DNA of 34,298 nt from Treponema sp. (GTDB taxonomy: Bacteria > Spirochaetota > Spirochaetia > Treponematales > Breznakiellaceae). Below, piece by piece: positions 1-34,298 of this stretch. Where the stretch lies: positions 1 to 34,298 of the forward strand of contig JAISCR010000129.1 of assembly GCA_031265435.1 (NCBI GenBank). Reading direction: 5' to 3'. How positions within the stretch are numbered: position 1 is the stretch's first letter; each line of letters opens with the position of its first letter. The notes under the pieces were generated by a model. The model did no database searches. It saw only the letters and a list, made by a program, of their open reading frames with translations, and was not told where the DNA came from. A program made the position numbers and the translations under genes.

Positions 1-534
1 ACAAGCCAGGCCTCGAACCAGAACCTCTGGATCGAGTACATGAGGACGGAACTGGCGAAACCGCAGTATTCCGGCCTTAACCTGGTCAAAGTCGCCTACG
101 GGGACGACCTCCGCGACAAGTCGGTATCCGAGACGGAAGGCCTGCTGCTGAGCTATCCGAACCTGAAAGTCATCATCGCGCCGACCACCGTCGGTATTGC
201 CGCGGCGGGAAAAGTCCTTACCGACAGAGGCCTGCAGGGCAAGGTGAATCTTACCGGCCTCGGCCTCCCTTCGGAAATGGCCGAATACATCGACAACGGC
301 GCCTGCCCCTATATGTACCTGTGGAACCCGATTGACGTCGGCTACCTCGGCGCCTATGTGGCGACCAGCCTTACTTCCGGCAAGATCACCGGCAAACAAG
401 GGGAAACTTTCTCCGCCGGCAGGCTTGGTGATTATACCATTTCCCAGGCCCCTGACGGCGGCACCGAAGTCTTGCTTGGCCCGCCCTTCAAGTTTGACAA
501 GGCCAATATCAACGACTGGAAGAGTGTGTATTGA
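1..534 (+). CDS. rhaS: Rhamnose-type sugar ABC transporter substrate-binding protein, 3' part
   Basis: The reading frame is open from base 1, so the N-terminus lies outside the window; 177 residues are visible. The protein belongs to the periplasmic-binding-protein type 1 fold (LsrB/RhaS branch). Recognisable stretches are 'TSQASNQNLWIEYM', 'VAYGDDLRDKS', 'IIAPTTVGIAAAGK' and the C-terminal 'VLLGPPFKFDKANI', which resemble rhamnose-binding proteins of bacterial ABC importers. The protein would capture sugar outside the inner membrane and deliver it to a permease. The permease and ATPase genes are not visible and would have to lie upstream. A strong terminator follows the TGA, so this is probably the last gene of its operon. 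The sugar is inferred from family resemblance; autoinducer-2 or another sugar is possible. Confidence 0.85.
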   Translation, partial: TSQASNQNLWIEYMRTELAKPQYSGLNLVKVAYGDDLRDKSVSETEGLLLSYPNLKVIIAPTTVGIAAAGKVLTDRGLQGKVNLTGLGLPSEMAEYIDNGACPYMYLWNPIDVGYLGAYVATSLTSGKITGKQGETFSAGRLGDYTISQAPDGGTEVLLGPPFKFDKANINDWKSVY

Positions 535-563
535 TCGATCGATTAACTTAATAAGTTAACCTT

Positions 564-603
564 CCCAGAGCTCCGCGGGTTCGCGGGGCTCTGGGCGTTT
601 TTT
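564..603 (+). terminator. Rho-independent terminator after the sugar-binding protein gene
   Basis: Bases 564-571 (CCCAGAGC) pair with 588-595 (GCTCTGGG), and 573-577 (CCGCG) pair with 582-586, with a T-G wobble at 572/587 and a 4-base loop. Six T residues follow at 598-603. A separate short palindrome (TTAACTT, 3-base gap, AAGTTAA) sits at 543-559 just after the stop codon. Confidence 0.93.
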
Positions 604-635
604 GGAAGTTTGGTTTAATGAAGAACCCCGCCTGT

Positions 636-1064
636 CTAACAGAGGACGTGAAGAGGTTCGGCGCCGTGCACCCCAACCAGTTGTCCGTGTACCGGATCGA
701 CCATCAGATCCATCGCCTCCAGGGGCAGCGCACCCAGGAGTATGTATTTCCCGTCGGGAACCACCACCGCGGGAAGCACGGTACTGCGGTTTTTCCACCG
801 GATGTTTACCCCTTCCGTTACCTCATAGGTATCGATTTTGCCGTCCGCCAGGGTAGATTCCGATGTTTCCATAATAGCAAGCCCCAGCTTTTGCCGGGTT
901 TCCTCGTTGATGACCAAGAGACCTCTGGTCTCAGTCCTTGCGCCGGTATCGGGCATTGCGTCTATGGTTATTTTACGGATTTTCGCTTCCGTAATAAGTC
1001 CGTTCCTGGCGTTGCTGATGTCCACGGCGTTGGCCAGGGTGATTTCTTCTTTAAAAACACTCAT
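636..1064 (-). CDS. Clan AA (retropepsin-like) aspartic protease family protein
   Basis: This is a 142-residue single-domain protein. The active-site motif DTGA lies at residues 39-42 after the strand 'KITIDAMP'. A second typical segment, 'ILLGALPLEAMDLMVDP', lies near the C-terminus. This matches small bacterial clan AA aspartic proteases, which act as dimers with one DTGA motif per subunit. No signal peptide is seen, so it is probably cytoplasmic; its substrate is unknown. The ATG at 1064 is chosen over the upstream in-frame ATG at 1100 because AGGAG sits 5 bases before it. It follows the M23 peptidase gene on the same strand but is separated by a repeat-bearing gap with its own -10 element. 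Confidence 0.85.
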   Translation of the reverse strand: MSVFKEEITLANAVDISNARNGLITEAKIRKITIDAMPDTGARTETRGLLVINEETRQKLGLAIMETSESTLADGKIDTYEVTEGVNIRWKNRSTVLPAVVVPDGKYILLGALPLEAMDLMVDPVHGQLVGVHGAEPLHVLC

Positions 1065-1081
1065 GTTTGCTCCTTGCCTCA

Positions 1082-1110
1082 AGTATACCATATTCGACAT
1101 TCGACCTCAT
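1082..1110 (-). promoter_or_regulatory. Candidate promoter of the aspartic protease gene
   Basis: Read on the minus strand there is TATACT (1082-1087) 17 bases downstream of ATGAGG (1105-1110). The -10 is good and the -35 is weak (3 of 6 consensus bases). It would give a short leader that keeps the SD before the ATG at 1064. The -35 touches the edge of the dispersed repeat at 1109-1176. Confidence 0.4.
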
Positions 1111-1176
1111 GGTAAATTTTTTCTTCAAAGTATGCCGCTTTAAGGGGAATTTTGGCGCTGAAAAAAGTAAATGACG
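1109..1176 (+). repeat. Dispersed intergenic repeat, copy 1
   Basis: About 65 bases that recur inverted at 31387-31453. The core at 1115-1137 is 23 bases identical to the second copy (ends TCTTCAAAGTATGCCG), and similarity continues through GGGGAAT to GAAAAAAGTAAA. It lies between the M23 peptidase and aspartic protease genes, outside any gene. No coding content is seen. Confidence 0.75.
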
Positions 1177-1178
1177 TT

Positions 1179-2210
1179 TTATTGCATTAAATTCCGGGGA
1201 TTTACCGTGACGCCGTTTTTGTAAACGGTAAAGTGAAGATGGGGCCCGGTAGAAAGGCCGGAACTGCCTACATCCCCTATCCGTTCACCGGTAGCCACGT
1301 AGGCCCCGGTCTTTACCCGCACCACACTCAGGTGGCCGTAGAGGGTTTTGTAGCCGGAATGATGGGTAATAACAATGAAATTTCCCAAGGTCTCATTATA
1401 GCTCACGGAGCTGACCCGGCCCGACATGGCGGCGGCTACCGGGTGCCCCATGGAAGCGCCGATATCCATCCCCGAGTGAAACTGTCTGGCTCCGCCGAAG
1501 GGACTCGACCGGTAACCGTAGCTGGAAGTAATGTAGCCCCGGACAGGCCAGATGAAAAGATCTCCGTTGATCTCCTGGATGTCATTCTGAGGCATCAGTG
1601 CGCCGGGGATAAAAAGCACCGTTCCTGAATGAACGGAATCGGAAAGAAGTTCATTTACCGTCCGCAGATCTTCAATTCCGGTTTTATACTTTTCGGCAAT
1701 GCCGGAGAGCGTGTCATCTTTTTTAACCGTATAGAGTATCCCGTCCTGGTTGGGAACTCTGATAAGCTGTCCAATCTGGACGGTCCGGGCGGATCTTATA
1801 TTATTTACCGAGAGAAGCGTACCCTGATTGAGGCCGAAGCCCTGGGCCAGGATGCTGATCATCTCACCCTTCTGTACCGTATAGGAATCGTAGATCAACA
1901 TCTTGGGCCGGGAGAAGTCTTCCGGCTCAGGGATACCGGTCAGGACAGCATCTTCAATAAATACTTCGTTTTCGGAATAACCGGCTCCGCCCATACCGTT
2001 TTCCAGGTCTTCGGGAGGCAGGGACTCCGCCTTTGCCGAACCCATGAAGGACTGCAGGGGAAAGAGATACGCCATCGACAGGATGCAGGCCAGGGAAAAA
2101 GCCATCCTGCGCTTCGGCGGGCTCCGGCGCAATTGTTCTATGAACGCAGATAGTAACATGGAAACAGTATTTATATTTTCGGCAAGAAAGGGTGGGAGCT
2201 TAATTTCCAT
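1179..2210 (-). CDS. LysM-M23 family murein endopeptidase
   Basis: This is a 343-residue envelope protein. Residues about 36-56 form one hydrophobic segment (signal anchor). Two LysM domains follow at about 109-153 ('YTVQKGEMISILAQ') and 159-203 ('YTVKKDDTLSGIAEKY'). The C-terminal M23 domain spans about 220-343 and carries the zinc ligands H245 and D249 in 'FHSGMDIG', H293 in 'YGHL' and H324/H326 in 'HLHF', so it should be an active peptidoglycan peptidase. The ATG at 2210 overlaps the end of the upstream nuclease gene by 11 bases and has GAAGGG upstream. A longer in-frame start at 2333 would run deep into that gene and is not favoured. It is probably cotranscribed with the two genes upstream. 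Confidence 0.93.
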   Translation of the reverse strand: MEIKLPPFLAENINTVSMLLSAFIEQLRRSPPKRRMAFSLACILSMAYLFPLQSFMGSAKAESLPPEDLENGMGGAGYSENEVFIEDAVLTGIPEPEDFSRPKMLIYDSYTVQKGEMISILAQGFGLNQGTLLSVNNIRSARTVQIGQLIRVPNQDGILYTVKKDDTLSGIAEKYKTGIEDLRTVNELLSDSVHSGTVLFIPGALMPQNDIQEINGDLFIWPVRGYITSSYGYRSSPFGGARQFHSGMDIGASMGHPVAAAMSGRVSSVSYNETLGNFIVITHHSGYKTLYGHLSVVRVKTGAYVATGERIGDVGSSGLSTGPHLHFTVYKNGVTVNPRNLMQ

Positions 2211-2763
2211 CTGCGTGCCCTTCATCCAGAAAAACCAGAAGATCCCGAAGCTCCGCGGCCCGCTCATACTCCTCGCCGGCAACCGCTTCCTGCAGTTCCT
2301 GCCGGATAATCCGCCGTCTTGAGCTGATTTCATTTTCCATTAGTACCGTTTCGCCATCGATTCCTGTTTCTTCAAGCACCGCGGCATTGACGAAAATCGG
2401 GCATTTCTGCCTGACGGCAAGCCCCATGGCGTCTGAAGGACGGACATCGAGAATCAGCGGCTTGTCCCGGGGATAATTCCCGCCGCTAATGTGCAGTTCC
2501 GCAAGAAAAGTATTGTTTTTCATGTCCGAAATAACCACTTTTTCCAGCTTATACCCTGTTTTTTTCAACAAGTTTATCAAAAGATCATGAGTCAGCGGCC
2601 GGGTGACGGAAACTTCACCTAAACCAATAAGTATTGACTGGGACTCAAGGTGCCCTATATAGATGGGTACCACCCTGTCATCCTGCAGGGGACGGAGCAG
2701 CACCGTGTTCCCCTGTTCGGTTTTCATTATCGTCCAAATTTCCGCTTCAAGAGACTCCTTCAT
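2200..2763 (-). CDS. Bifunctional nuclease (BFN/DUF151) domain protein with C-terminal UVR motif
   Basis: 187 residues. Residues 1-140 form a BFN/DUF151 domain; hallmarks are 'VVPIYIGHLESQSI', 'RPLTHDLL' and 'DVRPSDAMGLAVR'. The C-terminal ~24 residues ('EEYERAAELRDLL') are a UVR motif like those that join UvrB and UvrC. Such fusions occur in several bacterial phyla, but their role is not settled; the BFN fold was linked to DNase/RNase activity in plants, and the UVR part suggests protein contacts. The ATG at 2763 has AAGGA 4-5 bases upstream. It lies 12 bases after the polyprenyl synthetase stop and overlaps the M23 gene start. Confidence 0.9.
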   Translation of the reverse strand: MKESLEAEIWTIMKTEQGNTVLLRPLQDDRVVPIYIGHLESQSILIGLGEVSVTRPLTHDLLINLLKKTGYKLEKVVISDMKNNTFLAELHISGGNYPRDKPLILDVRPSDAMGLAVRQKCPIFVNAAVLEETGIDGETVLMENEISSRRRIIRQELQEAVAGEEYERAAELRDLLVFLDEGHADGN

Positions 2764-2775
2764 ATTATCCTTACT

Positions 2776-3888
2776 TCAACTTAAAAGATCTGTCAGGCCC
2801 AAAAGAAGCCGTAAAGGGCCATTGTGGTATTCTACACCGGAGAGAGCGTATTCTGCAAATACTTTTTCAAACAACTTTTTACTTCCTTCTATAAGAGAAA
2901 GCCCTTTTCTCCGTCCTTCTTCCAGAACTCCCTCGCGTTCCATGGCAGTTATCAGCTCCATAATCTCGGGAACGGCTGCCCCTCCCTTCCGGGCCGCGGA
3001 AAAACAGCGTCCGGCAAAGTCCCTTTTATCCGGTCTCCGGTGGAGATAGAGAAGTACGGGGAGACTTTTTTTTCCTTCAACCACATCATCTCCCCGCTTC
3101 TTGCCGGGAATACCCTCCGTCAGATTTTTTACATCATCAAGAATCTGAAAACCCACTCCCAGGTCTTCCGCCGCCTTTCCCAACAGACGTGTATCGATCC
3201 GCGCCGCCCCGTTCCGCCGGGGATGAACCGCTTCCGCCGCGGCAGCACCCAGAAGGGCCGCCAGCCGGGCAAGGCATCCGGTTTTAAGACTGCACATGGT
3301 GTAATAATCGTCCAGGGAAGGAAGGCTTTCAAAATCCCGGTGCCAGGCAATATCCATGGCCTGCCCCAGATGAAGGCGCCGCATGTGTTCTCCCCAAAGG
3401 CTGAAAATGCGGTTTTTTTCGATTGCCGCGGCCTCTTCGCCGGATCTCTCTGCACTCAAGTTTTTTCCCCACTCTTCGATACACGCAAGCGGAAGAAAAT
3501 AGAGGAAACAGCCTGAATTTATTGAAGCGTCAATCCCATGGAGAAGGTGTACCGCGGGTTTGCCCCGGCGTTCATCGGAAGAGTCTTCGATGTCATCATG
3601 AATAAGGCTGGCGTTATGGCAGAATTCCGTGAGGGGTGTCAAAAGCAGAGCCGCTTCTCCGCCACCCGCACTTTCACACACAAGGGTTTGCAGGAGAGGT
3701 CGCCAGCGTTTCCCGCCGCGATCAAGGAGATCACGGCCGGGGTCGCAGAGAGCTTTAAGGAGATCCGGGGGAATACGACCGGCAAGGCCGGGAAACACCT
3801 GTTCCACCCAGGCCGGACCCGGCGCTTCGGGCAGCCAGTGATCCAGAACAGCTTCAATTTTTGCAATTCGCCGGGTATACTGCTCCAT
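2776..3888 (-). CDS. Polyprenyl synthetase family protein (isoprenyl diphosphate synthase)
   Basis: 370 residues. The family motifs are visible: GGKRWRP (58-64), the first aspartate-rich motif DDIED (98-102) followed by RRGKP, 'LGVGFQILDD' and 'GDDVVEGKKSLPVLL'. It should condense isopentenyl diphosphate with allylic diphosphates in the cytoplasm to make a lipid carrier or quinone side chain. The second aspartate-rich motif is DDVKN (251-255), with Asn where Asp is usual. The protein is somewhat longer than the usual 300-330 residues, partly through an insertion around 130-160. It is divergent from rlmE with only 27 bases between start codons, and has no convincing SD. A candidate promoter very close to the ATG suggests a leaderless message. 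Confidence 0.88.
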   Translation of the reverse strand: MEQYTRRIAKIEAVLDHWLPEAPGPAWVEQVFPGLAGRIPPDLLKALCDPGRDLLDRGGKRWRPLLQTLVCESAGGGEAALLLTPLTEFCHNASLIHDDIEDSSDERRGKPAVHLLHGIDASINSGCFLYFLPLACIEEWGKNLSAERSGEEAAAIEKNRIFSLWGEHMRRLHLGQAMDIAWHRDFESLPSLDDYYTMCSLKTGCLARLAALLGAAAAEAVHPRRNGAARIDTRLLGKAAEDLGVGFQILDDVKNLTEGIPGKKRGDDVVEGKKSLPVLLYLHRRPDKRDFAGRCFSAARKGGAAVPEIMELITAMEREGVLEEGRRKGLSLIEGSKKLFEKVFAEYALSGVEYHNGPLRLLLGLTDLLS

Positions 3889-3893
3889 ACCTG

Positions 3894-3922
3894 ATTGTAC
3901 CTGTTAAGGATTGCTATGGGAA
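3894..3922 (-). promoter_or_regulatory. Candidate near-leaderless promoter of the polyprenyl synthetase gene
   Basis: On the minus strand TTCCCA (3917-3922), a 17-base spacer and TACAAT (3894-3899) end 5 bases before the ATG at 3888. The -35 is weak (4 of 6). It overlaps the SD and start codon of the divergent rlmE gene, so the two could interfere. Confidence 0.4.
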
Positions 3923-4551
3923 GTTACGACAAACCGGATTTCTGGTCTCAAAAGGCCCAAAAAGAAGCCTACCCGGCCCGTTCCGTCTATAAGCTCAAGG
4001 AGATGGATGAAAAATTCAGCCTCTTCCGGCCTTCAGGCGGGGGGAGGAAGGTTCTGGATCTCGGGGCGGCCCCCGGTTCATGGAGTCTCTATGCCCTGAG
4101 GAAGAGCCCTGCTCTTGATCTTACCGCGGTGGATCTTTCACCCCTTTCCAGGGACTTTGACAGGGGCCTTTTTGAGGGGGAAAACTTTAGTTTTTTACAG
4201 GGAGATATGACGGATCCCGGCATCCGGGAGGCAATCCGGGCCCGCGGACCCTTTGACCTTGTGATGAGCGATGCCGCACCCGCAACCTCGGGAAACCGCA
4301 GCCTGGACACCCTCCGCTCCCTGGCTCTGGCGGAAACCGCCCTTGACTACGGAGAGCGGTTCCTCCGCGGGGGAGGAACGCTTATCCTCAAGATCTTTCA
4401 GGGCGGGCAGAGCGCTGCCCTGCTCAAACGGATTCAACGGAGTTTTGAAAGTGCAAAAGCCTTCAAACCCCAGGCCTGCAGGAGCAATTCCTTTGAAACC
4501 TACTTTGTGGGCATGAAGTTTAAGGCTGCTGTCCTGCCAAAAGACGCCTGA
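3916..4551 (+). CDS. rlmE: 23S rRNA 2'-O-ribose methyltransferase RlmE (FtsJ family)
   Basis: 211 residues. The SAM-binding motif I is 'VLDLGAAPGSWS' (46-57). The catalytic tetrad of the family can be placed as K26 ('SVYKLKEM'), D119 ('LVMSDAAP'), K159 ('LILKIFQGG') and E194 ('NSFETYFVG'). It should methylate the 2'-OH of a uridine in the A-loop of 23S rRNA in a late step of ribosome assembly. The ATG at 3916 has AAGGA 5 bases upstream and is preferred over the TTG at 3895. Its 3' end overlaps the convergent phosphatase gene by 32 bases. Confidence 0.95.
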   Translation: MGSYDKPDFWSQKAQKEAYPARSVYKLKEMDEKFSLFRPSGGGRKVLDLGAAPGSWSLYALRKSPALDLTAVDLSPLSRDFDRGLFEGENFSFLQGDMTDPGIREAIRARGPFDLVMSDAAPATSGNRSLDTLRSLALAETALDYGERFLRGGGTLILKIFQGGQSAALLKRIQRSFESAKAFKPQACRSNSFETYFVGMKFKAAVLPKDA

Positions 4552-5488
4552 GAGAGTCAATCTCGCCGGGACGCATCTGTATCTTTTCCTGAAGGTAGCT
4601 TTCCGCCCTTTCCCGCAGACCGGGCGCCGGGCCTGTATCCCCATCCGGGGAACGGCGCGGCGAAGGAGACCCTTTTGAAGCTTCGCCTCGGATCAGGGCA
4701 ATCATATCTTCCCCCGAATACGAGATGAGCCTGTACCTGTCTTCGGTCTTATCAAAGCCATAGTAGTTTACATAGCTCTGCATATAGTCGCCAATTATCT
4801 CTTCCCGGCCTGCGTTCATCAGGGCCGCCAGAACCATTACAATGAAGCCGCTGCGGCCGGTTCCATCCACGCAGTGCAGCAGGAATGGTTTTTTATGACT
4901 CAGCATGAAGCGTAAAACTTCCTGTATCTTTGCCCGGTTGTATTGGCTGTCATAGTCCAAATCCATGAGCACGGCGATACTGTTTCCCTGAGTGATAAAA
5001 CTCTGATACCAGGGAATTACACTCGCCTTGAGGGCCATTTCCCCGGGGCTGTCGGCAAGATCTATGATAGAACCAACCCTGGCCTGTTCGGCAAGACGCG
5101 CCGCATAGGGAGAACGGGCATCCTCCAGGGCAGGATGGCAGCTCCGGTAGAGAATCCCGGATGCCATAGAACCCAGTTTCACTTCCCGGAAATTGGCAAA
5201 AGCCGCATCGCCTGGGTAATCCTGCCGCCTTTCGGACTTAACGAGTTGTTTGAATTCGGCTTCCATGAGGAGCCGATCCTCTTGCGAAACCATAGCCGCG
5301 GCAGCGTCATCATCCGCAATCGGGGTCTCCTCAACCGCGGTTGTCTGAACCCGGACAATATGCTCCTTCTCTTCGGGCGGAGGGGAACCGGGAGGTGTGG
5401 AACCGCAAAAACCGAGCAAAAAAGAAGCAAAAGCCGCTGTTACTACCTGAATGCCCAAAAAACGGCTCTTTTGCAAAAGGTTCTTCAT
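4520..5488 (-). CDS. Tyrosine/dual-specificity phosphatase-like lipoprotein
   Basis: 322 residues. The N-terminus has basic residues, a hydrophobic stretch and 'FLLGFC' with Cys28 as a likely lipidation site; the lipobox is relaxed, as is common in spirochaetes. The signature HCVDGTGR (C206, R212) is the CX5R phosphatase loop, and 'LYRSCHPA' plus 'GSIIDLADSPGE' fit the fold of secreted tyrosine phosphatases. D146 or D178 could be the general acid. It should act outside the inner membrane on phosphoprotein or phosphoinositide-like substrates; the substrate is unknown. The ATG at 5488 has GGGAGG 4 bases upstream. A perfect TATAAT on the minus strand at 5539-5544 is a possible -10 without a good -35. 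Confidence 0.8.
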   Translation of the reverse strand: MKNLLQKSRFLGIQVVTAAFASFLLGFCGSTPPGSPPPEEKEHIVRVQTTAVEETPIADDDAAAAMVSQEDRLLMEAEFKQLVKSERRQDYPGDAAFANFREVKLGSMASGILYRSCHPALEDARSPYAARLAEQARVGSIIDLADSPGEMALKASVIPWYQSFITQGNSIAVLMDLDYDSQYNRAKIQEVLRFMLSHKKPFLLHCVDGTGRSGFIVMVLAALMNAGREEIIGDYMQSYVNYYGFDKTEDRYRLISYSGEDMIALIRGEASKGSPSPRRSPDGDTGPAPGLRERAESYLQEKIQMRPGEIDSLRRLLAGQQP

Positions 5489-5505
5489 TACGCCTCCCTA
5501 TATAC

Positions 5506-5534
5506 TTGACCGGTATTCTCCGGGGCTCTATTCT
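5506..5534 (+). promoter_or_regulatory. Candidate promoter of the 74-residue protein gene
   Basis: TTGACC (5506-5511), a 17-base spacer and TATTCT (5529-5534). It lies about 76 bases before the ATG at 5611 and so gives a leadered mRNA that includes the SD. Confidence 0.45.
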
Positions 5535-5610
5535 TAAAATTATATAAGACGAGCCATTCTAAAAACTCGGTAATTTTTGGGGTGGCCTTGAGTAAAAAAG
5601 GAGTCTTACC

Positions 5611-5835
5611 ATGAGCGAATCTGCAAAACGGGATCCCAGCGCCCCGAAATTTCTTCAAATTTCCATCAAGGACAGCGAAGGCAAAGAATGGTCTACCCTC
5701 ATTGCCCAGGCAAAAGACTTTTCCACCGGATCGGTAGGCTACTATGCCTCGGACAAGGTCTCGAACCCGGCAAGCGGCGAACGCTACCAGTGCGGCTTGA
5801 GCTTTACCCTGATCGGCTCAAAACCGGGAAAATAG
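5611..5835 (+). CDS. Small hypothetical protein (74 residues)
   Basis: I do not recognise this protein. It is soluble-looking, with no membrane segment or signal peptide. The sequence 'FLQISIKDSEGKEWSTLIAQ' followed by 'FSTGSVGYYASDKV' and a C-terminal 'YQCGLSFTLIGS' reads like a small beta-rich domain. The ATG at 5611 is supported by GGAG 8 bases upstream in AAAAAAGGAG. Base composition matches the GC-rich chromosome, so it belongs to the backbone. It is the last such gene before the AT-rich island, whose left boundary repeat starts 24 bases after its stop. Confidence 0.75.
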   Translation: MSESAKRDPSAPKFLQISIKDSEGKEWSTLIAQAKDFSTGSVGYYASDKVSNPASGERYQCGLSFTLIGSKPGK

Positions 5836-5858
5836 TTGAGCCTATAAAACGCTCCGGG

Positions 5859-5880
5859 ACTATACCTTCACGTCTACCCG
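5859..5880 (+). repeat. Left arm of the inverted repeat bracketing the accessory island
   Basis: This 22-base segment contains CACGTCTACCCG. It matches the reverse complement of 10176-10197 at 20 of 22 positions. Inside the pair, base composition changes and the gene content becomes accessory. It may be a recombination or transposition end, or a dispersed repeat used as an endpoint. Confidence 0.75.
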
Positions 5881-5947
5881 GTTACATTACGATAATATTT
5901 TGATTCAATGCTCAAATTTTTCTGCAATATACGATTAGTTGTAATAG

Positions 5948-5964
5948 TTGTACTTTTTGTACAA
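5948..5964. promoter_or_regulatory. Short palindrome upstream of the island operon
   Basis: TTGTAC, a run of five T and GTACAA form a perfect 6-base inverted repeat. It sits 19 bases upstream of the predicted -35 at 5983, in very AT-rich non-coding sequence. It could be an operator half-site pair; nothing identifies the binding protein. Confidence 0.35.
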
Positions 5965-5982
5965 AATATATTATTTTGCATC

Positions 5983-6011
5983 TTGATATTTAAGCGGATG
6001 TACGTTATTAT
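5983..6011 (+). promoter_or_regulatory. Candidate leaderless promoter of the island gene cluster
   Basis: TTGATA (5983-5988), a 17-base spacer and TATTAT (6006-6011), then 7 bases to the ATG at 6019. Both hexamers match consensus at 5 of 6 positions. No SD precedes the ATG, so this spacing is the main evidence for the 6019 start. Confidence 0.6.
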
Positions 6012-6018
6012 TATACAT

Positions 6019-6312
6019 ATGAATTTTACTTATGAAACCTTTACGAAAATTAGGCCGCTAACCGAGCATCTTAAGTATGTACTGGCTTGTTATGGGGGAA
6101 AAGTACCTCCTTTTAAAGGATATCCAATTTTTACATGGGATATGCTGGTTGAATATCTTGGTAAGCTGCTTGATATCGAGGGAAATCGCATTCTGTTCTT
6201 AAAGCTTAGCGGCGTGGCTGCTACTGTTAAAACTGTTTTACGGGATGAAAAATATAAATTGCTTGTAAAGGCCATCAAAGAATATAACCCATCTTTGTAC
6301 GGAAGTCTTTGA
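6019..6312 (+). CDS. Island gene 1: unknown 97-residue protein
   Basis: I do not recognise this protein. It begins 'MNFTYETFTKIRPLTEHL' and is mostly helical-looking with mixed charge; 'KGYPIFTWDMLVEYLGKLLD' is a notable middle segment. No membrane segment is seen when started here. An upstream in-frame ATG at 5908 would add a hydrophobic stretch, but it comes from extremely AT-rich DNA without an SD. The 6019 start is chosen because a -35/-10 pair ends 7 bases before it. The TGA at 6310-6312 shares its A with the ATG of the next ORF, so the two are probably translationally coupled. Base composition is much more AT-rich than the flanking chromosome. Confidence 0.6.
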   Translation: MNFTYETFTKIRPLTEHLKYVLACYGGKVPPFKGYPIFTWDMLVEYLGKLLDIEGNRILFLKLSGVAATVKTVLRDEKYKLLVKAIKEYNPSLYGSL

Positions 6313-6512
6313 TGCCGGAGGTTGAAGGATTGCTACTATTTTGCCATGTTGAGGCAATTCGAGTGCTTGACGAATTTACCAGAAACCGGTATAATGCTTC
6401 GATGTTGTATTTTAGGCTTGCACAGACATACTTCCCTACCATACACAGTAAAAATAGACCGCCTTTAGGCAGGGTGTACGCGTTGCGGACAGAGGGTGTT
6501 TTCAATGCTTGA
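6312..6512 (+). CDS. Island gene 2: unknown 66-residue protein
   Basis: I do not recognise this protein. It starts at an ATG overlapping the preceding TGA and ends 8 bases inside the start of the large gene, so it is tightly packed between its neighbours. The sequence includes 'HVEAIRVLDEFTRNRYN' and 'MLYFRLAQTYFPTIHSK', which look like two helices, perhaps HEPN-like in style but without a diagnostic RxxxxH motif. The tight overlap on both sides supports real translation. An alternative is that genes 1 and 2 are parts of a single ancestral frame split by a frameshift. Confidence 0.5.
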   Translation: MPEVEGLLLFCHVEAIRVLDEFTRNRYNASMLYFRLAQTYFPTIHSKNRPPLGRVYALRTEGVFNA

Positions 6513-8583
6513 TATGAAAATACGTCGTGAGCTGCTGATTGAAATACTCGATCGCATTCCAGAAAAGCCTATTTTCGAGAAAATGTTTGATTTCTATAGA
6601 AAAATATTCCTCCAAAAGCCAGATTTAGTTGTCTGCATGAGTCGTAAATCATGGTGTGTTATTCACCTGTTCTTGCCGCTTCTGGAGGCTGAAGGTATTG
6701 CTGTGGACAGGAAAAAGCTGACGCATGACCGAATGGTACATCCTTGGTTTTCAGAACTGTATCAGTTGGATCCGGATAAGCACGGCCAAATAAAGGTATT
6801 CGTAATAGACGATACATTTCAAACAGGACGCGCTCTGGATGACTGTGTCCGGCGATTAAAATGTGTTTATGGCGTAGATGAAAAAAACCTTACCGTAGCA
6901 GTGTTTGCTATGACCGATGACGAGCATAAAATTAATCAGCATCGTATTGACAAGGAAAAAGGCCTCTACACTGTATTTTTCTCTCCTTCCCGTCCCGGCA
7001 TACAACCCTTTCAGGTTAATTGGGGCAGCAGGGATGCCTTTTATACCAAAGAGGATATCTCGGCATTTTCTAATTTCTTCGTTGAAGCTCTTCATGCTTG
7101 CAGCGAGCCGTATGTGGGTTATATTCCGGCTTTTCGTCTTCCAATTAAAGATGTACAAGATTTTTTTGGCGCAAACAAAGAGAATAATATTGAATTGGGC
7201 AACGTATCGGCTATTCGTATTCCGGGATATTTGGAGCAGGATGATTTAAAAGCACCTTTAAACGATCCCGCGGTAGTGGGATATTATAACATCACCAGTG
7301 AAACAATGCGAAAACATGATATCGAGGCGTTTTATATTTTATTACCAGATGATGTTGAGACGTTTTATATACCAGCCTTAAATTCAAGCGATAAAAACGA
7401 CTTGTCGTTTCTCCCTTCAAAACATGCGCTTTCTATCGGTGCCTTGCGTTTTTATTTAAACAGTAAAACGGGTATTGCCTTGATGGTGCCGTATCTATCC
7501 TTAAAGGATTGCTATGCGGAAAAAGATATAGTTGAGAAGTTTCCAAAAGAACTTCAGCCATTATTGAAAAAGATGCAGGCGGAAAAATGGGAAGAGCGTG
7601 AAGAACAATTAGCGGCGTATCGTCTGCTTCGGTATGCATCGGGATATTTGTGGGGTAAATATGTTTTCAAGCAGTGGTTCGGGCGTGATGTTAAAGATGA
7701 AGACATAGTGTCTTACGGCGGTATTTGCTCTGAAAGATTTTTTAATTGGATTAATGGTCCTTCTGCTGTACAGGATTTAACGTATATTTGGTCTTTTTTT
7801 GCCCCCGAAAAGAATAATGTAGTTGAGGAAACCCAAAGCCTGGAACTGGATGGTGAAGCAGGTTTGAAAAATGTAATCGGTCGTGATTTGCATGATGATG
7901 ATAAGAAGTATTTTCGCGATGTCATTATTGAGAGCCTGACTATGCCTGGTACTGTTGACTATTACGGTACGGTCAGTATGATGTTTAGATACATTTTTGA
8001 ACGAGAGCGTGAAAGGTTGGATGAGTATGTAAATTCGAATGCAAGCGAAAAGAATGCTCTTGCTCCGCCATTTCATGGGTTTCCTATACACACCTTTTTT
8101 GCTTTGCTATTGTTATCTTTCCCGCGGCTAAAAACGAGAAGGGATGTTCTTGTTACGGTAACGTTAATGCTTTGCGATACAGGAATAGCTGTATCACAGT
8201 TATGTCAGCACGACAATGTCATTGGCACAGTTTTGCTCAATGGAGAACAATCCTGTCATTCGCTTGCGCCTATTGCGCCAGAGTATGCGCGCTTTCTCTC
8301 GGAGTTCCCCGGATTGTTGCGCAAATGCAAGAAAGAACGACGTCAGGAAAAATTCGAGATGGCTAAAACTGAAATTCAAAAATATTTCGAATATGAGCGA
8401 AGTCGAGGTTTTGGCAGGCGCCTGCCTTTGGAACAATTGATGACTCCTCTTGAAAAAATCAAAACTATTGTTGAAGGCGGTCCAGAGCGGAAACTTGATG
8501 CATATTCGGTTCTTCCTGAAGACTCTTTCTTTGATTGTTCAGAGCTGTTTTTTTCAGAATTACGTGAGAAGCTCGCTACCTGA
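6505..8583 (+). CDS. Island gene 3: large protein with N-terminal phosphoribosyltransferase-like domain
   Basis: 692 residues. Residues about 40-140 look like a type I PRTase fold: strand and helix 'DLVVCMSRKSWCVIHLFLPL', then the PRPP-loop-like 'VFVIDDTFQTGRALDDC' (98-114) and strand 'LTVAVFAMTD'. The DD..xTG core is kept, but the loop departs from purine-salvage enzymes. The remaining ~550 residues match no family I know and include hydrophobic strips such as 'HTFFALLLLSF' (about 530-540) and a charged, helical C-terminus. Starts at GTG 6496, ATG 6505 or ATG 6514 are possible; 6505 is chosen for GAGG 9 bases upstream. AT-rich codon use sets it apart from the chromosome. A nucleotide-linked effector or sensor in a conflict system is an inference only. 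Confidence 0.7.
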   Translation: MLDMKIRRELLIEILDRIPEKPIFEKMFDFYRKIFLQKPDLVVCMSRKSWCVIHLFLPLLEAEGIAVDRKKLTHDRMVHPWFSELYQLDPDKHGQIKVFVIDDTFQTGRALDDCVRRLKCVYGVDEKNLTVAVFAMTDDEHKINQHRIDKEKGLYTVFFSPSRPGIQPFQVNWGSRDAFYTKEDISAFSNFFVEALHACSEPYVGYIPAFRLPIKDVQDFFGANKENNIELGNVSAIRIPGYLEQDDLKAPLNDPAVVGYYNITSETMRKHDIEAFYILLPDDVETFYIPALNSSDKNDLSFLPSKHALSIGALRFYLNSKTGIALMVPYLSLKDCYAEKDIVEKFPKELQPLLKKMQAEKWEEREEQLAAYRLLRYASGYLWGKYVFKQWFGRDVKDEDIVSYGGICSERFFNWINGPSAVQDLTYIWSFFAPEKNNVVEETQSLELDGEAGLKNVIGRDLHDDDKKYFRDVIIESLTMPGTVDYYGTVSMMFRYIFERERERLDEYVNSNASEKNALAPPFHGFPIHTFFALLLLSFPRLKTRRDVLVTVTLMLCDTGIAVSQLCQHDNVIGTVLLNGEQSCHSLAPIAPEYARFLSEFPGLLRKCKKERRQEKFEMAKTEIQKYFEYERSRGFGRRLPLEQLMTPLEKIKTIVEGGPERKLDAYSVLPEDSFFDCSELFFSELREKLAT

Positions 8584-8628
8584 TTATTTTTATTTTATGA
8601 TGCGGCAAAAGAAAAGAGGTTATTTTAA

Positions 8629-9060
8629 ATGAGCATAACATTCTCTGAGCTCTTTGTGGTGGATGAAGTTTTACCAGAATATACAGCATGCATATCAATA
8701 ATAATATTTAATGATCTGAAGCGATACGTATTAGGTGACATGGAAGAAGTTGTTACTAAAGATTGCAATTGGAAACAGGAGAAAAAAGATTTCAAAATTC
8801 CAGATGATTATACCCCTGATGATAATCTTACTGGTACTCTGTTTTCTGGCAGTATCAGACACTGTTTGAAGCCGGTTTATAGATCCTGTGTTCCTTCTCA
8901 TTTACATCCTTTTGATAAAGGTCTGATAAAGAAAGTATTCAATGCGGCCAAGTGTCCAGCCAAAACTAATCCGAGTACAGTTAGTGGAAAGATATCAGAT
9001 TGTACAAGTAGAATTATTAAAGATCGCAAGCGTTCACAAAAAAGCATTGCGGTGGGATAA
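8629..9060 (+). CDS. Island gene 4: unknown 143-residue protein, possibly truncated
   Basis: I do not recognise this protein. It starts at an ATG with GAGG upstream, 45 bases after gene 3. The N-terminal ~70 residues ('ITFSELFVVDEVLPEYTACI', 'IIIFNDLKRYVLGDMEEVV') look folded. The C-terminal part is basic and Ser/Thr/Lys-rich with four scattered Cys, and may be a tail or out-of-frame read-through. Transposase debris starts about 300 bases downstream, so the gene may have lost its original 3' end. A GACAA-CGAG-TTGTC hairpin at 9074-9087 follows it without a T tract. Confidence 0.55.
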   Translation: MSITFSELFVVDEVLPEYTACISIIIFNDLKRYVLGDMEEVVTKDCNWKQEKKDFKIPDDYTPDDNLTGTLFSGSIRHCLKPVYRSCVPSHLHPFDKGLIKKVFNAAKCPAKTNPSTVSGKISDCTSRIIKDRKRSQKSIAVG

Positions 9061-9141
9061 AACCCAGATTCTAGACAACGAGTTGTCATAACTTAAGAAT
9101 GCAGCAAAAAATAACCACCTAAACGCCTCAGAGTAGTATTT

Positions 9142-9393
9142 TTATGTTTTTTTATACTGCTTGTGCACCATCTCCATAGCCAGGTTCACGTGCTTGATGA
9201 AGTCCTTTGAAAGATGGTCGACGATGGGGTGTTCTTGTTCCGAGGCCCCCTCTCCCTTGAAAAGCTCCCAGACTTCACATTTAAGGGCATAGGCGAGGTT
9301 GCAGAGCGTCCTGGCCTGGGGAAAGTTGTTTCCCCGCTCGATGTTCGACAGAAAAGTCACGGAAATGCAGGCCTCCTCAGCGAGTACCTGCCT
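9142..9393 (-). pseudogene. 5'-truncated XRE-family repressor gene
   Basis: The frame reads '(R)QVLAEEACISVTFLSNIERG' and continues 'NNFPQARTLCNLAYALKCE', the second half of a Cro/C1-type helix-turn-helix and its C-terminal extension. The first helices and the start are missing. Upstream on this strand the frame passes a few residues of unrelated sequence into a TGA, and the opposite strand there already codes for the tail of an IS30-type transposase. The break is therefore at about 9388-9400. A GTG at 9360 could start a 72-residue remnant, but it would lack a complete DNA-binding domain. Confidence 0.75.
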
Positions 9394-9513
9394 AAAAAAA
9401 CATCATTTGACACTCTTACCCAAAAACAGTTTGACACAATCGTTGCCAAAATCAATAATCGACCTCGCAAGGTTTTAGGCTACCTGACTCCTTACGAAGC
9501 TTTTTCGCCGTAA
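9388..9513 (+). pseudogene. IS30-family transposase, C-terminal fragment
   Basis: About 41 residues, 'LPKKTSFDTLTQKQFD' then 'INNRPRKVLGYLTPYEAFS' and a stop, match the conserved C-terminus of IS30-family transposases (NNRPRK-LGY-TP-E). All upstream catalytic parts are missing, and the frame runs into the truncated xre gene read backwards. Sequence after the stop (AAATTCGCACTTCAA) resembles the end of an IS30 element. Confidence 0.8.
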
Positions 9514-9539
9514 AATTCGCACTTCAAAAAAAATTCCGC

Positions 9540-10043
9540 GACTATAGGCACCGGTATAAAAGAGCGAAAATCGGGCGCGTCTACAGCCAGATCATGCCCC
9601 CTAATGAATTTGGCGAAAGAGTGACGGGTTCTCAATTAAAGGAAATGATTGACAAGACCTGTGTTCCGGGAAGCACTGTCATAACCGATGAGTTTCCTGC
9701 CTACAGTATTCTCGATAAGCCTGTTTCGTCAAAAGCTGATCTGTCGCTGCTTGGCGATTCAGAGCCCGCTGAATCTGCCCCCCGTTACGGTCACCACACC
9801 GTTTGCCATAGACGCTATGAGTAGGTTGCGGGTCTGACTGAGGATAGCGAGCTTATCCATACAAACGGTATCGAAAGCCACTGGGCGATACTCAAGCGCT
9901 GCTATTACGGGATATATCATTCCATATCCGATAAGTATCTGCCGCATTATCTCGGTGAGTATTCTTTCCGTCAAAACACACGAAAGCTTCCCGATCCCGA
10001 TGTGTTTGACCTTTTGTTAAGGCAGAGCGTGTCGAAATCATAA
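9540..10043 (+). pseudogene. IS1595/ISXO2-type transposase remnant with in-frame stop
   Basis: One frame carries 'KIGRVYSQIMPPNEF', 'STVITDEFPAYSIL' (catalytic Asp region), then a TAG at 9822-9824, and continues as 'HTNGIESHWAILKR' (catalytic Glu region), 'CYYGIYHSISDKYL' and 'RQNTRKLPDPDVFDLLL' to a TAA at 10041. These are hallmarks of the DDE domain of ISXO2-like transposases. The N-terminal zinc-binding part is absent, and the sequence between the Asp and the stop is poorly conserved, so the element is dead. Confidence 0.82.
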
Positions 10044-10052
10044 TTGTTCACG

Positions 10053-10082
10053 GGCCGTCCGAACATTCCTTCTCGGATGGCC
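10053..10082. repeat. Strong hairpin after the transposase remnant
   Basis: GGCCGTCCGA (10053-10062) pairs with TCGGATGGCC (10073-10082) over 10 bases with one G-T wobble and a 10-base loop. No T tract follows on either strand. It may be the end structure of the IS element or a weak bidirectional terminator. Confidence 0.55.
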
Positions 10083-10175
10083 TCTCAAATACCATTCCCT
10101 ACCATCTTTTTAATATTTCGTACCCGGTTTCATGGTTTCGACCACGTTTTTGTGTAAGGTATGTTAGGGGAAGTA

Positions 10176-10197
10176 CGGGTAGACGTGAGGGGATAGT
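10176..10197 (-). repeat. Right arm of the inverted repeat bracketing the accessory island
   Basis: Contains CGGGTAGACGTG and is the inverted copy of 5859-5880 (20 of 22 bases). It ends 13 bases before the stop of the serine dehydratase alpha gene, so the right boundary of the island falls exactly in the intergenic gap. Confidence 0.75.
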
Positions 10198-10210
10198 TCT
10201 CAAATGTTCT

Positions 10211-11083
10211 CTATCCGAATATCTTCCGCTTCAGCGCGAGGCCGGTGGGCGTTACCGCAAGGCCGCCTTGGGCCGTTTCCCTGAGCGCCTGGGGGAGGCT
10301 GTCGCCGATTTCTTTCATGGCGAGAATCACCTCATCGGCGGGGATAACACTTTTTATGCCTGCCAGGGCCATTTCCGCGGCTCCCAGGGCGCACATGATC
10401 CCTCCGGCGTTCCGCTTGATGCAGGGAACTTCCACGAGTCCGGCAACGGGATCGCACACCAGGCCAAGCTGATTCTTCAGAGCCATGGCAAAGGCCTCCG
10501 CCGCCATGGAGGGACTGCCGCCGGACATCTCCGTCAGGGCTGCCGCGGCAATTGCCGCCGCGCTTCCACATTCCGCCATGCAGCCTCCTTCGGCTCCGGC
10601 AAGGCTTGCCTCGTTGGCAATGACCATACCCATGGCCCCTGCGGTAAAGAGGGCCATCAGCGCGTCTTCTTCGCCGGATTTTTTTTCCTCCATCATGGTG
10701 AGTATGGCCGCGGGGAGGATTCCGCAGGAACCCGCGGTCGGGGCGGCTACTATCTTTCCCATTGCCGCATTGAACTCCGCAATGGCAATTGCCCGCGCAA
10801 GGGCTTTTGCGCAGAATGGGCCGGAAAGAGTCTCCCCCTCCGCACGGGAGGCCATCCGGAAGCCGTCGCCTCCCGAAAGACCGGAATGTGAACGGATTCC
10901 TTCTTCTTTTCCTTTTTCAGCGGCATTTTTCATTACATCAAGATTGTTCTTCATCATGGCGGACAGTTCTTCCGCCGTTTTTTCCATGACCGCGGCCTGA
11001 TCTTCCAATACCACATCGGAGATTCTGCACTTTTTTTCTTCGGCCAGCTTTACCAGTTCCGCGATGGAATGATACTCAATCAA
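10211..11083 (-). CDS. sdaAA: L-serine dehydratase, iron-sulfur-dependent, alpha subunit
   Basis: 290 residues. Typical segments are 'APTAGSCGILPAAI', 'GAEGGCMAECGSA', 'GLVCDPVAGLVEVPCIKRN' and the C-terminal 'TPTGLAL'. The cysteines in these segments are the expected ligands of the [4Fe-4S] cluster that activates the serine hydroxyl. With the beta subunit it would convert L-serine to pyruvate and ammonia in the cytoplasm, under anaerobic or low-oxygen conditions. The start is a TTG at 11083, fixed by AAGGAG 6 bases upstream; this SD overlaps the beta-subunit stop, so the subunits are coupled. It is the last gene of the long minus-strand operon, next to the island boundary. Confidence 0.95.
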   Translation of the reverse strand: MIEYHSIAELVKLAEEKKCRISDVVLEDQAAVMEKTAEELSAMMKNNLDVMKNAAEKGKEEGIRSHSGLSGGDGFRMASRAEGETLSGPFCAKALARAIAIAEFNAAMGKIVAAPTAGSCGILPAAILTMMEEKKSGEEDALMALFTAGAMGMVIANEASLAGAEGGCMAECGSAAAIAAAALTEMSGGSPSMAAEAFAMALKNQLGLVCDPVAGLVEVPCIKRNAGGIMCALGAAEMALAGIKSVIPADEVILAMKEIGDSLPQALRETAQGGLAVTPTGLALKRKIFG

Positions 11084-11093
11084 CTCTCTCTCC

Positions 11094-11762
11094 TTAATCG
11101 CTCTGAATTGCCTTAAGGTATACCACGCTGTCGATATGGGGCAGGGACTGTAGTTTTCCTGTTACCGCTTTTTCCAGAGTACCGTCTATCTCCACGGTCA
11201 TTACCGCCTGAAAACCCCTGTGGGGCCGGGACAGTCTGAAATTGCCTATGTTGATCCCGTGCCAAGCCATAAGCGTCGCGACTTCGGCAATGACGCCGGG
11301 AGTATCCTGATGAGCGATAATAAGAGTGTCGGAAGCACCGGTAAAGGAAGTTTCCATTTCATTCACGCCGGTAATAAGAATATTGCCGCCCCCTACCGAG
11401 GCTCCCTGGACAGCGCACTCACGTCCGCTTGTCCCCGTTACATGAAGCCGTGCGGTGTTGGGGTGTGATTTGGGAATTCTGATCTCCGAAATAACATATT
11501 CAAGACCCTTCTCTTTGGCAATGGAAACACTGCCGGGGATACGTTCATCATCGGGAAACATGCCGAGGAGCCCCGCAACAATAGCCCTGTCGGTGCCGTG
11601 GCCGCGGCCTGTCTGGGCAAAGGAACCGGCAAGACCTATTTCGGCTTTTGCAACATCCTCTCCCAGAATCTTCCACGCAACCCTGCCGATACGCGCTGCT
11701 CCTGCCGTATGGGAACTGGAGGGGCCTATCATCACGGGGCCGATGATGTTGAATACATTCAT
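11094..11762 (-). CDS. sdaAB: L-serine dehydratase, iron-sulfur-dependent, beta subunit
   Basis: 222 residues. The N-terminal catalytic part has the signature 'IGPSSSHTAGAARIG' and 'GSFAQTGRGHGTDRAI'. The C-terminal ~75 residues form an ACT domain ('TPGVIAEVATLMAWHGINI'), which in this family binds amino acids or stabilises the dimer. It works as a heterodimer with SdaAA encoded 10 bases downstream. The ATG at 11762 overlaps the stop of the NYN-LOTUS gene (ATGA), so translation of the two is coupled, which is an unusual neighbour for a serine dehydratase. Confidence 0.95.
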   Translation of the reverse strand: MNVFNIIGPVMIGPSSSHTAGAARIGRVAWKILGEDVAKAEIGLAGSFAQTGRGHGTDRAIVAGLLGMFPDDERIPGSVSIAKEKGLEYVISEIRIPKSHPNTARLHVTGTSGRECAVQGASVGGGNILITGVNEMETSFTGASDTLIIAHQDTPGVIAEVATLMAWHGINIGNFRLSRPHRGFQAVMTVEIDGTLEKAVTGKLQSLPHIDSVVYLKAIQSD

Positions 11763-12556
11763 TTCCGTTTTCTCCAGCGGATATACACCTGGCGGCCGGT
11801 GCCGTTTTCCTGGGGGCGTTCCTCGGTTTCAAACTGGCTTACCGCGCGGAAGAGATCTCCCAGTTTTTTGAAACCGTAGTTCCGGGGATCGAACTCGCTG
11901 GATCTAAGGCTTATCTTTTGTCCGATACCTCCAAGGTATGCCCAGCCCGATTCATCGGCAAGATCCTCTACCGTGTCCCGCAGGAGCTTGAGAAGCTTTC
12001 GGTCCACCTTGAAGTCCCTGCGGGCCTTTACCGCGGGCTTGTCCTCATCCGCTTCGTCCAGGGAATTGAGATCCTGCTGATCCCGCAGGATCTCTGTGTA
12101 GACAAATTTGTCGCAGACCGAAACAAAGGCCCGGGGCGTCTTCTTTTCCCCAAAGCCGTATACCGTCCGGCCGCTTTCCCGGAGGCGGGCCGCAAGCCGG
12201 GTAAAATCGGAATCGCTTGAAACAATACAGAAACCGTCCAGCTTTTCGCTGTACAAAAGATCCATGGCGTCAATGATCATGGCGGAATCCGTGGCATTCT
12301 TTCCTGTCGTGTAGGAAAACTGCTGAATCGGCTGTATAGCATATTCAAGAAGTTTATCCTTCCAGGAACGGAGATTGGTGCTTGTCCAGTCTCCATAGAT
12401 CCGTTTGACGCTGGCGACACCGTATTTGGCAACCTCATCAAGAAGACCTTCGATTATGGCCGGCCGGGTATTATCGGCGTCGATAAGCACCGCAAGTTTT
12501 ATCTGGCTTAATTCAACCTGGGAATTTGAAACATTCGAAAAAGGTAATAATGGCAT
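11759..12556 (-). CDS. NYN (PIN-like) domain protein with C-terminal OST-HTH/LOTUS domain
   Basis: 265 residues. The NYN domain spans about 20-157; the acidic residues expected at its metal site are visible as D26/D28 ('LIDADNT'), D90 ('NATDSAM') and D115/D117 ('IVSSDSDF'). The C-terminal ~80 residues ('KLLKLLRDTVEDLADESGWA', 'YGFKKLGDLFRAV') fit an OST-HTH/LOTUS domain. LabA-like NYN proteins are predicted or shown RNases, and LOTUS domains bind RNA or RNA helicases in eukaryotes, so an RNA-processing role is inferred. The ATG at 12556 has GGAG 6 bases upstream and is preferred over the ATG at 12568. The gene follows the helicase partner by 13 bases. Confidence 0.88.
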   Translation of the reverse strand: MPLLPFSNVSNSQVELSQIKLAVLIDADNTRPAIIEGLLDEVAKYGVASVKRIYGDWTSTNLRSWKDKLLEYAIQPIQQFSYTTGKNATDSAMIIDAMDLLYSEKLDGFCIVSSDSDFTRLAARLRESGRTVYGFGEKKTPRAFVSVCDKFVYTEILRDQQDLNSLDEADEDKPAVKARRDFKVDRKLLKLLRDTVEDLADESGWAYLGGIGQKISLRSSEFDPRNYGFKKLGDLFRAVSQFETEERPQENGTGRQVYIRWRKRK

Positions 12557-12569
12557 AATATACTCCATG

Positions 12570-14693
12570 TTAATCTGAATAAATTGATTTTTTTATCCGC
12601 CTTAAAAGGCTGATCTTCGCAATTGGAATCCTCAAGGATTCAGGGCCGCCGTGGGGATCCTCCGCCGGGGCACGGGCAGACCGGGCTGTACCGGAAGCTT
12701 CTCCGCCCGGTTCCCCCCCGGAACCGCTGCCGCCGTGGGGCTTAAGTACCAGCACGCTGTCGCTGCCGGATTTTTCAAAAGCCTCGGGAAAACCGAGGGT
12801 TTTGCTGATCCCGAATTCGGGATGAGGCCAGGTTACTTCGACCAGAGACCCGAGGACAATGGCCTGCTTCAGGATATTTGCCTTGCCGGCATAGTCAAGA
12901 CCGCGAGCCTCGGTTTTTTCCGGCGTGAAATGAGCCTTCGAAAGCTGGGATTCACTGATGATAAGCTTCCGCTCTATCCTCTTTAAGAGTTCTTCCCGCT
13001 GTTCCCCGGAAAATTTTTTGCACTCCAGGGAATACCGGTACTTTTCCTTTATCTTTTCTCCGTCCTGCGGGGGAACCGCCTGCACAGCTTCGCCGCGGGA
13101 CACCTCTCCGGGCTCCTGGATTCTGCTCCCCGGGGAAGGAAAAATTTCCCGCGCCAGATCCTGCTGTTCCGCCGTCTGAATTTCCGGTACGGCAACCAGA
13201 TCTACCCCGGCCTTTGCCAGGGCTTCCGCCGCGGTCTCAATGCCCATCCTTCCCTCGAGGTCATCCCGGAGAAGGTAGATACCCGGCGCCAGTGTCTTTG
13301 CCACAAAGGATGACAGAGGCCCTGTTTCCGCAAGATATTGCCGCTCTCCGGAAAGCCTGAGCACCACTCCCTGATAGAGTGAAACCTCCGCGCTGCGGCG
13401 TTCCCAGTCCTTAAGATTCCAGATGAGACTTTCGTCCAGACGGTTCCCGGAAAGACGGCCCAGAAGTTCTATCATGGCTTCCGCTTCCATGCCCCGGTTA
13501 AAACCCCGGAGCGCGGATTCCCTGTCAAGCTTAAAACGGGAAACCGGGCCGCTTTCGACAATACCGCAGAAGGAAGCCAGTTTCAGGGCATCTGCCATTG
13601 AGACTCCGGGGTAAAGCACAAATGAAAGAGGAGAATCAAAGACGATACGCTCATCATGTTTTTCGGTACGATTCCTGTAAAACCGGAATCCCGATTCCTG
13701 CGGAGAGAGGAATCCTGCCATAAGAAGGGAGTCAAGGATACTGTCAAAGCCGGGCAATTCCCTGCGGTTTTCCGCTTTCTTTTCGCATATAAACCACTTG
13801 CGCTTCAATGTCTTGAGGGGGTAGAGCCTTTCTTCCTCAAACGTAGAAAGCAAACGATCCAAAAGCAGCGCCAGTGAACGTATTCTGCCGCGGTATAGAT
13901 ACTCAGGTTCAAAACTGCCATCGGTCTTGAGGTTTTTCCCCAGGGAAGCCGCGGCGGCAAGGTAGAGCTTCCGGTCTGTTTCTTCAAGGAGGGCAAATGC
14001 GGAAAGCCGCTTTTCGTCGGGATAGAGATCCCCTCCGGCCCGGCGGAGGAGGCCCAGCAGAAAAACTGTCGTATACAGGGATTCTACGGAAAGACCGGGA
14101 AAAATCCCGGAGAGCCTTTCAAAGACCAGTTTGCGGAATTCTCCTTCGGTTTTGAAAAAATGGGGATCTTCCCGTACATAGGCTATAAAACCTGCCAGGA
14201 CTCCGGGGGCCGCAAGGAAGGGCAGATCCTCCTGTACTGTTTCCGCATCCGGCTGCCCGGCGGGGAAAAGGATGCTGTAATTTTCCACCCAGGGCCTGAG
14301 AATTTTTTCCAGAACCGGATTCAGGGCCAGCCGGCTTATCCCTTCATCCCGGAAACGATAGAAGATAAAACGCTCCTCCAGGTTGAGGATTAGATCCTGA
14401 AGCCGGGAAAAACTAAAGTCGCCGTCAAAAAAGCTGTCCAGATCTTCGGGCCGGGGAAAGTCGAGGAGACCCACCGCGGCAATAAGCAGGGCTTCTTCCT
14501 CGCCGATGTAGGCGCCTATCGTTTCCTGAATGTCGGGCCGGGAAAGAAAAGCCGCCAGATCCTCTACCAGCCGCTGTTTGTTAAAGGGGGTTTCAATCTT
14601 CCCGAAAACCGAACGCATCAGTTCAAAGAAGGCTCCTTCATGAAGCGTAAGCAGGGCGGATTTCCAGTCTCCGGTGGACTTGAAGGCGCTCAT
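12570..14693 (-). CDS. Helicase-associated protein encoded with the XPB-type helicase
   Basis: 707 residues, no membrane segments. The protein is mostly helical over the first 600 residues and is not recognisable as an enzyme. A C-terminal region at about 610-700 ('GSLVEVTWPHPEFG', 'SVLVLKPHGGSG', then 'LRIPIAKISLLRRIK') has the strand pattern of a WYL-like domain, interrupted by a Gly/Ser/Pro-rich insert. The ATG overlaps the helicase TGA (ATGA), so it is translationally coupled. Treponemes carry an XPB-type helicase next to a large uncharacterised protein, and bacterial XPBs often have such a partner. A role in guiding or regulating the helicase is an inference. Confidence 0.75.
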   Translation of the reverse strand: MSAFKSTGDWKSALLTLHEGAFFELMRSVFGKIETPFNKQRLVEDLAAFLSRPDIQETIGAYIGEEEALLIAAVGLLDFPRPEDLDSFFDGDFSFSRLQDLILNLEERFIFYRFRDEGISRLALNPVLEKILRPWVENYSILFPAGQPDAETVQEDLPFLAAPGVLAGFIAYVREDPHFFKTEGEFRKLVFERLSGIFPGLSVESLYTTVFLLGLLRRAGGDLYPDEKRLSAFALLEETDRKLYLAAAASLGKNLKTDGSFEPEYLYRGRIRSLALLLDRLLSTFEEERLYPLKTLKRKWFICEKKAENRRELPGFDSILDSLLMAGFLSPQESGFRFYRNRTEKHDERIVFDSPLSFVLYPGVSMADALKLASFCGIVESGPVSRFKLDRESALRGFNRGMEAEAMIELLGRLSGNRLDESLIWNLKDWERRSAEVSLYQGVVLRLSGERQYLAETGPLSSFVAKTLAPGIYLLRDDLEGRMGIETAAEALAKAGVDLVAVPEIQTAEQQDLAREIFPSPGSRIQEPGEVSRGEAVQAVPPQDGEKIKEKYRYSLECKKFSGEQREELLKRIERKLIISESQLSKAHFTPEKTEARGLDYAGKANILKQAIVLGSLVEVTWPHPEFGISKTLGFPEAFEKSGSDSVLVLKPHGGSGSGGEPGGEASGTARSARAPAEDPHGGPESLRIPIAKISLLRRIKKSIYSD

Positions 14694-16381
14694 TCAAAAC
14701 CCCAGTGGCGGATGCTGTACTTATAGCCCTGCTCCGCGAGAAATTTCTGCCGGTTGGCGGCAAAGTCTTCCTCCACGGTGTAACGGGATACCAGAGTAAA
14801 AAACCAGGAATTCCGGGCCTTGGGACGCAAAATCCGCCCCAGACGTTGAGCCTCTTCCTGCCGGGAACCGAAGGAACCTGAAATCTGAATTGCCATGGAT
14901 GCGTCGGGGAGATCTATTGCAAAGTTTGCTACCTTTGAAACCACTATCACCCGAATCTCTCCCCGCCTGAAGGCTCCGTAGATCCGCTCCCGTTCCGGAT
15001 TGGGGGTTTTCCCGGTGATCAGAGGAACCTTGAGAAGCCGCGCAAAAGACTCAAGCTGGGAAATATACTGACCAATCACCAGAATCTGATCTTCCCCATG
15101 ATTTTCGATAAGCTGAAATGCTATCTTCTCCTTGAGGGGATTTTCGCTGGCAATACGGTACTTTTCCCGGGGCGCCGCCACGGCATAGGGGATCTTGAGA
15201 TCCTCCGGCAGATCCAGCCGGATCTCCATACAGAGGGCTTCGGCAATCCAGCCTTTTGCCTCAATGTCTTTCCAGGGCACATCGTAGCGCTTGGGCCCCA
15301 CAAGGCTAAAGACAGCATCCTCGTTGCCATCCTCCCGGATGAGCGTAGCGGTCAAGCCCAGACGCCGTACCGCCTGCAGTTCTGCGGTTACCCGGAAGAT
15401 CGGAGCGGGAAGCAGGTGTACCTCATCATAAATAATGAGACCCCAGGCCCGTTCCCTGAACAGTTTGAAATGGGGAAATTCAGCCTGCCCGTCTTCCGTG
15501 GAAGTATCCACCCGGCGGGGACGCCATGTGATGATCTGATAGGTAGCAATGGTTACCGGGGAAATAGCCTTGCGGTCGCCTGAATATTCGGCCAGATCTT
15601 CGGCCTTGAGATCCGTCTTGTCCAGCAGTTCGTCGATCCACTGATGTGTTGCCGCTACATTGGTGGTTAAAATGAGGGTATTGGTCTTGAGCATATTCAT
15701 GAGGAGCATTCCCACGATGGTTTTGCCCGAACCACAGGGTAGTACCACCACTCCGTAACCGGTACCGGGCCCTCCGTTACCCTGAACCGCACGGGCCGCT
15801 TCCTCCTGGTAATCCCGGACTGTAAAAGGCAGCCCCGACATGGTGGTATTACGAAAGGAGAATTCCAGCTTGTCACCCTGAACAAAGGAAGCCTCATCCT
15901 TGACAGGCCAGCCAAGACGGATCAATTCCCGCTTGACCGTTCCCCGGTCGGTAAGCTTCACCCTGAAACCCTTCCCGCTTTTCTGCAGATACTTTTCCAG
16001 AGACTGTGAAGCTGCAATTTCCGCCAGTATTGCCCCGTCTTCACACTCCAGAAACAAATTATCCCCATTATCGGAACGCATACGGATCTTGCCGTAACGG
16101 GACATGGTATCGGCAAAACCTTCCAGAATCCCCCGGGGAATGGGATAGCGGGTAAACTCTTCCAGTGCCCCGCCGATATCCTCCGGCTTGAAGCCTGCGC
16201 TGGCTGCATTCCAGAGAGAAAGCGGACTGATTCTGTAGGTATGCATGTGTTCGGGGGACTTTTCCAGTTCCGCAAACGGCATGATCGCTTCCCTGCCTTC
16301 CTCTGCCCGGGGAGCATGCACATCAAGGAGAAGAGTCCGGTCACTCTGGACGATCAGGGGATTTGAAGGGTCAATAGCCAT
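14690..16381 (-). CDS. XPB/Ssl2-type superfamily 2 DNA helicase
   Basis: 563 residues. Residues about 45-130 are the N-terminal XPB/Ssl2 domain ('YRISPLSLWNAASAGF'), then a damage-recognition-like region. The helicase core follows: Walker A CGSGKT (216-221), DEVH box (319-322), 'GLTATLIRED' (342-351) with the RED element typical of XPB, and motif VI 'RLGRILRP' (513-520). It should unwind DNA by an ATP-driven 3'-to-5' mechanism; the cellular pathway in bacteria (repair or recombination) is not settled. It is coupled to the partner gene by a 4-base overlap. On the minus strand, a TATACT at 16391-16396 lies 9 bases before the ATG, and the SD is poor, so an internal near-leaderless promoter is possible. 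Confidence 0.93.
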   Translation of the reverse strand: MAIDPSNPLIVQSDRTLLLDVHAPRAEEGREAIMPFAELEKSPEHMHTYRISPLSLWNAASAGFKPEDIGGALEEFTRYPIPRGILEGFADTMSRYGKIRMRSDNGDNLFLECEDGAILAEIAASQSLEKYLQKSGKGFRVKLTDRGTVKRELIRLGWPVKDEASFVQGDKLEFSFRNTTMSGLPFTVRDYQEEAARAVQGNGGPGTGYGVVVLPCGSGKTIVGMLLMNMLKTNTLILTTNVAATHQWIDELLDKTDLKAEDLAEYSGDRKAISPVTIATYQIITWRPRRVDTSTEDGQAEFPHFKLFRERAWGLIIYDEVHLLPAPIFRVTAELQAVRRLGLTATLIREDGNEDAVFSLVGPKRYDVPWKDIEAKGWIAEALCMEIRLDLPEDLKIPYAVAAPREKYRIASENPLKEKIAFQLIENHGEDQILVIGQYISQLESFARLLKVPLITGKTPNPERERIYGAFRRGEIRVIVVSKVANFAIDLPDASMAIQISGSFGSRQEEAQRLGRILRPKARNSWFFTLVSRYTVEEDFAANRQKFLAEQGYKYSIRHWGFE

Positions 16382-16432
16382 AACCTGAATAGTATATCAA
16401 ATTGTTGCGTCTTTGGGAGCCACAGCCGGGCC

Positions 16433-16606
16433 TCAGAACCGAATAACCGAATCAACAAGATTTTTGAAATCAGAATTCAGATTCCGCGAAGAAGAAGCCT
16501 CCAGTACAGAATCGCTGATATAGTGAACTCCGTCTTTTTCCTGAATTACTTCCGCCTCCAGAACATCAATCGGAGAGGAGGCCGCAATACTGAAAGGCCT
16601 GTACAT
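16433..16606 (-). CDS. Small hypothetical protein (57 residues)
   Basis: The minus-strand ORF starts 'MYRPFSIAASSPIDVLEAEV' and ends 'DFKNLVDSVIRF'. The gap it fills, between the membrane-protein gene and the helicase gene, would otherwise be about 265 bases in a densely packed operon. The predicted protein is hydrophilic with balanced composition, not low-complexity. The SD is poor (GGGGAC at about 10 bases), so translation is uncertain. I do not recognise a family. Confidence 0.55.
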   Translation of the reverse strand: MYRPFSIAASSPIDVLEAEVIQEKDGVHYISDSVLEASSSRNLNSDFKNLVDSVIRF

Positions 16607-16647
16607 TATGGGAAGTCCCCGGGAGGTTTCCGATCTATTGTTACTTT

Positions 16648-18801
16648 TTAGTCTTCTGATTTTTTTTTTTCGTTTTCGGATCTGGGGCTTTCTTCGTCTT
16701 TTGTATCTGCGGGAGGGGAATAAGCATCTTCGGACGCTGCCACTTCCTCTTCTTCTCCCGATATTTCGATCGCCGCTTCCGATTCGTCAGGCACCTCTAC
16801 CGGCAAGAGCATTTCTTCATCTTCCTCACCCGAAAAATCGGAGAGCATAGTTACAAAGGGAGAAACAATCTCCATTTCAATATCCAGGGCTTCTTCCGTT
16901 TCATTGCTTTCCGGCAGAGGGGTAAATTCTATCTTGCTGGTCAGATCCGCAAGATTATCATGGGAAGGAGAAAGAGGAACTGAACCCGGAACTTCTTCGG
17001 CAAGCTCTTCAAGAGGTTCGGCGCCTTCGATTTCTTCAAGCTCTTCAAGTTCCTCTACATCATCTCCATCTACGGCCCCGGGCCCGGCCACATCTGCCGG
17101 AAGAGGAGGAGCGGGGCTTTCACCGGGGATAAAGGCGCCTTCGGCGGCGATGCTATCCACATCAATAATGGGAACTTCATCCACATTGGGAGGCCCGGCA
17201 GATTCAGGAACCGCTTCCACGGCTTCGGCAACATCTTCCGGTTCTTCAACTTCTTCGGCAGGCTCAACTTCTTCCACGTCTTCAACTACTTCCGCAGCCT
17301 CGACCTCTTCCACGTCTTTAACCTCTTCGGCATCTTCAACTACTTCAGCGTCTTCAACCTCTTCCAGTTCTTCAACCGTTTCAGCATCTTCAACTTCTTC
17401 CACGTCTTCAACCTCTTCGGCGGGCTCAACTTCCTCAAGATCTTCAAGCTCTTCAGCATCACCCAGTTCCTCAACTTCCTCTTCCGCGGCTTGAACAGGA
17501 GCTTGAGCCTGGACAGCCGGAGCGGGAAGAGTGGGGGGTACGGACTGGAGAATCCGGTTAAGGATGCCCTGGAGTTTTTCTTCATCCAGGACAGCAGTTT
17601 CCCTGCGGCGGCCTCCGATAACCGAAAGCAGTTCATCCCAGGACTTGTCGATAAGGGTATCAATATTTTCTTCGGAACGTTTGCTGCCCCTGGAAATACG
17701 GATTCCCCGTTTGACCTCGGCCCGTACATCGTCCCGGCGCTGTTCCAGTTCCCGGCTCCAGTTGTTCCAGTCTACATCCCCCTTCCGGTCATAATACTGC
17801 TCAATAAGGGATATCTGCAGACTCTTGAGCCTGTTTTGAATCACCGTCATGGTATCCTGGCGGAGGTTGAAAATGAGGAAAATGACAAGGTAGAGGGTTA
17901 TAAAGGTAGAAACCAGAAGGATCACCTTCATGGCATCGGGAAATTCGAAGCTGCTCTCATTCACAAGACGGCCTACGAAGATCCCCTGGCTGGTTCTGGC
18001 GGAGATTAGGGCCATGGAAACCCCGGAAGCGGCCGAATCCAGGGGGCTCAGGCTGAGGTAGCCTTCCGCCCATATACCGGAAATCATGGGAAGCAGGGCG
18101 CTCTTTGCGGAACCGGGAATCCGGGAAACCATGCCCGGCGGATTGGAAATGATCGTTACATCTTCACCAACATTGATCCGGCTCTCGTTTATCAGCCATT
18201 CGGCAACCGCCCGGACGGAAAGGGTAAAAACTGCCGTTCCGCGGTACACATCAAGGGAATCGTAAAAGGGATGGGCAAAGATGATACGGTCTCCGCCTTC
18301 ATCCAGAATGATACGATCTTCGCCCAGGGCCGGAACCGCCACTGTTGTATAGGGAAGACTGTCCGGGTCATCATCGTAGTTACTGTAGGCTATGGAAAGT
18401 CCATTCTGGTCGAAAATATCACGCGGGGATGTGGAAAAATGGATACGGATACCACCGGAATCCACAAAACGGACAGATTGCAGGCCTCCCAGCTCTTCCA
18501 TCAGCACTCCGTAGACCCGGCTCCGCTCCAGAATATCCTGCCCGCTCTGATTGGGGAGGAAACTCCGCTGGACTGCCGGTTCCGAAAGTGTAGCGGCAAA
18601 ACGTTCGGTCAGGCTGCCGAAAAAGCTGTCGGCGGTTTTAGCATCTTTTTCAACTTCATTAGTGAGAGACCGGACGATGGAAGGATTGTAAAAGCGGGTT
18701 TCTATCAGATCAAACAACCCGGAGAAAGCCAATACCGTGAAACCGGCAAAGAGAAAAACGGATATTAAGAGGCTTAAGGCCGCCTTTTGAATTGCAGTCA
18801 C
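16648..18801 (-). CDS. Membrane protein with extracytoplasmic sensor-like domain and acidic repeat tail
   Basis: 717 residues. One membrane segment lies at about 8-30 and a second at about 292-313 ('VILLVSTFITLYLVIFLIF'), so residues ~31-290 face outside; their size and 'FVDSGGIRIHFSTSP' resemble Cache-like sensor domains. The cytoplasmic part has a helical segment (about 315-415, 'SLIEQYYDRKGDVDWNNWSR') and then a long acidic region rich in Glu-Glu-Val and Asp-Ala-Glu repeats. No kinase, GGDEF or methyl-acceptor signature is visible. The start is a GTG at 18801 with GGAG 5 bases upstream. It heads the minus-strand operon leading to the XPB helicase. The function is unknown; a scaffold or sensor at the membrane is a guess. 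Confidence 0.7.
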   Translation of the reverse strand: MTAIQKAALSLLISVFLFAGFTVLAFSGLFDLIETRFYNPSIVRSLTNEVEKDAKTADSFFGSLTERFAATLSEPAVQRSFLPNQSGQDILERSRVYGVLMEELGGLQSVRFVDSGGIRIHFSTSPRDIFDQNGLSIAYSNYDDDPDSLPYTTVAVPALGEDRIILDEGGDRIIFAHPFYDSLDVYRGTAVFTLSVRAVAEWLINESRINVGEDVTIISNPPGMVSRIPGSAKSALLPMISGIWAEGYLSLSPLDSAASGVSMALISARTSQGIFVGRLVNESSFEFPDAMKVILLVSTFITLYLVIFLIFNLRQDTMTVIQNRLKSLQISLIEQYYDRKGDVDWNNWSRELEQRRDDVRAEVKRGIRISRGSKRSEENIDTLIDKSWDELLSVIGGRRRETAVLDEEKLQGILNRILQSVPPTLPAPAVQAQAPVQAAEEEVEELGDAEELEDLEEVEPAEEVEDVEEVEDAETVEELEEVEDAEVVEDAEEVKDVEEVEAAEVVEDVEEVEPAEEVEEPEDVAEAVEAVPESAGPPNVDEVPIIDVDSIAAEGAFIPGESPAPPLPADVAGPGAVDGDDVEELEELEEIEGAEPLEELAEEVPGSVPLSPSHDNLADLTSKIEFTPLPESNETEEALDIEMEIVSPFVTMLSDFSGEEDEEMLLPVEVPDESEAAIEISGEEEEVAASEDAYSPPADTKDEESPRSENEKKKSED
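17216..17487 (-). repeat. Tandem acidic coding repeat inside the membrane protein gene
   Basis: About 90 codons of short near-repeats such as EEVEDVEEVEDAE. On the plus strand this appears as repeated TCTTCAAC and CTCTTCC units. It is coding, in frame and without interruption. Such tracts can change length by slippage. Confidence 0.85.
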
Positions 18802-18838
18802 TAAAACTCCGCAAAATCAACAAATACTTTACCCTATT

Positions 18839-18870
18839 ATCGACAAATCGACGGTTTTGTATAGTCGATA
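18839..18870. promoter_or_regulatory. Inverted and direct ATCGAC elements between divergent genes
   Basis: ATCGAC occurs at 18839-18844 and 18847-18852, and its inverse GTCGAT at 18864-18869, just upstream of the nadE -35. The arrangement suggests an operator between nadE and the divergent membrane-protein gene. No regulator is identified. Confidence 0.35.
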
Positions 18871-18879
18871 TGAGATAAT

Positions 18880-18908
18880 TTGACATTTTGGGCAAGGCTC
18901 TTTAGTAT
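18880..18908 (+). promoter_or_regulatory. Candidate leaderless promoter of nadE
   Basis: A perfect TTGACA (18880-18885), a 17-base spacer and TAGTAT (18903-18908) end only 6 bases before the ATG at 18915. Transcription would begin at or next to the start codon. No SD is present at the normal distance. Confidence 0.7.
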
Positions 18909-18914
18909 CTCATT

Positions 18915-20684
18915 ATGAAAATATCCATCTGTCAGATAAATTCCACCATCGGCGACTTTAACGGCAATATGAAAAAGATCCTCGATTATTCCCACAGGGC
19001 GGCTGCGGAGGGGGCGGAACTGGCGCTTTTTCCCGAACTGGCGGTCTGCGGTTACCCGCCCATGGATCTTCTGGATCAGGATCGTTTTGTGGAACTCAAT
19101 ATCAGAAGTGTTCATATACTTCAGCAGGAACTGGCGGAAGATCACGAGTGCGCGGAACTGGCGGTGGGGTTGGGTTTTGTCAACCGTAATCCATACGCCC
19201 GGGGAAAGAGCCTAGTGAATGTGTACGGGGTGATTCGCCGGGGGGCGCTGGCCTTTCAGCAGATAAAGACTCTGCTCCCCACCTATGATGTCTTTGATGA
19301 AGCGAGGAATTTTGAACCTTCCCGTGAATGGAGGGTATTTGAATTCAAGGGCAGGCGTATCGGGTTTGCCATTTGCGAGGATGTGTGGCGGGAGACAGAC
19401 ATTCCCGGTACCAGTTATCTTCGGGATCCGGTGGGAGAACTCCTGGATACCGGCATAGATCTCCTCTGCGTACCGTCGGCCTCTCCCTATGTTGCGGGAA
19501 AACTTAAAGTCCGCCGGGCCCTGGCGGAACGGATCAGCATGAGGGGCAATATTCCCCTTGTGTACATTAACGCTGTCGGGGCTAACGATCAGATTCTCTT
19601 TGACGGCAGATCCTTTGTCATAGAACCCGGGCCCAAAGCCGCCGAATCCGCAAGCGGTGCGGATTATCCGGTACTGGTAATGGCAAAGTCCTTTGAGGAG
19701 GATCTTGTCATTTACGAAACCTCAATCGAATCTGCGCATGAGGGTAAAGATTTCCCTCCTGTACTTTCAACCGGGCCGGACGCCGGTGATACCGATCCTT
19801 TCAAGGTGGCGCTGACCCGGAAGGAACTTGATGTTCTTGAAGAAGGCCTTGTCATGGGAATCAGGGACTACATGGTAAAATGCGGCTTCAAAAAGGCCCA
19901 CCTGGCGCTTTCCGGCGGCATTGATTCCGCACTGGTGGCATATCTGGGAGTAAAAGCGGCGGGCAGTGAAAATATTATCTGTTTCAGCATGCCTTCACGG
20001 TTTTCTTCCCGGGGCTCCAGGGATGATGCACAGGAACTGGCGGAAAACCTGGGCTGCCGCTGCGAAACCCTTCCCATTGAGCAATGCTTTACCGCGTTTC
20101 AGTCAACACTGGAAGCTGTCTTTGAAGGCAGGCCCTTTGACGTTGCCGAGGAGAATCTTCAGGCCCGGATACGGGGAACGCTCCTCATGGCCTTCTCCAA
20201 CAAATTCAATTCCATGGCGCTCACTACAGGCAACAAGAGTGAACTTGCCATGGGTTACTGTACTCTCTACGGAGACATGAACGGTGCGCTGGGGCCCATC
20301 GGGGATTTATTCAAAACCGAAGTTTTTGCCCTCTGCCGCAGGATCAATGAACGTTACATTGAAGCGGAGGGGAAAGAAATTATCCCCCGCGCGATTATCG
20401 ACAAGCCGCCTTCCGCGGAATTGAGGCCCAATCAAAAGGATCAGGACAGTCTTCCGCCATACGAGATACTGGACGAAATTCTCCGTTTGTATCTCTACGA
20501 AAACCTTTCAAAGGATGAGATAGCCGCAAAAGGCTGGGATGGGGAACTGGCAGGGCGCATCATCAAAACTGTTGCCAGAGCGGAATTCAAGCGCCGTCAG
20601 GCTCCACCGGTACTCAAGGTGTCGTACAGGGCCTTCGGTATGGGAAGAAGAATGCCCATAGCCAGAAGCATTTTCGAGGTATGA
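18915..20684 (+). CDS. nadE: Glutamine-dependent NAD+ synthetase
   Basis: 589 residues, usual for the two-domain type. The N-terminal nitrilase-like glutaminase has the triad E41 ('FPELAVCGYPP'), K118 ('QIKTLLPTYDVFDE') and C154 ('FAICEDVW'). The C-terminal synthetase has the PP-loop SGGIDS (333-338) and 'LTTGNKSELAMGYCTLYGDM'. It makes NAD+ from nicotinate adenine dinucleotide, ATP and ammonia from glutamine, in the cytoplasm. The ATG at 18915 has no SD; a strong promoter ends 6 bases upstream, pointing to leaderless translation. The aminopeptidase gene begins 4 bases after its stop, so the two form an operon. Confidence 0.96.
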   Translation: MKISICQINSTIGDFNGNMKKILDYSHRAAAEGAELALFPELAVCGYPPMDLLDQDRFVELNIRSVHILQQELAEDHECAELAVGLGFVNRNPYARGKSLVNVYGVIRRGALAFQQIKTLLPTYDVFDEARNFEPSREWRVFEFKGRRIGFAICEDVWRETDIPGTSYLRDPVGELLDTGIDLLCVPSASPYVAGKLKVRRALAERISMRGNIPLVYINAVGANDQILFDGRSFVIEPGPKAAESASGADYPVLVMAKSFEEDLVIYETSIESAHEGKDFPPVLSTGPDAGDTDPFKVALTRKELDVLEEGLVMGIRDYMVKCGFKKAHLALSGGIDSALVAYLGVKAAGSENIICFSMPSRFSSRGSRDDAQELAENLGCRCETLPIEQCFTAFQSTLEAVFEGRPFDVAEENLQARIRGTLLMAFSNKFNSMALTTGNKSELAMGYCTLYGDMNGALGPIGDLFKTEVFALCRRINERYIEAEGKEIIPRAIIDKPPSAELRPNQKDQDSLPPYEILDEILRLYLYENLSKDEIAAKGWDGELAGRIIKTVARAEFKRRQAPPVLKVSYRAFGMGRRMPIARSIFEV

Positions 20685-20688
20685 CAGA

Positions 20689-22041
20689 ATGAGTACAGAC
20701 AGAGAAACTATAGATGAATACTGTTCGGGGTATATGGGATTCCTGGACGCCGCAAAAACCGAACGTGAAGCGGTAAAGGCCTCCGTTGCCCTGGCAAAAA
20801 AACAGGGCTTTGTTCCCCTGGAGAACACCGGGACTCCCCTCAAACCGGGCGAAAGGATCTATGTCAATCACCGGGGCAAGGTCCTGATTCTCTTTGTGCG
20901 GGGAAAGCGGCCTCTAAGCGAAGGAATCTCCATCGCGGCTTCCCATCTTGATTCGCCCCGGCTGGATCTCAAGATGCAGCCTCTCTACGAGAGCGGAGGC
21001 CTCGCCTTCCTCGACACCCACTACTACGGCATGATAAAGCCCTACCAGTGGACAGGTATACCTCTTGCCCTTCACGGGACGCTTGTCTGCAAGGACGGCA
21101 GAACCGTAGAACTCCGTATCGGGGAAGATCCCGCGGATCCGGTGTTCCTCATTGCGGATCTGCTCCCCCACCTTTCAAAAAAACAGATGGAAGGTTGCGC
21201 AAGGGATCTTGTCGGTGCCGACGATCTGGATCTGCTTGCGGGAACCCTTCGTCAAGACCCGGAACATTCCGCGGAAGGGGACATAAAACGCAATCTGCTC
21301 CGCATACTCAGGGAAAAGTACGGCCTTGAAGAAGCAGACCTTGTTTCCGCGGAACTTTCGGCGCTTCCCGCCTTCAGGGCCAGAGAACTGGGTCTTGACC
21401 GGAGCATGATTGCCGCATACGGCCAGGACGACAAGGTTTGTGCATACCCGGCCCTGACAAGCCTCTTCTCTCCGGAACAGCGCGAATATTCATCCTGCGT
21501 GATCCTGGCGGACAAGGAAGAAACAGGTTCCATGGGGGCCACAGGCATGCGTTCCCCATACTTCAGTAATTTTATTGAAGATCTGGGGGAGAGAGAAGGC
21601 ATCCCGGCACGGAAGATACTGCCCCCTTCCTTCTGTATCTCCGCGGATGTGAACACCGCGTGGCACCCTCTCTACGGCGAAGTCCTTGATCCCCAGGGAA
21701 AAGAAGCCCGGCTGGGCGATGGGGTGATCCTTTTCCGTTACTGGGGCAGGGAGGGCAAAGAAAACACCAACGAAGCCTCCGCGGAAACAACAGCGGCTCT
21801 GCGGAAAATTCTTGACGATGCGGAAATACTCTGGCAGACAGGTGAGGGAGGAAGGGTAGGATGTGAAGAAAGCGGCACCCTGGCCCATTATCTTGCGGAA
21901 TTCGGCATGCATTCAATCGACCTTGGTGTACCAATTCTTTCCATGCACTCTCCCTGCGAAGCCGCTGCCAAAAGCGATGTATACATGATGCACCGGTCCT
22001 TAACGGCTTTTTTTAACAGGACAATAAGCCCTGAACGGTAA
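20689..22041 (+). CDS. M18 family aminopeptidase
   Basis: 450 residues. The metal-binding and catalytic segments of the M18 family are visible: 'AASHLDSPRLDLK' (metal His and catalytic Asp), 'ILADKEETGSMGATGM' (catalytic Glu) and the C-terminal 'PILSMHSPCEAAAKSD' (last metal His). It should be a dodecameric cytoplasmic aminopeptidase with two divalent metals, taking N-terminal acidic or other residues from peptides. The ATG at 20689 follows the nadE stop by 4 bases and has GAGG 9 bases upstream, so it probably depends on the nadE promoter. The exact substrate preference cannot be read from sequence. Confidence 0.93.
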   Translation: MSTDRETIDEYCSGYMGFLDAAKTEREAVKASVALAKKQGFVPLENTGTPLKPGERIYVNHRGKVLILFVRGKRPLSEGISIAASHLDSPRLDLKMQPLYESGGLAFLDTHYYGMIKPYQWTGIPLALHGTLVCKDGRTVELRIGEDPADPVFLIADLLPHLSKKQMEGCARDLVGADDLDLLAGTLRQDPEHSAEGDIKRNLLRILREKYGLEEADLVSAELSALPAFRARELGLDRSMIAAYGQDDKVCAYPALTSLFSPEQREYSSCVILADKEETGSMGATGMRSPYFSNFIEDLGEREGIPARKILPPSFCISADVNTAWHPLYGEVLDPQGKEARLGDGVILFRYWGREGKENTNEASAETTAALRKILDDAEILWQTGEGGRVGCEESGTLAHYLAEFGMHSIDLGVPILSMHSPCEAAAKSDVYMMHRSLTAFFNRTISPER

Positions 22042-22108
22042 AGCAAAAGAATTAGTGTCTGTACCATTCGTGCGGGTTCTTAAATCTTTTCCGTGTTTAG
22101 ATCTAATG

Positions 22109-22146
22109 CAAAAAGGGACTTTGACACTGAACCAGGTCAAAATCCC
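22109..22146 (-). terminator. Terminator of the HigA-like gene, possibly bidirectional
   Basis: 22115-22125 (GGGACTTTGAC) pairs with 22136-22146 (GTCAAAATCCC) with one mismatch and a 10-base loop. On the minus strand a run of five T follows. It lies between the convergent aminopeptidase and HigA-like genes. Confidence 0.6.
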
Positions 22147-22150
22147 CCTT

Positions 22151-22176
22151 AAAACTTGAACTCATTCCAAAACTAA
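22151..22176 (-). repeat. TTAGTTTTGGAA repeat, copy A
   Basis: On the minus strand it reads TTAGTTTTGGAATGAGTTCA and continues AAGTTTT. It is similar to copies at 24506-24525 and 27369-27391. It is intergenic, 24 bases after the HigA-like gene stop. Confidence 0.5.
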
Positions 22177-22200
22177 TTTTCAGGACAGTCTTGATGTTCC

Positions 22201-22683
22201 TTACTTGGCCTTGGAAGCGGCAGGCTTGCGGCCGCGTTTGGCGGGCGCTTTGGCAGCAGCCGCCTTGTCTTTCCTGGCGGCGGGCGCTTTAGCGGCAGGC
22301 TTAGCTTTCCTGGCAGGATCTTTAGCCGCTTTTTTGGGGGCGGCGGCTTTCTTGGGGGCAGCAGCTTTCTTGGCGGGTTTTTCAACCTTCTTGGCCGGAG
22401 AGATGGCTTTGAGAACCGCGGAAAGTTTTGAATCCTTGGCGGCTTCCGCAATATCATACTTGTTCTGCAGATCGATCCAGTATTCGGGAGTCTTGCCAAA
22501 ATACTTTGACAGCCTCAGTGCGATGGGGATCGAGATCTTCATCTTGTTGTTGATGAGCTGCCGAATTGACGACTGGCTCAAGGTGATGTCTGCAGCTACC
22601 TTTGCCGGGGAAAGCCCGTACTGATCGATGCAGGATTTGAGAACGACATTGGGAATCTGAATACTTTGACTTTGCTTTGCCAT
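22201..22683 (-). CDS. HigA-like helix-turn-helix protein with histone-H1-like Lys/Ala tail
   Basis: 160 residues. Residues about 1-90 match the HigA/XRE antidote fold ('LSPAKVAADITLSQSSIRQL', 'ISIPIALRLSKYFGKTPEYW'). Residues about 95-160 are a Lys/Ala/Pro tail with PKKAA repeats and a GRKPAA motif like AT-hook or histone H1 tails. No HigB-type toxin gene lies on either side, so an antitoxin role is unlikely. A DNA-compacting or global regulatory role is inferred from the tail. The ATG at 22683 has AAGGAG 7 bases upstream, and a good promoter lies 30 bases further up. The tail region has a different, GCC/AAG-rich codon pattern and may vary in length. Confidence 0.85.
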   Translation of the reverse strand: MAKQSQSIQIPNVVLKSCIDQYGLSPAKVAADITLSQSSIRQLINNKMKISIPIALRLSKYFGKTPEYWIDLQNKYDIAEAAKDSKLSAVLKAISPAKKVEKPAKKAAAPKKAAAPKKAAKDPARKAKPAAKAPAARKDKAAAAKAPAKRGRKPAASKAK

Positions 22684-22714
22684 AAATGAACTCCTTAAGA
22701 ATTGATTTATAAAA

Positions 22715-22743
22715 AGTATATACTGTTATTATAACTATGGCAA
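22715..22743 (-). promoter_or_regulatory. Promoter of the HigA-like gene
   Basis: On the minus strand TTGCCA (22738-22743), a 17-base spacer and TATACT (22715-22720). The start would lie about 25 bases before the ATG, leaving a leader with a full SD. This is the ordinary layout for comparison with the leaderless genes. Confidence 0.7.
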
Positions 22744-22860
22744 GAGAAATTTGCGGGTAATGTGGGTATATTAAAGAAAAATTAACACTTTATTGCATTT
22801 TGCACCGGTTTCCGTTCGAAACACTTCCTGACTTGATGACAGATAGTTTGTGCGGCGCTC

Positions 22861-23610
22861 TTATACACCCACTATTCTCAGACGGTAGGCCAGACCAATC
22901 CTGTCAAGACAGTTTTGCAGAGATTCTCCCTTTTTACGCTGCCGCGCAAGGTCAATGGTAAACTGATTCATGGAAAAATGACGGTACAGAAACAGGGATT
23001 CTTTCAATCCGGGAGACGCAGCCTTCAGGGATTCGGTATAGACCGCAAAAATACCGCCTTCTTTCATCTCCGAATAGCCTGTAATCCAGACAGGAAGGTT
23101 TTTTTCAAGATCCTTTGAAAGTCCATAGTAGCATTCCTGCAGGAGATCTACCATCTTCTTTTGTGTTGCTTCAACAAGCGCCTGCAGTTCCGGGCCTCCC
23201 GCGCGGCAAAGCTCCCGCAATTCTCCTGTCCGGGGAGTGTGAATGGGCGTTTTGTTGAGAATTATGACATTTTTCCTGAAATCAATGCCCAAAACAGGGT
23301 TCTCCCGGAAAAATTTTTCCGCCAGTTTTCCCGAAGGGCCTACAAGATAACGCCGGTTTTCCAGAGCCTGTTCCTTTCTGCCGGGATTATCGGCTACCAG
23401 AATTAGTTTTATCTCGTCTGTTTTAGTAACGCTGTCCAGAGTTTCGTTGTATACAACCGGAGTATCAACGGTGTAGGCCGGCCCCTGCCTTGTTTCCGCC
23501 ATGCGCTGCTGCAGATCCTTTAAGCGGGGTATTTCGGCGGCGGTTTTTTCGCAGAGATTCCTGAATTTACGACGGAATTTGCAGAATGCCTGCCATGCCG
23601 AATGTGTCAT
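22861..23610 (-). CDS. Uracil-DNA-glycosylase-fold family protein
   Basis: 249 residues. 'LILVADNPGRKEQ' followed by 'RYLVGPSGKLAEKFF' and 'NVIILNKTPIHTP' correspond to motifs of the UDG superfamily (GExPG-like loop, then FVG-SG). The second half has 'VWITGYSEMKEGGIFAVYTE', then 'LFLYRHFSMNQF' near the position of the last family motif. The first motif has Asn before Pro-Gly, so substrate and activity may differ from family 4 enzymes. No Cys cluster for an iron-sulfur centre is obvious. The ATG overlaps the methyltransferase stop by 4 bases, so the two genes are coupled. Confidence 0.7.
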   Translation of the reverse strand: MTHSAWQAFCKFRRKFRNLCEKTAAEIPRLKDLQQRMAETRQGPAYTVDTPVVYNETLDSVTKTDEIKLILVADNPGRKEQALENRRYLVGPSGKLAEKFFRENPVLGIDFRKNVIILNKTPIHTPRTGELRELCRAGGPELQALVEATQKKMVDLLQECYYGLSKDLEKNLPVWITGYSEMKEGGIFAVYTESLKAASPGLKESLFLYRHFSMNQFTIDLARQRKKGESLQNCLDRIGLAYRLRIVGV

Positions 23611-24407
23611 GAAAATTCGTAAAGGCTGTGCATGAATAGTGCGGCCGCCTGGGCAACATTGAGACTCTCCACAATGCCCGTGCCGGGGATGCGGACAAGG
23701 ATACTACAGAGGCTTCGTATCTCTTCGGAAAGACCGGTCTCTTCGTTTCCCAATACCAGTGCAATACCCGGCCTCGACCCCTGAGCCTGTGTTTTTCCGC
23801 CGTATTTGGTTTTTTTTGCCTCTTCTGTCAGTATAAGGGGCAGATCTCCTATCCGCTGCCGGGCCCTGATATCCGTACCAACGGTAATGATTCGTTTTGA
23901 TGCCGCTTTTAGAAAGGCTGCGGTACTCTGTACCCGGCGGAAACAGACATGCTCCATACCCCCTTCGGCGACACGGTAGGCGCTGGTGGTCAACAGTGAT
24001 TCTCTCTCGCTTTCGCTGATGACAGCATAAGAAACATCAAAAAAGGCGGCGGAACGTATTATTGCTCCCAGATTGTGATCGTTGCCTATATTATGCAGAA
24101 TAAGTCCCGTTTTCCCCGCTGCCCATGTGTCCAGATCCTCTTCGTCTGCCCCTTCCACTTCAGGCTGAAGCATCATTGCCACTACACCCTGGTGCCGGGA
24201 AGATTTACAGAGCCGTTCCAGTTCTTCATCTTCGCAGATCTTGTATGGGCGTTTCCATTCCGCAAGCTTCCTGCAGGTCTGACTAAAGACTCTAAGCTGT
24301 TCCTCCCGCAAAAAAAGACGGTTTATCCGTTCCGGGTGGTACTCCCCCAGGGCTTTTACGGCATTCAGGCCGCAGACTGCGAGTTCGTCAGTTAATCTGT
24401 TACGCAT
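23607..24407 (-). CDS. SpoU/TrmH family RNA 2'-O-methyltransferase
   Basis: 266 residues. An N-terminal substrate-binding domain ('SSRHQGVVAMM') precedes the SPOUT domain with its three motifs: 'NIGNDHNLGAIIRSAAFF', 'LVLGNEETGLSEEI' and 'IPGTGIVESLNVAQAAAL'. These form the knotted SAM site and catalytic Arg/Asn region. It should methylate a ribose 2'-OH in rRNA or tRNA; the position cannot be told from sequence. The ATG at 24407 has only a weak GGGA upstream. The UDG-like gene starts within its stop codon. Confidence 0.92.
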   Translation of the reverse strand: MRNRLTDELAVCGLNAVKALGEYHPERINRLFLREEQLRVFSQTCRKLAEWKRPYKICEDEELERLCKSSRHQGVVAMMLQPEVEGADEEDLDTWAAGKTGLILHNIGNDHNLGAIIRSAAFFDVSYAVISESERESLLTTSAYRVAEGGMEHVCFRRVQSTAAFLKAASKRIITVGTDIRARQRIGDLPLILTEEAKKTKYGGKTQAQGSRPGIALVLGNEETGLSEEIRSLCSILVRIPGTGIVESLNVAQAAALFMHSLYEFS

Positions 24408-24505
24408 TGATTAATTCCCAATCCACTGTTTCAGGGCAACCTTTACAAAAGGGGAGATTGTGCATTTCATAAAATCTATTTCTCCGGACCGGTTTCAAAA
24501 TCCGG

Positions 24506-24525
24506 TTAGTTTTGGAACAGGCTCA
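24506..24525 (+). repeat. TTAGTTTTGGAACA repeat, copy B
   Basis: TTAGTTTTGGAACAGGCTCA, similar to 22151-22176 (minus) and 27369-27391 (plus). It lies 37 bases before the -35 of the alanyl-tRNA editing gene. Confidence 0.5.
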
Positions 24526-24561
24526 TATTACAACAAATTGAAGAAAACATCTATGGCGGCC

Positions 24562-24590
24562 ATGACATAATACCACTTTTCAAGTATAGT
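24562..24590 (+). promoter_or_regulatory. Candidate leaderless promoter of the alanyl-tRNA editing gene
   Basis: ATGACA (24562-24567), a 17-base spacer and TATAGT (24585-24590), then 7 bases to the ATG at 24598. Each hexamer matches at 5 of 6 positions. No SD is visible. Confidence 0.65.
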
Positions 24591-24597
24591 GATCTCA

Positions 24598-25797
24598 ATG
24601 AAAACCGACAAACTGTACTATGAATATTTTTCTGCAAACCCTTACAATGCGGAAATAACGGAGATCCGGCGTACCGGAGAACAGGAGGCAGCCCTCGTTC
24701 TGGATAGAAGCATATTCTATCCGGAAGGCGGCGGCCAGAGCGCCGACCGGGGAAGCATTCAGGGGGCGGCCCTGCTGGATGTCCGTGAAGAAGGAGAAGA
24801 GATTCTTCATATTGTCAGCGCGAAAGACGCCCGGCGGCTCAAGCCGGGGCCTGTAGAATGTCTGCTTGATCTGCGCCGCCGCCGGGACTATACCGTTTGC
24901 CATACGGCCCAGCATCTCCTTTCGGGAACAATACTGAGGATCGCGGGAAAAGCTACCGTTTCCATGCGCCTGGGGGAAGAGATATGCACCATTGATGTGG
25001 ACAGCCCTGTTTTAAGCGAGGAGACTCTGCTTGCAGTGGAAGACGCGGTGATGGACGCCATTGAAGAAAATCACTCCGTAATCATCCACCTTTGTCCTCC
25101 GGAGGATATTTCACGTTTCCCCCTGCGCAAGGCGCCGCCTGAGGGGGAGGATGCGATCAGGGTAGTGGAGATCGAAGGCAATGACTTTTCACCCTGCTGC
25201 GGTACCCACTGCGCCTCCACCGGACAAATCGGCATGCTCCGTATCCTGGGAGCCGAGAAGTACAAGGGCATGACCCGTGTCAGTTTTATTGCGGGCCGCC
25301 GCTGCCTTAAAGAGAGCCGGCTTCTCAGAAAAAATGCCTTGACCGTAAGCCGGGCTTTCAAGGCGCCCTTACACGAAACAGGCGAAGCGGCGTTGATCCA
25401 GCTTGAAAAAAACGCCCGGCTGGAAAAGCGCCTGGGTAAACTGGAAGAAATCGTTGCGGAAAACGAAGCCGTCCTGCTTGCCGCCGGGGCGGATGGTTCC
25501 GACACTGCAATAATTGCAAAGAGTTATGATGACAAGAGCATGGAAGAACTGCTCCGTATAGGCAATGCCGCGCGGCAAAAGAACAGAAGCCTCTATGTGC
25601 TGGCCTCGAAAACAGACCTGAAATTTGCCGTCTTTACCCGGGATGCAGGCAAGGATCTCAATGCCCTGTTCGGCAAAAAATTGGAGAGCCTGGACGGCCG
25701 TGGGGGTGGAGGAAACGGTTTCTTCCATGGTTTCTTTAAAGATGTCAGTAATCTTGCGGCCTTTATGGACAGTCTGGGGGAGAGAAAAACGGAGTGA
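24598..25797 (+). CDS. Alanyl-tRNA editing protein, AlaX-L type with DHHA1 domain
   Basis: 399 residues. The N-terminal motif 'FYPEGGGQSADRG' (40-52) and zinc ligands H102 and H106 ('HTAQH') with C200 and H204 ('CCGTH') define the AlaRS editing domain. The C-terminal ~100 residues ending with 'GRGGGGNGFFHGFF' are a DHHA1 domain, so this is the long stand-alone type. It should hydrolyse mischarged Ser- or Gly-tRNA(Ala). The ATG at 24598 is chosen over a GTG at 24589 because the GTG lies within the predicted -10. The adenosyltransferase gene starts inside its stop codon. Confidence 0.93.
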   Translation: MKTDKLYYEYFSANPYNAEITEIRRTGEQEAALVLDRSIFYPEGGGQSADRGSIQGAALLDVREEGEEILHIVSAKDARRLKPGPVECLLDLRRRRDYTVCHTAQHLLSGTILRIAGKATVSMRLGEEICTIDVDSPVLSEETLLAVEDAVMDAIEENHSVIIHLCPPEDISRFPLRKAPPEGEDAIRVVEIEGNDFSPCCGTHCASTGQIGMLRILGAEKYKGMTRVSFIAGRRCLKESRLLRKNALTVSRAFKAPLHETGEAALIQLEKNARLEKRLGKLEEIVAENEAVLLAAGADGSDTAIIAKSYDDKSMEELLRIGNAARQKNRSLYVLASKTDLKFAVFTRDAGKDLNALFGKKLESLDGRGGGGNGFFHGFFKDVSNLAAFMDSLGERKTE

Positions 25798-26306
25798 GCA
25801 TCAGTACAAAAAGCGGGGACGGCGGTACTACCGATCTGGCTGACGGCAACAGGCTGGGTAAGGACAGTCTCCGCATTGAATGTCTGGGGGAACTGGATGA
25901 GCTTGTCGCTTTTCTGGGCCTGGCCCGTTCCCTTACGGATGTGGGGCAACTTATAGCGGGACTGCAGAAGGATCTTTCCGCGCTTGCCTCCGCGCTTGCC
26001 CTGCCGGGCTATCAAAGCGGAGAAGCCCTGGCCCCTGCGCTGAAAAATATTGAAAAACTCATTGCGGAACTGGAAACCGGACTCCCTCCGCTGGACTCAT
26101 TCATAATGCCCGGCAGTTCCCGGCAGGACGCAGCCTTCCATGTATGCAGGACAGTGTGCCGCCGGCTTGAAAGACGGCTCGTAAGCCTTGACAGGGCCGA
26201 GGGAATAGAGGCAGAGATACTGTCATACATAAACCGTCTTTCGGATCTGCTGTTTCTGCTCGCCCGCAGGGCCAGGGACTGTCCTGAAATTTTAAAAAAT
26301 CCTTGA
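25794..26306 (+). CDS. Cob(I)alamin adenosyltransferase, PduO/MMAB type
   Basis: 170 residues, normal for the single-domain form. The N-terminal ATP-binding stretch reads 'STKSGDGGTTDLADGNRLGK' and is followed by 'RIECLGELDELVAFLGLA'. The helix 'CRTVCRRLERRLVSL' and C-terminal 'YINRLSDLLFLLAR' complete the family pattern. It transfers adenosyl from ATP to cob(I)alamin to form coenzyme B12. The start is a GTG overlapping the upstream TGA (GTGA), so it is translationally coupled to the tRNA-editing protein. No B12-dependent enzyme is nearby. Confidence 0.94.
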   Translation: MSISTKSGDGGTTDLADGNRLGKDSLRIECLGELDELVAFLGLARSLTDVGQLIAGLQKDLSALASALALPGYQSGEALAPALKNIEKLIAELETGLPPLDSFIMPGSSRQDAAFHVCRTVCRRLERRLVSLDRAEGIEAEILSYINRLSDLLFLLARRARDCPEILKNP

Positions 26307-26326
26307 TTCGCAGGCGGCCTTCATAC

Positions 26327-26356
26327 CCAGGGGCTTGCCCCTGGATTCTTCATTTT
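26327..26356 (+). terminator. Rho-independent terminator after the adenosyltransferase gene
   Basis: CCAGGGG (26327-26333) pairs with CCCCTGG (26338-26344) around CTTG, followed by ATTCTTCATTTT. It separates the operon from the convergent outer-membrane gene that ends at 26370. Confidence 0.8.
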
Positions 26357-26369
26357 GAAACAGCCCCGG

Positions 26370-27341
26370 CTATCTCAGGCTGAAGCTGAATATTGCCGCT
26401 ACCCGGTAGAACTCCAGCCCCAGGGGATTACCGTCCGCCACGCGGCGATCCTGATAGAATTCCAGATCCGCAGTATTGCTGCTGAAATTCCTCATGGTTC
26501 TCACCTGAGTGATAAGGGCGGTGCTGAACCAGCCGGTAAAGCTGAAGTTAAAGAGAGCGGAAAACACCCAGCGGTCAAGATCGTCGCCCCATACGTCTCC
26601 GCCCGGCACATGGTAGAGAAAGCGGTACTGTTCCGCCATGAGGGCCGCCGTGTCAAGGAAAAGGGGTTTACGCGGCATCTGGTAGCCGAAAAGATACGAT
26701 GCATAGTAATTCTGACCGTTCCGGTTTTCGCCAAAATCGTTGGCATAGTACCAGGATTCCCCTGCTTTGGCGGAGGAAAACGAGGAGAAGTTGAGTTCCT
26801 GGTAAAGCCGGAATACAACATGGTTCCAGTCGCCGGGAAAGAGAGCGGCCGCGTCAAACTGGAATACCGCGCCGGCTTTGACCATCCAGGTAAGGCCGCC
26901 GAAGGCTTCCGCATCCGTCCAGGCAGTACCATCGGCCCGGCGGCGATTGATGCCAATGCCCCGCACATCGCTCCCGAAAAGCTCTATGTTCCAGCCTGAA
27001 CCCGCCCGGCCGCCTGAAACAAACTGCAGGAAGGCAAGCGGAGTCCAGACAAATTCCGCATAGCCGTTGATCGAAACCGGAGTAAATTCCGCGGTAAAAG
27101 AGGCGCTGAGATTGTTCCCCTCGGTCAGGGGACTGTCTCCCCGCAGAAAGGGGATACTCAGTTTTTCCGTTATGCCCAGCGCCGCTTCCGGAAGGCTGGA
27201 TACGGTAAGGTTCACCGTGGTAGAATCAGAAATTGCAGAATCGGGTTTCCCTGCAGCCTCTTCAGGCCAGAGCGGCACATGAAGGAAAGTCAGAAAGACA
27301 ACAGCGCATAGCACTGTCCCTGCGGCATTTTTCTTAATCAT
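26370..27341 (-). CDS. Predicted outer-membrane beta-barrel protein
   Basis: 323 residues. A signal peptide is evident ('CAVVFLTFLHVPLWPEEAAG'). The rest alternates polar and aromatic residues in strand-like stretches ('GYAEFVWTPLAFLQFVSGG', 'FRLYQELNFSSF') and ends in 'AAIFSFSLR', consistent with a barrel that has a final strand near the C-terminus. I do not recognise a named family. The ATG at 27341 has no SD, and a large palindrome lies directly upstream, between this gene and the divergent GerMN gene. Its expression may be controlled there. Confidence 0.7.
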   Translation of the reverse strand: MIKKNAAGTVLCAVVFLTFLHVPLWPEEAAGKPDSAISDSTTVNLTVSSLPEAALGITEKLSIPFLRGDSPLTEGNNLSASFTAEFTPVSINGYAEFVWTPLAFLQFVSGGRAGSGWNIELFGSDVRGIGINRRRADGTAWTDAEAFGGLTWMVKAGAVFQFDAAALFPGDWNHVVFRLYQELNFSSFSSAKAGESWYYANDFGENRNGQNYYASYLFGYQMPRKPLFLDTAALMAEQYRFLYHVPGGDVWGDDLDRWVFSALFNFSFTGWFSTALITQVRTMRNFSSNTADLEFYQDRRVADGNPLGLEFYRVAAIFSFSLR

Positions 27342-27351
27342 TTCATAAAAG

Positions 27352-27391
27352 CTTGTTCCGAAAAAAACTTAAGTTTTGGAACAAGTTCAAG
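27352..27391. repeat. Palindrome carrying the TTTTGGAACAAG repeat, copy C
   Basis: CTTGTTCC (27352-27359) and GGAACAAG (27378-27385) flank AAAACTTAAGTTTT, with a 4-base asymmetry on the left. The right half (27369-27391) matches repeat copies A and B. It lies 11 bases upstream of the barrel-protein ATG and 40 bases before the -35 of the GerMN gene. Confidence 0.6.
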
Positions 27392-27430
27392 TATCCCTTC
27401 TTTCCGCAGGCCTGTCAATTCGCGTATCAC

Positions 27431-27459
27431 TTGCCTGCCGGCCCCGGATAAAGTATCAT
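27431..27459 (+). promoter_or_regulatory. Candidate leaderless promoter of the GerMN gene
   Basis: TTGCCT (27431-27436), a 17-base spacer and TATCAT (27454-27459), then 6 bases to a GTG at 27466. The -10 matches 5 of 6 and the -35 4 of 6. No SD precedes the GTG. Confidence 0.6.
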
Positions 27460-27465
27460 TGTAAC

Positions 27466-28281
27466 GTGGCGCCCCGTAAAAAAGATACCAGAAAAAAGTC
27501 TGTAAAATCCTCTCCGGGCCGAAAAATTTCTTTGGCGGTGCTTTTCTGGATAGCTTTTTTTATCATGATCGCCGGTGTTTTTTTTATCAAGCAGGAAACC
27601 ATCCGGGAAAATCTCAGGCAGAACAACATTGAGATACCTTTTCTTACAGGGCCCCTGAAAAACGGGGAAGCGGAGCCGGAAGAAGAGACCCCTCCCCCAC
27701 AGCCGCCTGAAGCTCCCGAAGAGCTGACGCTGCAGTCCCCTCCCGAAAAAAAGGACGAACCGGCTCCATCCAAACCTGAAAAAACCGTTCCGCCTGCGGA
27801 AAATACCCCTGCGGCTAAACCTGCTCCTGCCCGGCCGGCTCCCGTTCAACAGCCCCAGACCGCGGTCAGGGAGAGAACCATCTATTTTACCCATGTGGAT
27901 AACGATGGCGCCATTCTGCGCAGTTCCGCTGTACGAAAGATTCCTGTTTCAGATTCCCCCATGCTGGATACCCTTAAAGCCCTTCTGGCAGGCCCCAGCG
28001 CGGAAGAAAAACGCCGGGGCATAGTAAGTCTCGTTCCCGAAGGAAGCCGTATCCTTACCCTTACCGTTCAGGGGAGTACCGCCTATATCAGCTTTAATGA
28101 CGAGTTTCTCTTTAACACCTATGGCGTTGAAGGCTATGCCGCCCAGCTCAGACAGATTGTATGGACTGCTACGGAATTTCCAAATGTCAAAGATGTACAG
28201 ATTCTAATCGAAGGCAGGAGAATAGACTACCTGGGGGAAGGCATCTGGATCGGAAGTCCTGTCGGGCGGGATAATCTATGA
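27466..28281 (+). CDS. Membrane-anchored GerMN domain protein
   Basis: 271 residues. A basic cytoplasmic N-terminus (1-20) is followed by one membrane segment (about 22-41, 'SLAVLFWIAFFIMIAGVFF'). A Pro/Glu/Lys-rich linker (about 67-135) leads to a GerMN domain (about 145-262) with 'LDTLKALLAGPSAEEKRRG', 'GSTAYISFNDEF' and 'VQILIEGRRIDYLG'. GerMN domains occur in spore germination and cell-wall proteins; here it should sit in the periplasm. Ligand and role are unknown. The start is a GTG placed 6 bases after a -10; an ATG frame from 27376 would put extra codons across the promoter. Two tandem TGA stops end it. Confidence 0.85.
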   Translation: MAPRKKDTRKKSVKSSPGRKISLAVLFWIAFFIMIAGVFFIKQETIRENLRQNNIEIPFLTGPLKNGEAEPEEETPPPQPPEAPEELTLQSPPEKKDEPAPSKPEKTVPPAENTPAAKPAPARPAPVQQPQTAVRERTIYFTHVDNDGAILRSSAVRKIPVSDSPMLDTLKALLAGPSAEEKRRGIVSLVPEGSRILTLTVQGSTAYISFNDEFLFNTYGVEGYAAQLRQIVWTATEFPNVKDVQILIEGRRIDYLGEGIWIGSPVGRDNL

Positions 28282-28356
28282 TGAGCGGAAATTGACTTCA
28301 TCGGATTCTTTAAGCGGTCGGCGGCGTACTAAACTCAATCCATTTCCGCTTCATGC

Positions 28357-29139
28357 TCAGACTGCGGGAGAAGAACCGATCCGCCGGATCGAAAGAGCCT
28401 TTCCTGTCTCTCCTTCAATTTCCACCGTAATACCTCTTATTTCTCCGGTATTTTCGGCACATTCCATCTTATAAAGAATCTGTTTCCGGGCTCTGTCCAG
28501 ACAAATACGGAAATCCATGCCGATTACTTCATTCTGAACCCCGGTCATGCCCAGATCGCTGATATAGGCCGTTCCCCGGGGCAGGAGCCGTTCATCGGCA
28601 GTCTGGATATGGCTATGAGTTCCCGCCACAACGGCGGCCCGGCCGTCAAGGTAGTAGGCCAGAGCCTCCTTTTCCCCGGTCGTTTCCGCATGGAAATCCA
28701 CCAGCGTGACGGATGAATCTTTCCGGTAAAGCTTGTCGAAACATTTGAAAGGACAATCGATATTGCCCATCAGTTCCCGGCCCTGGAGATTTATCACATG
28801 CCAGACAATACCCGCCTTTTCCACCAGCACGGAACCCCGCCCCGCGGCCCCCTCAGGATAGTTGGCCGGACGGAGAAGACGCTCTTCTCTCTCCATGACA
28901 GGCCAAAAATCCCGCTTTTCCCAGACATGGTTTCCGGAACTAACCACATCGGCCCCGGCGGCAATGATCCGCCGGAGTACATCTTCGGTCATACCGAAGC
29001 CAGCGGCGGCATTTTCTCCGTTTACAACGCTAAAATCCGCTTTATATTTCTTTATAAGCAGAGGAAACTGCTGCTCCAGAACCTTAAGACCCGGTTCCCC
29101 CATCACGTCGCCGATCATCAGGGCCCGCACACACGCCAT
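28357..29139 (-). CDS. YmdB-type metallophosphoesterase (TIGR00282 family)
   Basis: 260 residues. Metal-binding motifs appear in order: 'LMIGDVMGEPG', 'VNGENAAAG', 'SSGNHVWEKRD', 'LVDFHAETTGEK' and 'GTHSHIQTADERLL', ending with 'GMTG'. The family has 2',3'-cyclic-nucleotide phosphodiesterase activity in Bacillus and affects RNA turnover and biofilm choices. The ATG at 29139 is chosen because the family starts 7-8 residues before the GD motif; CAGG precedes it. The longer frame from 29310 would cross non-coding sequence. It lies downstream of rny on the same strand, as in Bacillus, but with an opposed xre gene between. Confidence 0.93.
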   Translation of the reverse strand: MACVRALMIGDVMGEPGLKVLEQQFPLLIKKYKADFSVVNGENAAAGFGMTEDVLRRIIAAGADVVSSGNHVWEKRDFWPVMEREERLLRPANYPEGAAGRGSVLVEKAGIVWHVINLQGRELMGNIDCPFKCFDKLYRKDSSVTLVDFHAETTGEKEALAYYLDGRAAVVAGTHSHIQTADERLLPRGTAYISDLGMTGVQNEVIGMDFRICLDRARKQILYKMECAENTGEIRGITVEIEGETGKALSIRRIGSSPAV

Positions 29140-29187
29140 ACAAACCTGCCTTTTGACAATTGAATCTGCCCAAACATGAAACTTGGG

Positions 29188-29204
29188 ATATCTTATCAAG
29201 ATAT
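29188..29204. promoter_or_regulatory. Perfect palindrome between ymdB-like and xre genes
   Basis: ATATCTT, 3-base gap, AAGATAT. It lies 49 bases upstream of the ymdB-like ATG and 122 bases before the xre promoter. It is a plausible operator, perhaps for the neighbouring XRE protein. Confidence 0.35.
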
Positions 29205-29325
29205 TATGGCAATAGTATACTGCCGGCCCTGTTTCAGGCAGATCGTTAAATCTCCCGGCATTATCTAAAGAATTATAGAATTTATCAGATTTTCGGAAAA
29301 TTCTCCCCATTTTTACAAAACGGCT

Positions 29326-29354
29326 TTGACATATTGCCCATAGTCTGGTATTTT
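29326..29354 (+). promoter_or_regulatory. Candidate leaderless promoter of the xre gene
   Basis: A perfect TTGACA (29326-29331), a 17-base spacer and TATTTT (29349-29354), then 7 bases to the ATG at 29362. No SD is present. Confidence 0.65.
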
Positions 29355-29361
29355 AGTTAGA

Positions 29362-29733
29362 ATGAACGAGTTAAAACCTGAAACCACCAACTATCGCATC
29401 AAGCTTCTTCGGGGCGTTCTGGGTATGACCCAAGCCAATTTTTCGCGAGTTATTTCCCTGTCTTCAGGTTACTTGGCGGGAGTGGAGACAGAAAAACGCA
29501 CGGTCAATAACCGGATCATAAAGCTTATCTGCTCTTCCTTTTCGGTGAACGAAGACTGGCTGAGAACCGGTCATGGGGAAATGTTTTTTAAGGAGGAAGA
29601 TCCCAAATTCTCACGGCTGCTCAATCTCTACAAGGAACTTTCCCCCCACTATCGGGATTTTATTTTCCGTCAGATTGAACTGCTCCTTAAGATCCAGGAT
29701 GAAGAGGAAGCCGGCAAAAAAACTGCCGGCTAA
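29362..29733 (+). CDS. XRE-family helix-turn-helix regulator
   Basis: 123 residues. The HTH spans about 11-68 ('KLLRGVLGMTQANFSRVI', 'SSGYLAGVETEKRTVNNRII'), followed by 'FSVNEDWLRTGHGEMF', typical of phage-type and stand-alone XRE repressors. The C-terminal ~35 residues are helical and may dimerise. It is transcribed against rny and the ymdB-like gene, with its stop 8 bases from the rny stop. Its own promoter appears to give a leaderless mRNA. Targets are unknown; the palindrome at 29188-29204 is one candidate. A 7-base inverted repeat (GCCGGCA) lies in its last codons. Confidence 0.88.
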   Translation: MNELKPETTNYRIKLLRGVLGMTQANFSRVISLSSGYLAGVETEKRTVNNRIIKLICSSFSVNEDWLRTGHGEMFFKEEDPKFSRLLNLYKELSPHYRDFIFRQIELLLKIQDEEEAGKKTAG

Positions 29734-29741
29734 GGGTCGTA

Positions 29742-31268
29742 TTAACGGGCGTATTCCACTATCCTGGTTTCCCGGATGATGGTGATCTTAATTCGCCCCG
29801 GATAACGGAGATCGTTTTCGATTTTTTTGGCAATATCTTTTGCCAGTTCCCGGCTCTGATCCTCGGTAACCGCATCGTTGTTTACGATGATGCGCAGTTC
29901 CCTGCCTGCCTGGATGGCAAAAGCCTTGTCCACTCCGGTAAAGCCCGTGGCGATATTTTCCAAATTTTTGAGCCGTTTGGCGTAATTATCGAGCGTTTCC
30001 CGCCGGGCTCCCGGCCGCGCCGCGCTGATCGCATCGGCAATCTGAACCAGTACCGACTCAATGCAGGAAGGCTCCATGTCGTTGTGGTGGCTCCCGATCG
30101 CGTTGATAATCCGGGGATCCTCCCCCATCTTCCGGGCCATGTCCATGCCGATTTCCGCATGGTTCAGGTCCGAATCGCTTTCCACACCCTTGCCGATGTC
30201 GTGAAGCAGAGCGGCCCGTTTGGCAATATCCCGGTTTGCGCCTGTCTCCGCGGCAAGAATTCCCGCGATAACAGCCACCTCTTTGGAATGGGACAGCACG
30301 TTCTGACCGTAGCTGGTACGGAAGTAAAGCCGCCCCAGCGCCCGGATACCGTCCTGTTTGATGTTATGGATCCCCAGATCGAAGAGAACTTTTTCACCTT
30401 CCTCAAAGATCTTCTGGGAAATGTCCTTGCTGACCTTGGTAACAATCTCTTCGATTCTGGCAGGATGAATACGCCCGTCGGTAATAAGCCGTTCAAGAGC
30501 CACCTTGGCGATTTCCCGGCGTACCGGATCAAAACAGGAGATAACCACCGCTTCGGGAGTATCGTCAATGATGATATCCACCCCGGTGAGCGTCTCCAGA
30601 GTGCGGATATTCCGCCCCTCCCGCCCTATGATCCGGCCCTTCATCTCCTCGTTGGGGAGACTTACCGAAGCAACGGTAACTTCTCCGGTTACCTCCGTGG
30701 CAAGACGCTGGATGGAAGCCAGCAAAATATCCCTGGCCTTCTTCTCCCCGGCGAGATTTGCCTCGGCTTCGATCTTGTTGGTCAGAGCCTGGGCATCGTG
30801 TTTTGCTTCGTTTTCAAGGTCCTGAATGATCAAAGCCTTGGCTTCTTCCGCCGTAAGGCCGGAGATCCGCTCCAGTTCCGCCCGGTACCGTTCCTCTTCC
30901 TTGCCTAAAGCCACTTCCCGCTGTTCAAAAACCTTCTCTTTTTCTGAAAGAAGCTCCTCCGTTTTCTCAATCTGGCTTATCTTTTTATCGATTTGCTCTT
31001 CTTTTTGAACTACACGGCGTTCATAACGCTGTAATTCAGCCCTTCTTTCCCGGGTTTCCCTCTCTTGCTGGTTTCTGTCGCGGATAATTTGGTCTTTTGC
31101 CTCAAGAAGAATCTCCTTCTTTTTAGCTTCAGCTTCCTTTATCGCATCCTGTTTTATACGTTCGGCGCGCTGCTCCGATGCCGTAAGTTGATATCTGGCG
31201 TACAGCCATCTAATAGTCCAGCCCAAAGTTAACCCGGCAAGAGGGAGGATAAAATAAAGTATCCACAT
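29742..31268 (-). CDS. rny: Ribonuclease Y
   Basis: 508 residues. A membrane anchor (1-24) is followed by a charged coiled coil (about 25-190), a KH domain ('MKGRIIGREGRNIRTLETLT') and an HD domain ('HSKEVAVIAGILAAETGANR', 'AALLHDIGKG'). It is an endoribonuclease that initiates mRNA decay at the inner membrane. The ATG at 31268 has AAGGGG about 6 bases upstream, and a leadered promoter lies at 31304-31333. Confidence 0.97.
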   Translation of the reverse strand: MWILYFILPLAGLTLGWTIRWLYARYQLTASEQRAERIKQDAIKEAEAKKKEILLEAKDQIIRDRNQQERETRERRAELQRYERRVVQKEEQIDKKISQIEKTEELLSEKEKVFEQREVALGKEEERYRAELERISGLTAEEAKALIIQDLENEAKHDAQALTNKIEAEANLAGEKKARDILLASIQRLATEVTGEVTVASVSLPNEEMKGRIIGREGRNIRTLETLTGVDIIIDDTPEAVVISCFDPVRREIAKVALERLITDGRIHPARIEEIVTKVSKDISQKIFEEGEKVLFDLGIHNIKQDGIRALGRLYFRTSYGQNVLSHSKEVAVIAGILAAETGANRDIAKRAALLHDIGKGVESDSDLNHAEIGMDMARKMGEDPRIINAIGSHHNDMEPSCIESVLVQIADAISAARPGARRETLDNYAKRLKNLENIATGFTGVDKAFAIQAGRELRIIVNNDAVTEDQSRELAKDIAKKIENDLRYPGRIKITIIRETRIVEYAR

Positions 31269-31303
31269 GATGTGCCCCTTACCTGAAATAATAAATTCAG
31301 ACT

Positions 31304-31333
31304 ATTTTACACCCGAAATACCCGAATTGTCAA
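31304..31333 (-). promoter_or_regulatory. Candidate promoter of rny
   Basis: On the minus strand TTGACA (31328-31333), an 18-base spacer and TAAAAT (31304-31309). A second TTGACA lies at 31351-31356 without a matching -10. The leader would be about 30 bases and includes the SD. Confidence 0.6.
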
Positions 31334-31386
31334 GCAACGTATTGCCTCTTTGTCAAGACGCAATAGAAATGCCCTCCCCAGAGCAT

Positions 31387-31453
31387 CGGCGTTTACTTTT
31401 TCCAACATCATTATTCCCCTAAAAACGGCATACTTTGAAGAAAAAATTCACCG
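31387..31453 (-). repeat. Dispersed intergenic repeat, copy 2
   Basis: Inverted copy of 1109-1176; the core 31426-31448 is identical over 23 bases. It lies upstream of rny in an otherwise empty stretch. The rest of the gap up to 31510 holds a second repeat family and no supportable gene. Confidence 0.75.
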
Positions 31454-31488
31454 TAACGTCGAAAAAGTCGAAAAAGGAAGTAAAAAAG
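31450..31488 (+). repeat. ACCGnnAnGTCGAAnAAGTC repeat, copy 1
   Basis: Starts ACCGTAACGTCGAAAAAGTC and ends GGAAGTAAAAAAG. Related copies lie at 33917-33944 (plus) and 33953-33997 (minus). It directly abuts dispersed repeat copy 2. Confidence 0.65.
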
Positions 31489-31509
31489 TACCATTCACCC
31501 GGCTGACCG

Positions 31510-31680
31510 GCGTTTCATATCACCTTCTACACCGGCGGGGAACGGAAAAAGCCCGGTTTCCGGTAAATCGACACGGTTCACCACTGCGGACAGGCCGCAC
31601 AAGGCCGGTATGTCCATGCTCTGACCGTCACCGATGCGGCTTCGGGCCGGATAGAACTCCGTTCCCTCAGCTTTATTAAA
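31510..31680 (+). pseudogene. DDE-type transposase fragment
   Basis: One frame reads 'TGGERKKPGFR', a TAA at 31564, then 'IDTVHHCGQAAQGRYVHALT' and 'VTDAASGRIELRSLSFIKK'. The pattern IDTVxHCG..GxY..TLTVTD..SG is the catalytic core of integrase-like transposases, with the first catalytic Asp visible. Both ends are missing and a stop interrupts it. It runs to within 3 bases of the stop of the convergent barrel-protein gene. Confidence 0.7.
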
Positions 31681-33091
31681 AAGAATATGTCAATGCGGCC
31701 TTCACAAAACTATTCTCGTGAAACTGGCCGAAAAGCCCTTCGCCGCTTCCAGCAAAAATACCGGCGGAAAATTCGACAGCCACATCGTTCCTGGTCCAGA
31801 TGAGAGAGGGCATGACAAGACACGCGCCGCCTTCCGCTTCCCACATGACAGCGGCTTTCATTTCCAGTTCATCGCGGAGGAATTTTTTTGAAAGCGCCGC
31901 GGTAATGTTCGTTGTCGTTATGTCGCTGTCGGCTTCAATGTCCTGCGGGTTTTTGATTTCGCCGTCAAGCAGCCGGATCGTTTCGTTGCACTGGAGGTTC
32001 AGGTTAATCCCCGCAAAGAGGTCGCGGTCAAAGCCCAATGACCACGCGAGGGACGGGTTGTAGACCGCGCCGTCATCGCCTGAAAGGTCCCCGGTGATGT
32101 TTGCCGCGGCTTCCGCACGAAGATTGAAACCGGCGATAACCTGCGCGTAATCAAGCCCGATCTGGTGATAGGGGTTGTAGGCGAATGTTACCACAGGCAG
32201 TGTAGCCGCGGTCATGGTAACCGCCGGTGTTGTCAGCCGCCCGTAGTAATACTGTACGCCTATGTCCGCCGCGGCGCCTATGGTCGTGGTGAAGCGCAAG
32301 CCCGCCTGTGCGTAGTCAAGAGTTGTAGTGTCGGGTCGGATCACGTTTTCCGGCGGAAGCCGGCTCAACTCCGCCATCTGCGCCGGCGCCCAGCGGCCGC
32401 TTGCCGCAAAACGCGCCGGCTCAAAGTTCGGTACGAAAACGCCTTCCAGTTTGGAGAACTGCCCCAACACAAATGATGCGTGGATAAGAGGCCGGGCGAT
32501 TTTCAGATTCATCATGTCGCTTAAATCGGACAAGTCCGAATAATCCAGCGGATTCACCACATCCAGCGGGCCCATGCTGTCCGCCTTGCCCCAGGTGAGT
32601 TTGCGGAGGCCCCCGGTAATATCGAGCTTGCCGAAATAGGCGCGGATATATGCCTCGTCCACATAGACCGGCGATTTTTCGTCATAGTAAACCAAAGCGG
32701 GAGCGAGTTTTAAATTGATAACTCCATCGGCGTAAGTAGTTTCGGCGGTGAAGTTGAGTGTGCCGGAAAAAATATCTCCAAGCCGGGTATTGTCCGCGCC
32801 GTCGGAAAAGTCATCAACAAAACCGGTCATTGAGACGGAGACCTCGCCGCCGATTGAGACGGCAGGTGCGCTGCCGCCCTCTCCGGAAAAAGTTCCTCCC
32901 GCAGTCTCATCGTCAAAACCAAAACCCAAGCTTTGCGCATCAAAGCCGCTTTGCTCCGTAAAGCCATCCTGAGCGGGAAGAGACAATGCGGTAAAAAACA
33001 ACAGGCAAGAAACTACCAACGGCACATGGACGCGCCGCCGCAGTAATGTGCGGGCAAATGCAAGCCGCGTCGTCATGGATAACACCTTCAT
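31676..33091 (-). CDS. Outer-membrane barrel protein encoded with an RND/LolA-like system
   Basis: 471 residues. A signal peptide ends near 'ALSLPAQ|DGF'. The mature protein is strand-rich and ends 'KAALTYSF' with the terminal Phe typical of barrel proteins. The segment 'GGLRKLTWGKADSMGPLDVV' followed by 'NPLDYSDLSDL' recalls DUF1302-like outer-membrane proteins that accompany RND exporters and LolA-like proteins. The ATG overlaps the LolA-like gene's stop by 4 bases. It probably works with the two genes upstream in moving a lipid or lipoprotein to the outer membrane; the cargo is unknown. Confidence 0.75.
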   Translation of the reverse strand: MKVLSMTTRLAFARTLLRRRVHVPLVVSCLLFFTALSLPAQDGFTEQSGFDAQSLGFGFDDETAGGTFSGEGGSAPAVSIGGEVSVSMTGFVDDFSDGADNTRLGDIFSGTLNFTAETTYADGVINLKLAPALVYYDEKSPVYVDEAYIRAYFGKLDITGGLRKLTWGKADSMGPLDVVNPLDYSDLSDLSDMMNLKIARPLIHASFVLGQFSKLEGVFVPNFEPARFAASGRWAPAQMAELSRLPPENVIRPDTTTLDYAQAGLRFTTTIGAAADIGVQYYYGRLTTPAVTMTAATLPVVTFAYNPYHQIGLDYAQVIAGFNLRAEAAANITGDLSGDDGAVYNPSLAWSLGFDRDLFAGINLNLQCNETIRLLDGEIKNPQDIEADSDITTTNITAALSKKFLRDELEMKAAVMWEAEGGACLVMPSLIWTRNDVAVEFSAGIFAGSGEGLFGQFHENSFVKAALTYSF

Positions 33092-33879
33092 CTTGCCCTC
33101 CCAGTTTCAAGATACGCCGTGGTAAAAACGCCTTCCGGTATCGGGTCGTCGTACTTAATGATGTCCATGTAGATGGTAGTGGAAGTCCCCGCCGCCAGGG
33201 TGGAGACTTTTGTCTGCGTGGACGTGTCGCGGCCCTGAATGTCCTTGTACGCCGACATTTCCATCAGCTTTTCCACCGCGCCGCGCTTGTTGTACAGTTC
33301 CACCTTGTAGGTGCGGTAGCCGGCCTTGTCAATCCAGGTGAGGGTCTTCGCGTATTGAAAATCGCTGTCTTTCGGCACACTCTCAATCACATAACACGCC
33401 GCGCCGTTCAGCGTTTCCTCGCGTAAAACGGTATGTGTGTCCTCCTCCACATTCCGGTCCATAAGCGACATATCGTCGTAGGAAAAATCCGTACCCATGA
33501 AACTGCCGCCGCTCTCCGATGAGGCGATACGCCGTACCTTGCCCAGAGCTGGGAGGAAAATCCACTGGTCACTTTTCCCTGCGGCGTTGTCCATCATCAG
33601 AAAGCGCGTCCCCCTCACCGTGGCCGGGCTTTGGAACACGATGACCGCCCGGGCGAAACCGTTTGCCGCGTCTTTTGAATACTGGTCGATGACCCGCTCC
33701 GTGGCGGCGCCGTTTTTCGCGGTGATCACCATGCGCGAACGGCTCGACATGGTGTCCAACTGGATGCGGTCTTTCGCCGCCTGCTTGATAGAAATGGCAC
33801 TCTGTGCCGACGCGTCCTGGGCGAACACCGATCCTGCGCAGAGCGCAGCCGACAATACAAACAAAACAAATCTTTTCAT
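33088..33879 (-). CDS. LolA-like outer-membrane lipoprotein-sorting protein
   Basis: 263 residues. A clear signal peptide ends 'AALCAGSVFAQ|DAS'. The mature part fits the 'outer membrane lipoprotein-sorting protein' family: 'RGTRFLMMDN', 'QWIFLPALGKVRRI', 'GSFMGTDFSYDDM' and 'KTLTWIDKAGYRTYKVELY'. These periplasmic proteins have a LolA/LolB-like half-barrel and are encoded next to RND exporters. The ATG at 33879 has GAAGGAG 7 bases upstream. The gap before it (33880-33959) holds an inverted repeat that separates it from the exporter gene. Confidence 0.9.
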   Translation of the reverse strand: MKRFVLFVLSAALCAGSVFAQDASAQSAISIKQAAKDRIQLDTMSSRSRMVITAKNGAATERVIDQYSKDAANGFARAVIVFQSPATVRGTRFLMMDNAAGKSDQWIFLPALGKVRRIASSESGGSFMGTDFSYDDMSLMDRNVEEDTHTVLREETLNGAACYVIESVPKDSDFQYAKTLTWIDKAGYRTYKVELYNKRGAVEKLMEMSAYKDIQGRDTSTQTKVSTLAAGTSTTIYMDIIKYDDPIPEGVFTTAYLETGRAR

Positions 33880-33916
33880 GTTAAAACTCCTTCAATAAAA
33901 TTAACACAGAATTTTT

Positions 33917-33944
33917 AACCGCAAAGTCGAAGAAGTCAAAAAAG
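33917..33944 (+). repeat. ACCGnnAnGTCGAAnAAGTC repeat, copy 2
   Basis: Reads AACCGCAAAGTCGAAGAAGT and ends CAAAAAAG. It forms an inverted pair with copy 3 across about 23 bases, so the transcript could fold into a long hairpin between exporter and LolA-like genes. Confidence 0.7.
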
Positions 33945-33952
33945 TTTATCAT

Positions 33953-33997
33953 CCCTTTCTTACTTTCCTTCTTCGACTTTTTCGACTTCGCGGTAAA
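33953..33997 (-). repeat. ACCGnnAnGTCGAAnAAGTC repeat, copy 3, overlapping the exporter gene
   Basis: On the minus strand it reads ACCGCGAAGTCGAAAAAGTC, then GAAGAAGGAAAGTAAG. It encodes the last 12 residues and stop of the exporter gene. Confidence 0.75.
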
Positions 33998-34298
33998 TTT
34001 CCTCCTGCCTATGCCCGTTCTCCCGTTTTCCATAGATAAACTTTGGTTTCACCGTTATAAGCAACACGGGGATAACCGTAAGACTGACCACAGCGCTGAT
34101 GCCCATCGAAAGCGCGATAAGGCCGCCGAACTGCGCCATAAGGCGTAACTGCGAAAGAACCAGCACGCCGAAACCCGCGCCCACCGACACGGCGTTGATC
34201 AGGATCGCCTTTCCCGCTCCGGCAAAGGTGCGGTAGAGATAGTCGCCGCCGCCTGAGTATTCCCGCTTGAAGGCGTCGATAAAGTGAATCGTGTAGTC
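33960..34298 (-). CDS. RND/MMPL superfamily exporter, C-terminal part
   Basis: The frame is open to the window edge; 112 residues are visible. 'DYTIHFIDAFKREYSGGGD', 'AGKAILINAVSVGAGFGVL' and two membrane segments ('ALSMGISAVVSLTVIPVLL') match the C-terminal membrane half of RND-type exporters of the hydrophobe/lipid class. With the LolA-like and barrel proteins downstream it should form an envelope-spanning export route. The last 12 residues 'IYREVEKVEEGK' are coded by a dispersed repeat, so the natural C-terminus may have been replaced. Confidence 0.88.
   Translation of the reverse strand, partial: DYTIHFIDAFKREYSGGGDYLYRTFAGAGKAILINAVSVGAGFGVLVLSQLRLMAQFGGLIALSMGISAVVSLTVIPVLLITVKPKFIYGKRENGHRQEEIYREVEKVEEGK

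Follow-up and report, generated by a model that had tools for sequence, protein, structure and literature searches.

The question raised by this locus is what a protein of the antitoxin type might do when no toxin is encoded beside it and when it ends in a tail resembling that of a linker histone. The gene lies in a window (the whole stretch of DNA analysed) of 34,298 nucleotides from a Treponema sp. of the family Breznakiellaceae. The original prediction, made from the letters of the sequence, described a HigA-like helix-turn-helix (HTH) domain fused to a histone-H1-like tail, without a HigB gene on either side and with a promoter and terminator of its own, and suggested that an antidote fold had been recruited as a nucleoid-associated or global DNA-binding protein. 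The gene and the parts of its product are the following:

22201–22683, minus strand: gene for the protein with a HigA-type HTH and an H1-like tail, 160 amino acids, stop codon included (open reading frame, TIGR02607 and HTH_3 matches, third-position excess in five species)
22402–22683, minus strand: HigA-type HTH domain, residues 1–94 (TIGR02607, AlphaFold2, fold comparison)
22204–22401, minus strand: disordered Lys/Ala/Pro tail, residues 95–160, net charge +21 (composition, AlphaFold2)
22324–22373, minus strand: 18-bp tandem repeat, 2.8 copies, encoding KKAAAP-type units, the number of which differs between species
22222–22239, minus strand: KRGRKP, resembling an AT-hook, close to the C-terminus and shared by all five species of the genus

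Both halves of the predicted architecture were recovered. Residues 13–83 matched TIGR02607, the HigA model, with 62.2 bits against a cut-off of 47.7, and Pfam HTH_3 matched the 160-residue protein with 35.1 bits. In the AlphaFold2 model, built on an alignment of 32 relatives, block-mean pLDDT was 80–94 at residues 11–100 and 45–52 at residues 101–160, and the folded part is confidently predicted to be a six-helix domain and the tail to be disordered. The closest solved folds to this model were HigA proteins, the top two of them in complex with promoter DNA. The tail, 66 residues long, contains 26 alanines, 20 lysines, 9 prolines and 4 arginines, which agrees with the H1-like character ascribed to it.

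The tail is a genuine coding sequence, as judged from an excess of third-position changes and from its nearly fixed C-terminal end. Over all pairs of the five species of the genus, the differences in the tail fell 18, 61 and 107 times on the first, second and third codon position, respectively. Of the codon differences 92 were synonymous and 70 non-synonymous, and hardly any change was seen in the last 12 residues or in the stop codon. A run-on of the frame or an assembly artefact was ruled out by these same observations in the five species. The HTH also showed the third-position excess and was nearly constant in the genus (91–97 % identical to the HTH of the window protein in three of the relatives). 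The tail, when its length was compared, ranged from 55 to 73 residues, varying by KKAAAP-type units. The 18-base period in the DNA reflects this repeat, and its number thus varies among close relatives as it does in bacterial H1-like proteins. On the opposite strand an open reading frame rich in Leu, Ala and Phe (22205–22624, plus strand) was rejected as an artefact: it appears to be the reverse-complement reading of the tail's Lys/Ala codons. The genome of the window contains a second tailed copy (C162:4622–5227, locus L070), which encodes 201 residues with a tail of 110, and a copy in a similar setting (L089) was found in another genome of the genus.

The gene appears to form a transcription unit of its own, with the following elements:

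22691–22696, minus strand: ribosome-binding site AAGGAG (among words upstream of 143 of the toxin-free, "orphan-like" genes defined below, 7-mers containing AAGGAG were the most strongly enriched)
22715–22743, minus strand: predicted promoter TTGCCA-17-TATACT, found in five of five species of the genus
22098–22160, minus strand: terminator-like hairpin 3' of the gene, with five U in a row at its end, of which the lowest-energy fold pairs four

The promoter stretch was nearly identical in all five species, in each with AAGGAG ahead of the start codon. The hairpin had a folding energy of −22.6 kcal/mol (z = −4.36); a terminator pattern scan, in which loops were limited to 8, reported no hit for the minus strand. 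An own promoter and a terminator-like hairpin are given here as a prediction, in line with the original one. No HigB gene was found on either side: the gene is flanked on one side by a gene for an M18 aminopeptidase and on the other by a gene for a 249-residue protein followed by that of a SpoU methylase, with NAD synthase also nearby, and these neighbours look like housekeeping genes. The 249-residue protein (22864–23610) is kept in the genus and had no Pfam match at 1e-5. The HigB family PF05015 had no match in the genome of the window (84 % complete) or in any of the five genomes of the genus (77–92 % complete). Searches with PADLOC and Rfam gave no match. Three FlaA-family matches, compared with none in 14 control genomes, support the assignment to a spirochaete, FlaA being a hallmark of that group. 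Elsewhere in the window, short frames at 9214–9824 resemble transposase remnants, by reading alone.

The same combination of domains was sought in other spirochaete genomes. With the first 100 residues as the query, matches were obtained in at least 132 of the 195 genomes of the family, canonical HigA proteins among them. Relatives were called orphan-like or paired-like according to whether they scored better with a profile built from 30 tailed proteins (A1) or with one built from 25 HigB-paired proteins (A2); as this score sets the class, the 55 profile-building rows are circular. The 145 distinct orphan-like loci collected represent 109 genomes and 32 genus codes, none of them outside the family of the window; they were picked from the matches listed, best first, with divergent members elsewhere in the family partly fetched. 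Homologues consistently paired with HigB were not found: a HigB match within 400 bases was seen at none of the 145 loci, and at none of the 115 that remained when the profile-building rows were removed. The flanking sequence reached at least 330 bp on both sides in 132 of the loci and was shorter than 330 bp on one side in 13, so the absence of HigB is mostly not an effect of contig ends. Nor was the tail missing from all homologues. Tails of 25 residues or more were present in 119 of the 145 loci and in 89 of the 115; in the 119 they spanned 26–186 residues (median 58) and had a median net charge of +16. The other 26 of the 145 loci had a stub of 4–13 residues.

Paired-like loci (n = 54) showed the reverse picture, with HigB beside 50 and a long tail in one, an alphaproteobacterial locus. 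Thirty of these had been fetched via a HigB search and thus have HigB by construction; of those fetched by the HTH profile 20 out of 23 had HigB, the remaining single locus being one from Zavarzinia, without HigB. Without the profile-building rows, HigB was present in 25 and a tail in one of 29 paired-like loci. A Fisher table of 198 of the 199 rows (one row open at its 3' end was excluded) read 0/120 versus 49/29, and since the rows are related its value is not a probability of independent events. Ten orphan-like loci scored later, L255 among them, had no HigB; eight were tailed, one had a stub and one was cut by a contig end. Two more loci of that later set, L280 and L286, duplicated paired loci of the main collection. 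Across the family, PF05015 was found in 39 of the 195 genomes. Stub and tailed loci occurred together in 8 genomes, and orphan-like and paired-like loci together in 21. By eye, no conserved small toxin-like partner was seen beside the 145 orphan-like loci, the flanking genes of which were diverse. TIGR02607 matched all 32 tailed members scanned (E up to 0.001), NF038053 two and NF038052 one of them.

In a tree of 198 of the 199 rows (L136 was too short), a single branch separated the 145 orphan-like loci from the 53 others with a bootstrap of 98 and an SH-aLRT of 95, values obtained from few columns (93) and, for the bootstrap, not fully settled. The stubs required five changes on this tree and were nested within its tailed part. 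Because of this placement they look like later losses of the tail in sub-branches of the orphan-like clade. An upstream gene family of about 292 residues was common to 23 of the 26 stubs and one tailed locus, and a convergent downstream family of about 231 residues was common to 22 stubs; by eye, these look like a PHP-type phosphatase and endonuclease III, respectively. Stub loci such as L176, L182, L186 and L192 look like secondary tail losses that turned into specific regulators. As 26 of the 145 loci have a stub only, the tail is not indispensable everywhere.

Outside the family, the following statements cover the matches listed, and rarer fusions may exist beyond those. When 390 genomes from the order and 392 from the phylum were searched with the A1 profile, the listed matches outside the family scored at most 86.8 bits, compared with up to 153 inside. 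The top outside match among those listed, L123, is tailless and adjoins HigB. Nine long frames from outside the family were read as candidate tailed proteins; none had a basic tail, eight had HigB, and they were long mostly because of an N-terminal overhang. In a scan of named genome contigs only one locus was confirmed among the matches listed, in the alphaproteobacterium Zavarzinia (L039:4659–5693). Its HigA-type HTH is nearer to the paired profile and carries a Lys/Ala/Pro tail of 147 residues, no HigB neighbour was found at this locus, and the protein is apparently a second, independent fusion. Plasmid and phage relatives were rejected, as no place covering 80 % of the query was found in 47 plasmid and 26 phage records (best 15 listed of each). 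The eight loci on viral contigs were all tailless and had a HigB match in eight of eight cases. In a jumbo phage of Klebsiella (L274:1084–1806), a 240-residue protein ends C-terminally in a HigA-type HTH, and the stretch that was read contained no match to HigB.

The conserved architecture could be explained in several ways. The protein may simply regulate transcription from a single promoter or a small number of them, in which case the HTH would recognise a specific operator, the tail would do no more than raise affinity or residence time, and the genome would not be packed; we regard this as rather unlikely. In P. aeruginosa, HigA acts as a specific repressor, and its Thr40, Asp43 and Arg49 contact bases through water, according to the available part of its description (PMC6987408). 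By alignment the equivalent positions of the window protein are 39, 42 and 48, and these are variable in the tailed clade, which speaks against such a regulator, with the basic positions R41 (78 %), K47 (82 %) and K/R49 (88 %) mostly kept. The pattern fits low specificity and, equally, a specificity that differs species by species. In the stub relatives, by comparison, the base-reading positions are nearly fixed, though that group is shallow, as might be expected of specific regulators. Of 143 orphan-like genes, 118, 78 and 41 had inverted repeats with half-sites of 5, 6 and 7, respectively, in their 90 upstream bases, above all of 20 shuffles (maxima 114, 74 and 31), a pattern that specific autoregulation could produce; in the genus, inspection by eye also showed palindromes that overlap the promoter. 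However, no operator word common to the clade was found among these 143 regions: the shared words were the ribosome-binding site and a TACTCGAC word in 12–15 of the 143, at the −35 place of some loci. A single locus was read in 80 of the 109 genomes (not every copy was read), and this also would suit a regulator of few promoters.

The remaining explanations appear weaker still. The tail might act as a tether that grips DNA, polyphosphate or another polyanion, with the folded domain binding another partner, much as AlgP and PhaF do at granules. The composition of the tail resembles that of AlgP in the part of the article available (PMC9239181), but the folded domain is itself an HTH of the DNA-binding type with kept basic residues, and we consider a tether improbable. 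If the protein were a true antitoxin, it would have to act in trans on a toxin from another part of the genome, a reading that agrees with the score above the HigA equivalog cut-off and with the matches of all scanned tailed members to that model. Against this, PF05015, the sole toxin family searched genome-wide, was without a match in the five genomes of the genus (77–92 % complete), and the helix-1 motif EEFLxP of the HigB-paired relatives is lost: the paired set keeps E17, F18, P21 and R48 (82–88 %), and E17 and P21 are largely gone from the tailed set. The lost motif is plausibly the toxin-contacting surface, and action in trans seems very improbable to us. Least of all do we believe in a relic, an antitoxin in decay to which repeat slippage has added a selectively neutral stretch of low complexity. 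Such slippage would account for a tail length that varies by repeat units between species, but both HTH and tail show the third-position excess, the end of the tail is nearly fixed, the promoter and ribosome-binding site are kept, and the basic tail persists in 119 loci of a clade spanning 32 genus codes; a relic is thus highly improbable.

We consider it probable that the protein is a toxin-independent DNA-binding protein of HigA descent. The HTH would place it on DNA, probably as a dimer, as in HigA–DNA structures, and the disordered Lys/Ala/Pro tail would add non-specific affinity for DNA and neutralise charge, in a manner likened to that proposed for the H1-like tails of AlgP and PhaF. An AT-hook-like motif may assist in the tails of some members: RGR[KP] occurred in 34 of the 119 tails, compared with 0.7 on average and never more than 4 when the tails were shuffled. 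A further motif, KRKxAxKxPGxK, was common to 14 tails (L181, L174, L242, L191, L198, L212, L195, L200, L187, L121, L199, L205, L246 and L231), and acidic stretches lowered the net charge to +5 or less in 3 of the 119 (L081, L036 and L234). Such a protein would act as a regulator and at the same time coat or condense DNA, and would stand between a transcription factor and a nucleoid-associated protein.

It is possible, though we hold it as a doubtful extension of this view, that the proteins form a chromosome-coating family similar to linker histones, which arose once from an antidote in a spirochaete family, lost the toxin, gained the H1-like tail and became a genome organiser in a large share of the species, with a separate fusion in at least one alphaproteobacterium. 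The codon adaptation of the HTH part was 0.698, compared with 0.684 for HU and 0.665–0.776 for 14 reference genes (ribosomal proteins and rpoA). The measure has little power here; its start sites were assigned by a script, and each reference gene was scored against a set that includes it. With this ordinary value, codon usage gives no mark of high expression. As an HU gene is present in the genome of the window, the protein would not be the sole such factor. The suggested recruitment of an antidote fold thus stood as far as the conserved toxin-free arrangement with an H1-like tail is concerned; a nucleoid-associated or global role would be one possible outcome, to which the unremarkable codon usage lends no support of its own.

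What the sequences show is a conserved architecture with no toxin gene beside it, in a single clade of one spirochaete family, together with an own promoter and terminator-like hairpin and a predicted HigA fold that ends in a disordered tail; DNA binding, dimerisation, the part played by the tail and any global action are inferred. The group offers a clear example of the domestication of an addiction-module protein, in which the toxin was lost, a putatively DNA-binding tail was gained and the tail was later lost in sub-branches. The tailed and stub proteins and their HigB-paired relatives, in some cases found together in a single genome, provide material for testing what an H1-like tail does on a sequence-reading protein. 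The findings also suggest that "HigA antitoxin", the name given by the curated model to all 32 members scanned, is the wrong job description for this group of spirochaete genes. Counts of toxin–antitoxin systems would be inflated when orphan-like genes are named in this way.

Compared with known systems, the HTH has the same sequence type and fold as the HigA antitoxins (TIGR02607; P. aeruginosa 7csy and P. vulgaris 6chv), but the clade of the window has no HigB neighbour, has lost EEFLxP and has added a long basic tail. YbaQ of E. coli is a stand-alone regulator. It likewise has a HigA-type HTH (2eby), but its solved chain of 113 residues is too short for such a tail. In the tripartite toxin–antitoxin–chaperone systems, a HigA with a C-terminal extension is encoded alongside HigB and a SecB-like chaperone gene. 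The locus of the window differs from these in having no HigB. The C-terminal extension and SecB are both named for the tripartite system in the available part of one report (PMC6377645). In V. cholerae HigA2, as far as the accessible text describes it, a disordered region contacts DNA and raises the affinity for the operator more than 15-fold (PMC11006873), in which the present tail may resemble it; that region, however, is N-terminal and toxin-binding, whereas the tail here is C-terminal.

On the side of the tail, AlgP and PhaF of Pseudomonas have a disordered Lys/Ala/Pro repeat tail with a variable number of repeats, as here, and peptides with the KPAA repeats of AlgP bind DNA; the remainder of AlgP is a predicted alpha-helical domain of 124 residues, which the available part of the article does not describe as a HigA HTH (PMC9239181). 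Chlamydial Hc2 and other bacterial H1-like proteins similarly have lysine-rich repeats of varying number, according to the available part of the text (PMC2848022), and the few matches to NF038053 and NF038052 given above are a further likeness to them, but in the present protein the tail is attached to a HigA-type HTH. A related change of role is offered by SymE of E. coli, described as a nucleoid-associated protein with a MazE-like domain, in which an antitoxin-type fold has turned to non-specific, genome-wide binding; the same review, in its available part, calls the border between nucleoid proteins and transcription factors blurry (PMC11894785). The fold of SymE is unrelated to the HigA HTH, and the original account of SymE presented it as the toxin component of a type I system. 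TrtA of T. denticola is an XRE protein of 104 residues, the deletion of which changes 191 genes, in the part of the report available (PMC12724145).

The available part of the main text of an article on the Breznakiellaceae (PMC13067680) makes no mention of histones or antitoxins, and among the top matches listed from the open-licence literature none described the pairing of a HigA HTH with an H1-like tail. Orphan antitoxin-type regulators and bacterial H1-like tails are both known kinds; what is new is that the two are joined in one protein, conserved across much of a family.
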